Of a stretch of 64,000 nt of DNA, positions 1 through 64,000 are shown in pieces. Source of the stretch: Glutamicibacter sp. JL.03c (lineage in GTDB: Bacteria > Actinomycetota > Actinomycetes > Actinomycetales > Micrococcaceae); assembly GCF_025854375.1 (NCBI RefSeq), contig NZ_CP107575.1:3162001-3226000 (forward strand), given 5' to 3'. How positions within the stretch are numbered: position 1 is the stretch's first letter; each line of letters begins with the position of its first letter. The notes beneath the pieces were generated by a model, which had not been told where the DNA came from, did not search any database, and saw nothing but the letters and a program-made list of their open reading frames with translations. The translations under genes were made by a program, and so were the position numbers.

Positions 1-1786
1 AGTTGTTCGCGTAATTGGCAATGAAATCAATGACTACCAGGTAGTCCTTCTTCGGTGCTTTGCGAAGCCCTCGGCCTAGTTGCTGAACAAAGACAATCGC
101 CGACTGCGTTTGTCTTAGCATCACAACTTGATTCACAGTCGGGATGTCCACACCTTCATTGAAGATGTCCACTGTCAAGATGTAGTCGAGTTCGCCAGCT
201 TCTAGCTGAGCGACGATTCGTTCACGTCGTTCAACCGAGTCCTCGCCGCTAAGGCTCACCGTCCGCAGAGGCTTTCCGCGTAACTGTTGCTGATTCAAAG
301 CAGCAGACAGTGCGTTCGCTTCATCCTTGCGAGAGCAGAAGATCAGGCCCTTGGGCGAAACGCCGGCTTGCCCGTATTTCGTCAACGCATCGACTACGTG
401 GTGCACACGATCCGGTGTCACCAGGCGCGAGAGATCCGCGGAGCTATCGCGAATCGATTCATCGTCAAGGGTCACGTCCGCAATCCCGTAATAGTGGAAC
501 GGGCTGAGCATGTTCTCTTCCAAAGCATGATTCAGCCGGATTTCGTATGGAACGTTGTAGTCGAAGAACTCGAATACGTTGAATCCGTCGCTTCGTTCCG
601 GAGTAGCCGTTAGTCCGAGCAAAAACGACGGTTGCAGGTGCGACAGGACTTTTTTGTAGGTCGGCGAACCAACTCGATGGGCTTCATCGACAATAACGTA
701 GTCAAAGGCGTCGGGTTCTATCGACTGCAACACCAAATCTAGCGACAGAGTCTGAACCGTCGCGAAAACATACTTTCGGTCGCTCTGCTTGGAGGCTCCT
801 GCCAGCTTGCCGAACTGTTCTGGATCTCCGCCAATAACACGGCGGTATTCCTTGATCGTCTTATCCAGGATCTGTTCGCGATGAACAACAAACAAGAATC
901 GCTCTGGGTGGGCAGCTCGCACCTCAAGCGCCGACAGTATTGTTTTGCCTGTGCCGGTTGCCGAAATGACAATGGCCTTGGATTCACCGCTGAGGCGCAC
1001 CTTCTCCAATGCCTTGAGGGCTTCAGACTGCATTTGGTTGGGCAGAATCGGCATGAGATGATCAGCCCAATTGGTGTAGCCGCCTAAGCCGATGGATTCG
1101 GAAAGCTCTGCGGCGACTTCATCGATGAGCTGCTCATCTGCTTGCTCAAGTTTCTTGGCAGCCTCGATCCTCTTGCGCGGCGGTGGAGGCGTGTACTGCG
1201 CCGAATAGAGATCAATCCATTCCTGACTCAGGGATTGAGACTCCGTGAGTTGGTTTCCAGCAAGGTCTGCCAGCTGTCCGGCCAAGTCGCTGTCGTTCGC
1301 CGCGGTTACCTTCAGATTCCACTCATGGTTTTTGACAATAGCGTTGCCGGTAAGGTTTGAACTTCCGATCATAGCTGTGACCACGTCAGTCGACTTAAAA
1401 ATATAACCCTTGGGGTGGAAAGCATCAGCGCTATGAATTCGCACGTCAATGCCAAGGTTTCCCAGGTTCAGCAACTCGCTGAAGGCAGACGGCGAGTTGA
1501 ACCCCAGGTAATCCGAGGTGATGATAGTGCCGCGACCAGAGAACTCCAGAAGTTCCTGCTTGAGCATTGCGATTGCATTAGGTGTCACGAAAGCTACGGA
1601 GAAAATGAATTCATCGCATCGCGCCAGTTCCTCACGCAGGATACGTAGAACCGTATTGCCGTCCGCGTTAAGGACTACACGTGGATGATGGTGGCGACGA
1701 GACTGTTTCTTACTGTCCAAAAAACCATAGGTGACATCGCCGGAAAGCCCACCGGTAAATGAGATATCAGGGCTAGACGACGTCAT
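1..1786 (-). CDS. PLD-nuclease/SF2 DEAD-DEAH helicase, C-terminus outside window
   Basis: Partial gene: 595 codons are open from the ATG at 1786 to the left edge. Residues about 40-165 look like a phospholipase-D-type nuclease domain, with one HxK half-motif (H124, K126) followed by GSSNLT (141-146). A superfamily II helicase core follows: Walker A SATGTGKT (275-282), DEAH (367-370), TAT (393-395) and a motif VI-like QQLGRGLRK (568-576). Proteins with this order often end in a DUF3427 domain, which would lie outside the window. The start codon overlaps the stop of the upstream NUDIX gene (ATGA), so the two are very probably translated together. Such helicase-nucleases are often found in defence islands, but the role here is inferred. 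The region looks less GC-rich than the rest, suggesting acquisition by transfer. Confidence 0.85.
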   Translation of the reverse strand, partial: MTSSSPDISFTGGLSGDVTYGFLDSKKQSRRHHHPRVVLNADGNTVLRILREELARCDEFIFSVAFVTPNAIAMLKQELLEFSGRGTIITSDYLGFNSPSAFSELLNLGNLGIDVRIHSADAFHPKGYIFKSTDVVTAMIGSSNLTGNAIVKNHEWNLKVTAANDSDLAGQLADLAGNQLTESQSLSQEWIDLYSAQYTPPPPRKRIEAAKKLEQADEQLIDEVAAELSESIGLGGYTNWADHLMPILPNQMQSEALKALEKVRLSGESKAIVISATGTGKTILSALEVRAAHPERFLFVVHREQILDKTIKEYRRVIGGDPEQFGKLAGASKQSDRKYVFATVQTLSLDLVLQSIEPDAFDYVIVDEAHRVGSPTYKKVLSHLQPSFLLGLTATPERSDGFNVFEFFDYNVPYEIRLNHALEENMLSPFHYYGIADVTLDDESIRDSSADLSRLVTPDRVHHVVDALTKYGQAGVSPKGLIFCSRKDEANALSAALNQQQLRGKPLRTVSLSGEDSVERRERIVAQLEAGELDYILTVDIFNEGVDIPTVNQVVMLRQTQSAIVFVQQLGRGLRKAPKKDYLVVIDFIANYANN

Positions 1787-2172
1787 GCTGCCATAATGAG
1801 TTCAACAGCGGGGATATCGGCAGGAGCCCATTCCAAGGTGTCCAGTTCGCCGCGCTTTAGCCACTTTGTAGCTTCGTGCTCCGTCAGCTGCGGCTCCCCC
1901 TCAACTAATTCGCAATAAAAGGTCGTCAGAGTCACGATCCCAAAATCATATTCATGAGTCGTGCTAGTAACTTCTTCGGCCACCGTAATGGTGCAGAGTA
2001 GCTCTTCCTGAATTTCCCGTTCAAGTGCCTGTCGAGGAGTTTCGCCGGCTTCGATTTTGCCCCCTGGGAACTCCCACATGCCACCGAGGCTGCCGCCGAA
2101 TCCGCGACGCGCGCAAAGAATCTCATCGTTTCGTACAATTACGGCCCCGACAACCTTGATTTGCTTCTTCAA
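1783..2172 (-). CDS. MutT-like NUDIX (d)NTP pyrophosphohydrolase
   Basis: 129-residue NUDIX hydrolase. The full Nudix box G-x5-E-x7-R-E-x2-E-E runs from about residue 38 to 57, and the compact size is that of MutT/CTP pyrophosphohydrolases, which hydrolyse (d)NTPs or oxidised nucleotides to NMP and pyrophosphate. The start is a TTG with a GGAG ribosome binding site at 2180-2183, spaced 7 nt. The stop TGA overlaps the ATG of the helicase gene by 4 bp, so this is the first gene of a two-gene unit. Like its neighbour it is poorer in G+C than the rest of the window. The exact nucleotide substrate cannot be read from the sequence. Confidence 0.88.
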   Translation of the reverse strand: MKKQIKVVGAVIVRNDEILCARRGFGGSLGGMWEFPGGKIEAGETPRQALEREIQEELLCTITVAEEVTSTTHEYDFGIVTLTTFYCELVEGEPQLTEHEATKWLKRGELDTLEWAPADIPAVELIMAA

Positions 2173-2331
2173 CCTAATTCTCCACTGACGTCTACATTAA
2201 TCGACTACGACCGTTACTAGTGATCTTATCTGCCAACACTGACACTTTGCAGGCAGACGGATAAAACAGCGTAGTAGAGCGGAAACGTTGAGTAATTTCC
2301 ATAGCCAGTTGGCGCACATAAACAGAAAAGA

Positions 2332-2367
2332 CCACGCTTCGACTTCTAGGAAGAAAACGAAGCGTGG
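2332..2367 (-). terminator. Rho-independent terminator of the dgo operon
   Basis: Perfect 10-bp inverted repeat (2332-2341 with 2358-2367), followed on the minus strand by a T-rich run. It lies just beyond the stop of the last dgo gene at 2391. Confidence 0.85.
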
Positions 2368-2390
2368 CCTCTCCAGATTGAACGTGCGTC

Positions 2391-3725
2391 TTAACTCTCG
2401 ACGCGCTGAACCTTGCCTACCAAGAAGACGTAGGAGAGGATGCCGACCGCGGCAATGACCGTCATATAGATGAAGGCCGGACCGAAGTCGGTCGCCGAGA
2501 CCAGCAAGCCAATAACTATTGGAGTGGCAATCGATGAGAGGTTGCCAATGAAGTTGAACATGCCACCGGTCAAGCCAATCAAGTGCGATGGTGCCAGCGC
2601 GGACACCAGGGACCAGGTAATCGAGGCCAGCCCATTGCCGAAGAAGGCAATGGACATGAAGGTGATGACCAGCGCGGTGCTATCGGTGAAGATTGCGCCA
2701 ATCATGCTCATGGACAGCAGGAGCCCGGTGATGATTGGCAGCTTGCGCGAGGTGCCGAGGCTGGCTCCGCGTTTCAGCATGAAATCGGAGAGCACACCAC
2801 TGATCAGAACCCCGGCCAACGCTGCGATAAATGGCAACGACGTCAGGAAGCCGGTCTTGATGTAGTCCATGTGGCGGTAAGTCACCAAGTAGGTGGGGAA
2901 CCAGGTCAGGAAGAACCACAGTGTGGAAGTCAGGCAGAACTGTCCAATGTAGATGCCCCACAGCTTGCGACGGCCCAGGACCAGAGCGAAATCTGATTTG
3001 CTCAGCTTTCGCGCGGGGGTCTTGGCCTGGGAGCTGCCAAGGTCAACCAATCCCCCGCCTTGGCGGATGTACTCGACTTCTGCAGCATTGGCTTTCTTGG
3101 AATCCACGGGATTGCGGTACATGAGGAACCAGATCAGGCCCCAGATGACACCGACGGCACCGGTCACTACGAAGACCCAGTGCCAGGTCAAGGCATGCTG
3201 CAACCACAGCAGGACTGGGGTCAGCAATGCCAGGCCGATGAACTGGCCCGAGGTATAGAAACCGATAGCTGTGGCGCGTTCACGTTCGGGGAACCACGCA
3301 GTGACTACCTTGTTGTTGATGGGGTAGGCCGGCGCTTCAAAGCCGCCTACGGCCAGGCGCAGGACAATCAAGGCCACGAAACTTCCGGCCATGCCCATGA
3401 AGATGGTGGCAAGGGACCAGAGCACCAAGCAGATGGGGTACAGCAACCGGGGTTGCACCCGGTCTACTAGCCAGCCGCCGGGCAGCTGCATGGCAGCATA
3501 GGTCCAGCCAAAGGCTGAGAGCAGCAACCCCTGCTGGGCTGTGTCCAGGCCGAATTCTTCAGAGATCAAGGGAGCTGCAACCGAAAGGTTGGAGCGATCC
3601 ATGTAGTTGATGACCACGGTGAGGAACAACATGAACGCTACGGCGTAGCGCATCTTTGTAGCTTTGTCAGCGCCCTTGAGTGCTGCAGCTGACGACATTG
3701 TCGACTGAGACATATGATTTACCAT
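2391..3725 (-). CDS. dgoT: MFS transporter of the anion:cation symporter family, probable D-galactonate permease
   Basis: About 444 residues with twelve predicted membrane segments. The N-terminal stretch [13 protein letters not shown] is typical of the ACS family (DgoT, GudP, hexuronate transporters). Its place behind dgoK, dgoA and dgoD makes D-galactonate uptake with protons the likely role. The start is uncertain: ATG 3725 overlaps the dgoD stop by a few bases and suits translational coupling, while ATG 3713 lies just after the stop; neither has a strong ribosome binding site. The last gene of its operon, it is followed by a clear terminator. Confidence 0.88.
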
Positions 3726-4867
3726 TCTGCGAAAGAACCATCTTTGTGACGCCAAATTGGGTTGCGCCAGCGGTGACCTTCAGCTGCGCGTTCAATGACG
3801 TACTCTTCATTGACATCAATGCCAAGGCCGGGACCATCAGGAATGGCGACCATGCCATCCTCATAGGCGAAGACCGAAGGATCATTGACATAATCAAGGA
3901 GATCGTTGGATTTGTTGTAGTGAATTCCCAGGGATTGCTCCTGGATGAAGGCGTTATACGCACCGGCATCGATCTGCAGGTTTGCCGCCAGGGCGATCGG
4001 GCCCAGTGGGCAGTGCAATGCGACCGCCACGTCATAGGCTTCAGCCATGGCCGCGATCTTGCGCGCCTCGGTGATGCCACCGCAGTGCGAAGGATCCGGC
4101 TGGATGATGTCCACCGCTCCGCTGGCCAGGACGTCCTTGAAGTCCCAGCGCGAGAACAAACGCTCGCCCAGGGCGATTGGGGTACTGGAATTGCGCAATG
4201 GCTCGAGCATTGAGTTCACATTCTCGCTGAGCACTGGTTCCTCGATGAACATCAGCTTGTACTGTTCAAGTTCCTTGAGCAGTACCTTGGCCATCGGCTT
4301 GTGGACACGGCCATGGAAATCGACGCCGATGCCCACGTTTTCACCCACGGCGTCGCGTACCGCCTGGACATTCTCCAAGCATCCTTGCACCTTGTCCCAG
4401 GTGTCGATGTACTGGAGTTCCTCGGTGCCGTTCATCTTCACCGCGGTGAATCCGCGATCAACCGCTGCCTTCGCCGCGGCAGCCGTGTCCGACGGACGGT
4501 CGCCGCCAATCCACGAATAGACGCGGATCTTGTCGCGGACCTTGCCGCCGAGCAGTTCATAGGCCGGGACTCCCAGGGCTTTGCCCTTGATATCCCAGAG
4601 CGCCTGGTCGATGCCCGCCAAGGCGCTCATCATGATGCCGCCACCTCGGTAGAAGCCGCCGCGGTACATAACGGTCCACAGGTCTTCGATGTTCCGCGGG
4701 TCCTGGCCGATGAGGTAATCCGAGAGCTCTTCAACGGCTGCAGCGACCGTGGAGGCACGGCCTTCGAGCACTGGCTCGCCCCAGCCAACAATCCCCTCGT
4801 CGGTTTCGATCTTCAGGAACAGCCAGCGAGGCGGCACCATGTACGTGGTCAGTTTCGTGATTTTCAT
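3719..4867 (-). CDS. dgoD: D-galactonate dehydratase
   Basis: Enolase-superfamily sugar acid dehydratase converting D-galactonate to 2-dehydro-3-deoxy-D-galactonate. Its 382 residues equal the length of E. coli DgoD, and the expected catalytic residues sit at the same numbers: D183, E209 and E235 as Mg2+ ligands, with H185 and H285 as acid/base residues. The ATG overlaps the dgoA stop by 4 bp (ATGA). It is the third of four co-directional dgo genes, and all enzymes of the DeLey-Doudoroff galactonate route down to the aldolase are present. Assignment to galactonate rather than another sugar acid is strongly supported by this context. Confidence 0.95.
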
Positions 4868-5508
4868 GCAGGCGTCCTCATCTCATGGATCATTCGGTAG
4901 GCAGATACAAGCTTGTCTGCCCTGGTTTTCAGCTCATCGAGGCTTCGGCCGGATTTGTACAGGGACGAGCCAATGCCAAAACCGGTGGCTCCGGCCTGGA
5001 CCCACTGCCCCATGTTTTCCTCATTGATGCCGCCAACCGGGATCAGGCCGATCCCGGCGGGAATGACAGCGGTCCAGGCTTTGAAGCCTGCGAGGCCCAC
5101 CTGTTCCGCGGGGAAAATCTTGACGTTCTTCGCTCCGGCCTCGATGGCGTCGAAGGCGTTGCTCGGCGTGGCCGCCCCCGGGAACGAATCCATTCCCAGC
5201 GCCACCGTCTCGCGGATCACCTGCACGTTGGTATTCGGCGACACAATAATCTGCGAGCCTGCGTCGTGGCATGAGCGCACTTGCTCCACGCTGAGGACTG
5301 TTCCGGCGCCCACTACGGCGTCGTTGGGCAATGCACTGCGCAGAATCTGGATGCTCTTGAGCGGTTGCGGCGAGTTCAACGGCACCTCCAGGGAACGGAA
5401 GCCGCTGGCGTAGAGGACTTCTCCCACAGCTTGGGCCTCTGCGGGCTGAAGGCCGCGCAGAATGGCGACGAGTCCCTTTTCGTGCAGGGTGGTCTTCGGG
5501 TCGTGCAT
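4864..5508 (-). CDS. dgoA: 2-dehydro-3-deoxy-6-phosphogalactonate aldolase
   Basis: Class I KDPG/KDPGal aldolase of 214 residues. It cleaves 2-dehydro-3-deoxy-6-phosphogalactonate to pyruvate and glyceraldehyde 3-phosphate. The Schiff-base lysine is K130 in NVKIFPAE, the catalytic glutamate is E41 and the family arginine lies in AILRG near residue 18. A purine-rich ribosome binding site precedes ATG 5508. The gene sits 40 bp downstream of dgoK and overlaps dgoD by 4 bp. Confidence 0.93.
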
Positions 5509-5548
5509 GGCAATACCTTTCCTTGAGAAGTGTGATCAGTTCCGGTGC

Positions 5549-6541
5549 CTAGGCAAACACCGAAGGCACGAGTCCCTGGGCGCAGGCCAAGGCCCAGATG
5601 CCTCGCGGCGCAGTGCCTTGCAGCTCTCGCACCTGCTCGATTCCAAAAATCCCCAGCGCCCGGGTGTAGCGTGCGCTGAGCTCCTTGTTACCGCAGATGG
5701 TCAGCGCAGGGGCCGTCGCAGTCGTCGGCAGTCCGAGTACGGAGCGGATTTCCGCGCCGATCATCAGGCCCGAAAGATAGTCGCTGACTTCGGTTTCCTC
5801 CAGGCGACCGGTCAGCACCAGGGTGCGCGCCGAGAATGCGGTCAGCATGAGATCGGCTGCGCCCTGCGGCGACTGCGCCACCTGCACACCCCGCTCGAAT
5901 GCGGACCACTGCACCGTGCTGGAGGGTTCAATGAGTTTCGAGAGGATGGATTGCGAGCTGAGCAGCGCGTAGGTTTCCCCCGTCATGGACGTGGAGAACT
6001 CGGTGATGGTCCGGCCGGAAACCTTGACCCATTTCGAGTGCGTCCCGGGCAACAGGAAGACTTGATCCTCAGGATCCTGTCCAGGCTGGCCACCAAGTTC
6101 CATGGCTCCCAGGATCTGGGTTTCTTCACCCCGCATAACATCGGGAAGTTCTTTGTTGTCCAGGACTCCGGGGATGATATGCAGCAACCGGCTTGGCGCG
6201 ATTTCGACGGTGGCCAATTGCGCGCATGGGTCGGCCAGATCTGCCGGCACCGGCCGGTAGGCCGCCTCGACCCAGCCCTGCTGGCTGCCCACCATGCCGC
6301 AGGCGATGACCGGGATGGTCGGGAAGGCTTCGAGCCAGTCCCCGCACAATTCACCAAGCGTCACCTCGAAGGCCCGGGCGAGGGTCAAAGATTCCGCCTG
6401 CGCGGTGGCCGCAACTTGCATGATCCCCAGCGGCAGGCTGCGTTCCGCCACTACACTTCCGCCATTGCCCATGAGGTAGGCACGGGCAGAGGTGGTTCCC
6501 CAGTCCAAGGCAATCAGCTGGGCTTCGGCGATGTTTGTCAT
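5549..6541 (-). CDS. dgoK: 2-dehydro-3-deoxygalactonokinase
   Basis: About 330 residues. The N-terminal ALDWGTTSARAYL phosphate-binding segment and the later LPGTHSKWV motif are typical of DgoK, which phosphorylates 2-dehydro-3-deoxygalactonate at C6 with ATP. I use ATG 6541 because an AGGAG ribosome binding site lies just upstream; an in-frame upstream start at 6598 has no such site. It is the promoter-proximal gene of dgoK-dgoA-dgoD-dgoT and faces the divergent IclR gene across about 150 bp. Confidence 0.92.
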   Translation of the reverse strand: MTNIAEAQLIALDWGTTSARAYLMGNGGSVVAERSLPLGIMQVAATAQAESLTLARAFEVTLGELCGDWLEAFPTIPVIACGMVGSQQGWVEAAYRPVPADLADPCAQLATVEIAPSRLLHIIPGVLDNKELPDVMRGEETQILGAMELGGQPGQDPEDQVFLLPGTHSKWVKVSGRTITEFSTSMTGETYALLSSQSILSKLIEPSSTVQWSAFERGVQVAQSPQGAADLMLTAFSARTLVLTGRLEETEVSDYLSGLMIGAEIRSVLGLPTTATAPALTICGNKELSARYTRALGIFGIEQVRELQGTAPRGIWALACAQGLVPSVFA

Positions 6542-6593
6542 GTCTCCTGTTTCCGCTTCGTGGAGCGCACGATGTTCTCGCGGTGTGCGCCTC

Positions 6594-6656
6594 TTCACAT
6601 GTGAATAGTGACCGACTCATCCCAATAGTTCAAAAGGTGTTGTATATAGTGGGATG
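6594..6656. promoter_or_regulatory. Candidate IclR operators between dgoK and the divergent regulator
   Basis: Two dyads lie in the divergent intergenic region: a perfect 12-bp palindrome TTCACATGTGAA (6594-6605), and CATCCCA (6618-6624) paired with TGGGATG (6650-6656). A TATAGT hexamer at 6645-6650 could be the regulator's -10. Binding by the adjacent IclR protein is inferred from position. Confidence 0.55.
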
Positions 6657-6691
6657 AAAGGAATTCATCAATTTTGCCGAAGGAGCACAGC

Positions 6692-7489
6692 GTGGCCAGA
6701 GAACCTGAAATAACTGCAGGTGAATCGGCAGATGCTCCCCCACCCGGGACGCTCACCCTGGCCCGCGGGCTGGACATCCTGCACTCCGTCGGCCGCGGGG
6801 CCACCAATTTGAATGACGTCGCCGCCGCCGCGGGCATCGGCAAGAGCGCGGCGCAGCGCATGGTCAAGCTTCTGGTGCAGCGCGGATTCCTGCGCAGCAC
6901 CCACGGCACCGACTTCAGCCTGGGACCGGCGCTGATCGAGCTCGGCTTCCACGCCCTGTACCAGAGCCCGGTCCCGGTAATCGCCAAGCCCCTCCTCGAA
7001 GAGCTTGCCCGCAAGTACCAGGACACCGTCCACCTCGCGGTGGAAGACGAAGCCCAGGTGCTGTACGTCGACAAGGTCCTCGGTACCCGCGGGGCACAGA
7101 TGCGCTCGCGGGTGGGCCAGCGCATGCCGCTGAGCCGCACCGGCATCGGCAAGGCGCTGCTGCTTGATTCCCCCGAACGCTGGGAATCAGCCTTTGATGC
7201 GGAATCCCCCGTGGAACAAGCTTCGGAGCAAACCAAGGAAGCCTTCCTGGCCCGGATGCAAACCTACGCACGCGAAGGCATCGCCTTGGATCTGGAAGAC
7301 AATGAACCGGGCATCCGCTGTGTCGCCGCGCCCATCCGCGATGGCAGCGGGAAGATCATTGCCGCCATCAGCATGTCCGCCACCAACCCGTATATGCCGG
7401 ACGAGCGCATGAAGGCGCTGAAGTCAGTGATGGGTTCCACGGCAGCCCAGATTTCGCGTAAGCTCGGCTACTCGGGCAAAACCTTCTAG
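6692..7489 (+). CDS. IclR-family regulator of the dgo operon
   Basis: About 265 residues. A winged helix-turn-helix comes first (LNDVAAAAGIGKSAAQRMV), then the IclR effector domain with the usual VYVDK-like and GIGKALL segments. The GTG at 6692 is chosen because GAAGGAG at 6679-6685 is ideally spaced; a TTG at 6674 is also in frame. It is transcribed divergently from dgoK, so control of galactonate use is likely. In E. coli the comparable regulator DgoR belongs to the GntR family, so the regulator type differs. Confidence 0.88.
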   Translation: MAREPEITAGESADAPPPGTLTLARGLDILHSVGRGATNLNDVAAAAGIGKSAAQRMVKLLVQRGFLRSTHGTDFSLGPALIELGFHALYQSPVPVIAKPLLEELARKYQDTVHLAVEDEAQVLYVDKVLGTRGAQMRSRVGQRMPLSRTGIGKALLLDSPERWESAFDAESPVEQASEQTKEAFLARMQTYAREGIALDLEDNEPGIRCVAAPIRDGSGKIIAAISMSATNPYMPDERMKALKSVMGSTAAQISRKLGYSGKTF

Positions 7490-7499
7490 GACGCAGGCC

Positions 7500-8183
7500 C
7501 TACGGAGTGAAGCGGTACCCCATACCCAATTCAGTCAGGAAATACCGGGGATTCGACGGCTCGGGTTCCAGCTTGGTGCGCAGCTGCGACATGTACACCC
7601 GCAGGTAGTTCGCTTCTTCGCCATATTCCGGCCCCCACACGGTGGTGAGCAATTCGGTGCCGCCTATCAGGCGATGCGGGTTGCTGGCCAGCACCTCCAG
7701 CACCCGCCATTCCAAGCGGGTGAGCCGGACCGGTTCGCCGTCAATGGTGACCTGGTGGCTGGAGAGGTCGATGCGCAGTCGCCCGTCAGAGGTTTCCACC
7801 ACGGCTTGCCCCGGATCCGGCAGCGCCCGGCGCAGCGCGGCACGCAAACGTGCCAATAGCTCATCCATGGAAAAGGGCTTGGTAATGAAATCGTCGGCGC
7901 CCCGATCCAGGGCGTCGACCTTGCTATGGGATTCATGCCGGGCGGACACCACAATGATGGGCACGCTGGACCAGCCGCGAATGCCGTCAATGACATCTCC
8001 GCCCTCCAGATCCGGCAAGCCCAGATCCAGCAGGATCACATCCGGATGCGCATCGGCCGCTAGCTGCAGGCATTGCAGTCCGGTAGCCGCATGGAAGGTG
8101 CGGTAGCCGCGGGCCTTGAGATTCACCAGCAGCGCACGGGCAATCTGCGGGTCATCTTCCACGATCAACACGGTGGTGCTCAT
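7500..8183 (-). CDS. kdpE: KdpE-like OmpR-family response regulator
   Basis: 227 residues: receiver domain with phosphoacceptor D53, an acidic pair near residues 10-11 and the lysine of the ITKPF segment, followed by an OmpR-type winged-helix DNA-binding domain ending in GMGYRFTP. The ATG at 8183 overlaps the stop of the kinase gene by 4 bp, so kinase and regulator are coupled. No kdpFABC genes are visible, and the neighbouring TrkH gene is the likelier target. It converges with the dgo IclR gene with only 10 bp between stops. Confidence 0.9.
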   Translation of the reverse strand: MSTTVLIVEDDPQIARALLVNLKARGYRTFHAATGLQCLQLAADAHPDVILLDLGLPDLEGGDVIDGIRGWSSVPIIVVSARHESHSKVDALDRGADDFITKPFSMDELLARLRAALRRALPDPGQAVVETSDGRLRIDLSSHQVTIDGEPVRLTRLEWRVLEVLASNPHRLIGGTELLTTVWGPEYGEEANYLRVYMSQLRTKLEPEPSNPRYFLTELGMGYRFTP

Positions 8184-10063
8184 GCTGCTTCCTCGAAAAT
8201 CGGCAGGGTGAACACCATGGTGGCTCCTCCCCCTGCGGTGTCCTGGGCGTGGACGTCCCCATCCATGCCAGCGGCAAGTCCCCTGGCCACGGCCAGTCCC
8301 AAGCCCAATCCGGTGGTGTTGCTCCGGTCGCCATGCCGCTGGAAGGGCCGGAAGATCCGGTCCTTCTCGGCCTCGGGCACACCGACCCCATGGTCGATGA
8401 CCTGGATCTGCACGGCCTTGCGCAGGGGCACGGCGCGCAGTTGCAGCGGCTGCTCCCCACCGTAGCGCACAGCATTTTCCAGCAGATTGGCCAGCACCCG
8501 CACGGCCAGCCCGTAGTCGGCGCTGACCCGGGGGCAATCATCGGGAAGGTGCAGCTGAATATGCGACGGACGCAGGATCCCGGAGACATCGCGCAGCGCC
8601 GACGCCACGAGGTCCTCGACCTGCAGGGGGCTGCGATGCACGACCAGCTCCCCGGCCTGGATCCGGCTCATGCTCAGCAGATCCTCGATGCGTTCGCTGA
8701 GCTGGTCCGCCGATTCCTCGATGGTGGCCAGCAAGTCCGCGGTGTCTTGTTCGCTGAGCACCACATCCTGCAGGCGCAGGCTGGAGGCCGAGGCCTTGAT
8801 CCCGGACAGCGGCGTGCGCAGGTCATGGGAGACCGCGGCCAAGAGCGCCGTGCGCATTTCATTGCCGGCAGACAGTTCCCGGGCGTTCAGGCGCGCCTCG
8901 GCCAGTGCCCGCTGCTGCAGCACGGCGGAGATGCGCCCGGCAAAAGCCTCGAAGATTCCCTGGTCAGAGGCTTCCCGGGGGTTTCCATTGATCAGCAGCA
9001 GATGCTCCGCATCCACGGTGACGGTGTAGTCGCTGGACTGCGCATCCGCCGGCGGGGCGCCGGCCGAGGCTACCAGTTGCTGCTCAGACGCGGGGCCGGT
9101 ACCGCGTTGCACCAGCGCAACGCCCTGCAGCTGGTAGGAGCGGCGGAGCCATTCCAGCAGCGCCGGCACGCTCAACCCTTCGCGGATCACCCCGCCGGAC
9201 AGCTCGAAGAGCGTGTCCGCCTGATGCCGGGCCTGGCCTGCCTCGGCCGTGCGCCGCGCCTCGATGTCCACCACCCGGGCCACGCCGGCGGCGACCACGA
9301 GAAAGAGCACCAGGGCCAGGATGTTGAACGGCTCGTGGATATGCCATTGCCCGGTGGGCGGGGTGAAAAACCAGTTCAGGATCGCGGTGCTCAGCAGGGC
9401 GGCCGTCAGTGCCGGCCACCAGCCTCCGAGCAACGCCACGAAGACCACGAGGGTGAGCTGGCTCAGGAAATTCAGGGTCAGCAGCTCGCTTTCCAGCCCG
9501 CCGAGGAGGAACCCGGCAGCGAGCAGCAGCGGGCCGGTGAGAGCCAGCAACCAGCCGAGAACCCGGCGTGCGGCGCCGAGCCGGTGCTGTCCGCCGGCGC
9601 GGTGCCGAGTGCGGCGGGCTGGCGCTGCGGGCTGGGACTGGAGGGGAAAGACCAGGATGCTGGGGTCGGTGGGCTCGGTGGCCTGCTCCAGCAGCTGCAC
9701 GCAGACCGGTTCTTCCCGGTTCTTCCGCGGGCCATCGGGCCATGGTGCTCCGACGATGAGGTGCGTGGCCTGGATGCTGCGGGCGAAGCCGAGCAGTGCG
9801 TCGCCCAGGCCCTGGCCCAGCACCATGTGCCAGCTGGCCCCGGCCTCATCGGCCAGCGCGCGCAGCCGCGCCAATTCCGGCTGCAGGGCGTCCGGCGGCG
9901 AACCGACGCCGCGCTGCGGAACGTGGACCGCCATGACCTCGGCACCGGGCATCTTGGAGGCTTCGCGGCAGGCACGGCGCAGCAGTGCTTCGGAGCCGCT
10001 GCGTCCAGAGAGCGCCACGATCAGCAGCGGGTGGGCCTGCGGCGCCGCGTCAGAGACATCCAT
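8180..10063 (-). CDS. KdpD-like sensor histidine kinase lacking the N-terminal KdpD domain
   Basis: About 627 residues from ATG 10063, which has an AAGGAG site. Domain order: universal-stress-like region (about 13-140), four-helix DUF4118 membrane region (about 169-266), GAF-like linker (about 281-386), HisKA with H413 in SHDLRTPLSG, and a HATPase with GLGLGLAV. Classical KdpD proteins are roughly 840-900 residues and begin with a KdpD domain carrying a Walker A motif; that part is absent. It is coupled to kdpE and next to potassium transporters, so it probably senses potassium or turgor through the remaining domains. The missing domain may have been lost or may be encoded elsewhere. Confidence 0.88.
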   Translation of the reverse strand: MDVSDAAPQAHPLLIVALSGRSGSEALLRRACREASKMPGAEVMAVHVPQRGVGSPPDALQPELARLRALADEAGASWHMVLGQGLGDALLGFARSIQATHLIVGAPWPDGPRKNREEPVCVQLLEQATEPTDPSILVFPLQSQPAAPARRTRHRAGGQHRLGAARRVLGWLLALTGPLLLAAGFLLGGLESELLTLNFLSQLTLVVFVALLGGWWPALTAALLSTAILNWFFTPPTGQWHIHEPFNILALVLFLVVAAGVARVVDIEARRTAEAGQARHQADTLFELSGGVIREGLSVPALLEWLRRSYQLQGVALVQRGTGPASEQQLVASAGAPPADAQSSDYTVTVDAEHLLLINGNPREASDQGIFEAFAGRISAVLQQRALAEARLNARELSAGNEMRTALLAAVSHDLRTPLSGIKASASSLRLQDVVLSEQDTADLLATIEESADQLSERIEDLLSMSRIQAGELVVHRSPLQVEDLVASALRDVSGILRPSHIQLHLPDDCPRVSADYGLAVRVLANLLENAVRYGGEQPLQLRAVPLRKAVQIQVIDHGVGVPEAEKDRIFRPFQRHGDRSNTTGLGLGLAVARGLAAGMDGDVHAQDTAGGGATMVFTLPIFEEAA

Positions 10064-10142
10064 GCTGCTCCTTGGTGTTGGTGATCCGGGCCGGTACGAA
10101 GCGATCGTACCGGAATACCCCCGGGCGGGCACCGCGCATCGC

Positions 10143-11537
10143 CTAGCCAATGACCGGCTGCTCCTCGGGAAGGCGGAACAGCAGCCGCCGGTGGCGCAGC
10201 GCCAGGGCCGCCGCGGCGGACACGATCCCGACCCTGCCGATGAACATCAGGCAGATGATCACCCATTGCGCGCTGGCCGGCAGCGCTGCGGTGATCCCGG
10301 TGCTCACCCCGACGGTCGCGAAGGCCGAGATGCATTCGAAGAGGATCTTCTCCAGTGGATGCTCGGTGAGCAGCAGCAACAGCAACGAGCCGCCCACCAC
10401 CGCGCCCAGGCCCAGCAGGGCCACCGACAGCGCTTGGCGCTGGATTGCCGGCCCGATGGCGCGGCGGCCCACGGTGATCTGCTCGTGGCCCCTCGCCTCG
10501 CTCCACACGGCGAAGGCCAGCACCAAGAAGGTGCTGATCTTGATGCCGCCGGCGGTGCTGGCGCTGCCTGCGCCGATGAACATCAGTGCTTCGGTCACCA
10601 GCAGGGACTCGGAGGAGGCCTGCCCGTAGTCGATATTGTTGAATCCGGCGGTGCGCGGGAAGACGCTCAGCCCCAGCACGCCCAGTGTCTTCTCCCCGGG
10701 CTCCAGGTGGCCCAGGGTCTCGGGCCGGTTCCATTCAAAAAGCCCCAGCAGCACGGCCCCCACCACCAGCAGCCCCACGGTGCCCCACAGGGTCAGCACG
10801 GTGTGCACCGACCAGCACTTCTTCCGTGGCCGGCGCAAGAGCTCATGGATCACCGGGAACCCCAGCCCGCCCAGGATCACCGCGCAGCACAGCGGGATCA
10901 TGATCCACGGATCACCAGCATGGCTGATCAGGCTGTCGCTGAACAGCGCGAATCCTGCATTGTTGAACGCCGATATCGAGTGGAAGACCCCGTTCCAGAG
11001 CGCGGCCGCCGGGTCCTGCGGGTTGATGACCCAGAAGCGGGCGGACAGCACGGCCGCGACGGCCGCTTCAATGGCCAGGGTGGTCTTCGCCACGAACAGC
11101 AGGACCCGGCGCACATCGCCGAGGTTCATGGCCTGGGTCTCCGAGGCGGCCACGAGCTGGGTGCGCAGCCCCAAATGCTTGCGCACCAGCAGGGCCAGCA
11201 GCGAGCTGAGGGTCATGATGCCAAAGCCGCCGACCTGGATCAGCGCCAGGATGATGCCCTGCCCCAGCGGGGTCCAGTAGGTGGCGGTGTCCACGGTCAC
11301 CAGGCCCGTCACGCTCACCGCGGACACCGCGGTGAACAGCGCCGGCATGAAGCCGCCAGCCACCGGCTGGACCCGTGCCGCCGGCAGCAGCAAGAGCAGG
11401 GTGCCCACGGCGATCACCGCCAGGAAGCCCAGGGGCACCAGGCGCACCGGATTGCCCAGCAGGGCGCGGTGAAGACCCCCGGCCAGCACGCGCAGGGGCT
11501 GGCCACGCCCCGGGGAGCGCTGGAGATTCAAGGACAT
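10143..11537 (-). CDS. TrkH/KtrB-type potassium channel-transporter subunit
   Basis: About 464 residues with the four membrane-pore-membrane repeats of the SKT superfamily. The four filter regions are visible as VSVTGLVT, FNNAGFAL, RTAGFNN and FATVGVST, with the conserved glycine in each. It moves K+ across the cytoplasmic membrane and normally works with a cytosolic RCK subunit (TrkA/KtrA), which I do not see here. ATG 11537 follows AAGGTGG; a GTG at 11555 is also possible. The gene lies about 80 bp upstream of the kinase gene and is probably cotranscribed. Confidence 0.92.
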   Translation of the reverse strand: MSLNLQRSPGRGQPLRVLAGGLHRALLGNPVRLVPLGFLAVIAVGTLLLLLPAARVQPVAGGFMPALFTAVSAVSVTGLVTVDTATYWTPLGQGIILALIQVGGFGIMTLSSLLALLVRKHLGLRTQLVAASETQAMNLGDVRRVLLFVAKTTLAIEAAVAAVLSARFWVINPQDPAAALWNGVFHSISAFNNAGFALFSDSLISHAGDPWIMIPLCCAVILGGLGFPVIHELLRRPRKKCWSVHTVLTLWGTVGLLVVGAVLLGLFEWNRPETLGHLEPGEKTLGVLGLSVFPRTAGFNNIDYGQASSESLLVTEALMFIGAGSASTAGGIKISTFLVLAFAVWSEARGHEQITVGRRAIGPAIQRQALSVALLGLGAVVGGSLLLLLLTEHPLEKILFECISAFATVGVSTGITAALPASAQWVIICLMFIGRVGIVSAAAALALRHRRLLFRLPEEQPVIG

Positions 11538-12037
11538 GGTGCAAGCCACCTTCACGCGAGAGCGGATGGATCATCGCACCGGCGGGTGCTGCCGGCACAG
11601 TTCCATTGCACGCCCTGCGCCGCTGGACCCGCCCCGGTCTTAATGCCCGCTTAATGGGCTGCGGAAGAATCTTGATGCGCCCTTGATACCAGGGCGTTTT
11701 TATGGCCAAGGACACATGTTTTCCGCTGGCTCCTACCCTGTGGCTGGCGCCCATACAGCACCCTTCGGCCGGGACCCGGCGCCAGCGAATCAGGCTATCT
11801 CCTTGATTTTAAAATCCCATTTCACTAGCGATTCCCACCATGCATTCCTGCTGTCACCTACGCGACCCTCTGCCACGCACCACGCCCCGCCGCTTCCGCG
11901 CCCAAGCCGCCAAAGTCTCCCGGATTCCACCTCTGACAAGGCGGGGAATAATTCGCTGCGGGAAGTGGTGCCAAGCGTCCAAGATCGGCGTACTGTACTG
12001 CTTCGTGAAGACAAAGATTGCGTCGGCCCCGGGGTCG
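11538..12037. other. Intergenic region between divergent potassium transporter genes
   Basis: About 500 bp with no convincing gene. I looked for a c-di-AMP (ydaO-type) riboswitch, since such elements often precede potassium transporters, but could not recognise its conserved core. A TACTGT hexamer at 11991-11996 lies 8 nt before an in-frame GTG (12005), which is an alternative start for the downstream gene. Confidence 0.5.
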
Positions 12038-13966
12038 ATGAAGGCACCTGGAACCACGGTGCCATCGCGCCTGCGCCAATGGCTGACCGATGGTTCCGTC
12101 GGCCAGGAACATTCCAGCAGCGGAGGCAAGGCCGGAGCCACCTGGTGGCAGGTCATGTGCCTCTCCGGCCTGGACTACTTCTCCACCCTCGGCTACCAGC
12201 CGGCCATCGCCGCGCTGGCCGCCGGAGCCCTGGCGCCCTTGGCCACGCTGATCCTGGTGGCCGTCACGCTCTGCGCCGCCCTGCCGGTTTACCGCCGGGT
12301 CGCCACGGAATCCCCGCACGGCCAGGGGTCCATCGCCATGCTCGAACGGCTCATGCCGCATTGGAAGGGCAAGGTCTTCGTCCTGGTCCTGCTGGGCTTC
12401 GCGGCCACCGACTTCATGATCACCGCCACCCTCTCGGCCGCCGACGCCTCGGCGCACCTGATCGAGAACCCGTTCACCCCCGAATGGTTCACCGGCAAGC
12501 AGGTGCCCATCACCCTGGTCCTGCTGATCCTGCTCGGGGCCTTGTTCCTGCGCGGCTTCACCGAGGTCATCTGGATTGCCGTGACCCTGGTCTTCTCCTT
12601 CCTGGCCTTGAACCTGGTGATCATCGTGGTCTCGGCCGCCAGCATCATCGAGAACCCGGTGTCCATCACCCGCTGGCTGGACTCCCTGTTCACCGCCCAC
12701 GGGGATCCGCTGATGATGCTGCTGGTCTGCCTGATCGTATTCCCCAAGCTGGCCCTGGGCCTTTCGGGCTTCGAGACCGGGGTGGCGGTGATGCCGCAGA
12801 TCGCCTCGGCCCCCGGGGACACCGAAGCGAACCCCGCCGCCCGGATCCGCGGCGCCAAGAAGCTGCTGACCACCGCGGCCCTGATCATGAGCGGCTTCCT
12901 GGTACTCTCCTCCATCGTGACCACGGTGCTGATTCCCGCCCAGGAGTTCCAGCCCGGCGGGGCGGCCAACGGCCGGGCCCTGTCCTGGCTGGCCCATCAC
13001 CTGATGGGCGATGCCTTCGGCACCGCCTACGACCTGTCCACCATCCTGATCCTCTGGTTCGCCGGTGCTTCGGCGCTCGCCGGGATGCTCAACCTGATCC
13101 CCCGGTACCTGCCGCGCTTCGGCATGGCCCCGGCCTGGGCCAGCGCGGTGCGCCCGCTGGTCCTGGTCCTGCTGCTGGTCGCGATCGCCATCACTATCCA
13201 CTTCGAGGCCAGCGTTGACGCGCAGGGGGCCGCCTACGCCACCGGCGTGCTGGTCCTGATGAGCTCGGCGGCCATCGCGGTGACCATCTCCGCGCGGCGG
13301 CGCGGCGAGAAGGGCAAGGCGCTGCTCTTCGGGGCCACCAGCCTGGTCTTCGCCTATACGACCATCGCCAACTGCGTCGAGCGTCCCGACGGGCTGAAGA
13401 TCGCCGCCTTCTTCATCGCCGCGGTGCTGCTGGTATCGCTGCTCTCCCGCTTCCGCCGCTCCACCGAATTGCGCGCCACCTCGGTGAGGTTCGACGAGCC
13501 GGCGGTGGCGATCATCCGGCAGGCCGGCAGCGCCGGGCTCTTGCGGCTCATCGCCCACGAACCGGTCAAGACCTCGAAACGGCGCTATATCCACAAGCAC
13601 CAGCATGCCGTCCTCGCCAGCCACATCCCCCAGCGGGCACCGGTGGCGTTCCTGGAGATCAAGGTCAGCGACTACTCGGATTTCGCCCAGGATATCGAGG
13701 TGCGCGGCATCACCCGGCACGGCCAGTGGATCCTGGAGGCCACCGCCCCCTCGGTGTCCACCGCGATTGCCGCCATCGCCATGGCGATCAGGGATGACTA
13801 CGAGGTCATGCCGCACATCTACTTCCGCTGGACCGAGGGCAATCCGCTGCTGAACCTGGCCAAGTTCATCTTCCTGGGCCAGGGCGAGATCGCCCCGCTG
13901 ACCCGCGAGGTGCTGCGCGAGGCCGAACCCAACCTGCAACGCCGCCCCTGGGTGCACGTGGGCTAG
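12038..13966 (+). CDS. APC-superfamily permease, KimA-like probable potassium transporter
   Basis: 642 residues from ATG 12038; GTG 12005 is an alternative. About twelve membrane segments occupy residues 40-470, beginning with a [15 protein letters not shown] segment, followed by a cytoplasmic C-terminal region of about 170 residues. Length and architecture resemble KimA (607 residues in B. subtilis), a high-affinity K+ symporter, rather than ordinary amino acid permeases. The neighbours (TrkH, KdpDE-type system) favour potassium. Generic annotation would call it an amino acid transporter, and the substrate is not proven by sequence. It converges with the following gene with 19 bp between stops. 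Confidence 0.8.
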
Positions 13967-13985
13967 CCCGCGCCCGGCCGCCCGC

Positions 13986-15587
13986 TCAGCCCTGCCAGGG
14001 CCGGGGCCCTTCGGCATCGAGCATGATCGCCAGCGCCGCGGGCATCACCTCGGCACGGAAGAACCGCGAGGTGCCAGCATAGTCCCCATCAAGCTGGCAG
14101 GCCACGGGCTGATCGGCATGGATCTCGATGACCTGTCCCTGCTGGTAGTCCAGCGACTTCGCGTCGGTGCCCAGCACAATGCCCCGGGCCAGGGAGGCCA
14201 GTTCCCGGGCGCCGGTGGGCGAGGCGACCATCACGTCGATCTTCCCGTCGGTGGGCACCGCCGCGGGGATCAGGTTGATGCCGCCCATCAGCCGGCCCAC
14301 GTTGCCCACCAGGGTCATGATCGAAGAGTGATCCTGGACCGGCTCACCGTCGATTTTCACGGTGCAGTCAAAAGGCGTCAGGCTGAATTGCTGGGCGGCG
14401 GCCACCACATAGGCCCCGGCCTTGATGGTCTTCTTCAGGTCGGCATTCGTATTGCCCATGATCTTGGCATCGAAGCCCAGCCCGCCCATGACCGCGCACA
14501 CCGATTCGCCGGCATCGGTGGTGCAGCGGATCAAATCCACCGGCACCGCCCTGCCGGCCAGCGCGGTGCGGATCGCTTCGCTCTCGTCGAGCGAAGCACC
14601 GAGGTTCCGGGCCAGCAGGTTTCCGGTGCCGGCAGGAATCAGCGCCACCGGGATTCCCTGTTCGGCCAGTTCCTGGCAGACCACCCGCACGGTGCCATCG
14701 CCTCCGGCCACGATCACCACATCCACCTTGGCGTCGATGGCCTGCTGCGCCATCTTCACCCCGGGGTCCTCGCGTTCGGTTTCCAGCCAGAGCGGCGGCT
14801 TCCACCCGGCGGCTTGCAGCTCGTACTCCACCCGGCGCCGGAACAGGCCGAAGTCCAGCACCTTGGTGGGGTTGTAGATCACCGCGGCGCGCTTGTCATT
14901 CTGCTCCGCCGGCAGCCCGAGCCCGGCCCAGCCTTGCAGGATCGGCCCCACGCCGGTGACCACCAGCACCCCGCTGGCCCAGGTCAACCCGAGCAGGATG
15001 CCGCCGATGAGCTGGCTAGTGGACTGGGTGCGCATCACCCATTGGTCGGCGAGCACCAGGAAGACCAGCAAGGCCGCCACACTCCGCGAGCGCAGGGCCG
15101 AGCTGGTGGCCAGCCGCCTGGCTTGGCCCAGGGTGGCCAGCACCCAGGCCAGCACGGTCACCGCCACCATGTGGGCGGAGGGATAGCCGGAAAACAGGTA
15201 GGTCAGCGAATCCTCGAAGGGCGACGCGGGCCTGGGCTGCTGGGTCATCAGCTGGATGGCCGCGGTCGCCGGGATCACCAGGGAGGCGGCGCTCAGGGCG
15301 CCGGCCAGCCGGCGCATCCGGCGGCGCCAGGACCACAATGCCATGGCCAGGATGACGGCGAAGACCAGGGCAGGGTGGGTGATGATGGCGAAGGCCTCGG
15401 CGATCTGGCCCGCGTAGCTGCGGGCCTGGATCCATGGGGCCAGCGTTGCCTTATCCAGCCTGTCCAGTCCCCAGACGGTGGACAGCAGACTCCACCCGGT
15501 GAACACCAGCACGAACGCAATGAAAAAGCGGCCCTGCACCAACGAAGCAATATCGAAACGACCCGGCGCTGTGATGGTTCGCGTCAT
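13986..15587 (-). CDS. PAP2 phosphatase-diacylglycerol/sphingosine kinase-like fusion protein
   Basis: 533 residues. The N-terminal half (about 20-210) is a multi-pass PAP2-like domain with QPRPASPFEDS and SGYPSAHMVA motifs. The C-terminal half (about 235-525) is a DAGK/LCB5 lipid kinase with the nucleotide-binding GGDGT and a PAGTGNLLARN segment. Family knowledge suggests phosphorylation of a lipid or polyprenol and dephosphorylation of a lipid phosphate within one membrane protein. The start has no ribosome binding site but is preceded by TTGACG-N17-AAGAAT ending 6 nt before the ATG, which suggests a leaderless transcript. Confidence 0.87.
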   Translation of the reverse strand: MTRTITAPGRFDIASLVQGRFFIAFVLVFTGWSLLSTVWGLDRLDKATLAPWIQARSYAGQIAEAFAIITHPALVFAVILAMALWSWRRRMRRLAGALSAASLVIPATAAIQLMTQQPRPASPFEDSLTYLFSGYPSAHMVAVTVLAWVLATLGQARRLATSSALRSRSVAALLVFLVLADQWVMRTQSTSQLIGGILLGLTWASGVLVVTGVGPILQGWAGLGLPAEQNDKRAAVIYNPTKVLDFGLFRRRVEYELQAAGWKPPLWLETEREDPGVKMAQQAIDAKVDVVIVAGGDGTVRVVCQELAEQGIPVALIPAGTGNLLARNLGASLDESEAIRTALAGRAVPVDLIRCTTDAGESVCAVMGGLGFDAKIMGNTNADLKKTIKAGAYVVAAAQQFSLTPFDCTVKIDGEPVQDHSSIMTLVGNVGRLMGGINLIPAAVPTDGKIDVMVASPTGARELASLARGIVLGTDAKSLDYQQGQVIEIHADQPVACQLDGDYAGTSRFFRAEVMPAALAIMLDAEGPRPWQG

Positions 15588-15593
15588 ATCTTG

Positions 15594-15622
15594 ATTCTTG
15601 CCGTGAAACGGGCATCCGTCAA
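15594..15622 (-). promoter_or_regulatory. Candidate promoter giving a leaderless transcript
   Basis: Minus strand TTGACG (15622-15617), 17-bp spacer, AAGAAT (15599-15594), then 6 nt to the ATG at 15587. The -10 matches the consensus at four of six positions. Confidence 0.5.
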
Positions 15623-15658
15623 TTAACCCGGTGCCAGCGTTCCAACCGTTCGTGGTGG

Positions 15659-17071
15659 TCAGCCCAGGTGCACCTCATCGATGCCATCTGGGACCCAGCG
15701 CCCCTGCTCCCGGCGCAGGTTCTTGGCCAGCGGCAATTGGTGCGAGGCGCTTTCGATAATGTGCATGAGATATCCGCCGGTGTTCAAAAACGCCACGATG
15801 TCGCCGCGGCCCACACCGTGCGGGAATTCGAACCGGCGGCGCAGAATCAGCTCTTCCTCGATGCAGTAGGCGCCCACCAGGAACCCGCTCTGGGCGACAG
15901 TGCCGGCCGCCGGCTGCCCGCCGGCCTTGATGAGGATCGGGTCGACCAGGAAATCGGCCGAGGTGGAACGGCATTGGGTCCGGTTCATGTGCAGGCCCAC
16001 CAGCGCCACGGCATCGCTGCGCTGCTTGGTGAAGGCGACTTCGGCCAGGGTGAGCCCGCAGCCATCGAGCAGGGAGCGTCCCGGTTCGCAACGCAGCTGG
16101 ATGCCTCGTTCCCGGAGCATCTGCGCCACAGAGCGGGTCCCGTCGGCGCTTCGGGCTGCGAGGATGCCGTGCAGCCACGGGCCGCGGATCACTTCCTGGT
16201 GGTAGGGGTACACCGCGGTGCTGGGCTGCGTCCCGGTGGCCCCCAGGCGGTCGGATTTCCAGGTCAGGGATTCATCGCCGGCGGGCAGGCCGGCCAGCGC
16301 CTGCCAGAATCCGTTCCACTGCTGGGCCTCTGGCAGATACGACATGGGGATGCCCCCGCCCATGTCCACGAATTCCACGGCATGGCCCTGCGAGCGCAAG
16401 GCATCGGCGAACTCCAGGGACTCCTGGATCAGCATCGCCCGCTGTTCGGCGCTGTAGCCATTGAGGTGGAAGTGCACGCCCACCACTTCCAGCAGCCCGG
16501 AGTTCTCGGGCTGGGCCAGGACTTCGAGCCATTGCGCCGCCTTGAGACCGAACCGGGTCACCGGGATCCGCGGGTTCCCGGAGGCCAGCCGCACCGCGAC
16601 CTGCACCGGGGCCCGCGATGCCCCGGCGACTTCCCCCAGCTCGTGGACTTCATCGGCATTGTCCAGGCTCAGCACCACGCGGTTCTCCACCGCCAGCTGG
16701 AGCAGGGCGCGGGATTTCACCGCGGCGGTGACAATCAGGGATTCGGGGGCCACCCCGCGCTGCAGGCACTGCTCCAGTTCGTGGAAACTTGCCACATCCA
16801 CTCCGCAGCCTTCGGCCCGCGCCGCATCGATGGCGCCCAGGGTCTTATTGGCCTTGCGGGCCAGATAGATCTGGAAGTCGATGCCGTGCCCGGTGGCGGC
16901 CTCGCGCAATTCGGCGATGTTCCGCGCCATGGCGCCGTAGTCGTGCAGGTTCAGCGGCGAGCCGTAGTCGCGGATCAATTCCTGGCACAGCTGCGGGTTC
17001 TCCACGAGCTGCTCCATCCACTGTTCAGTCCGTGCGGTCAGGGGCATGGTTCCGTGCATCATGGGTGGCAT
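15659..17071 (-). CDS. Y4yA-type fold-III PLP-dependent decarboxylase
   Basis: 470 residues in the alanine racemase/ornithine-DAP decarboxylase fold. The PLP lysine lies in YLARKANKT (about residue 73), glycine-rich FVDMGGGIP and CEPGRSL provide the phosphate site, and a beta-barrel domain follows. Relatives include SbnH of staphyloferrin B synthesis and diaminopimelate decarboxylase. It overlaps the upstream FAD/NAD(P)-binding gene by 13 bp and is third in a unit with an SbnA-like synthase, suggesting decarboxylation of an amino acid made by the other two enzymes. The substrate is unknown. Several in-frame starts exist near 17071, so the N-terminus is uncertain. Confidence 0.82.
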   Translation of the reverse strand: MPPMMHGTMPLTARTEQWMEQLVENPQLCQELIRDYGSPLNLHDYGAMARNIAELREAATGHGIDFQIYLARKANKTLGAIDAARAEGCGVDVASFHELEQCLQRGVAPESLIVTAAVKSRALLQLAVENRVVLSLDNADEVHELGEVAGASRAPVQVAVRLASGNPRIPVTRFGLKAAQWLEVLAQPENSGLLEVVGVHFHLNGYSAEQRAMLIQESLEFADALRSQGHAVEFVDMGGGIPMSYLPEAQQWNGFWQALAGLPAGDESLTWKSDRLGATGTQPSTAVYPYHQEVIRGPWLHGILAARSADGTRSVAQMLRERGIQLRCEPGRSLLDGCGLTLAEVAFTKQRSDAVALVGLHMNRTQCRSTSADFLVDPILIKAGGQPAAGTVAQSGFLVGAYCIEEELILRRRFEFPHGVGRGDIVAFLNTGGYLMHIIESASHQLPLAKNLRREQGRWVPDGIDEVHLG

Positions 17072-18681
17072 GAGGAGATGGCTTTCTGGTTGCTGGCGGC
17101 CGCCTGGGCCGCGATTCTCCGGGCCCAGCGCCGGTATTCGGGGTGCAGGGCACGGTTGAGCGTGTCGTGGCCCAGGGTGGGGTCCTCGGTGGGGCGGCCC
17201 AGTGCGGACAGGGACTCGTTGCGGTGACCGCGCGCATCGAGGCAGGTTCCGTCGGTGTCGGTGAAGATTCCCCGCTCCCCGGGCCTGACCATGATCTCGC
17301 CCCGGCCGAGCAGGGCGCCGAAGAGCTTGCTGGACGGAACCCCCTCGGGAGCCGGCGCGTTGAGGATGCCGGGGGCTACAGTCACGGCGTTCACCCTGAC
17401 CACCTCGTTGCGCCCCAGGTCACCGGCGCTGCGGCTGCCGGCGATCTCGTGGCGAAGCATTCCCGCCTCGTGCAGGGCCAATAGTTTCAGTGCCGTGGGT
17501 TCTGGCGGGCCGAAGGCCAGCCGCTCCAGGTTGGCGGCCAGTGCGGTGAACTCCTTGCGGCTGGTGGCATCCCAGGGGTAGCGGGAGAGCACCGATACCA
17601 ATTCCGGGTACAGACCCGACCAGAGCACACCCCAGACCCAATCCGGGGTCTTGGCCTTCAGCCCGCGATTGGCCTCGACGCTGTATCGCAGCTGCTCCAG
17701 AGGATTGCCCAAGGCTGCCATCTGCTCGCAGATGCCGTGGCGAGCCGTTTGCTCCAGGGCCTGACGGCTGGCATCGGCGCCGCTGACGCGCGCGATGGCC
17801 AGTGCGCCATCGAGCAGCAGGTCCCGCAGCTGACTGGGGGTGCCTTCCTCCCGCAGGCCCCAGGCGCGCACGCCACTGCGATAGGCCTCCAGCTGGCGTT
17901 GCACCTCGGGGCCTGACTCCAGGGGCTTGGGAGCCATGCTGATTCCCTGGCGCGAGGTCATGATGATCGTGGAAGGCTCGTGGCCGCTGGGCAGATAGCG
18001 CAGTGCCGGGCTTGCACCGCCTGGGCCTTCCTGCCAACGGCCGCCGCGGCCTTCGGTCAAGGCCAGCACCACGTCAAAGGCGGTCAGCGCGGCCCCCTTG
18101 ATCAGCACCGTGCGACCCGCGGCGATGCTCCTATCCGCCGCATCGCAGCGCTGCACGGTCAGCGCGGTCGCGGGCAGCCCCATGGCGCACGAGGGATCGG
18201 AGTCCTGGCCGGTGGCACCATGGCCGGTGGCCACCACGACTTCGTCGTAGGTTTCCGCGCCCTGGCCGGTGCTGATTTCCCAGCCGACGGCAACGCGCCG
18301 CAGGGTCTTGGCGATGCTCGCCCGATGCTGGATGCGCAGCAAGCCGCCCTCGGCCAACCTCTCGAATTGCCCCCGCAGGTACTGGCCCACCAGCGCGCGC
18401 GGCGGGAAGGGGTCGTCGCTGTCCAGACCCGGCTGCCCGCGCCGCCACTGGTCGAAAGACCAGGGTCCGAGGCTGAAGGATGCGTCGATGATGCGGGCAT
18501 TGACGTTCAGCCGCAGCTCCTGCGGCTGGGCGGTATTCCATACCCGTCCGGCTCCCGGAGGGTATGGGTCATAGACATCCACCGCGACCGCCGCGCCGGG
18601 CAGCGCCCGCAGCTGCTCGTGCAGTTCCAGCAGCGCAAAGAGGCACTTCGGCCCGCCGCCGATCATGGCAATCCGCGTCAC
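17059..18681 (-). CDS. FAD/NAD(P)-binding protein of the NAD_binding_9 type
   Basis: 540 residues. It begins with a Rossmann fingerprint (IAMIGGGPKCLFALLEL) and has a second glycine-rich segment (VVATGHGATG) near residue 150, as in the FAD-NAD(P)-binding family of putative flavin oxidoreductases. It overlaps the SbnA-like gene by 4 bp (ATGA) and the decarboxylase by 13 bp, so the three are almost certainly one operon. In staphyloferrin B synthesis the middle step is an NAD-dependent oxidation by SbnB; here an FAD-type protein takes that position, but equivalence is only a hypothesis. Confidence 0.8.
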   Translation of the reverse strand: MTRIAMIGGGPKCLFALLELHEQLRALPGAAVAVDVYDPYPPGAGRVWNTAQPQELRLNVNARIIDASFSLGPWSFDQWRRGQPGLDSDDPFPPRALVGQYLRGQFERLAEGGLLRIQHRASIAKTLRRVAVGWEISTGQGAETYDEVVVATGHGATGQDSDPSCAMGLPATALTVQRCDAADRSIAAGRTVLIKGAALTAFDVVLALTEGRGGRWQEGPGGASPALRYLPSGHEPSTIIMTSRQGISMAPKPLESGPEVQRQLEAYRSGVRAWGLREEGTPSQLRDLLLDGALAIARVSGADASRQALEQTARHGICEQMAALGNPLEQLRYSVEANRGLKAKTPDWVWGVLWSGLYPELVSVLSRYPWDATSRKEFTALAANLERLAFGPPEPTALKLLALHEAGMLRHEIAGSRSAGDLGRNEVVRVNAVTVAPGILNAPAPEGVPSSKLFGALLGRGEIMVRPGERGIFTDTDGTCLDARGHRNESLSALGRPTEDPTLGHDTLNRALHPEYRRWARRIAAQAAASNQKAISSCHP

Positions 18682-19646
18682 GAGGCGAGTCCCGCCTCCT
18701 GCAGTTCACCCAGATTCCCCGCGACCCACTCATCGTCGTACACGGTGTGCAGGTAGGGCACCCCCGAGTCATGGACAAGGAAGGCCAGTCGTGATCCGGC
18801 GGGAATCTGCGGCAGCAGCTGTTCGATGGCCGCGACGATGGCCCCGGTGGAAGCGCCAGCCAGGATGCCCTCGCGGTGGGCCAGCCGCCGGCAGCCCCGG
18901 ACCATGTCCATCTCCGCGATGCGCATCACCCGATCCGGCTGCGCCTGCAGGGACAGCTCGGGAACCACACCGGCACCCAATCCCGGCAGGCGCCGCACGG
19001 CAGCATCTCCGTTGAAGAGCACCGAGCCCACAGCGTCCACTGCGACCAGCTGCGTGGGCAGGCGATGCTCCCGCACATAGTTCTGGCACCCCAGCAAGGT
19101 GCCGGTGGTACTGGTGGCGACCAAGAGGTAGTCCAGCTGCCCGTCGACGGCGTCCATGATTTCCGGCATGGTCGAGGAATAGTGCGCCGCGGGGTTATCC
19201 GGCGAACCATACTGGTTGGTGGTCACCGCCCCGGGATGCTCGGCCAGCAGATCCTGGACCCGCTGGCGCCGGGCCGCCAGCTTGTTGCCATCTGAGGGGT
19301 CGCGCACCAAATCCACCCGCGCCCCGTAGGCCCGCATGATCTGCAGGGCCGAGCGGTTGGCGTTCTCGTCGACCACGGCTATGAATCGCAGGCCGCGCAC
19401 GACGCATTGGCGGGAGAGCGCAATGCCCAGATTCCCGGAGGTCGATTCGATGACCAGGCCGCCGGGTGCCAGCCGCCCGGAGGCGATGAAGGCATCGAGC
19501 AGGCTGGCTGCCGTGCGCTCCTTGGTGCTCCCGGAGAGTTGCAGCGAATCGAGCTTGGCGAAGATCTGGAGGTCGGGCGCATCGAAGAGTCGCCCCAGTC
19601 TCACGGTCGGGGTGGCGAGGGGCTTCAGGGTACCGGCACTGTCCAT
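18678..19646 (-). CDS. SbnA-like PLP-dependent synthase (cysteine synthase superfamily)
   Basis: 322 residues of the fold-II beta family. The PLP lysine is in LSGSTKERTA (about residue 42), an asparagine loop ESTSGNLGIALS follows, and the phosphate-binding loop is VATSTTGTLLG. SbnA condenses O-phospho-L-serine with L-glutamate to N-(2-amino-2-carboxyethyl)-L-glutamate, the first step to 2,3-diaminopropionate; the similarity and the neighbours point to a comparable reaction. Plain cysteine synthase is less likely given the ESTSGN loop and the operon. It is the first gene of the unit. No strong ribosome binding site precedes ATG 19646. Confidence 0.8.
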   Translation of the reverse strand: MDSAGTLKPLATPTVRLGRLFDAPDLQIFAKLDSLQLSGSTKERTAASLLDAFIASGRLAPGGLVIESTSGNLGIALSRQCVVRGLRFIAVVDENANRSALQIMRAYGARVDLVRDPSDGNKLAARRQRVQDLLAEHPGAVTTNQYGSPDNPAAHYSSTMPEIMDAVDGQLDYLLVATSTTGTLLGCQNYVREHRLPTQLVAVDAVGSVLFNGDAAVRRLPGLGAGVVPELSLQAQPDRVMRIAEMDMVRGCRRLAHREGILAGASTGAIVAAIEQLLPQIPAGSRLAFLVHDSGVPYLHTVYDDEWVAGNLGELQEAGLAS

Positions 19647-19814
19647 CGTTGATGACTCGCATTCTGCTGCTGTTGATCCTGCTGTGCTGCCACCCTAGGC
19701 AGCACGGAGGCAATCTGGCTATCAGCAGCAGCAAACTCCCGGACTCCATGCAGGTTGGGAGCGCAGCTCGGCTCAAGGGGGTGCCTGCGACGCAGCCCTT
19801 GCGCCGAAGGCCTG

Positions 19815-20552
19815 CTACCGCACTTGGGTGCGCACGCCATCCCGTCCGGCTTGGCGCCCCAGCCATCGATCCACGGCAACGTAGAGATAGGCTACGCCGA
19901 GCAGCGAAACGGTCAGTCCGACGATCCACAACGCCACCGCGCCCACTCCCAGTTCTGCCACATTCATGAATGGGTAGGGGTAGTTCACGCCCGGATAGAA
20001 TTCGCCGCCGGACGCTCCATAGGCAAAGGCGAAGGCCAGGTACCCATAGGGGATCAGTGCCCACAGCAGCGGATCCGTCCAGCGGAACTGGCCCTTGGGA
20101 GCAAAGGCCAGCCAGTCGACGATGATCAGCAGAGGGCTGATGATGTGGATGAGGTTATCGGTCAGGGAAAACGGGACGTAGTCCCCGCCTTGCCGGAAGC
20201 TTTGCGGCACGAGGACAACCAGGTAGATCAGCAAGGTGACGGTGATGGCCAGCATGACCGCCCCGCCCAGGCGCGCTGACGGCGTGGAGCAGCCGCGGAC
20301 GCCGGCGCTCCTGAGGTCCTTGATGGTGGCGATGATCAACCCCGCCGTCCAGGCCAGGCACAGCAGGTTGCTGAGCACCGTGTAGAACAGGAAGCTGTTC
20401 CAGACCGGGGCGCTTGTCAGGATCCCCGATATCCGCAGAATGCCTGCCAGGATCAGGATGAGAGCCGCAAACCGGTAGGCCAGCGCCAGAGGCCGCCAGG
20501 TGAGGACGGCGTGGTGCCCTGCTTCTGCCAGTCGCACATCGGTCATCTTCAT
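19815..20552 (-). CDS. Pr6Pr-family integral membrane protein
   Basis: 245 residues with about six hydrophobic segments, including an acidic and aromatic stretch GEFYPGVNYPYPFMNV near residue 195. This pattern is that of the Pr6Pr/FAR-17a-like membrane proteins common in Actinobacteria, whose function is not established. The start at 20552 has GGAAGG about 6 nt upstream; ATG 20546 is an alternative. It is divergent from the XRE-cupin regulator, with about 265 bp between them. Confidence 0.72.
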   Translation of the reverse strand: MKMTDVRLAEAGHHAVLTWRPLALAYRFAALILILAGILRISGILTSAPVWNSFLFYTVLSNLLCLAWTAGLIIATIKDLRSAGVRGCSTPSARLGGAVMLAITVTLLIYLVVLVPQSFRQGGDYVPFSLTDNLIHIISPLLIIVDWLAFAPKGQFRWTDPLLWALIPYGYLAFAFAYGASGGEFYPGVNYPYPFMNVAELGVGAVALWIVGLTVSLLGVAYLYVAVDRWLGRQAGRDGVRTQVR

Positions 20553-20782
20553 TCAGCGCCTTCCCGGAAGCTCGATTTCGACGCGCAAACACCATGCAGT
20601 GGACTGCCAGGGATTCAGCGACGTGAATGCAGCCATCCTTGGCGATGCTGCAGGCTCGGTCACGAATACTCCAGAGGTGGTGTACGAGGCGCGTTGCTCC
20701 CACCATAGATGCCACATCCCTTGGTTGCACCAACATGTCGTGAATTATCGTCTTCACCGGAACCGATGCGGGTACCGCATTC

Positions 20783-20816
20783 TAGACAGTGCACTTTCAG
20801 TGCATTATGATGCACT
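20783..20816 (+). promoter_or_regulatory. Promoter with overlapping TGCACT operator repeats
   Basis: TAGACA (20783-20788), 17-bp spacer, TATGAT (20806-20811), then 6 nt to the ATG at 20818, implying a leaderless mRNA. TGCACT (20790-20795) and AGTGCA (20799-20804) form an inverted repeat, and a third TGCACT lies at 20811-20816. The repeats cover the promoter, which fits autoregulation. Confidence 0.7.
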
Positions 20817-20817
20817 T

Positions 20818-21426
20818 ATGGAAACCAGCGCGGAACAGCTCGCCCGAAGCATCGGGGCACGGGTCAAAAGCGAACGCAAGAACAACGGCTGGACCTTGGA
20901 CCAGCTCTCCGAGCTCGCCGGGATCAGCCGGCGCATGCTCGTCAACGTCGAGCAGGGAACGGCCAACCCCAGCGTCAGCATCCTGCTGCGGCTCTCCGAT
21001 GCCCTCGGAGTAGGCCTGCCCGCCTTGGTCGAACCACCGGAACCCCGCACCACCAGCCTCACCCGGGCCGGGGAAGGCGCCACCTTGTGGACCGGGGATA
21101 ACGGTGGCCAGGGCATCCTGGTCGCCGGCACCGAAGCCCCTGATGTCGTGGAATTGTGGGACTGGACGATGGCTGCCGGCGAGCGCCACGAAAGCGAAGC
21201 CCACAGCGCTGGAACGCGCGAACTGCTGCACCTGCACCAAGGCTCCCTCACCGTCCACGTCGGCGGCCAGTCCCACCAGTTGCAGGCCGGAGACGCCCTA
21301 TCGTTCTTCAGCGACGTTGATCATTCCTACGAAAATCAGGGCCAAATCTCCGCCACGTTCAGCCTCTGCGTCTACGAACCCGGCGTAGGCCACGGACACA
21401 AGAAGGAGCATAGCGATGCCACATAA
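20818..21426 (+). CDS. XRE-family regulator with C-terminal cupin domain
   Basis: 202 residues: an N-terminal XRE helix-turn-helix (about 15-70; LDQLSELAGISRRMLVNVEQG) and a C-terminal cupin_2 sensor (about 110-190). The ATG at 20818 has no ribosome binding site but lies 6 nt after a near-consensus -10, so the mRNA is probably leaderless. It overlaps the B3/B4 gene by 11 bp and begins a three-gene operon. Repeated TGCACT boxes over its promoter suggest self-repression. The ligand is unknown; the operon suggests an amino acid or related compound. Confidence 0.88.
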   Translation: METSAEQLARSIGARVKSERKNNGWTLDQLSELAGISRRMLVNVEQGTANPSVSILLRLSDALGVGLPALVEPPEPRTTSLTRAGEGATLWTGDNGGQGILVAGTEAPDVVELWDWTMAAGERHESEAHSAGTRELLHLHQGSLTVHVGGQSHQLQAGDALSFFSDVDHSYENQGQISATFSLCVYEPGVGHGHKKEHSDAT

Positions 21427-22135
21427 TCTCACCCCCACCGAATTCCTCTACGCCTGCAGCGTTGATCCCAGCATTTACGCGCTCCGCCCGGACTACCGCG
21501 CCTTGCTGCTGGTCGTTGAGGGACTGGATCAACAGGCCCATACCACCCTCGCCGATGGCCTGATCCAACGCGCCGAAGCCCACGCCAGCGAATTGCTGTC
21601 CACTACGCCGGTGGATCAGCTGCCGCACATCAGCGCGTGGCGCGAAGCCTACCGGGCTTTTGGGGCGAAGCCGCAGCGCACCCGTAACAGCCTGGAAGCC
21701 CTCACTCGCCGGGCCGCCGATGGCCTGCCTCGGGTCAATGCCCTGACCGATATCTACAACGCCATCAGCGTGCTCCACCAGGTTCCGCTCGGTGGCGAGG
21801 ATTTTGACTTGTATGACGGTCCGGCCCGCCTCACCCGCGCGGTGGGAGACGAAGCCTTCGATACGCGCGCGGCCGGCGAAACGGTCATCGAGCACCCCGC
21901 GGCTGGCGAAGTGATCTGGCGCGATGGCACCGGGGTGACCTGCCGCCGCTGGAATTGGCGCCAAGGCCAGCGCACCGCGCTCTCGGGCAACACCACCACG
22001 GCCTTCTTCATCCTTGATGCGCTGGAGCCGATGGCCGATGCCGAGCTCGACGCCGCCGGGGAAGCCTTGGGCCAGGCCCTGGAATCGCTGGGCCCCGCGG
22101 TACAGGTTTCGCGCCGGATCATAGGTGCCCAATGA
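21416..22135 (+). CDS. Stand-alone B3/B4 tRNA-editing-like domain protein
   Basis: 239 residues resembling the B3/B4 domain of phenylalanyl-tRNA synthetase beta, which contains the editing site. The HISAWREAYRAFGAKP segment and the NALTDIYNAISVL segment are family landmarks. Free-standing members may clear mischarged tRNA or bind amino acids, but their activity is not settled. The gene lies between an XRE-cupin regulator and an amino acid exporter-like gene and overlaps both, by 11 bp and 4 bp. Confidence 0.82.
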   Translation: MPHNLTPTEFLYACSVDPSIYALRPDYRALLLVVEGLDQQAHTTLADGLIQRAEAHASELLSTTPVDQLPHISAWREAYRAFGAKPQRTRNSLEALTRRAADGLPRVNALTDIYNAISVLHQVPLGGEDFDLYDGPARLTRAVGDEAFDTRAAGETVIEHPAAGEVIWRDGTGVTCRRWNWRQGQRTALSGNTTTAFFILDALEPMADAELDAAGEALGQALESLGPAVQVSRRIIGAQ

Positions 22136-23031
22136 CAGCACGCAGTTCCATCCACAGCCTGCCACCGTGGACCTTGGCCATCGCGGCGATGCTCGCGGTC
22201 CAGTTATCCAACGCGTTGTCCGTCTCCGTGGTTGAACAGGTCGGCGCCGGCGGTACCGCATGGTTGCGCATGAGCTTTGGCATCGTGTTCCTCTGGGTCA
22301 TTGCGCGCCCGGATTTCAAGGCCATCCGCAAACAAGACGTGCCAGCTCTCATCGCCCTGGGCGTGGTCACCGGATATATGACGGCCCTGTTCCTCGAGGC
22401 GGTGGCCCGCATTCCGCTGGGCACCGCCGTGTCCATCGAGTTCCTGGGGCCGCTGACCGTCGCCGGTCTCATGAGCAAGCACCACAAGGCGCTGATCTGG
22501 CCGGTCATCGCCATTATCGGCGTGGTGCTGCTGACCGAGCCGTGGCACGGGGAAATCGACGGCGTCGGGGTGCTGTTCGCTCTGGGGGCCGGGACCTGCT
22601 GGGGCTTGTACAACCTGCTCACGCAGCACGTGGGCGACAGATTCTCAGGAATCAGCGGCCTGTCCTTGACCATCCCGGTCGCCGCCCTCGCCACCCTGCC
22701 CGTCGGGCTGCCCCAAACCCTTCACGGAGATTTCACCTGGTGGGTCCTGCCCGCCGCGGCCGGCATCGCCTTGATCACCCCGGTGATCGCCTTCGGCTTG
22801 GAGATGCTGGCCCTGCGGCGCATGACCCACAGCGCCTTTGGCACCCTGCTATCCATCGAACCGGCCTTCGGTGTGCTGATGGGCCTGCTCGTCTTGTCCC
22901 AGACGCCAACCTGGTTCCAAGTACTGGGCATCGTCTTGGTGGTCTGTGCTGGTGCCGGGGCCCAGCGAGGTGGGCGCCGGCAGCAGGCGGCGCTGGAACC
23001 CATCGATCTGCCCCGGGAGCCGACGAAGTAA
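22132..23031 (+). CDS. EamA/RhtA-type amino acid or metabolite exporter
   Basis: 299 residues with ten predicted membrane helices in two EamA repeats; the segment IPLGTAVSIEFLGPL is typical of RhtA, the threonine/homoserine exporter. Its ATG overlaps the stop of the B3/B4 gene (ATGA). The operon suggests removal of an amino acid or a toxic analogue sensed by the cupin regulator. A hairpin follows the stop. Confidence 0.85.
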   Translation: MTARSSIHSLPPWTLAIAAMLAVQLSNALSVSVVEQVGAGGTAWLRMSFGIVFLWVIARPDFKAIRKQDVPALIALGVVTGYMTALFLEAVARIPLGTAVSIEFLGPLTVAGLMSKHHKALIWPVIAIIGVVLLTEPWHGEIDGVGVLFALGAGTCWGLYNLLTQHVGDRFSGISGLSLTIPVAALATLPVGLPQTLHGDFTWWVLPAAAGIALITPVIAFGLEMLALRRMTHSAFGTLLSIEPAFGVLMGLLVLSQTPTWFQVLGIVLVVCAGAGAQRGGRRQQAALEPIDLPREPTK

Positions 23032-23342
23032 CCACTACGCGGCGGCCGGGATTCCAAGTCCCGGCCGTTGGATTCCTGAAGTTCCGATGGCCGGCAACGA
23101 CGGTAAGCATCATCACCCGCCTGGCACGGATCACCATTGATACGGGCACTGAGCCCTCCGACACGGGATAAGAAGAGGGACGTGACGCTCCTTGGACTCG
23201 AAAACTTTCTCTCATCCACTGTCCCGTTTTCGAGTACTGGGAACATCGTCTGGTTGAACCGATCCATGCACTGCGTTTGAAGTAGTTGCTCTTCTGCCGG
23301 ATCTCTCCATGGGGCTGCCGTGCGGCCATCAGGCCCCGGGTT
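23032..23342. other. Convergent intergenic region
   Basis: About 310 bp between convergent genes. Apart from the hairpin at 23043-23067 I see no gene or repeat. Confidence 0.6.
23043..23067 (+). terminator. Hairpin after the EamA gene
   Basis: Perfect 9-bp inverted repeat CGGCCGGGA/TCCCGGCCG with a 7-nt loop, 11 bp after the stop. The following T-run is weak. Confidence 0.6.
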
Positions 23343-24305
23343 TCATGTTTCCCTGGCCAATCGAGGGACCAGCCGGATCATCACCACCATGATCACCAGT
23401 TCAACGAGTGTTTGGGTCACCACTGCCATCGGCGCCAAAGCAAAGGTTGCCGGCAGGGCCAGGGCCATGGGCAGGACCACCAGCGAATTCCGTGTGGTGG
23501 CCGAGAACATGACCGCCCGCGTGGCACCGGCATCGAGCCCTGCGGCCTTTCCGGCACCGCTTCCCACCAGCACGGCGATGACGGCAAAAATCAGGTAGAG
23601 CGGAACCACCCGGGCCAGGGAAGCAAGCTGGGTGGCCACCGTGGGGATCTGCGAACCCACGACTGCCGCCAGCGTTCCCATCATCAGCGGCACCATGGCC
23701 GCGCCCATGGTTTCGCCAATGGCCTGCCCGGCCCGGGTTTTCCGGCCCAGCAGTTGAACCAGGGCGGCTGCGGCCAGCGGGATGATGATCAACAGGATGA
23801 ATGCTCGAATGAACGGCGCAATCTGGATTGCCGCCAGTGCCTGCGAACCGGCGAATAACCACAGGTAGAGGGGCAACAACAGGATTTGAACCAGCATCAG
23901 CAATGGCGTGGCGGCCAGCAGACGGGCTTGGGCCCCACCGGCCAAGCCCGTGAACACGATGACGTAGTCAATGCAGGGGGTCAGCAGCACCAGCAGCACA
24001 CCGAGCAGCAGCCCTTGGTCATCCATCACGAATCGAGACAGTCCCCACGCCGCCAACGGCATCACTGCGAAATTCACGCCCAGCACGGTTCCCAGAAAAC
24101 GCAGGTCGCGGAAACCCTTGCCGGCCTCTGCCAGCGGCACAGCCATGAAGGTGGAAAAGAGCAAGAGCATCAGCGATGGCTCGATGAGCTCTTGCATCAC
24201 CGGTACCGCGGGCGGGGACATCAGGCCGAGGGCCGCACCCCCGGCGATGGCCAGGAGATAGAGGAGCGCCTGGTGGCGCTCCCACCAGTGGATTAGTACC
24301 CGCAT
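23343..24305 (-). CDS. BASS/ArsB-like ten-helix transporter (arsenic resistance protein family)
   Basis: 320 residues with about ten membrane segments and the LLTPCIDYVIVFTGLAGG segment typical of small bacterial proteins annotated as arsenic resistance protein or bile acid:sodium symporter family. AGGAAAGG precedes ATG 24305. It stands alone and is not linked to the ars genes at 48-52 kb, so arsenic is only one possible substrate. Confidence 0.72.
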   Translation of the reverse strand: MRVLIHWWERHQALLYLLAIAGGAALGLMSPPAVPVMQELIEPSLMLLLFSTFMAVPLAEAGKGFRDLRFLGTVLGVNFAVMPLAAWGLSRFVMDDQGLLLGVLLVLLTPCIDYVIVFTGLAGGAQARLLAATPLLMLVQILLLPLYLWLFAGSQALAAIQIAPFIRAFILLIIIPLAAAALVQLLGRKTRAGQAIGETMGAAMVPLMMGTLAAVVGSQIPTVATQLASLARVVPLYLIFAVIAVLVGSGAGKAAGLDAGATRAVMFSATTRNSLVVLPMALALPATFALAPMAVVTQTLVELVIMVVMIRLVPRLARET

Positions 24306-24554
24306 GCCCGGCCTTTCCTATTTCCGGGTCCCGCGGTAAGCGGCCCTTCAGGCGCGCCGTACCTCAAGGCGGTCGCGGGAACACCAGGCCGGGCTTCAGC
24401 TTCTGAAATACGCATCAGCTCAACCCTAAGCCTTCCAGGCCCTCGGGAGCCGACGATGCCCCACGGTCCATGCTGTGGCGGCGCGGGAATTGCGTGCGGG
24501 GCAGCATCCCTGCGCTCTGGCGGCCTAGGGTGCCCGAGGGGCAGATGCCGTGGC

Positions 24555-24560
24555 TAGACT
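24555..24560 (+). promoter_or_regulatory. -10 element, likely leaderless start
   Basis: TAGACT ends exactly 6 nt before the ATG at 24567, and no ribosome binding site is present. The -35 is weak. Confidence 0.45.
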
Positions 24561-24566
24561 GGGCCC

Positions 24567-25298
24567 ATGCATACTTCTGAGTCCGTCATCGCCATCACCG
24601 GAGGGTCGCGGGGCATCGGCGCGGCGATCGCCCAGCGGGTGGCCCAAGCCGGCCACCATGTTGCCATCGGCTACCGCAGCAACGAGGAGGCCGCCCAGGA
24701 CGTGGCGCAGGAGGTCCGCGCACTGGGCCAGCAAGCGATGGCACTGCAACTCGATGTCACCGATCCCGGCTCGGTGTCGCAGTTCTTCTCAGCCAGCCAA
24801 GGGCTTGGAACGCTGCGCGGCGTCGTGGCCTCGGCCGGTGCGGTCCAAGCAGTGGGTTCCCTGCAGGAGCTGGATCCCGAGGAGATCCGCGGTGATCTCG
24901 AAGTAAATCTCTACGGCGCCATCCTGACGGCTCGGGAAGCCACCCGGTACCTGGCTGCCACGCAGGGTTCCCTGGTGCTCATCGGTTCCTGCGCCGCGAC
25001 CCTGGGCAGTCCCGGCACGTACGTCCACTATGCTGCGGCCAAGGCCGGCATTGCGGCGCTGAGCCTCGGGCTGTCCAAGGAACTGGCCGAGGATGGCATC
25101 CGCGTCAATTGCGTCGAGCCCGGTACGGTGTGGACGGATTTCCACAAGGACCCGCAGCGCCCGGCAAAAGTGGCTGCTTCCATCCCGCTCGGGCGCCCCG
25201 GCGTTCCCGAGGAAATTGCTGGCGCGGTCGCGTGGCTGCTCTCCGAGGACGCCTCGTACACCACCGGTGCGACCCTGCGGGTAGCCGGCGGACTCTGA
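24567..25298 (+). CDS. SDR-family oxidoreductase, FabG-like
   Basis: 243 residues, classical short-chain dehydrogenase: TGGSRGIG cofactor motif (residues 11-18), catalytic serine in LIGSCAA, YAAAK active-site pair about 15 residues later, and the NCVEPGTV segment. It reduces or oxidises a carbonyl/alcohol with NAD(P)H. Position beside phenolic genes suggests a catabolic substrate, but nothing fixes it. The ATG is probably leaderless. Confidence 0.85.
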   Translation: MHTSESVIAITGGSRGIGAAIAQRVAQAGHHVAIGYRSNEEAAQDVAQEVRALGQQAMALQLDVTDPGSVSQFFSASQGLGTLRGVVASAGAVQAVGSLQELDPEEIRGDLEVNLYGAILTAREATRYLAATQGSLVLIGSCAATLGSPGTYVHYAAAKAGIAALSLGLSKELAEDGIRVNCVEPGTVWTDFHKDPQRPAKVAASIPLGRPGVPEEIAGAVAWLLSEDASYTTGATLRVAGGL

Positions 25299-25341
25299 TC
25301 CGCGCCACGCCGCGGGGACGCCAGGTTCTCGCGGGCCGGTG

Positions 25342-26364
25342 CTACAGCCCGGGCGCGAGGGTGCGCTCAGGCGGTGGCCCCACCACCTGCAGGTCGAGAT
25401 CCGGATTCGCCTGGATGCCGGCAATCACCGTGGAAGGATCAACCAGCCCCTCGGAATACACCGGCGCCTTGGCCGGCTCCGAGGTCACATCGAAGAATTT
25501 CTCGAAGACCCCGCCGGTGAGCAGCCCGAGCATCTGGGTATTGTGCGCACCGATAGCGAAGCTGTGCACGGTCCCGGCCGGAGCGTGCAGGAAATCGCCG
25601 GCCGTCAGGAGCACCTCGTGGCCATTGACCCACAGCCACACGCGTCCGGAGAGGCAAATGAAGTTCTCGGTGTGCAGGCGGTGGAAATGGCGGATGATGT
25701 AGGGCTGCACCGCGGCCAGCGTATTGACTGCGAAGTAGCGGCCGCCGGTATTGGCTGGCCGCGCCAGGTAGCTGTTCAGCGCATCGGGCCAGGCCCGGTG
25801 CTCGCCTCCCCCGGCGCTGAGGAAGTAGCCGCCACCTCCGTCAGGCAAATCCAATGACGCCGCGGCACCGATGCCCTCGGGAAGCTGCAGATCCCCGGGG
25901 TTCAAAGAGTCCATGGTGAACAGGTGGCGTTCGGTGCGCTCCGCCCCAGCGAGCAAGTCCGCCAGCGCGCCGCCGGGCGCGCTGAACAAGAAGAGTCGGG
26001 TCATGTGGCCCAGCATCCGGTATTCCAGGCTCTCGCCCGGCGCCACATGGAAGGAGTCGCCCTGGGCCAGGATGCGGGTCGTCCCGGCAACGGTGACCTG
26101 CACGCTGCCGTCCACGACGAAGAATGAGCGCTGCACCGCGTGCAGTGCGGAGCCGGTGCTGTGCGCACCGGCCGAGCCCAGGATGAACGCGGCTTCAAAG
26201 AGCCCGCCGGTATCCTGGGTGCGCGCGACCACGGTGACCAGCTGGCCATCGACTTCATGGCGTTCGCCTTCGCCCGATGCCAGGTAATAGGGCACCGGTT
26301 CCCCGGGCAGGGCGTTGATGACAGGCGCCAAGCGGTGCATGCGTTCTATATCGATCTGGGTCAT
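25342..26364 (-). CDS. Quercetin 2,3-dioxygenase (bicupin)
   Basis: 340 residues with two cupin domains, the arrangement of bacterial quercetinases that open the heterocyclic ring of flavonols and release CO, leaving a depside. The C-terminal cupin has a full metal site: H226, H228, E233 and H267. The N-terminal cupin keeps H75 and H106 but has V77 and S80 where the second histidine and the glutamate are expected, so it may not bind metal. The start overlaps the stop of the upstream esterase gene by 4 bp. Pirin-like or other bicupins are alternatives. Confidence 0.8.
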   Translation of the reverse strand: MTQIDIERMHRLAPVINALPGEPVPYYLASGEGERHEVDGQLVTVVARTQDTGGLFEAAFILGSAGAHSTGSALHAVQRSFFVVDGSVQVTVAGTTRILAQGDSFHVAPGESLEYRMLGHMTRLFLFSAPGGALADLLAGAERTERHLFTMDSLNPGDLQLPEGIGAAASLDLPDGGGGYFLSAGGGEHRAWPDALNSYLARPANTGGRYFAVNTLAAVQPYIIRHFHRLHTENFICLSGRVWLWVNGHEVLLTAGDFLHAPAGTVHSFAIGAHNTQMLGLLTGGVFEKFFDVTSEPAKAPVYSEGLVDPSTVIAGIQANPDLDLQVVGPPPERTLAPGL

Positions 26365-27332
26365 GATTCGCTGTGTCCTCGTGGTGTTTGACGGTGTGGA
26401 TTGGCGGCTTGAAGGTGCGCGGAAAGGAAATTCTCGATTTCCGCGAATCCGAATGTGGTGTCCCGGGTTCCGGGCTGCCGGGTATTGCGGGCGAGGGCGG
26501 GCGCACGGACCTCCGCCTCCAGCCGGCCATCATCCATGACGGCAGCCAGCTGCACGTCCAGGCGCCCGGGCGGGTTGATGAATCCGTGGCGATAATCCTG
26601 GAGCAGGTACAGTTCGGCGGGCACCGACTCGGCTTCGAGGCGCTCGAACAGCATCTGGGAGTGCACCGGCGGCACCAGTTCATCCGCGGTCCCGTGGCAG
26701 ATCAAGAAGGCCGGGGCCTGGGCGGAAACGTGGCCCAAGGGGGATGCCTGCTGGGCCACCAGCTGGCCGGGGCCGGTCTCCGGATCCACGCCCAGCAGGC
26801 GCCCTTCGGGTGTCTGCTCCCAACTGCGCCCGGCCGGGCGTTGGGCAATGATCATTTCCAGGTCCACCGGTGGATAGCAGGCCACCACGCAGGCGACCTG
26901 CGCGTCCGACGGTGCCTCGGGGGCCGGTGCCGAGGCCTTCAGCGCTGCCAGGGCGGCCAGGTGGGCACCGGCCGAAGCACCCCATACGCCGATGCGCGCC
27001 CCGTCGATGCCCCACTGCGCTCCGCGGGCCCGAAGATGCCTGATCGCGGTAATCACGTCGTCCAGGGGCGCCGGGAATTTGGCCTCGCCCGAGAGCCTGT
27101 AGTCAATGGAGGCAAAGGCCATCTTGGTGCGTGCGGCACAGGCTGCGAGGTCCGGGGCCAGCGTGCGGTCGCCGGTGAACCAGCCGCCGCCGTGCAGCCA
27201 GATGACCACCGGGACTTCGCCCGGCGCGTCCGCCGGAACGTGCAGATCCATCAGCAGCGCGGAACTTTCTGCGCCGGCGTAGTCAACGGAAAGATAGCTG
27301 CGCACGGCATGGTTTGACGATGAAGAAGTCAT
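26361..27332 (-). CDS. Alpha/beta hydrolase, HGGGW-type esterase
   Basis: About 323 residues from ATG 27332. Oxyanion-hole motif HGGGW (47-51), nucleophile S120 in GASAG, then an aspartate in TADELVPP and a histidine in YRHGF complete the triad. This is the BD-FAE/esterase-lipase class. Overlap with the quercetinase gene suggests it hydrolyses the depside product to protocatechuate and a trihydroxybenzoate; this is inferred from context only. An in-frame extension to 27455 would overlap the divergent LysR promoter and is unlikely. Confidence 0.83.
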   Translation of the reverse strand: MTSSSSNHAVRSYLSVDYAGAESSALLMDLHVPADAPGEVPVVIWLHGGGWFTGDRTLAPDLAACAARTKMAFASIDYRLSGEAKFPAPLDDVITAIRHLRARGAQWGIDGARIGVWGASAGAHLAALAALKASAPAPEAPSDAQVACVVACYPPVDLEMIIAQRPAGRSWEQTPEGRLLGVDPETGPGQLVAQQASPLGHVSAQAPAFLICHGTADELVPPVHSQMLFERLEAESVPAELYLLQDYRHGFINPPGRLDVQLAAVMDDGRLEAEVRAPALARNTRQPGTRDTTFGFAEIENFLSAHLQAANPHRQTPRGHSES

Positions 27333-27459
27333 GCAGTCAATTTTCGGGGGTCCATGGTGCCGCTGGCCATCAGGAAAAACCGAACCGGCGTTCGGCAGAT
27401 CCGAAGCAGCCGGCCGGGCTGTGGCGCTGGCACGGCCCGGTTCCCTGCCACGCATGCGC

Positions 27460-27465
27460 TACAGT
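27460..27465 (+). promoter_or_regulatory. -10 element, likely leaderless GTG start
   Basis: TACAGT ends 6 nt before GTG 27472; no ribosome binding site is present and no clear -35 is seen. Confidence 0.45.
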
Positions 27466-27471
27466 CGAAGC

Positions 27472-28452
27472 GTGGATCTTACCTTGCACCAGCTGCGTTG
27501 TTTTATCGCGGTGGCCGATACCCTGCATTTTGCGCGGGCCGCCGGGCTGCTGCATCTGAGTCCCTCCACGCTCAGCGGCCAGATTTCCGCCTTGGAACGC
27601 CAGCTGGAGTGCAAGCTCTTCGAGCGCAGCCCGCGCACCGTCCTGCTCACCGCCAAGGGGCTGGAACTGGTGCCCATGGCCCGCGAGACTTTGAACTCTT
27701 CCGAAAGAATCCTCGACTGGTCGCGCTCGCCCCAGAAGTCCGTGCTGCATCTGGGGACCCCGGCGGCCAGCGCAGGTTTGCGGGCCATCCTGCAGGCGGC
27801 GACCGCGCGCATGCCACGGGTGGACCTGCGATTGCGGCCCAGCGGATTCACCGGCGGGCTGCAGGCGGTGGAGCGCCGCGAGGCGGACTGCGCCTTCGTC
27901 TTCGACCTGAACCCGGGCGCCAGCTACCCGGGGCTGAAGACCTCGGTGTTGTGGGGCGAGGAGCTGGTGGTGGCGATGCCCGAAGCCCACCGCTTCGCAG
28001 CCCGGGATCGCGTCACCGTGGACGACTTGCTGGGCGAGACGCTGATCGGGCCGGCACAGACGCAGCCTGCCGGCCACGCCCCGGGGCGCTACTGGTACGA
28101 AACCATTGATCCTCGGCTGCCGCAGCAGTGCACCATCAAGCACCTGGTGGATTCGGCCGACGAAGCCATGGAGCTGGTATCGGCCGGCATCGGCATGAAC
28201 ATCGCTGGCTCCTCCGTGATTTCCTCCTATGCTCGTCCCGGCGTGCGTTTTGTGCCGCTGGACACCGAACTGCGGGTGTGGGTGCTGCTGGCCACCCGGG
28301 ATGAAAAGCTGTCCCCCGAGCTTGAATCATTCCTCCGGATCGCCACCGCCCGCACCGGGGACCCGGATCGCGCTTGCGGACGCGACGAAGCCGCCAGCGC
28401 GGGTCCTGCCGATATAGTGGATGCATCCTCCGATGTCGACCCAGTGCGGTGA
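27472..28452 (+). CDS. LysR-family regulator
   Basis: About 326 residues from GTG 27472: N-terminal LysR helix-turn-helix (LTLHQLRCFIAVADTLHFARAA and LSPSTLSGQISALE), then a periplasmic-binding-like effector domain. Upstream in-frame starts at 27331 and 27454 would add sequence not typical of the family. It is divergent from the esterase-quercetinase pair across about 140 bp, and is therefore the likely activator of that operon, possibly sensing a flavonol. Confidence 0.87.
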   Translation: MDLTLHQLRCFIAVADTLHFARAAGLLHLSPSTLSGQISALERQLECKLFERSPRTVLLTAKGLELVPMARETLNSSERILDWSRSPQKSVLHLGTPAASAGLRAILQAATARMPRVDLRLRPSGFTGGLQAVERREADCAFVFDLNPGASYPGLKTSVLWGEELVVAMPEAHRFAARDRVTVDDLLGETLIGPAQTQPAGHAPGRYWYETIDPRLPQQCTIKHLVDSADEAMELVSAGIGMNIAGSSVISSYARPGVRFVPLDTELRVWVLLATRDEKLSPELESFLRIATARTGDPDRACGRDEAASAGPADIVDASSDVDPVR

Positions 28453-28500
28453 ACGGAGTGTCCACTGCCAGCACCACGTCAGCAACCGGAGTTTGCCTCG

Positions 28501-29205
28501 ATGACTTCTGAAAGCCAGCTCCGGCGGAGCCTGCCCCGTTCGCGGGCCGAAGAGCTCGCGCTGTCCATTGAGGAAGACATCCGGCAGCGCCAGCTGGTTC
28601 CCGGAGACATGGTCGGCACGCTGCACGAGATCCGCGCGCAAACCGGGCTGGCCAGGTCCACGGTGAGCGAAGCGGTGCGGCTGTTGCGCGAGCGCGGAAT
28701 GCTGGAAATCCGGCCGGGCCGCGGTGGCGGCCTCTTCCTCGCCCAGCGCACCCCCGTGGTGCAATTGCGCCACACCCTGTTGAACGTCGCAAGCTCAGCC
28801 ACCGCGACGCAGGAGGCCATCGAGCTGCGTGAGGCCCTTGAACTCTTCATTGCGGTGCAGGCCGCACGCCATCGCACCGATGACGATGTGCTGCGCTTGC
28901 GCCGATCGTTGCAGCTGCTGCGCGAGGCCCAGCACGATTGGGAAGCGTTCATGCAGGCAAATTGGGCGCTGCATCGGGATATCGCCGCGATCTGCCCCAA
29001 CGAAATGGCGCGGGCCGTGTACCTCTCGACCCTGGGCTACCTTCAGCAGTCTTCCGCCGGGGCCCTGCTGGATGAGAATACGGCTGCGGGCGCCGGGTAT
29101 CGGCGCCGCCGGGTGGAGGTCCACGAGAAATTAGTTGAATCGATTATCGACGCCCGCGAGAGGGATCTGCCCGGGATCGTCCAGGAGCACAATTCCCCGG
29201 ACTAG
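28501..29205 (+). CDS. GntR-family (FadR subfamily) regulator
   Basis: 234 residues: winged helix-turn-helix (about 17-85, with TGLARSTVSEAVRLL) and an all-helical FCD domain. A GGAG lies about 9 nt before ATG 28501. Upstream are a TATAGT hexamer (28413-28418) and a perfect palindrome GGATGCATCC (28419-28428) that may be its own control site. Position suggests control of the neighbouring aromatic genes. Confidence 0.85.
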   Translation: MTSESQLRRSLPRSRAEELALSIEEDIRQRQLVPGDMVGTLHEIRAQTGLARSTVSEAVRLLRERGMLEIRPGRGGGLFLAQRTPVVQLRHTLLNVASSATATQEAIELREALELFIAVQAARHRTDDDVLRLRRSLQLLREAQHDWEAFMQANWALHRDIAAICPNEMARAVYLSTLGYLQQSSAGALLDENTAAGAGYRRRRVEVHEKLVESIIDARERDLPGIVQEHNSPD

Positions 29206-29240
29206 GTGCCACTGGCGTCAGCGGCGGGGTACAGCACTGG

Positions 29241-29279
29241 GCGGCCTATCACCGGCGCAAAGCGCCGGTGATAGGCCGC
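29241..29279. terminator. Very strong bidirectional hairpin
   Basis: An uninterrupted 18-bp inverted repeat (29241-29258 with 29262-29279) with a 3-nt loop lies between convergent gntR and FAH genes. There is no clear T-run, but the position fits a shared terminator. Confidence 0.75.
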
Positions 29280-29300
29280 TGCCTGGCCAGGTTCGACCGA

Positions 29301-30179
29301 TTACGCGGGATTTGCGGCAACTTCGGAGCGCACGGCGTGCCGGGCCTCGTTGCCCACGATCGTATTGCTGATCGTGCCAAGGCGTTCGATGTCCACTTCC
29401 ACGGTATCCCCTGGCTGCAGCAGCCATTGCGGGTCGCGGGCATACCCGACTCCGGAGGGTGTTCCGGTGGCCAGAAGGTCGCCGGGCCTCAGGGTGAAGG
29501 TCTGCGAGATATGTGCCAGCGTTTCCCCGAGCGTGTACACCATTTCATCGGTGTTGCCATTTTGCACGATTTCCCCGTTGACCCTCGTGACAACCTGCAA
29601 CCCGTCGCGCAAGTCGCCGACTTCAGCGGCCGGGACCATGGGGCCCAAGGGACCGGAGCGATCCGCGTTCTTCCCGAGAATCCATTGCGAGGTCAGTTTC
29701 TGCGCCCGCCGGGCGGTGAGGTCATTGAATGCGGAATAGCCCAGGACTGCCTTCAAGGCCTCGTCTGCGGTGGCGTCGACCAGGGTATCGCCGATCCAGG
29801 CCACGATTTCCCCTTCCCAATCCAACCCGGCCTCTCCCGCCGGCACGGGCACCTCGGCGCCATCGACGGTGAGCGATTGCGTCCAGCGCGCAAAGAGCGT
29901 GGGGTATTGGGGCAGTTCGGCATCCCGGTAGGAGCCTTCGGCCACGTGCTTGAGGTAATTCAGCCCGATGCAGATGACCCTGGCCCCGGGCAGCACCGGA
30001 GGTACGAAGGGCAGGTCTCGGGCTGGCAGGACCTGCCCCTGGCCGGCGCTCTGCAGATGGCGGGCCGGCGCAGCCCAGAATTCCTCCAATCCGCCCAGGA
30101 TTTCCACTGATTCGCCGTCCTCGGCCAGGGATGCGACCTGAATCTGCCCATTCTCGCGTTGCACGCCAATGATTCTCAT
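29301..30179 (-). CDS. Fumarylacetoacetate hydrolase family protein
   Basis: About 292 residues from ATG 30179, preceded by GGAGG. The Mg2+ site is visible as E122 and E124 (DWEGEIV) and D153 (FNDLTAR). Family members hydrolyse beta-diketone acids or decarboxylate/hydrate ring-cleavage products in aromatic catabolism. It is divergent from the DUF3500 gene and close to an FAD monooxygenase, so it may act on a ring-cleavage product. Confidence 0.87.
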   Translation of the reverse strand: MRIIGVQRENGQIQVASLAEDGESVEILGGLEEFWAAPARHLQSAGQGQVLPARDLPFVPPVLPGARVICIGLNYLKHVAEGSYRDAELPQYPTLFARWTQSLTVDGAEVPVPAGEAGLDWEGEIVAWIGDTLVDATADEALKAVLGYSAFNDLTARRAQKLTSQWILGKNADRSGPLGPMVPAAEVGDLRDGLQVVTRVNGEIVQNGNTDEMVYTLGETLAHISQTFTLRPGDLLATGTPSGVGYARDPQWLLQPGDTVEVDIERLGTISNTIVGNEARHAVRSEVAANPA

Positions 30180-30192
30180 GCGTTTGCCTCCG

Positions 30193-30238
30193 TCACGATT
30201 CACGATTTTCTAAAAGGTCTAAAAGATTCGCACCTTTT
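30193..30238. promoter_or_regulatory. Repeat cluster between FAH and DUF3500 genes
   Basis: Tandem TCACGAT twice (30193-30206), tandem TCTAAAAGG and TCTAAAAGA (30209-30226), and AAAAGGT (30212-30218) inverted as ACCTTTT (30232-30238). These lie in the shared divergent promoter region and are probably operator sites; which nearby regulator binds is unknown. Confidence 0.5.
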
Positions 30239-30361
30239 ATGCTTGAATTGGAGCATGACATAGATTCCGGTCCGTGTACAGCCCGGGATCCCCGCAGCGC
30301 ACCACTCGATAGGCTGGTCCGGCTAAGTCTCCCCCTCCCATAGATTCCGAAGGAATGAACC

Positions 30362-31600
30362 ATGAGCGCAGAATTCCGCCAGTACCTTTTCCCCGAAGGC
30401 CACCCCCGCATCGCCCGGATCAAGGAGCTGGACGCGTATCAATACCGGGAAGCCGCGAGGGAAGAAGGCAGCTTCACCGGCGAGCTCATCAAGGGCTGGA
30501 CTCCGCTCTATCTCCAACCGTTCAAGGGGGTCACCGAAGCGGGCGAACTGCGGGAAGGGCTTCATCGCCTCGAGCCCGCCCGTCCCGGCGAAGCGGCTCC
30601 GCTGGGCGCGATGCTTGAGGCCGCCGGGGCACTGCTTGCAGAACTGGGCCCCGAAGACCAGGCCACGCTGATGCACCCGGTTGACGCCCCACAGTGGCAG
30701 ACCTGGGCCAACCCGGAATTCATGCAATTCGATACCGGGCTGCGCCTGGAGTTCCAGCCGCCGGCGGTGCGCACCAAGGTCCTGGAACTCATGGCGGCCT
30801 CACTGAGCCCAGAAGGCTACGAGCTGGCCCACGGCATGATGCTGATCAACGGCTTCCTTGGCAAAACCGTTGGCCTGGAATCGCTCTTGAACGAATTCAG
30901 CTACAACTTCGCGCTCTACGGCACTCCGCACCCCACACAGCCCTGGGGCTGGCAGCTCTACGGCCATCACTGCGCGGTCAATTGCCTTGTGGTGGACGGG
31001 CGCATGGCACTCGGCCCGGTCTTCTTCGGGGCAGAACCCAATGAAATCGATGAAGGGCCGGACCGCGGGCTGCGGGCTTTCGACCGGCGCGTCGGCCTCG
31101 CCACCGAGTTGATGGCCACGCTGTCCCCCGAACTGCGCAGCGCAGCGACGCTGTACGAGCAGATGGTCGATCCAGCCATGCCCGAAGGCCGGGTGCACCC
31201 CGGCGACGAACGGCATCTGGCCGGGGCCTTCCAGGACAACCGGGTCATCCCCCTGGAAGGGATCTGCGTGGCTGACATGGAGGTCGGCTCCCGGGAGCTG
31301 GTGCTCGAGATCCTCGACGAGTTCATCTCCCCTTTGCCCAGCGGCCCCCGGGCTGCGCGGGCGCGTGAGCTGCGCGAGCATCTGGACGAGACCTGGTTTG
31401 CCTGGATTGGCGCAAGCGCCCCGGGAGACGTTTTCTACTACCGCATTCAATCCCCGGTGATCATCGTCGAATTGGACCATCACTGCGGGGTATTCCTCGA
31501 TTACCAGACCCCGCAGCGCTTCCATGTGCATACGGTCATGAGGACGCCGCACGGCAATGACTATGGCCGCGCCTGGGTGAACCAGTGGCAACAGCAGTGA
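30362..31600 (+). CDS. DUF3500 family protein
   Basis: 412 residues of unknown function. Histidine-rich conserved patches stand out: YGHHCAVN (about 200-207), VELDHHCGVFLDYQ (about 375-388) and the C-terminal HVHTVMRTPHGNDYG. They could form a metal or active site. GAAGGA precedes ATG 30362. No signal peptide or membrane helix is evident, so it is probably cytosolic. It is divergent from an FAH-family gene and followed by a convergent IclR gene, suggesting a part in phenolic catabolism; no activity is known to me. Confidence 0.75.
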   Translation: MSAEFRQYLFPEGHPRIARIKELDAYQYREAAREEGSFTGELIKGWTPLYLQPFKGVTEAGELREGLHRLEPARPGEAAPLGAMLEAAGALLAELGPEDQATLMHPVDAPQWQTWANPEFMQFDTGLRLEFQPPAVRTKVLELMAASLSPEGYELAHGMMLINGFLGKTVGLESLLNEFSYNFALYGTPHPTQPWGWQLYGHHCAVNCLVVDGRMALGPVFFGAEPNEIDEGPDRGLRAFDRRVGLATELMATLSPELRSAATLYEQMVDPAMPEGRVHPGDERHLAGAFQDNRVIPLEGICVADMEVGSRELVLEILDEFISPLPSGPRAARARELREHLDETWFAWIGASAPGDVFYYRIQSPVIIVELDHHCGVFLDYQTPQRFHVHTVMRTPHGNDYGRAWVNQWQQQ

Positions 31601-31608
31601 GCCTGCAG

Positions 31609-32412
31609 CTATAGCCGGAACTCCGGAACGTACCCCGGAGACGACGGGGAACTGTATCCCAGGCTCCGGGAAATGGTCCTGGCGGCCGTGCCCACGGCGG
31701 GCCACAGCGCCTGCGGGGCCGCCGCCCCCTCGGGGATGACCACCGACAGCGCGGCCGCCACTGCGCCATTGGCATCCTTGATGGCAGCTGCCACGGAAAG
31801 GGTCCTGCTCGGCAGGGTCCGGCGCACCACGCTGAACCCGGTGCGCTTCACGTGCGCCAAGACCTGGCGCATCTCGGCTTCATCCAGGGTGTCGCCGCCC
31901 GCTTCGCTGTCCTGGGCGCTGGCGAGAATCGCATTCGCCTCGGCCAGCGGGCAATGTGCCAGGAGCACGCGGCCCACGGCGGTGCTCCGCAAGGGCATGC
32001 GCCCTCCAACACGGTAGGCCACCTCCGGGGCCTGCGGCGAGGAAAGCCGGTCCACCATCACCGCTTCGCTCCCGTCGCGAATCGCCAGGATCACGTGGTG
32101 GCCCGTGGCAGCGTACAAGTCCTCGAGGTGGGGCAGGGCGATGGCTCGCACCCCATGCCCGCGTGGTGCCAGCGATGCCAATTCCCACATGCGCACGCCG
32201 ATGACATAGCGCCCGTCGTCGGCTTTTTCCAGCGCGCCCCACTTGGCCAGCTGTCCTACCAGCCGCCACGTGGTCGCCTTGGGAATGCCCGTCAATCTCG
32301 TGATCTCGGACATCGACAGGATTCGCCGGGTGCCCTGGAACGCGCCGAGGATCATGAACGCCCGATCAATCACGGGCTCGCCCTGGGCCGGCCGTCCCCC
32401 TGCGCTCTTCAT
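31609..32412 (-). CDS. IclR-family regulator
   Basis: About 267 residues from ATG 32412: N-terminal helix-turn-helix (MSEITRLTGIPKATTWRLV) and the IclR effector domain (VGRMPLRSTAVGRVLLA is visible). A G-rich site lies just upstream. It is divergent from the aromatic acid transporter gene, with a perfect dyad between them, so it probably controls the transporter-monooxygenase operon in response to an aromatic acid. Confidence 0.87.
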   Translation of the reverse strand: MKSAGGRPAQGEPVIDRAFMILGAFQGTRRILSMSEITRLTGIPKATTWRLVGQLAKWGALEKADDGRYVIGVRMWELASLAPRGHGVRAIALPHLEDLYAATGHHVILAIRDGSEAVMVDRLSSPQAPEVAYRVGGRMPLRSTAVGRVLLAHCPLAEANAILASAQDSEAGGDTLDEAEMRQVLAHVKRTGFSVVRRTLPSRTLSVAAAIKDANGAVAAALSVVIPEGAAAPQALWPAVGTAARTISRSLGYSSPSSPGYVPEFRL

Positions 32413-32437
32413 CGGCGTACCCCCAGCGTGATTCAGC

Positions 32438-32467
32438 ACACAAATTGTGTTTCATTGATTGAAACAC
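32438..32467. promoter_or_regulatory. IclR operator candidate
   Basis: GTGTTTCA (32447-32454) and TGAAACAC (32460-32467) form a perfect 8-bp inverted repeat with a 5-nt spacer; an overlapping dyad ACACAA-A-TTGTGT covers 32438-32450. Both are in the divergent region. Confidence 0.6.
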
Positions 32468-32552
32468 TGTCCCTGCCGGGTTGTCAAAAACACCAAGATT
32501 CTTGCAGGGCCACCGCTTCGGGCCCGCGTCCACCGTCTTGGAAAGGGAGTCA

Positions 32553-33890
32553 ATGATGACCGCACCATCCTCCACCCACCGGTCACGAACGATCGTGTAC
32601 TTCATCTGTTGGCTCAGCTTGATCGCCGATGGGTATGACCTGTACGTCTACGGCACCACCTTGCCGGCACTGATCGGCCAGGAGCCATTCAATGTCACCG
32701 CCGCGCAGGCGGGAACCGTGGGCAGCTTGGCCCTGGTCGGGATGCTCGCCGGCTCCCTCGTGGTGGGAATGCTCACCGACAAGCTGGGGCGGAGAAAGAT
32801 CCTGATCGGCTCGGTCCTGCTCTTTTCCAGCTTCATGCTGGTCTGCGCGTTCTCACCGACCTGGGAGATCTTCGCGGCCGCGCGCTTTGTTGCCTGCTTC
32901 GGCGTGGGCGGGCTGCTGCCGACCGCGGTGGCGCTGGCCAACGAATTCGCTGTGCCCGAGAAGAAATCCCTGACACTGGGGATCGTGCTCACCGGTCCGG
33001 CCCTGGGAACCATTGCCGCGTCCTTGAGCTCCATGCTGCTGATCGAAACCTATTCCTTCCGTCCGGTCTACGCGCTGGGGTCCTTCGGATTCATCGCGGC
33101 GGCACTGGCCTGGAAGTATCTTCCGGAATCGCCCGCCTTCCTCACCACGGTGGGACGCGCGGCCCAGGCAGAGAAGATCTTCACCGCCTACGGCCTGGCC
33201 TCGCCCGACGCCGCCGTCCGCACCTCGAACAGCTCCGTGGCGGCCAGCCCGACCCGGCAGTTGTTCGGCGCGGCGTTCGGGGCCCGTTCACTGCGTATCT
33301 GGCTGGTGACATTGCTGTCCATGCTCACGATGTTCGGGGTCAGCACGTGGCTGCCGCAGATCATGCGCAACGCGGGATATGGCCTGGGCTCCTCGGTCTC
33401 ATTCCTCCTGGCGTATTCCGTCGGCGCGATGCTCGGCACGGTGCTTGCTTCCTTGGCCAGCCAGCGTCTTGGCGTGAAGCCGTTGATCGTTACCGGCTTC
33501 GTCACGGCCGCAGCGGCCCTGATGCTGATGACCTCCAACCCGCCCACCGCGCTGATGATGCTGCTGGTGGCGCTGACCGGATTCGGGGGCATGGGCACGC
33601 AAAACCAGATCAACGACTACATCGCGCAGTTCTATCCAACCTCCATGCGGGCCACCGGCTTGGGCTGGGCGCTGGCCATTGGACGGCTCGGCGCCATCGC
33701 GGGTCCCACCTATGGCGCGCTGATTATCGCCACCGGAACCGGCGTCGCCGGCGCCGCAATAGCCTTCGCCATCCCGGCGATTTTCGGAGCCATCATGATG
33801 CTGACCCTGCCACGGGTGAGCCCCGCACGGGGGCTGGCGAACGACTCGTCCTCGGCCTCAGCACCGCTGCCAGCTTCCAAGCAATCCTAG
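32553..33890 (+). CDS. Aromatic acid:H+ symporter (AAHS family MFS)
   Basis: About 445 residues, twelve membrane helices. The DGYD motif in helix 1 (LIADGYDLYVYG) and the DKLGRR loop are typical of the AAHS family (PcaK, BenK, MhpT relatives), which import aromatic acids with protons. AAAGGGAG precedes ATG 32553 (ATG 32556 also possible). The monooxygenase gene follows after 10 bp, so both belong to one operon controlled by the divergent IclR. Confidence 0.88.
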   Translation: MMTAPSSTHRSRTIVYFICWLSLIADGYDLYVYGTTLPALIGQEPFNVTAAQAGTVGSLALVGMLAGSLVVGMLTDKLGRRKILIGSVLLFSSFMLVCAFSPTWEIFAAARFVACFGVGGLLPTAVALANEFAVPEKKSLTLGIVLTGPALGTIAASLSSMLLIETYSFRPVYALGSFGFIAAALAWKYLPESPAFLTTVGRAAQAEKIFTAYGLASPDAAVRTSNSSVAASPTRQLFGAAFGARSLRIWLVTLLSMLTMFGVSTWLPQIMRNAGYGLGSSVSFLLAYSVGAMLGTVLASLASQRLGVKPLIVTGFVTAAAALMLMTSNPPTALMMLLVALTGFGGMGTQNQINDYIAQFYPTSMRATGLGWALAIGRLGAIAGPTYGALIIATGTGVAGAAIAFAIPAIFGAIMMLTLPRVSPARGLANDSSSASAPLPASKQS

Positions 33891-33900
33891 GAGAATCCCC

Positions 33901-35583
33901 ATGACGAACAACGAGCAACGACCTGCAGGAGCAGCCGGCGCGCCGGTGGTGATCAGCGGCGGCGGTCCCAGCGGCCTGTTCCTGGCCTTGGACCTCGCCC
34001 AGCGCGGCATCGAATCCGTGCTGATCGAGCCCCGGCAGGAGATCGACCGGCTTCGCCCGCGGGCCAAGACCACCAATGCGCGCACCATGACCCACCTGCG
34101 GCGCCTCGGGCTGGCCGACGCGCTGCGTCAAGCTGCCCCGTTGCCCACCAGCTATTCGCAGGATGTCATTTTCTGCTCGACCCTCACCGGCTACGAGATC
34201 ACCCGATTCCATGAAGCCTTCCAGCTTGCCCAGGGCCCGTACCGCTGGCAGCCCGAATGCGGCCAGCAGATCCCGCAACCCCTCGTCGAAGAGGTGCTGC
34301 GTGCAGCGGTCGCCAAGAACCCGCTGATCACCACCTGGTTCGGCTATCGGACCAGCAGCGTGAGGCAACTTGAGGGCACCACGGCCTTCGGCTCCCCACA
34401 GCATGAGGTCACTGCCGAGAATGCGCACGGCACAACGCTCAGCATAAGGGCCGACTTCGTCGTCGGCGCCGACGGAGCCAGCTCCGTGGTGCGCAAATCC
34501 ATGGGCATCCCCATGGTTGGCGGTTCCGCCGCGCTCTCCAATGTCAGCGCCGTGTTCACCTCCTCCGACCTGGCACGCACGGTGGAGCTTGACCCGGCGG
34601 TGCAGTACTGGGTCCTTTCCGAAGGCGTCTGCGGAATGATCGGTCCGATGGATCTGGCCGATTCGTGGTGGGCGATCATCCAGGGCGCCGACGGCAATGA
34701 TCCGGACTTTGATGCGGCCTCCTCCATCCGGACCATGGTGGGCGCGGACATCGACCTGCAGATCCAGGCCACCGACCCGTGGACCGCCCGCATGCTTCTG
34801 GCCAGCTCCTATGGCCGCGACGGAATCTTCCTGGTGGGAGACGCGGCCCACCTGAATCCGCCCTGGGGCGGTCATGGCTTCAACACCTGCATTGGCGATG
34901 CCAGCAATCTGGCATGGAAACTGGCGGCCGTCCTGCACGGGTGGGCACCCCCGGCCCTGCTGGCTTCCTATGAGCTGGAACGGCGCCAAGTCGCCGAGCG
35001 GACCATCGCCGAAGCGGCGCAGAATGGCAAGTCCCTGGCCTACGACTTTGCCAGTGCCTTGCTCAACGCCCCGGGCTCCGAGGCCGACGCGGCCAGGGCG
35101 TCGGCGCAAACCCATCTGCAGGTCAAGGCCAGCGAGTTCCATTCGCTGGGTCTGGTACTGGGCTACCACTATGCCGGGTCGCCGATCATCGCGGCCGATG
35201 GCAGCGAGCCCCCGGCCTCGCATCCGATCAGCTACACGCCCAGCACTGCTCCCGGATGCTTGCTGCCGCACGCATGGCTGGCACCGGGCAGCTGCCTGTA
35301 CGACCAGCTCGGCCAGGATTTCACCTTGCTCATTGACCAGCATGCCGCCGAGGCAGATGGTGCCATGGCGATCGAGGAGATCAAGGCCGCGGCTGGCGCG
35401 GCCGGCCTCCCCTTGGCCGTGCGCGTCATCGACACTTCCTTTTTCCCGGCAGAATCCCGGTGGGCAGCTTCCGCCGTGCTGATCCGCCCGGACCAGCACG
35501 TGGGCTGGCAGGGCGATGACCTCGCCGGAGTCATGGACGCGCTGCGTCTGTGCCTGGGCAACAAGACCGGTTCACTGGTGTGA
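33901..35583 (+). CDS. FAD-dependent aromatic monooxygenase (PHBH/MhpA fold)
   Basis: 560 residues. The FAD fingerprint GGGPSG is at about 20-25, a DG-type motif occurs in VVGADGASSVVRKSM, and the second FAD motif GDAAHLNPPWGGHG is near residue 313. A C-terminal thioredoxin-like region follows, as in MhpA and phenol hydroxylases. It would hydroxylate a phenolic ring with NAD(P)H and O2. An AGGAG site precedes ATG 33901. The substrate is probably imported by the adjacent AAHS transporter. Confidence 0.88.
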   Translation: MTNNEQRPAGAAGAPVVISGGGPSGLFLALDLAQRGIESVLIEPRQEIDRLRPRAKTTNARTMTHLRRLGLADALRQAAPLPTSYSQDVIFCSTLTGYEITRFHEAFQLAQGPYRWQPECGQQIPQPLVEEVLRAAVAKNPLITTWFGYRTSSVRQLEGTTAFGSPQHEVTAENAHGTTLSIRADFVVGADGASSVVRKSMGIPMVGGSAALSNVSAVFTSSDLARTVELDPAVQYWVLSEGVCGMIGPMDLADSWWAIIQGADGNDPDFDAASSIRTMVGADIDLQIQATDPWTARMLLASSYGRDGIFLVGDAAHLNPPWGGHGFNTCIGDASNLAWKLAAVLHGWAPPALLASYELERRQVAERTIAEAAQNGKSLAYDFASALLNAPGSEADAARASAQTHLQVKASEFHSLGLVLGYHYAGSPIIAADGSEPPASHPISYTPSTAPGCLLPHAWLAPGSCLYDQLGQDFTLLIDQHAAEADGAMAIEEIKAAAGAAGLPLAVRVIDTSFFPAESRWAASAVLIRPDQHVGWQGDDLAGVMDALRLCLGNKTGSLV

Positions 35584-35618
35584 GCACGCGGCAGTAGCGC
35601 AGCCTGATCAACGATGGC

Positions 35619-35653
35619 CCGAGGCCGGCGAGGCAATGGCTCGCCGGCCTCGG
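35619..35653 (+). terminator. Terminator after the monooxygenase gene
   Basis: Perfect 14-bp inverted repeat (35619-35632 with 35640-35653), 7-nt loop, then AATTT. Confidence 0.8.
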
Positions 35654-36247
35654 AATTTCCCCGCCCATGGAGGGGTCCTTCTGCATTGGCTGAAGCATGG
35701 CCCTAGGGGGTGAACACTGACGCGCCCCGTCTGGCTGTCCCGGGCAGCGCCTGGCATCCATGAGTCACATCGCGGCCTGGTAGGGCCGGCGCGCCCAAAG
35801 AACAGCCCTGCGCTCCGCAATCTCCCATTGCTCCCCACGGCGGCACCGAGTTACCGATCCGGTGATGATCTTCGTGCTCGAGTGGTTGAATGGGCGTTCT
35901 TCTTGCGATCAGCCGGCATATTTTCACCGTGTCCCTTGGTGTTCCTGTCGTTGCGCCCGCCAAGGCGCAACTCGCCGTTGACCGGCAGCGCACACGATGT
36001 GCAATTCAATGCCCTGCGCATGGTCGCCCCTGCGGCGGCTGGCAATCGCGGAGCAAAGCCGTCCTGGCCGATCCCCTCCGTCACGAGGCTCGGTTCGATG
36101 CAGAATCCGACCCAATAGCGCAGGTGCGGCAGGTCGTTCCCAGGCGCCATGGGCTGCCTCGTGCACACGTTCGATGACTGCCCCGACGTTGGCAGGGTTA
36201 GGATCTCGGCGCTCCAGCACCACCTTCGATGCGCTAGCACCAGGGAT

Positions 36248-36279
36248 TTGACCTTGACCTCAAGGGCAAGGTTTAACCT
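36248..36279 (+). promoter_or_regulatory. MerR-type promoter with long spacer and dyad
   Basis: TTGACC (36248-36253), 20-bp spacer, TAACCT (36274-36279). A dyad ACCTTG (36251-36256)/CAAGGT (36267-36272) fills the spacer. The long spacer with a central dyad is the hallmark of MerR-activated promoters. Confidence 0.7.
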
Positions 36280-36298
36280 GTACTGCAGGAGGTGCTGG

Positions 36299-37240
36299 AT
36301 GCGCATTAGTGAACTGGCGAAAAGGGCCAGAGTGTCGATCAAGGCGGTCCGCTACTACGAACGACTTGGCCTGATCGAGGCGGAACGAGAGCCCAACGGT
36401 TATCGGACCTTTAACGACGATCACGTCCGGGCTGTGGTCGAAATCCGCGAACTCAGTGAAATCGGCATCTCGCCGCTGAAGGCCGGGCCGTTCGTCGAGT
36501 GCTTGGACCTCGGACACGATCACGGGGATGAATGCGTGAGCTCCCTGGCGGTCTATCGCGACTCGATCGCCGAGGTTGATCGCATGATCGACGCACTTTC
36601 GACTCGCCGAGCGGCCCTGCAGCAGCGGCTAGAAAAAAGTGCCGGCCGCTCCTTCACCCAACTCAACGCTGTGCTCGAGTTCACGACTCTGCCCCCAGGC
36701 CTGCCCGTTCCGGTGGACGACGGGGCGGTGGATCACCTAGCGGGGTCATTGGTGCCCCAACTGAAGCTGCCCAGCACCCAAGGCCAGATTGTCGAACTTT
36801 CAGCTCTCGGTCCGGGCCGCACCGTCCTCTACTTGTACCCGCTGACCGGCCGGCCCGGAGTCGACCTGCCAGAAGGATGGGACTCCATTCCAGGAGCACG
36901 GGGATGCTCCACCGAGGCCTGCAACTTCCGCGACCACTTCCAGCAGTTGCGAGACACCGGTGCGGAGCGGGTGTTCGGCTTGTCCAGCCAAAGTACCGCA
37001 TACCAGGCGGAAGTCGTCGAGCGGCTGCGCCTGCCCTTCGGCATGATCTCCGATGAGAAAATGGTGCTGGCTGACTCGCTGCGCTTGCCGACCTTCGCGG
37101 CCTCCGGCCACGAGCGGCTGTATTCCCGGCTGACCCTCATCATCCGCGATGGACAGATCGAGCACGTGTTTTACCCGATCTTCCCGCCGAACACCCATGC
37201 CCTGCAGGTGTTGCAGTGGCTGTCCGACAACCCGCTCTGA
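36299..37240 (+). CDS. MerR regulator fused to a peroxiredoxin-like domain
   Basis: 313 residues from ATG 36299, which has an AGGAGG site. Residues 1-105 are a MerR helix-turn-helix and dimerisation helix (ISELAKRARVSIKAVRYYERLG). Residues about 150-310 are a peroxiredoxin/AhpC-TSA-like domain with GARGCSTEAC (two cysteines four residues apart), VFGLSSQ and LTLIIRDG segments. The fusion suggests a regulator that senses peroxide or thiol state through its own redox domain; this is inferred. The upstream promoter is of MerR type, fitting autoregulation and control of the genes that follow. Confidence 0.85.
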   Translation: MRISELAKRARVSIKAVRYYERLGLIEAEREPNGYRTFNDDHVRAVVEIRELSEIGISPLKAGPFVECLDLGHDHGDECVSSLAVYRDSIAEVDRMIDALSTRRAALQQRLEKSAGRSFTQLNAVLEFTTLPPGLPVPVDDGAVDHLAGSLVPQLKLPSTQGQIVELSALGPGRTVLYLYPLTGRPGVDLPEGWDSIPGARGCSTEACNFRDHFQQLRDTGAERVFGLSSQSTAYQAEVVERLRLPFGMISDEKMVLADSLRLPTFAASGHERLYSRLTLIIRDGQIEHVFYPIFPPNTHALQVLQWLSDNPL

Positions 37241-37285
37241 ATCATTTCGCCGCCAGGAGTTCTCTGACTGGGGCCAATCCAGAAA

Positions 37286-37918
37286 GTGCAGCCCTTGCAA
37301 CTTACTGAACACATCATCGTCGAACCCAGCGTCTTGTACGTCGGCACCCCGGTCATGCTTCTATGCACCGAAAACCCGGACGGGACCACAAACCTTTCGG
37401 TGGCCTCGTCATACTGGTCGCTCGGGCGCATGATAGTGATCGGCCTGCTCAACCAGGGGAGAACTATCAAGAACCTCCTGGAACGCCCAGACATCACCGT
37501 TAACTTTCCCTCGCCGGACAAGTGGAAATCGGTGGAGTCAATCGCCGACACCACGGGAATGGACCCCGTGCCGGCCACCAAGCGTCATCGCTACACGTAC
37601 GAACCGGACAAGTTCGCCCGGGCAGACCTCACGCCTCAGCCGTCTGATGTCGTGGGCCCATCCCGTGTGCGCGAGTGCGCTCTCCAATTCGAGGGCAGGC
37701 TGTGCAAAGCGACACCAGGGGCCGGGGAATACTGCATGGCCGAGGTAGAGGTGCTGAGGATCCACGCCGATCCACGGATCGTCGTGCCAGGCACCCAGCA
37801 CATCGACCCCAGCATGTGGCAGCCGACCATCTATAGCTTCCGTCACTACCTCGGCGTCAGCGAAGAAGTCGGACACCGCGCCAATAGCGACACCGCTCAC
37901 CCGGTGAGGAACTCGTAG
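37286..37918 (+). CDS. Flavin reductase-like FMN-binding protein
   Basis: 210 residues of the flavin-reductase-like split beta-barrel class. Segments such as TNLSVASSYWSLGRMIVIGL and LLERPDITVNFPS fit the FMN-binding core. It could supply reduced flavin to a monooxygenase or act as an oxidoreductase itself. The start is a GTG at 37286 with no clear ribosome binding site, so the N-terminus is uncertain. It lies 45 bp after the MerR-peroxiredoxin gene. Confidence 0.75.
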   Translation: MQPLQLTEHIIVEPSVLYVGTPVMLLCTENPDGTTNLSVASSYWSLGRMIVIGLLNQGRTIKNLLERPDITVNFPSPDKWKSVESIADTTGMDPVPATKRHRYTYEPDKFARADLTPQPSDVVGPSRVRECALQFEGRLCKATPGAGEYCMAEVEVLRIHADPRIVVPGTQHIDPSMWQPTIYSFRHYLGVSEEVGHRANSDTAHPVRNS

Positions 37919-37974
37919 AAGCTCCTCTGATCGCATTCCTCCCTAACCGCCTCCGCAACCAACTAGGAGAACAA

Positions 37975-38874
37975 TTGAGCAACTTCACAGGCCTCAGCGC
38001 CTTCCCTCTGACCCCTCTCTCGGACGACCGGATCGACGAGCGCGCATTCGTCGGCCTCGTCGAACGCCTCGCCGCGGCAGGTGTCGACTCGATCACGGCC
38101 CTGGGGTCGACTGGCTCGTACGCCTACTTGAGCGCCGAGGAGCGCGCACGGGTTTCCCGGCTCGCCGTCGAGCACGCGGGATCCACGCCGGTATTCGTGG
38201 GGGTCGGTGCCCTGCGCACCTCGCAGGTGCTCGCGAATGTCGAAGCCGCCGAGCGGGCCGGTGCCGCAGGAGTGCTGCTCGCGCCCATGACCTACCAGCC
38301 TCTGACGCATGTTGACGTCTTCGAGCTGTTCCGCACGGTCACCGAGCGCACCGAGCTGCCGGTGATCGTCTACGACAATCCGGGTACCACGCACTTCTCC
38401 TTCACCAACGAACTCTACGCCCGCATCGCCGAGCTCCCAGGCATCGGCTCGATCAAGATCCCGGGCGTTCCAGCCGACCCGGCAGCGGCCCGCGAGCACA
38501 TCGCGGCCATCCGTGCCGTGGTCCCGGCCCACTTGACCATCGGCGTATCGGGAGATGCCTTCGCCGCGGCGGGCCTGAATGCCGGCTGCGACGCCTGGTA
38601 CTCCGTCATCGGTGGAACCCTCCCCGTGCAGTCGCTCGCCATCACCCGCGCGGCCCAGGAAGGAAGAGCGGACGATGCCATAGCTGCCTCTGAACGTCTC
38701 GCGCCGATCTTCAAGCTGTTCGCAGAGTTCGGCGGGAGCCTGCGAGTAGTCGCCGCGATTGCAGAGCAACTCGGCCTTGCTCCAACACGAAGCCTGCCGT
38801 TGCCTCTTCTGGGACTCACCGAGGCGCAGCGTGTGCGAGTGAGCGAGGTGGTCGATGAACTCGGCCTCGACTGA
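37975..38874 (+). CDS. Dihydrodipicolinate synthase/N-acetylneuraminate lyase family protein
   Basis: 299 residues, class I aldolase TIM barrel. The catalytic tyrosine lies in VIVYDNPG and the Schiff-base lysine in GSIKIPG. The start is TTG 37975 with AGGAG upstream. In this context, beside a flavin reductase and an MFS gene, it is probably a catabolic aldolase or dehydratase and not the lysine-pathway DapA. Overlaps the next gene by 20 bp. Confidence 0.85.
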   Translation: MSNFTGLSAFPLTPLSDDRIDERAFVGLVERLAAAGVDSITALGSTGSYAYLSAEERARVSRLAVEHAGSTPVFVGVGALRTSQVLANVEAAERAGAAGVLLAPMTYQPLTHVDVFELFRTVTERTELPVIVYDNPGTTHFSFTNELYARIAELPGIGSIKIPGVPADPAAAREHIAAIRAVVPAHLTIGVSGDAFAAAGLNAGCDAWYSVIGGTLPVQSLAITRAAQEGRADDAIAASERLAPIFKLFAEFGGSLRVVAAIAEQLGLAPTRSLPLPLLGLTEAQRVRVSEVVDELGLD

Positions 38875-40069
38875 AAGCGCAGAGGAAGTCGCTGATCCCG
38901 CCGAGAAGGGCCGAGGGTGGGCGCTTGCCCGGTACGTCGCCGCTTCGACGCTAGTGCGCTCGGCCGATGGCGGCGCGGTGGTCGCGATCGTCTTGCTCGC
39001 CCAGGCTTCAGGCCTGCCCGGTTGGGTCTCGGGGCTGCTCGGCGCTTCGATCACCGCGCCACACCTGCTGGGTCCGTTCATCGCGCGCCGCCTCGACACG
39101 GCACGGGACGGGCGGAAGGTCATCGCCCTCGCCGCACTAGTCCACGGTGTGCTGCTGGGTGCTGCCGGCCTGCTGCTGCCCGTCACGTGGGCTGCTGTTC
39201 CAGCGGTGCTGCTGATCGTATCGGGCCTGTTCGGGCCGATGCTCACCGGCGGTGTCAGCAGCCGCTTGCCTTCGATCGCGGGCCCGTCGCAGAGAAGCCA
39301 ACGCCGCGCCCAGGGCTGGGATGTCGCAAGCTATGGCCTCAGCGGCACCCTCGGCCCGGCGGCGGTCGCCTGGATCGCCGCCGGCCCTGGGCCGCTGACG
39401 GCGACACTCGCGCTCGCGGCCGCCGCGATCGCCGGCGCCGGAGGCGTGCTCATTCTTCCTCGACAGGATCCCCAGGTTGCCGCCGCGGACGTTCCCTCGC
39501 CGGGGCGCACACTGCTGGTGATCTGGCGATCGGGGCCGTTGCGGCGGACTCTCTCGCTGACCGTCGTTGTGGCGTTCGCGGTGGCCGTGCTGCCAATTTA
39601 CGCGGTGGCGGTTGCTCCATCCCTCGGAAGCGCCGCGCTGGCTGGCACCTTGGTCGCCGGCTACGGAGTCGGAAGCTTGACGGGTTCCGCGGTGCTCATG
39701 GCGTGGCCGCTGAGGGGAGAATCAGATCGGCTCACTGCGGTGCTTGCCCTTGTTGTGGCGGCCAGTCTGGCCGTGGTGCTCATGGTTCCAGGATTCGTAT
39801 CGGTCCTGGTGTCCTTCGGCATAGCGGGAATCGCGAATTCCTTGTTCTTCGCTGCAACGCTTGCTGCGCGCAGCGAGCATGCGCCGGCCGAGGCCCGCGG
39901 GCAGGTGTTCATCTGGGTTGGCGCCCTGAAGATCGCTGCTGGATCCGCAGGCACGGCGGTGGCGGGCGCGCTTATCACGGGTATCGTGTGGCTGCCGGTC
40001 GCGCTCGTTGCAGGGCTGACTGCGCTGGCCGGCCTAGTAAGCACAGCCGAACGCGTGAGATCTCGTTGA
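38855..40069 (+). CDS. MFS transporter
   Basis: 404 residues with about twelve membrane helices and an ARRLDTARDGRKVIAL loop after helix 2. It resembles MFS_1 efflux or sugar-acid carriers without a clear subfamily. Overlap of 20 bp with the aldolase gene shows cotranscription in the MerR-led unit; it may import the aldolase substrate or export a product. Confidence 0.78.
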   Translation: MNSASTESAEEVADPAEKGRGWALARYVAASTLVRSADGGAVVAIVLLAQASGLPGWVSGLLGASITAPHLLGPFIARRLDTARDGRKVIALAALVHGVLLGAAGLLLPVTWAAVPAVLLIVSGLFGPMLTGGVSSRLPSIAGPSQRSQRRAQGWDVASYGLSGTLGPAAVAWIAAGPGPLTATLALAAAAIAGAGGVLILPRQDPQVAAADVPSPGRTLLVIWRSGPLRRTLSLTVVVAFAVAVLPIYAVAVAPSLGSAALAGTLVAGYGVGSLTGSAVLMAWPLRGESDRLTAVLALVVAASLAVVLMVPGFVSVLVSFGIAGIANSLFFAATLAARSEHAPAEARGQVFIWVGALKIAAGSAGTAVAGALITGIVWLPVALVAGLTALAGLVSTAERVRSR

Positions 40070-40557
40070 CCCGGCTACCATTGCTTGTGCACCAATTCGG
40101 TCCCGCTTGGAGTGGACCGGATACCCGGCGGCGAATAGCGTGATGTCATCGTTGTGGAAGAACTCGGACTCCGGCATGCTGCTGACGAGCGCGCAGGCTG
40201 CCGCGATCAGGCAGGTTCTTCATGGGCCACCTCCTCGTATCAGACAGCGCGCGAAAATGCGGGAGCGATTCTCGGGCATCGACGCAGGGAAACGGCGTTG
40301 AGCAAGCACCTGGAGGGCACTCGATTAGCGCTTTCCTCGACCACGCCTCCGGAGGCGGATGCCCTGGGGTCTGGCCCGCCAAGAAACGGTCATCCGGCCA
40401 GAACAGCATCTTGCTTTCATGCTCCAGGAATTCAATGCATCGGTCCCAGGAGGTCGCCGAATCCTTGGACCTGAGCATAAAAGTGACGACAGCCATCGCT
40501 GGGCCTGCTGGCCACCGATGGCTGTGGCCCGAGGGCCCGGGTCTTTGCCCCGCCGCT
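40070..40557. other. Gene-poor region
   Basis: About 490 bp at the boundary between the MerR-led cluster and the glycosidase genes. Short frames on both strands have no recognisable domain; nothing else is seen except the hairpin at its right end. Confidence 0.5.
40489..40525 (-). terminator. Terminator after the GH1 gene
   Basis: Inverted repeat ACAGCCATCG (40489-40498)/CGATGGCTGT (40516-40525), 17-nt loop; on the minus strand a CACTTTTA run follows. It lies about 30 bp after the stop. Confidence 0.6.
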
Positions 40558-41805
40558 CTAGCCGCGGGCCCCTGCCAGCTGACGCGCTGCGTGCACGACC
40601 GTGGCGTAGGCCGCGGCGCTGGACTTGGGGGTGCGTTCCAATGAGTCGCGGTCAACCTCGAATAAGCCCAGTTTCGGTGCGTAGCCGAAGATCCACTCGA
40701 AGTTGTCCATCAGCGTCCAGTGGCAGTAGCCAAGCACCAGTGTGCCTGCGGCGATCTGCTGTTCCAGGGCGGCCAAGGACTGCGGGATGAACTGCGCACG
40801 GATTGCGTCATCGGCAATCTGAATGCCATGCTCGGTGACCAGCACCGGCACCCCGGAGACTTCATGGGCATAGCGCACGGCACCGGCGAGGGCGGTGGGA
40901 TCAACAACGGACCCCATGCCATTGCGCACTCCTTCCTGCGGGACCTCGCCGTCGGGACCGTGCAGGAAGGCTTCATAATTCTGCACGCCGATGAAGTCAT
41001 CGTCGCGGGCCACGCGCAGCCAATGATCATAGACCGCGGCGCGGCGGGCATCTCGACGTTCCTCGCCGCCGGGCAGCGCACGCTCGTCGGCGATTGCAAT
41101 GGAGACTCCCACGGGCAAGTCGCCGCGTTGGGCCTTGATGGCAGATTTTGCTGTCCGGTGCGCCACGGTGAAGGCCGCTTGGAACTCTTCTTGGACATCC
41201 GAGGGAATCACATTGGACGCATAGTAGCTCTCGGTTCCCGCGGCGCGAGCTGCCTCCCGGAGCATCTGCCTCTTGAGGGCTTCCGCCTCGGGCGGGAGCT
41301 TGCCGCCAGCCTGCAGCAGCTGCTCCAGATTCGGCTCATTGATGGTCACGGCGGCTCCGAGGCGGTCTCCGATTCTTTGCATGACCCGATCGACTTGGTC
41401 AGCGAAGCGCTCCGCCGCGTCGCTGGCCAGCCAGGAGCCGGCGGCCGAAAACCAGTGGGGCGCCGCAAAGTGGTTGAACGTCGCCAGCGGGGTCAGCCCC
41501 CGTTGCAGGGCCGCGTCGACCACCGCTTCATAATGGTCCAGTTCCCGCCCGATGGTCTTTCCGCGTTCGGGTTCGATCCGCGCCCATTCGATAGAAAAGC
41601 GGAACGCGTTGAGCCCCAGCGAGGCGACCAGGTCCAGGTCCGCTTCATAGCGCTCATAGGCGCCGCAGGCACGACCGGACGGCTCGCTGAAAAGGGTCGG
41701 CTGGAGATGCTCCAGGAACCAGATATCGCTGTGCGAATTGTTCCCCTCATTCTGATGTCCCGCGGTAGCAACGCCCCATAGGAAATTCTCTGGGTAGTGG
41801 GTCAT
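40558..41805 (-). CDS. GH1 beta-glucosidase/beta-glycosidase
   Basis: 415 residues from ATG 41805, with AAAGGA upstream. Family 1 signature: N-terminal FLWGVATAGHQNEG, acid/base E157 in TINEPN and nucleophile E325 in VTEHG (ENG is more usual). It hydrolyses beta-glycosides with retention and has no signal peptide, so it acts in the cytoplasm. Operon with an MFS importer and proximity to an alpha-rhamnosidase suggest imported plant glycosides as substrates. Confidence 0.9.
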   Translation of the reverse strand: MTHYPENFLWGVATAGHQNEGNNSHSDIWFLEHLQPTLFSEPSGRACGAYERYEADLDLVASLGLNAFRFSIEWARIEPERGKTIGRELDHYEAVVDAALQRGLTPLATFNHFAAPHWFSAAGSWLASDAAERFADQVDRVMQRIGDRLGAAVTINEPNLEQLLQAGGKLPPEAEALKRQMLREAARAAGTESYYASNVIPSDVQEEFQAAFTVAHRTAKSAIKAQRGDLPVGVSIAIADERALPGGEERRDARRAAVYDHWLRVARDDDFIGVQNYEAFLHGPDGEVPQEGVRNGMGSVVDPTALAGAVRYAHEVSGVPVLVTEHGIQIADDAIRAQFIPQSLAALEQQIAAGTLVLGYCHWTLMDNFEWIFGYAPKLGLFEVDRDSLERTPKSSAAAYATVVHAARQLAGARG

Positions 41806-41857
41806 GGGCCAATGTCCTTTCGGCTCGTGGTGATGTGGTGAATTTCGTGGTCGGCGG

Positions 41858-43168
41858 CTAGCGCGCACCGCGCACCAGCAGGATGCAGAATCCGCCGAGT
41901 ATGCTCGACAGCGCACCGGCGATGAACAGTGCCGAGAAGTTCGGTCCCGTTGTCCCTGCGCCGATGGCCAGCAGGAACGGGGCAACCGCCGAAACGATGG
42001 TGACCGGCAGGTTATCCGCGATTTTCAGGATGCCCAGGTCCTTGGCTGGATTCTTCTTGTCGGGAAGGATTTGAGTCGCCAGCACCAGTTCTACGGCGAA
42101 GTAGACGCCTTGGCCCAAGCCGACGACAGTGCAGGCAATCAAGTACATTGGCAGGTTTGGCGCGAAGGAAGCCAGGACCAATCCGATACCCAGGATCACC
42201 GCCGCGGCAAGGATGAAGGGCTTGCGCAGGTTCAGCCGGTCGCTGATCTTGCCAATGACCGGAGCTACCAGCATGGTGATTCCTGCATTGAGCACTACGG
42301 TCAAAAGGATCGCGGTACCCAGGGATGCGGGCTGCAAATGCAATCGCTGGAGCATGTAGATCGCCTGGTATCCATTCAGGGCAGCCACACCGGAGAACAC
42401 CAGCATCCGCGAGCTGAAGACCCAGGCGAAATCGGCATGGCGGATTGGATTGACCCAGAAAATGCCGAGCAGCTGGGCGGGGGTGCTGCGCGGGCGATGC
42501 TCGGGGTGGTGCGGGTCGCGGACAATGCAGGCCAGGCTGAGGACGCCAATGACGGCCAGTGCGGTCGGGATCGCCACCAGCGGAAGCAGGTGATCGCCAA
42601 AAGGCACCGCGACCGCCATGCCGATCAGGGCACCCAGGGGCGTGCCCATGCTCAACAGCGCGGTCGGGGCACCACGGCGATCATCGGGAAGCTGGTCGGT
42701 GAGCAACGCGATGATCGTCACGCTCGCGGTCACGAATCCCAGGGTGATCAGCAGGTGGGCTGCGACAAAGACCGGTACGTTCCGGGCTGCCACCAGCAGC
42801 ACGCCACCGATGGTGAAGGCGAGCGCCGACAGCAGCAGATAGGGCCGGCGCCGTCCCCAGCGTGAACGCGAGCGGTCGCTGAGCGCCCCCACCAGGGGCA
42901 GCGCGGCCAGGGTCAGCACACCGGCCACCGCGCTGGAAATGGAGATCGTGGTGGTCGCGGCCGAGGCGTTGAGCTCGGTGGCTTTGAGCGTGAGCGTCAG
43001 CAAGGCCGCCGACATCTGGGCGGCGCCGGCGCCGATCATGGCGAGCACGAGAAAAAAGACCAAGACCCGACGAGAGCGGTGGGTTGCCGTGGCCATCGGA
43101 CCTGTGTGTTCTTGCCCTGCGTCATCGGTGGGCGGGGAGAGAAATTCCCCTTGGGCTGGGTGTGTCAT
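41858..43168 (-). CDS. MFS transporter, probable glycoside importer
   Basis: 436 residues, about twelve membrane helices, SDRSRSRWGRRRPYLL loop after helix 2, which is typical of GPH-like or sucrose/glycoside MFS carriers. AAGGA precedes ATG 43168. It lies 52 bp upstream of the beta-glucosidase gene and is divergent from TetR across a dense operator, so glycoside uptake is the likely job. Confidence 0.82.
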   Translation of the reverse strand: MTHPAQGEFLSPPTDDAGQEHTGPMATATHRSRRVLVFFLVLAMIGAGAAQMSAALLTLTLKATELNASAATTTISISSAVAGVLTLAALPLVGALSDRSRSRWGRRRPYLLLSALAFTIGGVLLVAARNVPVFVAAHLLITLGFVTASVTIIALLTDQLPDDRRGAPTALLSMGTPLGALIGMAVAVPFGDHLLPLVAIPTALAVIGVLSLACIVRDPHHPEHRPRSTPAQLLGIFWVNPIRHADFAWVFSSRMLVFSGVAALNGYQAIYMLQRLHLQPASLGTAILLTVVLNAGITMLVAPVIGKISDRLNLRKPFILAAAVILGIGLVLASFAPNLPMYLIACTVVGLGQGVYFAVELVLATQILPDKKNPAKDLGILKIADNLPVTIVSAVAPFLLAIGAGTTGPNFSALFIAGALSSILGGFCILLVRGAR

Positions 43169-43252
43169 GGTGAGGTTTCCTTAACCTTTGGGGCCACTGC
43201 AATGGGGCCGGTAAGCACCGCCATTTCCCGAACGGCCGGTGATGCAGATCAC

Positions 43253-43290
43253 TGTAACACGAAAACTTAAAGGGTTACATGTTTTCGTGT
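43253..43290. promoter_or_regulatory. Interleaved TetR operator dyads
   Basis: ACACGAAAAC (43257-43266) with GTTTTCGTGT (43281-43290), a perfect 10-bp dyad, interleaves with TGTAAC (43253-43258)/GTTACA (43274-43279). Both lie between the MFS and tetR starts. Confidence 0.7.
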
Positions 43291-43299
43291 GATCGCTGA

Positions 43300-43305
43300 T
43301 ACAGT
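43300..43305 (+). promoter_or_regulatory. -10 element of tetR, likely leaderless
   Basis: TACAGT ends 6 nt before ATG 43312, just downstream of the operator dyads. Confidence 0.45.
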
Positions 43306-43311
43306 TCAGGT

Positions 43312-43902
43312 ATGACAGGCACCAGGGGCACCTACCGGAAAACAGCACAACGACGCGAGCAGATCCTCGACGCCGCCTTCACGCTCTTTGCAAAAAACGG
43401 CTACACCGCCAGTTCCGTCAATGAGATAGCGCGCATGGTGGGCATCAGCCAGACCGGTGTGCTGCATCATTTTGCCGGTGGCAAGCTGGCCCTGCTCACG
43501 GCCGTGCTCCAGCAACGAGATGCCTTGGCGGAAGAGAAGCTCCAGGGCAAAACCGGCAGGGACTTCCTCGCCGCGCTCGTCGAAATCTCCCGCGTCCAAG
43601 CACAGCAGCGCGGCGTCGTCCAGCTCTACCGCAACCTGTCCACCGAAGCCGTGGACAGCACGCACCCAGCACACCAGTACTTCCATGAACGGCTGAGGAG
43701 AATCGCCGACGCTGTCACGCAGTCCTACTCGGAAGTCCTGCTCCAAGACGGGCTATTGCCCGGAGTCGAGCCACGCGCCGCGGCCCTCAACACCCTGGCC
43801 ATGACCGAAGGATTGGAAGCCCTCTGGCTGCAAGGCATGGACGTCGACATGGCCGAAGGGATCCGCGACTACATCAACGGCTACCTCCAGCGCCCGCTCT
43901 AG
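43312..43902 (+). CDS. TetR-family regulator
   Basis: 196 residues: helix-turn-helix (about 15-60; ILDAAFTLFAKNGYTASSVNEIA) and a TetR C-terminal ligand domain. It lies between the divergent MFS-glucosidase operon and the rhamnosidase gene 53 bp downstream, so it probably represses both in the absence of a glycoside signal. Probably leaderless. Confidence 0.88.
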   Translation: MTGTRGTYRKTAQRREQILDAAFTLFAKNGYTASSVNEIARMVGISQTGVLHHFAGGKLALLTAVLQQRDALAEEKLQGKTGRDFLAALVEISRVQAQQRGVVQLYRNLSTEAVDSTHPAHQYFHERLRRIADAVTQSYSEVLLQDGLLPGVEPRAAALNTLAMTEGLEALWLQGMDVDMAEGIRDYINGYLQRPL

Positions 43903-43955
43903 GATCCCAGCCCACACCCCCTTGCTCGTGAACCCCGACCCCCCAAGGAACATCC

Positions 43956-46601
43956 ATGACCGTCCGCGTACGCCCCGTCACCATTGAGCACCACCGCGAA
44001 CCCCTGGGCATCGGGGAGGCCGCGCCGCGGCTGTCCTGGATCACCGACACCGCCCTGGGCGGCTGGTTCCAGCAGGGGTACGAGCTGGAAATCAGCAACC
44101 AGGAAACCGGGGAATTGCAGCGCACCGGGCGCATCGACTCCCCGCAGCAGATCCTTATCCCTTGGCCCGCCCAAGAGCTTCCCTCGCGTGCCGCACGGGC
44201 GGTGCGCGTGCGAGTCTGGGGCGCTGATCACGATCCCTCGCCCTGGAGCGAGCCAACGGTACTGGAAACCGGACTGCTTGACCCGGCACTGTTCCGCGCC
44301 TCGGCCATCAGCCCGCACCTGCCTCCCGCGGGCAACAACGGCGAACCCGCGGCCTTGTTGCGCGGGGAAATCGACCTCGCGCCCCGGATCGCAAAACACG
44401 GGCAAATCCGCTCGGCCCGCCTGCGTGCCACGGCCCGGGGCATCATGACGGTGCATCTTAATGGCCAAGTCATCGGCGAGGATGCCCTGAATCCCGGCTG
44501 GAGCAGCTATGACCAGCGCCTGCGCTACCGCACCTGGGATGTCACCGCCGAGCTCCGCCACGGTGCCAACGCGCTGGGCATCCACCTGGCTGATGGCTGG
44601 TTCCGCGGTTTCCTCGGTTTCGGGGGCTTGCGTGGTCTCTACGGCGAGACGACAGCTGCCTTGGCGCAGCTGGAAGTACGGCATGCCGACGGAACACTGT
44701 CCATCCTCGGCACCAATGATTCCTGGCGCAGCACGCTGGGGCCGGTCATCCGAGCGGACCTCTACATGGGGCAGACCACCGATGCCCGGAGCGTGCCCGA
44801 CGGCTGGGACGAACCAGGATTCGATGACAGCGCCTGGACCCCGGTAACGATACAAGCTCTCGAGACCAGCACCCTGGTGGCCCCTGAAGGACCGGCGGTC
44901 AGGCAAACCGGGCTCGTCGCTCCGGTGGCGCGGCTGGTTAGCCCCTCTGGATCCACCATCGTGGATTTCGGCCAGAATCTCGTCGGCCGGCTGAGGGTGC
45001 AGATCCCCGCCATGGGCGCCGGGCAGAAAATCACCTTCCGGCATGCCGAAGTACTGGAACATGGCGAGCTGGGCACCCGGCCCCTGCGCTCAGCCCAAGC
45101 GACCGATGAGTACATCAGCGATGGCAACGCCGCGCAGTGGGAACCCGAATTCACCTTCCATGGCTTCCGCTACGTCCAAGTCGAAGGGTGGCCCGGAGAA
45201 ATGGGCCTCGACGCGCTGCAAGCCGTGGTCCTGCACACCGACATGGCCCGTACCGGCGAGTTCGACTGCTCGGATGAATTGCTGAGCAAACTGCATGAGA
45301 ACGTGGTGTGGAGCATGCGCGGAAATTTCCTCGACGTTCCCACCGATTGCCCGCAACGGGACGAACGGCTCGGGTGGACCGGGGATCTGATGGCCTTTGC
45401 TCCCAGCGCCGCCTACCTCTACGACTGCTCCGGGATGCTCTCCGGCTGGCTCGCCGACCTCGCAGCCGATCAGCTGCCCAACGGCAACGTGCCGGTCTAC
45501 ATCCCCTGGGTGGACGTCGACCCCTCGATGCCTCCCCTTGATGCTGAAGCGGGGTGGGGCGATGCCGCCACCGTCGTGCCGTGGACCCTGTACGAGCGAT
45601 ACGCGGACATCGGCATCCTCGAACGCCAATGGGACAGCATGGAACGGTGGGTCCACGCCATGCTGCGCCGCGCCGGCGATCAGCTCGATTTCGCCAGTGG
45701 CGGGTTCTCCTTTGGCGACTGGCTTGATTCGGCGGCTCCGGATGACCAGCCGTGGGCGGCACGCCTGCCGTGGCAAGCCGTCGCCACCGCCTACCTCGCC
45801 CAGTCGGCGCGGATCATGCGTGACAGCGCGCAAGCCCTGGGGCGCAGCGCGGATGAGCGCTACTATGCCGAATTATTCGAACGCTGCGCGGAACGCTACC
45901 GCCAGGAGTATGTGACCCCCAGCGGAAGAGCTGCTTTCCCCTCGCAAACCGCCTATGCCCTGGCGATCCGATTCGGGTTGCTGTCTGCGCAGCAGCAGGA
46001 GCATGCTGGTGCCCTGCTGGCAGCCCAGGTCGCGGAAGACGGATTCCATATCGGGTCGGGTTTCCTCGGCACCCCGCACATTTGCGACGCTCTGGTGCAG
46101 ACCGGCCAGGCGGCCACCATGTGGCAGTTGCTGCGGCAAGAAGAATGCCCGTCGTGGCTCTACCCGGTAACCATGGGGGCTACAACCATCTGGGAACGCT
46201 GGAATTCGATGCTGCCCGACGGCTCGATCAATCCTGGCGGCATGACTTCCTTCAACCACTATGCCTTCGGCGCGGTGGCCGACTTCCTGCACCGCAGGGT
46301 CGGCGGACTGGCCCCTGCCGCTCCGGGCTACCGCCGTCAGCGGATCGCCCCGGTGCCGACCAAGGACTTGTCCTGGGCACGCACCCGGCTTGAGACTCCT
46401 TACGGCGTGGCCTCCTCCTCCTGGACCCTTGACGGGGAAAGCTTCGCCTTGGAGGTCATCGTTCCCTCGTCAACCTCCGCGGAAGTCTGCCTGCCCGACG
46501 GTTCCGAGCCAATCATCGTGGGCTCGGGAACCCACCACTTCAGTTGCCTCTTCCAGGAAGGGAGCGCAGCGCGCAGCGCCCCGACCTTTGACGCAGCCTA
46601 G
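43956..46601 (+). CDS. GH78 alpha-L-rhamnosidase
   Basis: 881 residues, the usual length for the family. N-terminal beta-domains precede an alpha/alpha-barrel with the catalytic region DVPTDCPQRDERLGWTGD (460-477; general acid probably E470) and a second glutamate E747 in TTIWERWNS. It removes terminal alpha-L-rhamnose, for example from rutin, hesperidin or naringin. No signal peptide is visible, so it is likely intracellular. AAGGA-like sequence precedes ATG 43956. It follows tetR on the same strand. Confidence 0.92.
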   Translation: MTVRVRPVTIEHHREPLGIGEAAPRLSWITDTALGGWFQQGYELEISNQETGELQRTGRIDSPQQILIPWPAQELPSRAARAVRVRVWGADHDPSPWSEPTVLETGLLDPALFRASAISPHLPPAGNNGEPAALLRGEIDLAPRIAKHGQIRSARLRATARGIMTVHLNGQVIGEDALNPGWSSYDQRLRYRTWDVTAELRHGANALGIHLADGWFRGFLGFGGLRGLYGETTAALAQLEVRHADGTLSILGTNDSWRSTLGPVIRADLYMGQTTDARSVPDGWDEPGFDDSAWTPVTIQALETSTLVAPEGPAVRQTGLVAPVARLVSPSGSTIVDFGQNLVGRLRVQIPAMGAGQKITFRHAEVLEHGELGTRPLRSAQATDEYISDGNAAQWEPEFTFHGFRYVQVEGWPGEMGLDALQAVVLHTDMARTGEFDCSDELLSKLHENVVWSMRGNFLDVPTDCPQRDERLGWTGDLMAFAPSAAYLYDCSGMLSGWLADLAADQLPNGNVPVYIPWVDVDPSMPPLDAEAGWGDAATVVPWTLYERYADIGILERQWDSMERWVHAMLRRAGDQLDFASGGFSFGDWLDSAAPDDQPWAARLPWQAVATAYLAQSARIMRDSAQALGRSADERYYAELFERCAERYRQEYVTPSGRAAFPSQTAYALAIRFGLLSAQQQEHAGALLAAQVAEDGFHIGSGFLGTPHICDALVQTGQAATMWQLLRQEECPSWLYPVTMGATTIWERWNSMLPDGSINPGGMTSFNHYAFGAVADFLHRRVGGLAPAAPGYRRQRIAPVPTKDLSWARTRLETPYGVASSSWTLDGESFALEVIVPSSTSAEVCLPDGSEPIIVGSGTHHFSCLFQEGSAARSAPTFDAA

Positions 46602-46717
46602 GATTCCACGGTGACCGGCATTCCCTGAAACCGCCGCGGCCGCGCTGCAAGCGTGCCAAATGCCGGTGTCCATCAGGAAGTGCGGCACCTGCCAGTTCAT
46701 CCTGGGCCACAACGCCA

Positions 46718-46752
46718 ATCGCCCCCAACCATGATCAATGGTTGGGGGCGAT
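46718..46752. terminator. Bidirectional terminator
   Basis: Perfect 15-bp inverted repeat (46718-46732 with 46738-46752), 5-nt loop, between convergent rhamnosidase and permease genes. Confidence 0.8.
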
Positions 46753-46772
46753 GGCTTGTTGCGCGATGGCTC

Positions 46773-48257
46773 CTAGTGCTCGCTGACGCGCTCACTCTCG
46801 TTGCGTTCCAGGGCCACGGAAGCATCATCCTGGGTGCCGCGCTTCTTCAGGTTCTTGCGCACCAGCGGCCAGAGGGCGACGAGCACGGCGGTGGCCAGCA
46901 GGCTGGTCCACACCTGGGTCCGGCCGCTCTCCGAGCTGAGCATGACTCCCAGCACGCCGGCGATGGCGGCAAACAGCAGAATGTTCAGCCACGGGTGCAG
47001 CCAGACCTTCAGCTTCAATCCCGCCACCTCTTCGGGCGTCATCTTCTGGCGCATGCGCATCTGCGTCAGCGCAATGAAGACGTAGACGAACAAGGCCACC
47101 AGGCCGGCAGAATTCATGATGAAGTCGAAGACTCCGGAATCAGGAGCAGCGAAGTTCACGATGGTCGCGATCACTGCACCGGAGGTGGATGCCACCAGCG
47201 CCCACAGCGGGACACCGTTCTTGGAACGTCGGGCCACGAACTTGGGGGCGAAGCCCTGGTCAGCCAGCGCGGCGAACATGCGCGAGGCCGAATACAGTCC
47301 GGAGTTGAGCACCGAAATCACCGCGGTGAAGATCACCAGCTGCATGATCATCGCCGCTCCGGGCAGGCCGAGCAGCTCGAAGACCTTGGTGAATGGGGCC
47401 GCTGCCACGTTCACTGGCTCAGGCAGCTCGTCCCATGGAATCACCATGGTAATGATCAATACCGCGCCAACGAAGAAGAGCAGGATGCGCCAGACCACGG
47501 TGCTGGTGGCCTGCTTGATTCCCTTGGCCGGATTCTCCGACTCGGCGGCGGCCATCACTGCGATCTCGGTGCCGAAGTAGGAGAAAATCACCAGTGCCAC
47601 ACCGGTGAGCGCCACGCCGAAGCCATTGGGGGCGAAGCCGCCGTGCGCCCACAGGTTGCTGACCGACATCGTGGTATCAGGCCACAGGCCCAAGGCAAAG
47701 AGCAGGCCGGCACCGAGGAAGACCACGATGGCCAGGACCTTGATGCTGGCCAGCCAGAATTCGACTTCACCGAAGGTGCGCACCGAGATGGCGTTGGTGC
47801 CGATGAAGATCAAGATCAGGATCAACGACCAGGTCCAGGCGGGGAGGAACGCGAACCAGGAGTTCAGGGTCTCACCGCCAAGCACCGCCTCGTAGGCGAG
47901 CACGCCGACCCAGAAATACCAGTACAGCCAGCCCACCAGGTAGGCGGCCCAGTTGCCGAGCCCCACGCGGGCATATTCCATGAAGGAACCGATCGCAGGG
48001 CGAGCGGCTGCCATCTCGCCGAGCATGCGCATGGCGAGGAAGACCAGCAGTCCTCCGATGAGGTAGGAGATGATGGCGGCGGGTCCCACCGAACGGATAA
48101 CGTTGCCCGAACCGACAAACAGGCTTGCGCCGATGATGCCACCAAGGGTGATCATCATAACGTGGCGTGATCGAAGTCTCTTGGGTTCTGTCCCGGGGTT
48201 GGAGGGATTCTGGGGGTCCGGCTGCGCCGGTAATGGGGGGCCTTGTGTTTCTGCCAT
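46773..48257 (-). CDS. Amino acid permease (APC, AAT family)
   Basis: 494 residues with twelve membrane helices. The helix 1 segment MITLGGIIGASLFVGSG and the FSYFGTEIAVMAAAES segment are typical of GabP/AroP/ProY-like permeases. Imports an amino acid or GABA with protons; the exact substrate is not evident. A GTGAGG site precedes ATG 48257. It stands alone with its own upstream region. Confidence 0.88.
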   Translation of the reverse strand: MAETQGPPLPAQPDPQNPSNPGTEPKRLRSRHVMMITLGGIIGASLFVGSGNVIRSVGPAAIISYLIGGLLVFLAMRMLGEMAAARPAIGSFMEYARVGLGNWAAYLVGWLYWYFWVGVLAYEAVLGGETLNSWFAFLPAWTWSLILILIFIGTNAISVRTFGEVEFWLASIKVLAIVVFLGAGLLFALGLWPDTTMSVSNLWAHGGFAPNGFGVALTGVALVIFSYFGTEIAVMAAAESENPAKGIKQATSTVVWRILLFFVGAVLIITMVIPWDELPEPVNVAAAPFTKVFELLGLPGAAMIMQLVIFTAVISVLNSGLYSASRMFAALADQGFAPKFVARRSKNGVPLWALVASTSGAVIATIVNFAAPDSGVFDFIMNSAGLVALFVYVFIALTQMRMRQKMTPEEVAGLKLKVWLHPWLNILLFAAIAGVLGVMLSSESGRTQVWTSLLATAVLVALWPLVRKNLKKRGTQDDASVALERNESERVSEH

Positions 48258-48379
48258 GGCTGCCTCACTTGGGAAAAGTTCAAACTGCAGGGGTTGTTGC
48301 AGACATTTTGCGTACGGTACAGGATAAGCGTTGACCCTTGAGCGCAGAAATTGTGTGTCGACTCATCCGGGGGCGCCCC

Positions 48380-48397
48380 GGGCCTGCTCGCAGGCCC
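48380..48397 (-). terminator. Hairpin after the ars flavoprotein
   Basis: Perfect 7-bp inverted repeat with a CTCG loop about 30 bp after the stop; no T-run, so weak. Confidence 0.4.
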
Positions 48398-48427
48398 CTG
48401 CAATGCGGCACGCTGGCCCGGTGGCTT

Positions 48428-49840
48428 CTACGTGTTCATGGCCCGCCCGGCCAACTGCGTGTTCCCGTGCAACGTTCCGGTCGGCACCCCGAGGACCACC
48501 GGCTGCGGACCACTGGTGCAGCACGAGGAACCCGTTGGCTCCGGCGCATCGCAGGAGCCAGCCAGATCCGTGGAGCAAACACCCGTCTCCGGCAGTTGCA
48601 GCTCGACCCGGTCAGCGGCGTGGGCATCCCCGGAGAGCGCGGCGGCGATTGAACGCACTTGCTCATAGCCGGTAGCCAGCAAGAAGGTGGGCGCGCGGCC
48701 ATAGCTTTTCATTCCTACGATGTAGAAACCCTTCTCAGGATGCGCCAGCAGCTTTTCACCGTGGGCGCTGACCGTGCCGCAGCTATGGAATTCCGGATCA
48801 ATCAGCGGCCCCAGCTGGCGCGGTGCTTCCACGCTTTCATCCAGATCCAGGCGCAGCTCGGAGAGCATCTGCAGATCCGGGCGGAAACCGGTCGCCGCGA
48901 TAATGCGGTCTACGGCCAGCTCGCGGCCATCCCCTAGGGTCACCGCCAGTTGCTTCCCCGATGTCACGGAGGCGACGGCAACATTTTCCAGCACCTGCAC
49001 GTTGCCGTTCTCCACAAGTCGGCGCAAGCTGGTGCCCAGCTGGCCCCGTGCTGGGAGCTGATCAGCGGCTCCGCCTCCATAGAGGCGGATGGTGTTGGCC
49101 GTCCCGCGCAGTCCCCACAGGATGGTGGTGTCCGGGTATCTCTTCTGCAAGCGGCCCAGGGCGATGATGGTGTTGGCCGCCGAGTGCCCGGCACCGAGCA
49201 CCAGCAGCGACTTCCCGGCCAATTCCGGTTCGTCCGCGCCCAGCGGATCCGGCAAGCCGCCCACGATGAAACCGCGTTCGCGGGCTTCGGCTTCGCCGAT
49301 GGCCTCGATGCCGGCTCGGCCGACCGGGTTGGGCTGGTTCCAGGTGCCGCTGGCATCCACCACGGCCCTGCCGATGACGTCGATCTGGCCCTCAGCGGTT
49401 TCCGCGCGCACCAGGAAGGCCGCGTCATTGCGTCCAGCGGTACGTGCCTTGTCGGCGCCTCGGCCATCTTCCAGCACACGGCTGACCTTCACCACGCGGT
49501 GTCCGTAGCGAATGCGCGGTTCCAATTCAGGATGGGCCGCCAGTGGTTCCAGGTACTCGCGCACCAGCTCGCCGCCGGTGGGCAGCTTGCTGAGCTGAGG
49601 CGCTTCCCAGTCCCCCGCATATCCTTCGCGTGGGTTTTCCAGCAGGCGCCGGGAGGCGGTGTCGATGTTGTACCGCCAGGGTGAGAAGAGCTTGATGTGC
49701 GCCCACTGCTGCATGGCGGCGCCCGCGTGCTCCCCCGCCTCCAGAACCAGGACTTCCTGCCCGCGTTCGCGAAGGTGCGCCGCGGTGGCCAAGCCGACAG
49801 GCCCGGCACCGACGACAATCACTGGATGGGACTGGCTCAT
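48428..49840 (-). CDS. FAD-dependent flavoprotein of arsenic operons, with cysteine-rich tail
   Basis: 470 residues. An FAD fingerprint VVGAGPVGLA (about 9-18) and a second nucleotide site LVLGAGHSAANT (about 215) place it among flavin-containing monooxygenase/thioredoxin-reductase-like proteins found in actinobacterial ars operons. The last 50 residues form an extension with four cysteines, including a CC pair, which might bind arsenite or relay electrons. It is the last gene after acr3 and arsC. Activity is not known from sequence. Confidence 0.78.
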   Translation of the reverse strand: MSQSHPVIVVGAGPVGLATAAHLRERGQEVLVLEAGEHAGAAMQQWAHIKLFSPWRYNIDTASRRLLENPREGYAGDWEAPQLSKLPTGGELVREYLEPLAAHPELEPRIRYGHRVVKVSRVLEDGRGADKARTAGRNDAAFLVRAETAEGQIDVIGRAVVDASGTWNQPNPVGRAGIEAIGEAEARERGFIVGGLPDPLGADEPELAGKSLLVLGAGHSAANTIIALGRLQKRYPDTTILWGLRGTANTIRLYGGGAADQLPARGQLGTSLRRLVENGNVQVLENVAVASVTSGKQLAVTLGDGRELAVDRIIAATGFRPDLQMLSELRLDLDESVEAPRQLGPLIDPEFHSCGTVSAHGEKLLAHPEKGFYIVGMKSYGRAPTFLLATGYEQVRSIAAALSGDAHAADRVELQLPETGVCSTDLAGSCDAPEPTGSSCCTSGPQPVVLGVPTGTLHGNTQLAGRAMNT

Positions 49841-49876
49841 GGAAAGCTCCTTGGCTGGGAAATGGGAGGTTAATGG

Positions 49877-50290
49877 CTAGTTTGCTGGCAGCAACTCAGA
49901 AATCAAGGACTCGATCCGGCTGCGAATTTCATCGCGGATCGGGCGCACCGCTTCAACGCCCTGGCCTGCCGGATCATCCAGCTTCCAGTCTTCGTAGCGC
50001 TTGCCGGGGAAGATCGGGCAGGTGTCCCCGCAGCCCATGGTGATCACGACGTCGGATTCCTTGACCGCTTCGATGGTGAGGATCTTCGGAGTTTCCGCCG
50101 ACATGTCGATGCCTTCCTCGGCCATCGCCTGCACGGCCGCGGGGTTGACGGAATCGGCGGGCGCGGAGCCTGCCGACCGAACCTCGATCCGCCCCTCGGA
50201 AAGGTGCGCAAGGTAGGCAGCAGCCATTTGCGAGCGGCCAGCATTGTGGATGCAGACGAAGAGCACCGAGGGCTTGTTCCTATCAGTCAT
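49877..50290 (-). CDS. arsC: Arsenate reductase, low-molecular-weight phosphatase type
   Basis: 137 residues from ATG 50290. The nucleophile loop VCIHNAGRS has C13 and R19 (CX5R), with C87 and C91 in MGCGDTCP later, as in thioredoxin- or mycothiol-linked ArsC. It reduces arsenate to arsenite for export by ACR3, whose stop is 14 bp upstream. Confidence 0.92.
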   Translation of the reverse strand: MTDRNKPSVLFVCIHNAGRSQMAAAYLAHLSEGRIEVRSAGSAPADSVNPAAVQAMAEEGIDMSAETPKILTIEAVKESDVVITMGCGDTCPIFPGKRYEDWKLDDPAGQGVEAVRPIRDEIRSRIESLISELLPAN

Positions 50291-50304
50291 GATGATGTTG
50301 TTCC

Positions 50305-51420
50305 TTAGGCTGACGTGGTGGCGAGTTGAGTGGAGGGGAAGAATTTGCGTGACCACAGGGCCACGTAGACCAGAGCAACCAGGATGGGCACCTCGATCAG
50401 TGGGCCCACTACCCCGGCGAGGGCCTGGCCGCTGGTGGCGCCGAAGGTCGCGATAGCCACGGCGATGGCCAGTTCGAAATTGTTGCCGGCCGCGGTGAAG
50501 GCCAACGTGGTGGTCCGCGGGTAGCCGAGATTAAGTGCGCGGCCGATGAGCATGCCGGCGCCGAAGACCACGACGAAGTAGGTGAGCAGCGGGATGGCCA
50601 TGCGCAGCACATCCAGCGGCTTGGAGATGATGTTATCGCCCTGCAGGGCGAAGAGCAGCACGATGGTGAACAGCAGCCCGCACAGTGCCCACGGACCGAT
50701 CTTGGGCAGGAACTTTCCTTCATACCATTCGCGTCCCCTGGCTTTTTCGCCAAAAGTTCGAGTCAGGAAGCCGGCCAGCAGCGGGATGCCCAGGAAGACC
50801 AGCACCGAAGCGGTGATGGCGGCGACGGAGAATTGCGCGCTGGTGGTTTCCAGGCCCAGCCAGGATGGCAGGACCTGCAGGTAGAACCAGCCCAGCGCGC
50901 CGAAGGCGATGACCTGGAAGACCGAGTTGATGGCCACCAGCACGGCGGCCGCCTCGCGGTCGCCGCAGGCCAGGTCATTCCAGATGAACACCATGGCGAT
51001 GCAGCGGGCCAGGCCCACAATGATCAGCCCGGTGCGGTATTCGGGAAGGTCTGCCAGGAAGATCCAGGCCAGCACGAACATGAAGGCAGGGGCCAGGATC
51101 CAGTTGATCACCAAGGAAGTGATCATCAGCTTCCTGTCGGCCAGCACGCGACCGGTTTCGTTGTAGCGGACCTTGGCCAGCACGGGGTACATCATCACCA
51201 GCAGGCCGATGGCGATGGGCACAGAAATACCGGCGACGGTGAAGCGGTCCAGTAGCTCGCCGAGCTGCGGGAAGATTCGTCCCAGGCCCAGTCCGGCGGC
51301 CATGGCCAACAGGATCCAGAGGGCGAGATAGCGGTCCAGGAAAGACAGTTTCTGGGCCACAGGGGCTGTATCGGGCACAGGCGCGGCTGTCACTGACTTC
51401 ATCACTCCAAAGATAGACAT
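50305..51420 (-). CDS. acr3: ACR3-family arsenite efflux permease
   Basis: 371 residues, ten membrane helices; LARCIAMVFIWNDLACGD carries the essential conserved cysteine, and FTAAGNNFELAIAVA is a second hallmark. Exports arsenite. ATG 51420 is used; ATG 51402 is an alternative. A promoter TTGACA-N18-CATACT on the minus strand overlaps the ArsR site. Confidence 0.94.
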   Translation of the reverse strand: MSIFGVMKSVTAAPVPDTAPVAQKLSFLDRYLALWILLAMAAGLGLGRIFPQLGELLDRFTVAGISVPIAIGLLVMMYPVLAKVRYNETGRVLADRKLMITSLVINWILAPAFMFVLAWIFLADLPEYRTGLIIVGLARCIAMVFIWNDLACGDREAAAVLVAINSVFQVIAFGALGWFYLQVLPSWLGLETTSAQFSVAAITASVLVFLGIPLLAGFLTRTFGEKARGREWYEGKFLPKIGPWALCGLLFTIVLLFALQGDNIISKPLDVLRMAIPLLTYFVVVFGAGMLIGRALNLGYPRTTTLAFTAAGNNFELAIAVAIATFGATSGQALAGVVGPLIEVPILVALVYVALWSRKFFPSTQLATTSA

Positions 51421-51426
51421 CGACGA

Positions 51427-51470
51427 ACATCGATATCTTGAGTATGATGAAATATATCGACGTTTGTCAA
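51427..51470. promoter_or_regulatory. ArsR operator and acr3 promoter
   Basis: ACATCGATAT (51427-51436) and ATATCGACGT (51454-51463) form a near-perfect dyad. On the minus strand TTGACA (51470-51465) and CATACT (51446-51441), spaced 18 bp, form the acr3 promoter inside it. Confidence 0.7.
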
Positions 51471-51503
51471 TCTCTTAACGGAGCACCCCAGAGAGCGCGG
51501 GAC

Positions 51504-51875
51504 ATGAGCACGCACAACTTGAATGAACCTCCACAGCCGGCCGAAAGCATCGATGCGTCGTGCTGCGTTCCGGCGCACGGCGAGGGCATGCTGCAGCCCA
51601 AGGAAGCCGAACTGCTGGCCGCTCGCTTCAAGGCTTTGAGCGACCCCAATCGCCTGCGCATCCTCTCGATCGTCTCCTCGAACCAAGACGCTGAAACCTG
51701 CGTCTGCGACCTGCCTGGACCCCTGGGGCTCAAGCAGCCCACCGTCTCCCACCACCTGAAAATCCTGGTGGATGCCGGAATCCTGCACCGCGAAAAGCGC
51801 GGTGTGTGGGCATATTTTTCTGTCGTGCCTGGAGCACTGGAATCACTGGGCTCCACACTGCTGCCCAAAAACTAG
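51504..51875 (+). CDS. arsR: ArsR-family arsenite-responsive repressor
   Basis: About 123 residues from ATG 51504; in-frame starts at 51438 and 51444 are possible. Winged helix with LKQPTVSHHLKIL recognition helix. The ETCVCDL segment holds the classic As(III)-binding cysteine pair, and a CC pair occurs near the N-terminus. Divergent from acr3. Confidence 0.9.
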   Translation: MSTHNLNEPPQPAESIDASCCVPAHGEGMLQPKEAELLAARFKALSDPNRLRILSIVSSNQDAETCVCDLPGPLGLKQPTVSHHLKILVDAGILHREKRGVWAYFSVVPGALESLGSTLLPKN

Positions 51876-51890
51876 GCTTGCCTTGCAGGT

Positions 51891-52394
51891 TCAGAGGCGC
51901 AGCTCGTAGAGACAGGTATCCATCCACTGCCCTGCCAGCGGCCCGGACGCGACCTGTGCTATCCGTTCCCGGAAACCCACTTCCCTGAACCCGAGCTTGA
52001 CGTGCAGTTTCCGGCTGGCCTCATTGTGGGTGATAATTGCCGACTGAAGCATCCAATAGCCCTGCGCGATGGCCCTGCCAATGAGCTCTCCCATCAGCGC
52101 CCGCCCTATGCCCTGGCCGGCAGAGTCCGGATCCACATAGATTGAATGCTCGATAACCCCGCGGTAGGCAGGGCGTGCTGAAACCGGCGCGGCCGCAGCC
52201 CAGCCGAGCACATGCCCCTCCAGATCCACCGCGACCAGTGACAGCGCGGGGATTTTCCCGCCAAAGAATGACTCCCGGGTCGGGACGTGGGATTCAAAGG
52301 TAGCCAGCCCGGTCGCGATCCCCTGTCCGTAAATGCGCGAGACATCCTGCCAATGACTTTCGGCCATGCCGGTGATCTGGATTTCTACGCCCTT
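51891..52394 (-). CDS. GNAT acetyltransferase, phosphinothricin/arsinothricin (ArsN) type
   Basis: About 167 residues from TTG 52394; starts up to 52469 are in frame and would overlap the MerR gene. The N-terminal IYGQGIATGLATFES and the acetyl-CoA loop DSAGQGIGRALM match phosphinothricin acetyltransferases. ArsN relatives acetylate arsinothricin, and the location next to arsR supports that reading. It is convergent with arsR. Confidence 0.78.
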   Translation of the reverse strand, partial: KGVEIQITGMAESHWQDVSRIYGQGIATGLATFESHVPTRESFFGGKIPALSLVAVDLEGHVLGWAAAAPVSARPAYRGVIEHSIYVDPDSAGQGIGRALMGELIGRAIAQGYWMLQSAIITHNEASRKLHVKLGFREVGFRERIAQVASGPLAGQWMDTCLYELRL

Positions 52395-52431
52395 CAACTC
52401 CCCCGCAGCCTTCCCTACCCGCCGACCGATC

Positions 52432-52821
52432 CTACTTGGTGCGCAAATCAGCGATGAATGAATCCGCACGCTGCAGGTTCAATTCCAGCTTGTCCCGCTT
52501 GGCGCTGGCTCGCTGGATGTAGTCATCGAGCTTGGCCCGCGCCGCGGTGTCCTGCGGGTTACCGGCGAGCGCGTCCACCGCGTCAAGCAGCTCGCCCATC
52601 TCTTCGAGGCTGAATCCCAGGGGCTTCATCGAGCGAATCACCAGCATGCGCTGCAAGTCCGAATCGCGGTAGATCCGGAAACCGCCTTCGCTGCGGGTGC
52701 TGGCCGGCAACAGCCCCACCTCGTCGTAGTGGCGGATGGTCCGGTGCGAAAGCCCGGTGGCCTCAACCATGTCCCCGATATGCATCGAGCCGCCTGCGTG
52801 CCCCGTTGCCGATTCGTCCAT
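52432..52821 (-). CDS. MerR-family regulator
   Basis: About 129 residues from ATG 52821, which has GGAGG upstream. Helix-turn-helix IGDMVEATGLSHRTIRHYDEVGLL, then a coiled-coil dimerisation helix; no metal-binding cysteines, so an organic ligand is likelier. Divergent from sulP, with a dyad-like AACCCTA/TTAGGTT region near 52846-52867. Confidence 0.84.
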   Translation of the reverse strand: MDESATGHAGGSMHIGDMVEATGLSHRTIRHYDEVGLLPASTRSEGGFRIYRDSDLQRMLVIRSMKPLGFSLEEMGELLDAVDALAGNPQDTAARAKLDDYIQRASAKRDKLELNLQRADSFIADLRTK

Positions 52822-53008
52822 GCCGTCCTCCAAGTCCTGAATTTAAACCCTACCCTTACGTTAGGTTAGAGTTAAGCGGGATGATTCATGCCAGCCTGGC
52901 GCCTTTCGAATCATCCGCGGCGCAATGACGCGCACCCCCAAGAATTCTACGCAACCCCAGCGTTCCCCGGTCTTTACCCGCCCGCCCTGCATCGAAGGGA
53001 GCTCTTTA

Positions 53009-54529
53009 ATGAGCCCAATCACCAGTTCGGAGCCGTCAGCCTTGGCTCCGCTTGAACGCCAATCCGTGCTGCGCACGCTGAAATCCCCGCGCCTGCTGAA
53101 GACCGAGGTGCTCGGCGGGCTGGTAGTAGCCCTGGCCCTGATTCCGGAGGCCATTGCCTTCTCCATCATTGCCGGCGTGGATCCGCGCATCGGGCTGTTC
53201 GCCTCCTTCACCATGGCAGTGTCCATCTCCTTCTTCGGCGGCCGCCCCGCCATGATCTCGGCCGCCACCGGCGCGATCGCGCTGGTCATCGCGCCCCTGG
53301 TGGCCAGCCACGGCACCGACTACTTCATCGCCGCGGTCATCATGGCCGGGGTCTTCCAGGTGATCCTGGCACTGCTGGGCGTGGCCAAGCTGATGCGCTT
53401 CATCCCGCGGCAGGTGATGGTCGGTTTCGTCAACGCGCTGGCCATCCTGATCTTCCTGGCCCAGGTCCCCGAGCTGCTCGGCGTCCCATGGCTGGTCTAC
53501 CCGCTGGTGGGCCTTGGATTGCTGATTGTTTTCGGCTTGCCCAAACTGACCACCGCAATCCCAGCCCCGTTGGTGGCCATTGTGGTGCTCACCGGGATCA
53601 CCGTCCTCGCCTCCGTGGCCGTGCCCACCGTGGGCGACAAGGGCCAGCTTCCCGAGTCCCTGCCAAGCTTGTTCATCCCCCATGTGCCGCTGACCTTCGA
53701 AACCCTGCAGGTGCTCTTCTCCTATGCGCTGGCCATGGCCTTCGTGGGCCTGCTCGAATCCCTGATGACCGCCAAGCTGGTTGATGACGTCACCGACACC
53801 CACTCGGACAAGACCCGGGAATCCTGGGGCCAGGGCGCGGCGAATATCATCACCGGATTCTTCGGCGGCATGGGCGGCTGCGCGATGATCGGGCAAACCA
53901 TGATCAACGTGAAGGCTTCCGGGGCGCGGACCCGGATCTCCACCTTCCTGGCCGGCACCTTCCTGCTCATCCTGGTCGTCGTGCTCGGCGACGTGGTGGC
54001 GTTGATCCCGATGGCCGCGCTGGTTGCGGTGATGATTTTCGTTTCCATCGCCACTTTCGATTGGCACAGCATCCGGCCCTCCACGCTGCGCATGATGCCC
54101 AAGAGCGAAACCACCGTCATGCTCATTACCGTGGCATTCACCGTCGCCACCCACAATCTCGCTATCGGCGTCGGGGTCGGCGTGCTCACCGCCATGGTGC
54201 TCTTCGCCAACCGGGTGGCCCATCTGGTGACGGTCACCCGCAGCATCGAGGAGCACTTCGAAGAGAAGATCGCCAAGTACGTGGTCAACGGCGAACTGTT
54301 CTTCGCCTCCTCCAATGACCTGTACTCGCAGTTCAACTATGCTCAAGACCCGCAAAATATTGTCATCGACATGCATAGCTCGCATCTCTGGGACGCTTCG
54401 ACCATCGCTGCCTTGGATTCGATCACCGGCAAATACGGGAAGTACGGCAAAAATGTCCAGATCGAAGGGCTGAACCAGGCCAGTGCGAAGATGCGCGAGC
54501 GCCTGGGAGGAAAGCTCGGCGGGCACTAG
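53009..54529 (+). CDS. SulP-family anion transporter with STAS domain
   Basis: About 506 residues from ATG 53009 (AAGGGAG upstream). The membrane domain has ALALIPEAIAFSIIAGVDPRIGL and GAIALVI-type segments of the SulP family (sulfate or bicarbonate transport), and residues about 400-500 form the STAS domain. The divergent MerR gene probably controls it. Confidence 0.9.
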   Translation: MSPITSSEPSALAPLERQSVLRTLKSPRLLKTEVLGGLVVALALIPEAIAFSIIAGVDPRIGLFASFTMAVSISFFGGRPAMISAATGAIALVIAPLVASHGTDYFIAAVIMAGVFQVILALLGVAKLMRFIPRQVMVGFVNALAILIFLAQVPELLGVPWLVYPLVGLGLLIVFGLPKLTTAIPAPLVAIVVLTGITVLASVAVPTVGDKGQLPESLPSLFIPHVPLTFETLQVLFSYALAMAFVGLLESLMTAKLVDDVTDTHSDKTRESWGQGAANIITGFFGGMGGCAMIGQTMINVKASGARTRISTFLAGTFLLILVVVLGDVVALIPMAALVAVMIFVSIATFDWHSIRPSTLRMMPKSETTVMLITVAFTVATHNLAIGVGVGVLTAMVLFANRVAHLVTVTRSIEEHFEEKIAKYVVNGELFFASSNDLYSQFNYAQDPQNIVIDMHSSHLWDASTIAALDSITGKYGKYGKNVQIEGLNQASAKMRERLGGKLGGH

Positions 54530-55390
54530 CTCTGGGGATTTAATGAGGACGGGCAGCCATCCTAATCAAGACGGCACATCGGAATAGCCGCCCGAACTTT
54601 TGATCGCCCTAATCATTCCGAAGATTTCAACAGGACCCTCTTTGCTCCGCATGTACGGGGCCTGCAGCACGGGTATTTCAGCGCACATCACCCTGGGCAA
54701 GGGTGGAGATGGCTTCTCGAATCCATCGGGACTGGATTTCGCTGGCCGCCAACGTAGTGATGCAAGACTGGATAGAAGTCCATACAGTGCCCGTATGGCT
54801 GCCCTGAGCATCACCGGCAGGGCTCTGTGAACTTGCGGCCGTTACCAAAAAGGCCGGAATGCCTACCTTGTCGGATCATGGCAAGGTTGTGATCAAAGCC
54901 TATTCAGCTAGGGGAATCACCCAGCTGCGCCACGACCGCGTCACTCTTCGCGATTCCGCACTGGCGATGGCGCGCTCAGCCGCGCATAGCGGCGACCGCG
55001 CAACTCTGGACCAGGCAATGGAATTCTCCAATTCCAACCGCGCGGAGCTTGCGGCGGTGAATGCCAGGGAAGCTCAGCGGGTAAATTCGTGAATTACCCT
55101 CAAGCCCGCTTGCGCATCGCCTTGCCAGCTGAATCGGGCAGGTGAAGCCAGACGTGGTGGCTCGCGGACCAGCCACCGGAGCAACGTGCACTTGCTGACC
55201 GTGATCCTTAGCTGATAGCAGCACGCCTGGTACCTGCCCCACAGTTCACGGCAACGCAGCCAGGTCACGGCGCCCATTCTTATTCATTGACATATGCATA
55301 GGATCTTTCCTGCCCGCGTGCCACAATCCGAAGAGGATCGTAGCGTCGGGCACCTGCTGGCGCGTTTTGAGCAAGGAGGAAACGGCGGCA
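54530..55390. other. Gene-poor region
   Basis: About 860 bp. The only frame worth listing is 54859-55092. A minus-strand frame near 54566-54660 reads PVEIFGMIRAIKSS, resembling the start of LLM flavin oxidoreductases, then stops; it may be a remnant. No repeats or RNA genes are seen. Confidence 0.45.
54859..55092 (+). CDS. Small hypothetical protein
   Basis: 77 residues, hydrophilic, rich in alanine, serine and arginine, with no recognised domain. AAGG lies about 5 nt before ATG 54859. It may be real, or chance in a gene-poor stretch. Confidence 0.3.
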   Translation: MPTLSDHGKVVIKAYSARGITQLRHDRVTLRDSALAMARSAAHSGDRATLDQAMEFSNSNRAELAAVNAREAQRVNS

Positions 55391-56620
55391 GTGCAAGCGA
55401 GAATGGGGCAGTCCCAGCAGCGGACCAACACAGCCTGGATCATCATCGTGGCCTCCGGCGTTATGGCAGGGCTGCATATCTGGAAGCTCTCCCCGGCGCT
55501 GACCGTGATCCAGGACGAGCTGGGCTTCTCGCTGATCTTCTCCGGCGTATTGCTCGGAGTGGTGCAAGTGGCCGGCATGCTCGGAGGCCTGGCGGTCTCG
55601 CTGCTCGCCGAAGTGATCTCGCAACGCCGCACGCTGATTCTCGGCCTGCTCCTGCTGGTTGCCGGCAGCGCGCTGGGGGCCGTCTCGCCCAGCGCCCCAT
55701 GGCTGCTGGCCACCCGCGCGCTGGAAGGTGCCGGCGTCATCATGGCCACCGTCATGGGACCGGGACTGGTCCGGCTGCATGCGCCCGCCAAGAACTTGAA
55801 CATGGCCGTGGGCTGGTGGGCCGCCTACATGGGCATGGCCACTTTCCTCGGGGTCTTCTGCACCGCACTGGCCCTGCAGCATATGCCGTGGCACCTGTGG
55901 TGGGCCGTCCTCGCGGCCATCACTTTGCTGCCCATTCCACTGATCCTGAAGTTCGTCGCCGCGGACCGCCCGTCGGGACCGGCGGCCCTGCGCGAGGCCG
56001 TCCAGCGCATCGCCATCACCGCCCGTTCCTCCCGCGTGTGGATCTCAGGACTCATCTTCGGCTGCTATACGGTGCAATGGATGGCAGTAGTGGGGTTCCT
56101 GCCCACAATCTATGAGGATTTCGGCCTCACGCCGGTGGCCGGCGGTTTGGCTTCTGCCGTGGTAGGGGGCCTGAACGCCGTCGGCGCCATTGTCTGCGGA
56201 GGCCTGCTGCACCACGGGATCAACGGGCGAACCCTGCTCCTGGCCGGTTTCGCGTTGATGTCCCTGACGTCGATGCTGACCTTCGTTGTGGATTACCCAG
56301 TGCAGCTGGTGTGGGTCCAGATGCTTTGCGTGGGCTTGTTCTCGCTTGCCGGCGCGAGCATTCCCACCACGATGACCCGGGTCATCGTGGATCTGGCCCC
56401 TGCCGGAGGTTCGGGGCCAGCGTCCATGGGCTTGAGCCAGCAGATCTTCAACATCGGCAATTTCGCCGGCCCGATGCTGCTGGCCTTATTGGCCACGTTC
56501 AGCGGAGGATGGAAATCCACCTGGACCCTGACCGTGGCGTTCGCACTCCTCGGAGCACTTTTGACCATGGTGCTTTCCCGCACGAACTCGCCATTCGAGA
56601 CCACTGGACCAGCCCGCTAG
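55391..56620 (+). CDS. MFS transporter, CynX/NimT-like
   Basis: About 409 residues from GTG 55391 (AAGGAGG about 11 nt upstream); TTG 55367 is also in frame. About twelve membrane helices, with no DGYD-type signature, fitting the cyanate/NimT-like carriers. Substrate unknown; single gene, convergent with the Ldh-family gene. Confidence 0.8.
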   Translation: MQARMGQSQQRTNTAWIIIVASGVMAGLHIWKLSPALTVIQDELGFSLIFSGVLLGVVQVAGMLGGLAVSLLAEVISQRRTLILGLLLLVAGSALGAVSPSAPWLLATRALEGAGVIMATVMGPGLVRLHAPAKNLNMAVGWWAAYMGMATFLGVFCTALALQHMPWHLWWAVLAAITLLPIPLILKFVAADRPSGPAALREAVQRIAITARSSRVWISGLIFGCYTVQWMAVVGFLPTIYEDFGLTPVAGGLASAVVGGLNAVGAIVCGGLLHHGINGRTLLLAGFALMSLTSMLTFVVDYPVQLVWVQMLCVGLFSLAGASIPTTMTRVIVDLAPAGGSGPASMGLSQQIFNIGNFAGPMLLALLATFSGGWKSTWTLTVAFALLGALLTMVLSRTNSPFETTGPAR

Positions 56621-56640
56621 CAGCTTTGGGCCACCTGCCG

Positions 56641-57666
56641 CTATCTGCTGGCCGGCGGCTCGATGCCCAGCTGCCGGGCAATGCGATGCAACTGCCCGGT
56701 GGTGACTGCATTGAGCCGGATTACCGTGTCTTCGGCCATTGCCTCGGGCGACGGAGCGTTCTCTCCCGGCGCACGGATCGCACGGGCCCCGGGTTCCAGC
56801 TCGGAGCTCTTGACGTGGGCAATGAATTCCTCGACCTGGGCCGTGTAGTCCTCCAGGTCGCGCAGCTGCGCGACGTCCAAGGCGATGATCAGCGTCCCCT
56901 GGGCTTCTTCGCTCTGCCGGGCTGATACCGTGTCTGATCCAGTGAGCGCACCACCCAGGGCTTCGACCAGCAGGCCCAGCCCGAAGCCCTTGAATCCGCC
57001 GAACGCCTTCAGGTACCCGCCGGGACCTGTCCAGGTGTCCGGTGCGCTGCCGGTGCTGTCCTTTTCGAAATGCAGCCTGCCCGATGCCACCTCGCTGGTA
57101 GCGAAGTCCAGCACCAGATGCGGGGCCTTGGCCCGGGGCACACCGGCGGCTATGGGGTTGGTCGACAGCCGTGGCTGGGTTCCGCCCGGCGGGAGCACCG
57201 ACTGCAGCGAGCCATTGTTGTTCCCGAAGACCAAGGTGATGACACCTTGCTCGGCGGCATCCTCGCAGAACGGGGCAAAGCGTCCGGCGAAATCGCTATT
57301 GCGCACCGTCACCGCGCTGATACCATGCTCCTTCGCCCGCTCCACCGCGAGCTGCGTCGCGTCGCGCAAGGCAAAGTGCCCATGGGCGCGCTGGCCATTC
57401 ATGGTCACCAGGGCCCCGCGATCCTTCTCAATCGTGCTCCGGGCCGCCGCATTGGTGATCCCCTCGACCGAGCGGTCCACATATTCGGGCAGCCTCCGCA
57501 ACCCATGCGAAGGATGCCCGGCCAGTTCCGAGGCAATCAGGTGGCGGGCCATGTAGGCGCTGTCCTCGGCGCTGGCGCCAACCGCCTGCATGCAGCGTTC
57601 AATGAAGCCGTGCAGCTGGTGCGATCCGAAGGCTGTTTCGCCCGCCGGCCTGGTGTCATCACTCAT
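56641..57666 (-). CDS. Ldh-family (malate/L-lactate/Delta1-pyrroline-2-carboxylate) NAD(P) oxidoreductase
   Basis: 341 residues of the Ldh2/MDH2-like fold, with HPSHGLRRLPEYVD near residue 51 and NPIAAGVP and GFKGFGLGLLVEALGG segments that are family hallmarks. Members reduce 2-oxo or cyclic imino acids, including Delta1-pyrroline-2-carboxylate and sulfolactate. Last of a long minus-strand run; a role in (hydroxy)proline use is possible. Confidence 0.82.
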   Translation of the reverse strand: MSDDTRPAGETAFGSHQLHGFIERCMQAVGASAEDSAYMARHLIASELAGHPSHGLRRLPEYVDRSVEGITNAAARSTIEKDRGALVTMNGQRAHGHFALRDATQLAVERAKEHGISAVTVRNSDFAGRFAPFCEDAAEQGVITLVFGNNNGSLQSVLPPGGTQPRLSTNPIAAGVPRAKAPHLVLDFATSEVASGRLHFEKDSTGSAPDTWTGPGGYLKAFGGFKGFGLGLLVEALGGALTGSDTVSARQSEEAQGTLIIALDVAQLRDLEDYTAQVEEFIAHVKSSELEPGARAIRAPGENAPSPEAMAEDTVIRLNAVTTGQLHRIARQLGIEPPASR

Positions 57667-57731
57667 GCTTGCTCCTCTTGCTCTTGGTCCAAGGTCCTGT
57701 CCGCGCTTTCCCGCAGGACAGCGATCACCGC

Positions 57732-58478
57732 TCAGCGCACGTAGTCGGCGCCGGTGATGTCCACCGTAGCCCCCGTCAGGTGCCGCGACCGGCCACTGGC
57801 CAGGAAGACCGCCAGCTCGGCGACATCACTGGCCGGGGTCATTTCTCCCAGCGGAAGGGCCGTGATCGACGGGTCGTCGGCGGCCAGGTGGCTGGAGAGC
57901 TCGGTGGCCACCCACCCCGGGGAAATGGCGTAGGCGAGGATCCCCTCCTTGGCATAGCCGCGGGCAATGCCCTTGGTCAGCGACTGCAATCCGCCCTTGG
58001 CGGCCCCATAGGCCAGATGCTCGGCGTCATCGCCCCGGTGCGCAGACCGGCTGGTCACGTTGATGATCGCACCGCCACCCTGCCCGCGGAAATGCTCGAT
58101 GGCCTCCCGGCACAGGTCCGCTGGCGCCTGCAGATTCAGCTCCAGATTCTTCGCCCAGCCTTCAGCCCAGGCTTTCGGATCATCCACCGGCGAATCCAGC
58201 CAGGCTCCGGCGTTGTTGATCAGCACATCCACCTGCCCCAATTCGGCCACGCTGGCAGCGAAGAACGCGCGACGTGCGGAGGCATCCGTCAGGTCCGCGG
58301 CCAGAGCGGTCACCCTGCCGCCGAATTCTTCGCTCACGCTGGCGGCCGTGGCGGCGCTTCGCCCGGCGTGCGCCACGATGCGCGCACCTTCTCGATGCGC
58401 GGCGCGCACCATCTCCAGGCCGATGCCGCGCGAGGCACCGGTGATAACAAGGCCCTTGCCTTCCAGCAGCCCCGCCAT
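57732..58478 (-). CDS. SDR-family oxidoreductase
   Basis: 248 residues, classical SDR: TGASRGIG cofactor motif, NNAG, catalytic serine in NVTSRSAH and YGAAK pair. Its ATG immediately follows the TAA of the preceding SDR gene, so both are one unit. Substrate unknown. Confidence 0.86.
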   Translation of the reverse strand: MAGLLEGKGLVITGASRGIGLEMVRAAHREGARIVAHAGRSAATAASVSEEFGGRVTALAADLTDASARRAFFAASVAELGQVDVLINNAGAWLDSPVDDPKAWAEGWAKNLELNLQAPADLCREAIEHFRGQGGGAIINVTSRSAHRGDDAEHLAYGAAKGGLQSLTKGIARGYAKEGILAYAISPGWVATELSSHLAADDPSITALPLGEMTPASDVAELAVFLASGRSRHLTGATVDITGADYVR

Positions 58479-59264
58479 TTAGGCCACCGCCTGGGCGCCG
58501 GTGATTTCAACGACGCTGCCGCACAGGTACGGTGCCTCGTCGCTGGCCAGGAAAGCCACCAGCGCGGCAATCTCGTGCGGGCGTCCCACCCGCCCAAAGG
58601 GCACCAGCGAATCCAGGTCCTCCACAGAGCGTCCCGTGCGCGCCAGATTCGCCTCGACCATAGGGGTCAGCACCTCGCCCGGGGCGATGGCATTGACTCG
58701 AATCTTGTCCGGAGCATAGTCGCGGGCAAGATTTTTGGTAAAGGAGACAACGGCTGCCTTTGTCACGTTGTAGGCGATGTGACCCGGAGCCGGGCTGATA
58801 CCCCATTGGCTGGCGGTATTCACGATGGATCCACCACCCTGGGCCTGCATCAGCGGCACCACGAGCTTGGAGAGCCGGTACAGGGAGTCCAGGTTCACTG
58901 CGAAGGACAAATCCCAGTCCTCGTCACTGAGTTCAAGCAGTGGTCCGCGCCGGTTGATCCCGGCATTGTTCACCAGCACGTCGATTTGGCTATGCTCTGC
59001 GACGACTTCCTCGATCGCGCTGGCGCAGGCCTCGGCATCAGTGAGGTTGAAGACCGCGGTGGCCGCCTGGTAACCGGCAGCACGCAGCTCGTTCTGCAGC
59101 GTCTCGGCTGCTTCGCGATTCGTGTCAGCGATGACTACTGTAGCGCCTTCGACAGCCAGCCTGGCGCAGATGGCCGCGCCGATGCCACCGGCACCACCGG
59201 TGACCAGGGCGGTCTTTCCCTCGAAACGGCGAGCGCCGTAGGTCTCAATATTTTCCAGGATCAT
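58479..59264 (-). CDS. SDR-family oxidoreductase
   Basis: 261 residues, classical SDR: TGGAGGIG, NNAG, NTASQWG serine and YNVTK pair. It differs clearly from the next SDR in the cofactor motif, so the pair may catalyse successive steps and is unlikely to be a recent duplication. Coupled head-to-tail without a gap. Confidence 0.86.
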   Translation of the reverse strand: MILENIETYGARRFEGKTALVTGGAGGIGAAICARLAVEGATVVIADTNREAAETLQNELRAAGYQAATAVFNLTDAEACASAIEEVVAEHSQIDVLVNNAGINRRGPLLELSDEDWDLSFAVNLDSLYRLSKLVVPLMQAQGGGSIVNTASQWGISPAPGHIAYNVTKAAVVSFTKNLARDYAPDKIRVNAIAPGEVLTPMVEANLARTGRSVEDLDSLVPFGRVGRPHEIAALVAFLASDEAPYLCGSVVEITGAQAVA

Positions 59265-59324
59265 GATTATGTTTCATGCCTTTCTCATGTAGGGCAGTGG
59301 AAATGATAGCTCTTTGGATGTTGT

Positions 59325-60851
59325 TTATTTGCGGGACACGATCTCGAGGGGTACTTCGTAGCGGGCGTCGAGCATCTCGGTGATATCTTTCGGCGCTGTC
59401 ATGGATTCCAAGTCGAGTTTCCCGCTGGTATAGAGCTGCCAATAGTCGATGAATTCACGCTTGATCAGCCCCGACATCAAGTACAAGCCAATAACATTGA
59501 AGACCGCCATGAGGAAGAACATCGAGTCGGCGAAGGAGATCACCGGGTCCAGCGAGACCGCGGCTCCGATCACGGTGAAGCACAGGAAGAAGCACTTGTA
59601 GACGGTTTCAGCTATCGGGTTGTCCTTGAAAAAGTAGCAGAAGGCCTTCATGCCGTAGTAGGAATTCGACATGATGGTGGTAAAGGCGAAGAGCACGACC
59701 GCCACAGTGAGGACGTAGGGGAACCAGGACACTGCCGAGGCAAAAGCGTTGGAAGTGATCACCACTCCGTCAGCGCCGACGTTAGCCGGGTCGTTCCAAG
59801 CCCCGGTGACCACGATGGTCAGCGCTGTTATCGAACACAGGATCACCGTATCCGCGAAAGGTTCCAGACCGGCAACCAGGCCCTCGGTGGCAGGGCGGTT
59901 GGTCTTCACGATCGAATGCGCGATGGGAGCATCTCCCACGCCGGCCGAGTTGGCGTAGGTGGCACGCTGGAAACCGATGATCAATGCGCCGATCGCCCCG
60001 CCGGTTGCACTATCCATCTTGAAGGCTTCGGAGAGGATCAGCATCAGCGCGCCAGGCAACTCGGTGATGTTCACCAGCAGCACCACTGCGCAGGCCATGA
60101 AGTAGAAGACGGTCATCAAGGGCACCAGAACCCCTGCGGCCTTGGCAATCGAGCGCACACCGCCGATGATCACGGCTCCGGCAAAGACGGCCAACACCAC
60201 TCCGATCACCCATTTATTTGACGCGAGGAAATCCCCGGCGGCGCTCCCCGCAGCGATCGAAACCAGCTGCGCTGTCGCTTGATTGGATTGGAACGCATTG
60301 GTGCCCATGGCTGCGATCATCATGCACGCGGCCCAGCCGGCGGCCAGGAACGCGCCGAGCTTACGATGGCCCATATGGGCCAAGCCGCTCTTCAAGTAGT
60401 ACATCGGCCCACCGGATATCTTCCCGTCGCTGATCCGGCGGAACGCCACCCCGAGCAGGCATTCAGCCATTTTGGTGCTCATTGCGAAGAATCCGGCAAT
60501 GAACATCCAGAACACAGCGCCCGGCCCCCCAACGGTGATGGCTATGGCCACTCCTGCGATGGTACCCAATCCGACTGTGCTGGAGACGGCGGTGGCCAAT
60601 GCCTGGAAATGCGTGGCTTCCCCTGGCGCGTTGGGCTGCGGGAACTTTCCGCGTACCAAATCGCACGCGTGTTTCATGCCCCTCAGGTTCAAGGCCCGCA
60701 GCTTCACGGTGAAAAACAGCCCGCACACCACGATCCACGTGACAATCACCGGGATATGTGTGCCAAAGAGCGGGATCTCGAAAAAGATGATGGCAGAGAA
60801 CGATTCTGCGAATGAGCCGAATTTCTCTTCAAGGAAAGCATCAATGTTCAC
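59325..60851 (-). CDS. Alanine/glycine:cation symporter family (AGCS) transporter
   Basis: 508 residues from GTG 60851 (GGAGG spaced 7 nt). Family segments AGVAIAITVGGPGAVFWM and GFQRATYANSAGVGDAPIAHS are clear. Sodium-coupled uptake of alanine, glycine or similar amino acids; here next to aldehyde dehydrogenase and proline-racemase-type genes, hydroxyproline or a D-amino acid is plausible. Confidence 0.9.
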   Translation of the reverse strand: MNIDAFLEEKFGSFAESFSAIIFFEIPLFGTHIPVIVTWIVVCGLFFTVKLRALNLRGMKHACDLVRGKFPQPNAPGEATHFQALATAVSSTVGLGTIAGVAIAITVGGPGAVFWMFIAGFFAMSTKMAECLLGVAFRRISDGKISGGPMYYLKSGLAHMGHRKLGAFLAAGWAACMMIAAMGTNAFQSNQATAQLVSIAAGSAAGDFLASNKWVIGVVLAVFAGAVIIGGVRSIAKAAGVLVPLMTVFYFMACAVVLLVNITELPGALMLILSEAFKMDSATGGAIGALIIGFQRATYANSAGVGDAPIAHSIVKTNRPATEGLVAGLEPFADTVILCSITALTIVVTGAWNDPANVGADGVVITSNAFASAVSWFPYVLTVAVVLFAFTTIMSNSYYGMKAFCYFFKDNPIAETVYKCFFLCFTVIGAAVSLDPVISFADSMFFLMAVFNVIGLYLMSGLIKREFIDYWQLYTSGKLDLESMTAPKDITEMLDARYEVPLEIVSRK

Positions 60852-60957
60852 TTCACGTCCTCCAGGGGCGACGGTGTGGTGGGTTGTTGCAGGGAAACAC
60901 ACGGCTGCGCGCACCGGTGATGAGGTGCCGGTGCGCCCAGCCAGTATTCGTCAGCGT

Positions 60958-62463
60958 CTAGTCGACGCTGAAGATGGTGCGGTGCCATTCCTTCCTGGCG
61001 TCGCCAGTCAAGTCGAACATCACGTGCTTGATCACCGTGTACTCGTCCAGCGAGTAGGTGGACATGTCCTTGCCGAAGCCGGACTGCTTCATTCCCCCGT
61101 GCGGCATTTCGGAGATGATCGGAATGTGGTCGTTGACCCAGACACAGCCCGATCGGATTTCCCGGGTGGCCCGGTTGGCCCGGTACACGTTGGTGGTCCA
61201 GGCACTGGCGGCCAGCCCGTAGGGGGTGTCGTTGGCCAGCTCGATGGCCTCCTCATCCGTGTCAAATGGAGTGACGGCCAGGACCGGGCCGAAGACCTCC
61301 TCGCGGAAGATCTCCGAGTCCGGGGTCGCGTCGGCCACCAAGGTGGGCAGGTAGTAGCTGCCGTTGGCGAATTGCTCTCCTTCCGGGATGCCGCCGCCGA
61401 TGACTCGGGCGTAGCCGCGGGCGCGCTCGACCATCTCCGCCACCTTCTCACGGTGCGCCATGGAAACCAGTGGACCCATATCGGTGGCTGGATCGGTGGT
61501 ATCCCCGATCTTCACCTGCGCGTACAGCTTGGAGACCCCGTCGATGAATTCCTCGTACAGGCTGCGGTGCACAATGGCACGCGTGGCCGCGGTGCAGTCC
61601 TGGCCGGAATTGATGAGCGAACCGGCTACCGCACCGTGGATTGCCGCTTCCAGATCGGCATCCTCGAAGACGACGAAAGGAGCCTTGCCCCCCAGTTCCA
61701 GATGCACGCGCTTGGCGGTGGTAGCCGCCGCATCCAGCACGGTGCGCCCCACCGGGGTGGATCCGGTGAAGGACAGCATATCCACATCCGGGTGGCGCAG
61801 CAGGTAGTCTCCCACGATCGATCCCTTGCCCACGACCACGTTAAGCACGCCATCGGGAAGACCGGCTTGCGCGGCGATTTGGGCAAACAAGGTCGTCGTC
61901 AGTGGAGTGATCTCCGCCGGCTTCAGGACAATCGTGTTTCCCGCCGCGATGGCCGGCAAGACTTTCCATGCCGCCATCTGCAGCGGATAGTTCCACGGCG
62001 AGATGGAGCCGATGACGCCGATCGCCTCGCGGCGGATCGACGAGGTGTGATCGGCCGAGTACTCCCCGGTGGCTTTGCCTTCCAAGTTGCGAGCTGCGCC
62101 CGAGAAGAAATCGATGTTGTCGATGGTGCCGGGCACATCGAATTCCCTGGCCAGGCGTATTGGCTTGCCAGCCTGTGCCGATTCGAGCTGCGCGAAGTCT
62201 TCGGCCCGTTCTTCCATAAGCCGGGCGAACTTGGCGAGAACCGCGGAGCGCTCGGCAGGGATCGTGGTGGACCACGGGCCGAAGGCGGCTTTGGCCGCGG
62301 CCACTGCCGCATCCACGTCTGCGGTGCCGGCCAGCTGGATGCTGGCGATTTCGGCACCGGTGGCCGGATTCGTCACGGATGTGTACTGGCCGCTGCTGCC
62401 TTCAGTCACGCGTCCATTGATGAACTGGCCCTGAACCAGGGCGCTGAGCGTGGTTTCGCTCAT
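60958..62463 (-). CDS. NAD(P)-dependent aldehyde dehydrogenase, aminobutyraldehyde-type
   Basis: 501 residues from ATG 62463 (GAGGA upstream); the long open frame extending upstream is out-of-frame coding in the racemase gene. Catalytic C290 in NSGQDC and E256 in LELGGK. Closest in look to gamma-aminobutyraldehyde/betaine aldehyde dehydrogenases; in a hydroxyproline pathway it would oxidise 2-oxoglutarate semialdehyde. Confidence 0.88.
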   Translation of the reverse strand: MSETTLSALVQGQFINGRVTEGSSGQYTSVTNPATGAEIASIQLAGTADVDAAVAAAKAAFGPWSTTIPAERSAVLAKFARLMEERAEDFAQLESAQAGKPIRLAREFDVPGTIDNIDFFSGAARNLEGKATGEYSADHTSSIRREAIGVIGSISPWNYPLQMAAWKVLPAIAAGNTIVLKPAEITPLTTTLFAQIAAQAGLPDGVLNVVVGKGSIVGDYLLRHPDVDMLSFTGSTPVGRTVLDAAATTAKRVHLELGGKAPFVVFEDADLEAAIHGAVAGSLINSGQDCTAATRAIVHRSLYEEFIDGVSKLYAQVKIGDTTDPATDMGPLVSMAHREKVAEMVERARGYARVIGGGIPEGEQFANGSYYLPTLVADATPDSEIFREEVFGPVLAVTPFDTDEEAIELANDTPYGLAASAWTTNVYRANRATREIRSGCVWVNDHIPIISEMPHGGMKQSGFGKDMSTYSLDEYTVIKHVMFDLTGDARKEWHRTIFSVD

Positions 62464-62489
62464 GGTCTGTTCCTCATTTTCTTGTGCTT

Positions 62490-63596
62490 CTACTGGTGCA
62501 TTTGATTCTGAAGCCGGGGGTTCCCAGCGGAGTTGGCGTTGCCCTGCGGGGCCCAGATATCCGAGAGCGTGTAGCCCTGCGGGAAGAGGTCCTCGGGGTG
62601 CACGCTCCACTGCGCGCGGCCGGTGATCCAGCCGCGGCCGGTGATGGTGGGGCGCACCGCCTGGCGGCCGGCCACCTCTTCGGTCCCGACAAGCCGTCCG
62701 GTGAATTTCGAGCCGATGATGCTGTAATGCTCGAAGTCCTCGCCCAGGGCCAGCTGGCCGCGGGCGTGCAGCGCCGCCATGCGGGCGCTGGTGCCGGTGC
62801 CGCACGGGGACCGGTCCAGCACGCCCACCCAGCTGGCGGAGTCCTGCGGATCGAGCACGCCATTGGAGAGCACCACGGTGTTCTGGTTGCGCTTGCCCGG
62901 TGCCGGGGCACCAGAGTGCAGCATCACCAGGGCCACCTCGTTGATTTGCGGGAACAGCGGGTGCTCTACGCGCAGCTGCTGCGCGGCGGCCATTTTCACC
63001 ATGGCACCGAGCCGGGCCAGCTCCTTGCCCCGGTCCGGGTCGAGCCCCAGGCCCAGCTGGGCCACATCCAGCTGGGCGAAGAACTGCCCGCCGAAGACCA
63101 CGTCCACCAGCACCTGGCCGGACTCCGGCAGCAGCAGCGGCGCGTCGATCTGCACGGCGAAGGATGGGACGTTGAGTACCGTGACCGATTCGACCTTGCC
63201 GTCGGGGCGCACCGCAGCCAGCGCGGTGATGACCCCGACGGCCGTATCGACCACTACCGTGGTTTGCGCGCCCCGGGCCTCGACCAGGCCGCCCTCGATC
63301 GCCGCGGTAACCGCGCAGATCGTGTTGGAGCCCGACATCGGGGTGAACCCGCCCTGCTCCAAAACGATGATGCCGAAGTCGCTGCCCTCGTTCACCGGCG
63401 GCAGCAGCAGCACCGCGCACAGCGCCGGGTAGCCGCGCGGCTCGTGGAGCACCAGCTTGCGCAGCCAGTCAAGGTGCTCCTTGCAGTAGGCCAGCCTTTC
63501 GGCCATGGTCTCGCCCTTGACCAGGTCCGCGGCGTTGAGGATGATGCGGCCGGGTTCACCCTCGGCGTGCACCTCGATAGTGTCGATATATTCCAT
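62490..63596 (-). CDS. Proline racemase superfamily protein with Ser/Cys catalytic pair
   Basis: 368 residues from ATG 63596. Second catalytic cysteine C265 in DRSPCGTGTSA is present, but the first is replaced by serine (S88 in GFTPMSGSNTI). Substitution at this site is known to separate hydroxyproline dehydratases or epimerases from proline racemases. It starts 2 bp after the upstream gene and lies 26 bp before the aldehyde dehydrogenase. Confidence 0.86.
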   Translation of the reverse strand: MEYIDTIEVHAEGEPGRIILNAADLVKGETMAERLAYCKEHLDWLRKLVLHEPRGYPALCAVLLLPPVNEGSDFGIIVLEQGGFTPMSGSNTICAVTAAIEGGLVEARGAQTTVVVDTAVGVITALAAVRPDGKVESVTVLNVPSFAVQIDAPLLLPESGQVLVDVVFGGQFFAQLDVAQLGLGLDPDRGKELARLGAMVKMAAAQQLRVEHPLFPQINEVALVMLHSGAPAPGKRNQNTVVLSNGVLDPQDSASWVGVLDRSPCGTGTSARMAALHARGQLALGEDFEHYSIIGSKFTGRLVGTEEVAGRQAVRPTITGRGWITGRAQWSVHPEDLFPQGYTLSDIWAPQGNANSAGNPRLQNQMHQ

Positions 63597-63598
63597 GA

Positions 63599-64000
63599 TT
63601 AAGCAGATACAGGCAGGACGCCGGCCTTGGCAAGGATGGCCTCGAACCGTGCCTTGTCGGCGGCCGAGAGTTCCTGCAGCGGGGCGCGCACCGGCCCGGC
63701 CGGGTGGCCGATCAGTTCCAGCCCAGCCTTCAGCCCTGCCGGGTAGGGCACCGACTCGAGGAAGTCGGAGATCTCCCAGAGGCTCTTCCACTGTTCGCGG
63801 GCCGCTGCGAGGTCCTTGCGCACGGCCAGGGTGTCCCAGAAGCGGGCGGCCAGTTCTGGCACCACGCCGGCAGCGCCCCAGACCGAGGCTTCGGCACCGA
63901 GGCTGACCCCCAGGAAGGTCAGGGTGTCCCAGCCGTTGAAGGCCTTGATCTTGTCCGTGTGCTTGACCAGCAACTCGGTCAAGCCCACGGCGTCGTCGCT
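63599..64000 (-). CDS. DHDPS-family protein, C-terminal part
   Basis: About 133 residues of the C-terminal end are inside the window; the start and active site lie beyond it. The GWDTLTFLGVSLGAEASVWGAAGVVPE segment is typical of DHDPS-type TIM barrels. Next to the racemase-type gene it may be Delta1-pyrroline-4-hydroxy-2-carboxylate deaminase. Confidence 0.72.
   Translation of the reverse strand, partial: SDDAVGLTELLVKHTDKIKAFNGWDTLTFLGVSLGAEASVWGAAGVVPELAARFWDTLAVRKDLAAAREQWKSLWEISDFLESVPYPAGLKAGLELIGHPAGPVRAPLQELSAADKARFEAILAKAGVLPVSA

Follow-up and report, generated by a model that had tools for sequence, protein, structure and literature searches.

Peroxide sensing is described, in the excerpt of PMC5984441 on which we draw, as the work of one-component regulators such as OxyR in bacteria and of a peroxiredoxin oxidising a transcription factor in eukaryotes. 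Within the window, the 64,000-nucleotide stretch of DNA analysed here, a gene joining a MerR-type DNA-binding domain to a peroxiredoxin-like domain raises the question whether a single protein could act as redox sensor and regulator at once, as a first-pass annotation had proposed. A conserved MerR-peroxiredoxin fusion with its own promoter offers a compact system for examining the peroxiredoxin-to-regulator mode in bacteria. Judging from sequence comparison, the fusion, which belongs to soil-type bacteria, is probably a self-contained oxidative-stress circuit.

Gene and protein architecture

The gene and the main parts of its product are located as follows.

36299..37240, + strand, MerR-peroxiredoxin fusion gene; single open frame, ATG 36299 to TGA 37240, 313 aa
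36287..36292, + strand, Shine-Dalgarno AGGAGG of the fusion gene; -11.6 kcal/mol against the anti-SD
36299..36655, + strand, MerR half; winged helix residues 1-58 (Pfam), long dimer-type helix 80-119 (model)
36740..37189, + strand, peroxiredoxin (Redoxin/AhpC-TSA) domain; residues 148-297 (Pfam, Foldseek)

The proposed joining of a MerR domain to a peroxiredoxin-like domain was borne out, as one 313-aa frame carries both Pfam domains above cut-off: MerR (PF00376) at residues 2-38 with 49.5 bits (cut-off 28.2), MerR_1 (PF13411) at residues 1-58, AhpC-TSA (PF00578) at residues 201-288 with 44.7 (cut-off 26) and Redoxin (PF08534) at residues 148-297 with 44.6 (cut-off 26.6). According to Pfam and model, the architecture of the MerR family is present, its N-terminal winged helix continuing into a long dimer helix, and a short linker then connects to the Bcp/PrxQ-like peroxiredoxin domain. 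The AlphaFold2 model (20 sequences, mean pLDDT 83, pTM 0.55) displays the winged helix, the long helix 80-119, a low-confidence linker at residues 116-127 that is predicted to be disordered, and a thioredoxin-type fold; at this pTM, the placement of the MerR half relative to the peroxiredoxin half is unreliable. Best Foldseek matches of the modelled peroxiredoxin half were the Bcp/PrxQ structures 5enu, 5epf and 3drn, and the NCBIfam bcp/PrxQ equivalog scores of the protein lie far below their cut-offs (51.2 versus 140 and 42.7 versus 260 bits).

Distribution and genomic context

A scan of genome contigs yielded 25 loci, 19 of them with full fusions at 53-71% identity from Brevibacterium, Kocuria, Leucobacter, Mycolicibacterium, Streptomyces, Pseudonocardia, Actinomadura, Plantactinospora and Kutzneria. 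When whole genomes were sampled, the query was matched over its full length in 2 of 396 from the phylum, 7 of 347 from the order, 16 of 395 from the family and 31 of 343 from the genus of G199, where two shorter matches were also found; in the window's own genus, the single match among 18 genomes is the window's genome itself. Among plasmid records with a match, the alignment spans 80% or more of the query in 6/182, all of them from Streptomyces and carrying the annotation 'redoxin family protein' or 'MerR family transcriptional regulator'. This patchy distribution suggests transfer between lineages.

The search for further fusions that had been recommended as a check returned 69 that are open and in frame, of which 59 remain after ten were removed at an identity of at least 90%. 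Left out of the 69 were a locus with the frame broken between the halves (L028) and one that is not open (L102), and four matches without a locus in the G199-genus sample (G943, G1104, G1011, G804) stand outside the set. All counts across fusions are inflated by relatedness among the sequences. A sequencing frameshift joining two genes, the artefact that could have undone the initial proposal, is ruled out by these 69 in-frame fusions from many independent assemblies. In L028 (Thermoactinospora rubra), the two halves lie in different frames, reflecting a mutation or an assembly error. Linker length and sequence vary among the fusions, and an intact two-gene version of MerR and peroxiredoxin was not seen among the relatives. 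Within the open-licence literature we found no paper describing a MerR-peroxiredoxin fusion, and the excerpt of PMC4531530 describes none.

Two genes found directly downstream may belong to the same transcript.

37286..37918, + strand, flavin-reductase-like gene; ~45 bp downstream of the fusion, start codon uncertain, possibly co-transcribed
37975..38874, + strand, DHDPS-family gene; possibly co-transcribed with the fusion

Together with a hydrophobic transporter-like ORF they occupy 37286-40069, separated by short gaps and all in the orientation of the fusion, with which these genes perhaps form one operon. A DHDPS gene is found downstream of the fusion in 4/59 loci (the window, L006, L084 and L120) and follows it on a Streptomyces plasmid (H1) as well. 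Four of the 59 loci (L126, L129, L133, L135) share a conserved 214-aa gene about 1.0 kb past the fusion start, which by eye looks like an FMN-binding PaiB-type protein. No neighbour is conserved in more than 5/59 loci, many of which hold only 1.5 kb on each side. The ~665 bases from the aromatic-hydroxylase gene to the fusion promoter (35583-36248) contain only overlapping small ORFs and no evident gene. The G+C content of positions 1-4000 is 54%, compared to 62-68% in the remaining window.

Promoter and predicted operator

Upstream of the gene, the following elements were assigned.

36248..36253, + strand, -35 element TTGACC; TTGAC in all 53 of the 59 relatives that pass the promoter rule
36252..36271, + strand, dyad CCTTGACCTCAAGGGCAAGG, predicted operator of the MerR half; 7 of 8 arm pairs
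36274..36279, + strand, -10 element TAACCT; 52 of the 53 rule-passing relatives have TA here

The spacer between TTGACC and TAACCT (36254-36273) holds the dyad and, at 20 bp, has the length of MerR-type promoters with a dyad in a 19-20 bp spacer. The promoter rule, which asks for TTGA and then at least six of eight paired arm positions at a fixed offset, holds upstream of 53/59 relatives, with a mean of 0.06 and a maximum of 2/59 in 200 shuffles. The remaining six (L018, L090, L093, L095, L097, L128) display a weaker dyad at a similar place, and the consensus reads TTGACCTTGCCCCCGAGGGCAAGGTTTAGCGT. The dyad-filled 20-bp spacer described in the first-pass annotation is confirmed by this difference to the shuffles, and conservation across relatives equally supports its assignment as the gene's own MerR-type promoter, and with it self-control. 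Counting a 19-bp spacer from a second TTGACC was dropped, as the first TTGACC is the one conserved in relatives. A general sigma-70 scan called no promoter at the fusion gene, which is expected because its spacers are limited to 16-18 bp.

The extended site, with up to three mismatches allowed, occurs only once in the 3.59-Mb genome. As the promoter arrangement is conserved in 53/59 relatives and the genomic site is single, the fusion gene is very likely autoregulated through its own promoter, to which its product is predicted to bind. A larger regulon is unsupported at the stringency of this search.

Conserved cysteines and related regulators

Only four cysteine columns are conserved among the 59 fusions, two in each half.

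36500..36502, + strand, C68; invariant in 59/59 fusions and in 10/10 MerR-thioredoxin sisters
36533..36535, + strand, C79; invariant in 59/59 fusions and in 10/10 MerR-thioredoxin sisters
36905..36907, + strand, C203 (TGC), predicted peroxidatic cysteine; invariant in 59/59
36920..36922, + strand, C208 (TGC), predicted resolving cysteine; forms with C203 the C-x4-C spacing of Bcp/PrxQ, 59/59

C203 and C208 are the two cysteines initially noticed in GCSTEAC, and their invariance bears out that observation. H75 of the MerR half is kept in 49/59 fusions. The canonical peroxiredoxin motif PxxxTxxC is not matched: the window reads SIPGARGC, and I197 and A200 at the threonine's place are both invariant in 59/59. 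Alignment to 5enu furthermore reveals an insert of about 15 residues ahead of the first cysteine, with invariant PEGW and IPGA. The absence of the canonical threonine may alter peroxidase activity. Owing to the missing threonine, the insert and the NCBIfam scores far under cut-off, the peroxiredoxin half is best regarded as a separate peroxiredoxin-like subfamily of predicted activity.

Ten MerR-only matches of the phylum sample (L145-L154) have a thioredoxin gene directly downstream in 10/10 cases, a pairing for which one MerR-thioredoxin pair was checked by Pfam. Their promoter layout is that of the fusions with a different dyad (10/10), and their MerR proteins belong to the same MerR subfamily (43-46% identity) and keep C68/C79 in all ten. 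Ordinary MerR proteins covering both positions carry both cysteines in 0/5 cases (10 loci given, 8 aligned). Thioredoxin is chemically suited as reductant of such a peroxiredoxin. The sequences suggest a place for this MerR subfamily in thiol homeostasis, with its own cysteine pair acting as the switch. With four invariant cysteines and sister MerR genes adjoining thioredoxin, redox sensing by the fusion protein is plausible, and since the sisters keep C68/C79 next to thioredoxin without having a peroxiredoxin domain, the MerR half may be the sensor.

In Streptomyces-type genomes and in Nonomuraea, a DNA-binding domain of another family, HxlR, was also observed in fusion with an AhpC-TSA/peroxiredoxin domain (L155:1629-2504, L156:1632-2516), including plasmid-collection records from Streptomyces and Nonomuraea (H41-H45). 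Such a fusion is present in 1/198 phylum genomes, and in L156 the second peroxiredoxin cysteine is absent. It would represent a second, independent fusion of a helix-turn-helix domain to a peroxiredoxin.

Predicted internal start at the domain junction

One codon of the window marks the place at which most relatives show a predicted second start signal.

36671..36673, + strand, GTG (V125), in register with the conserved internal start codon; no Shine-Dalgarno in the window copy, +3.2 kcal/mol

Defining the junction zone as the 15 codons that precede the peroxiredoxin domain and counting in-frame ATG, GTG or TTG, we find a start codon in 51/59 fusions, and 41/59 combine it with anti-SD pairing at or below -5 kcal/mol, a value reached by 15% of the 719 start-like in-frame codons elsewhere in the same genes. 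By alignment column, the true gene start scores 0.92 and the column of window residue 125 scores 0.55 at a column mean of 0.011, so that only the true gene start outscores the latter. The ten valines in this column all use GTG, a codon shared by 43% of valines overall, and TTG, at 6% overall, encodes three of its four leucines. None of 300 synonymous-codon shuffles of the preceding residues reached the observed mean SD strength (z -4.4). As the shuffles still yield 30/51 sites at or below -5 kcal/mol (observed 41), linker amino acids account for much of the signal, that is, much of the junction SD strength follows from the K/E/G-rich linker composition itself. Thinned to below 70% identity, the junction signal is found in 15/22 sequences versus 40/377 control zones, and below 65% identity in 6/12 versus 24/204.

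In the tree of the peroxiredoxin half, for which stand-alone rows with stops or fewer than 110 aa were to be skipped and none was reported skipped, nine stand-alone peroxiredoxins (L021, L023-L026, L098-L101) are interspersed with the fusions, and well-supported branches force at least five changes between fusion and stand-alone. All nine stand-alone peroxiredoxins start at or next to the junction place. In L157, a longer stretch of L098, and in L026, a MerR coiled-coil tail lies just before the stand-alone peroxiredoxin; we read these tails as remnants of lost fusions. The MerR half would have been lost repeatedly, in the direction of change that we infer, enabled by a working internal start. 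The retained junction start codons (51/59) and SD-like sequences (41/59) point to most relatives being built for TipAL/TipAS-like dual products by putative internal initiation. Since GTG 36671 has no upstream SD pairing, the window copy is an exception among its relatives; the signal of two in-frame starts seen in 41/59 is absent, and this copy likely makes only the fusion protein.

Proposed mechanism and alternatives

We favour a one-gene autoregulated thiol-stress circuit with the MerR half as switch, the peroxiredoxin half as output and an internal start in most relatives, and consider the chances of this reading to be about even. What the sequences show is a conserved fusion behind a conserved promoter, with invariant cysteines and a conserved internal start signal; promoter binding, an oxidant signal, a C68/C79 switch, peroxidase activity and internal initiation are predicted steps. 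A dimer of the MerR half would sit on the dyad between the over-spaced -35 and -10 elements, keeping its own promoter off, until oxidation of C68/C79, or some other thiol or metal reaction of this pair, would untwist the promoter and turn the gene on. The output would be the peroxiredoxin half, a putative Bcp/PrxQ-type thiol peroxidase that removes the oxidant and that thioredoxin would then reduce again. In most relatives, the junction start would additionally supply free peroxiredoxin besides the long regulator, as for TipAL/TipAS. The peroxiredoxin half may be an output enzyme or a relay rather than the sensor, as it survives alone where the MerR half is gone and the sisters keep C68/C79.

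It is possible, if rather unlikely, that the peroxiredoxin half itself senses, peroxide reacting with C203 and a C203-C208 disulfide or local unfolding altering the MerR half such that the promoter is activated. The direct fusion kept in 59/59 with invariant cysteines in both domains would fit this, as would the precedent of the TipA switch by a C-terminal effector domain given in the excerpt of PMC7762955, and the fusion of the unrelated HxlR family to such a peroxiredoxin suggests that the coupling is useful. However, all ten sisters hold C68/C79 without a peroxiredoxin domain, making a switch possible without it, separate peroxiredoxin production in most relatives would be needless for a pure sensor, and the linker at 116-127 is predicted to be disordered.

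A redox relay within the single chain, in which peroxide would oxidise C203 and from there C68/C79, with the internal start setting the ratio of fusion to scavenger and the scavenger shutting off the sensor, we consider doubtful. If true, it would be a one-protein counterpart of eukaryotic peroxiredoxin-to-transcription-factor relays.

An uncoupled fusion, arisen as neutral read-through of what was once a two-gene operon, appears improbable: the retained internal start, the peroxiredoxins that have repeatedly outlasted their MerR half, and the variable linker would all be compatible with it, but the frame is open in 69 genes across a wide range of Actinomycetota, and the relatives offer one frame-broken locus and no intact two-gene version. 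Least probable is a MerR half sensing a metal or non-peroxide electrophile via C68, H75 and C79 with the peroxiredoxin as general protective output, since the position of C79 at the dimer-helix start, which we take to be the place of the ligand cysteine in metal-sensing MerR proteins, the widely kept H75 and the nearest named NCBIfam profile relatives (CueR, ZntR, MerR, CadR) are outweighed by scores far under the cut-offs of all these models, by the absence of the C-terminal metal-loop cysteines that CueR, ZntR and MerR carry from the four conserved columns, and by a window and recurrent neighbours without evident metal genes.

Comparison with known systems

A precedent for the one-gene circuit is the TipA gene of Streptomyces lividans, which according to the excerpt of PMC7762955 has two start codons, one giving a long regulator and the other a short protein with the effector domain. 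According to the same source, TipA (TipAL/TipAS) and SkgA likewise combine a MerR-type N-terminus with a C-terminal effector domain and autoregulation. The two products from two starts of TipA find their likeness in the conserved predicted internal start at a comparable junction, which may add another instance of the TipAL/TipAS logic, an enzyme here replacing the drug-binding domain. TipA differs by its antibiotic-binding TipAS in place of the peroxiredoxin, and the internal start seems lost in the window copy. Pfam gave no TipAS match in the fusion protein and Redoxin instead; by analogy, the fusion would work like TipA yet is no TipA-class member.

With Bcp/PrxQ proteins such as M. tuberculosis BcpB (5epf, 5enu), the fusion has the thioredoxin-type fold and the C-x4-C pair in common, whereas it carries the ~15 extra residues with PEGW and IPGA, lacks the PxxxTxxC threonine and is joined to MerR. 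The MerR-thioredoxin pairs share the MerR subfamily, C68/C79, the promoter layout and a thioredoxin-fold partner, but consist of two separate genes with thioredoxin rather than peroxiredoxin as partner. The HxlR-peroxiredoxin fusions similarly place a DNA-binding domain N-terminal to a related AhpC-TSA domain, with another HTH family and a peroxiredoxin from a distant branch of the tree. In the Pap1-Tpx1 relay of fission yeast, as presented in the excerpt of PMC5984441, a peroxiredoxin is paired with a transcription factor as it is here; there, two eukaryotic proteins are involved, whereas the bacterial fusion unites both in one chain with a putative relay.
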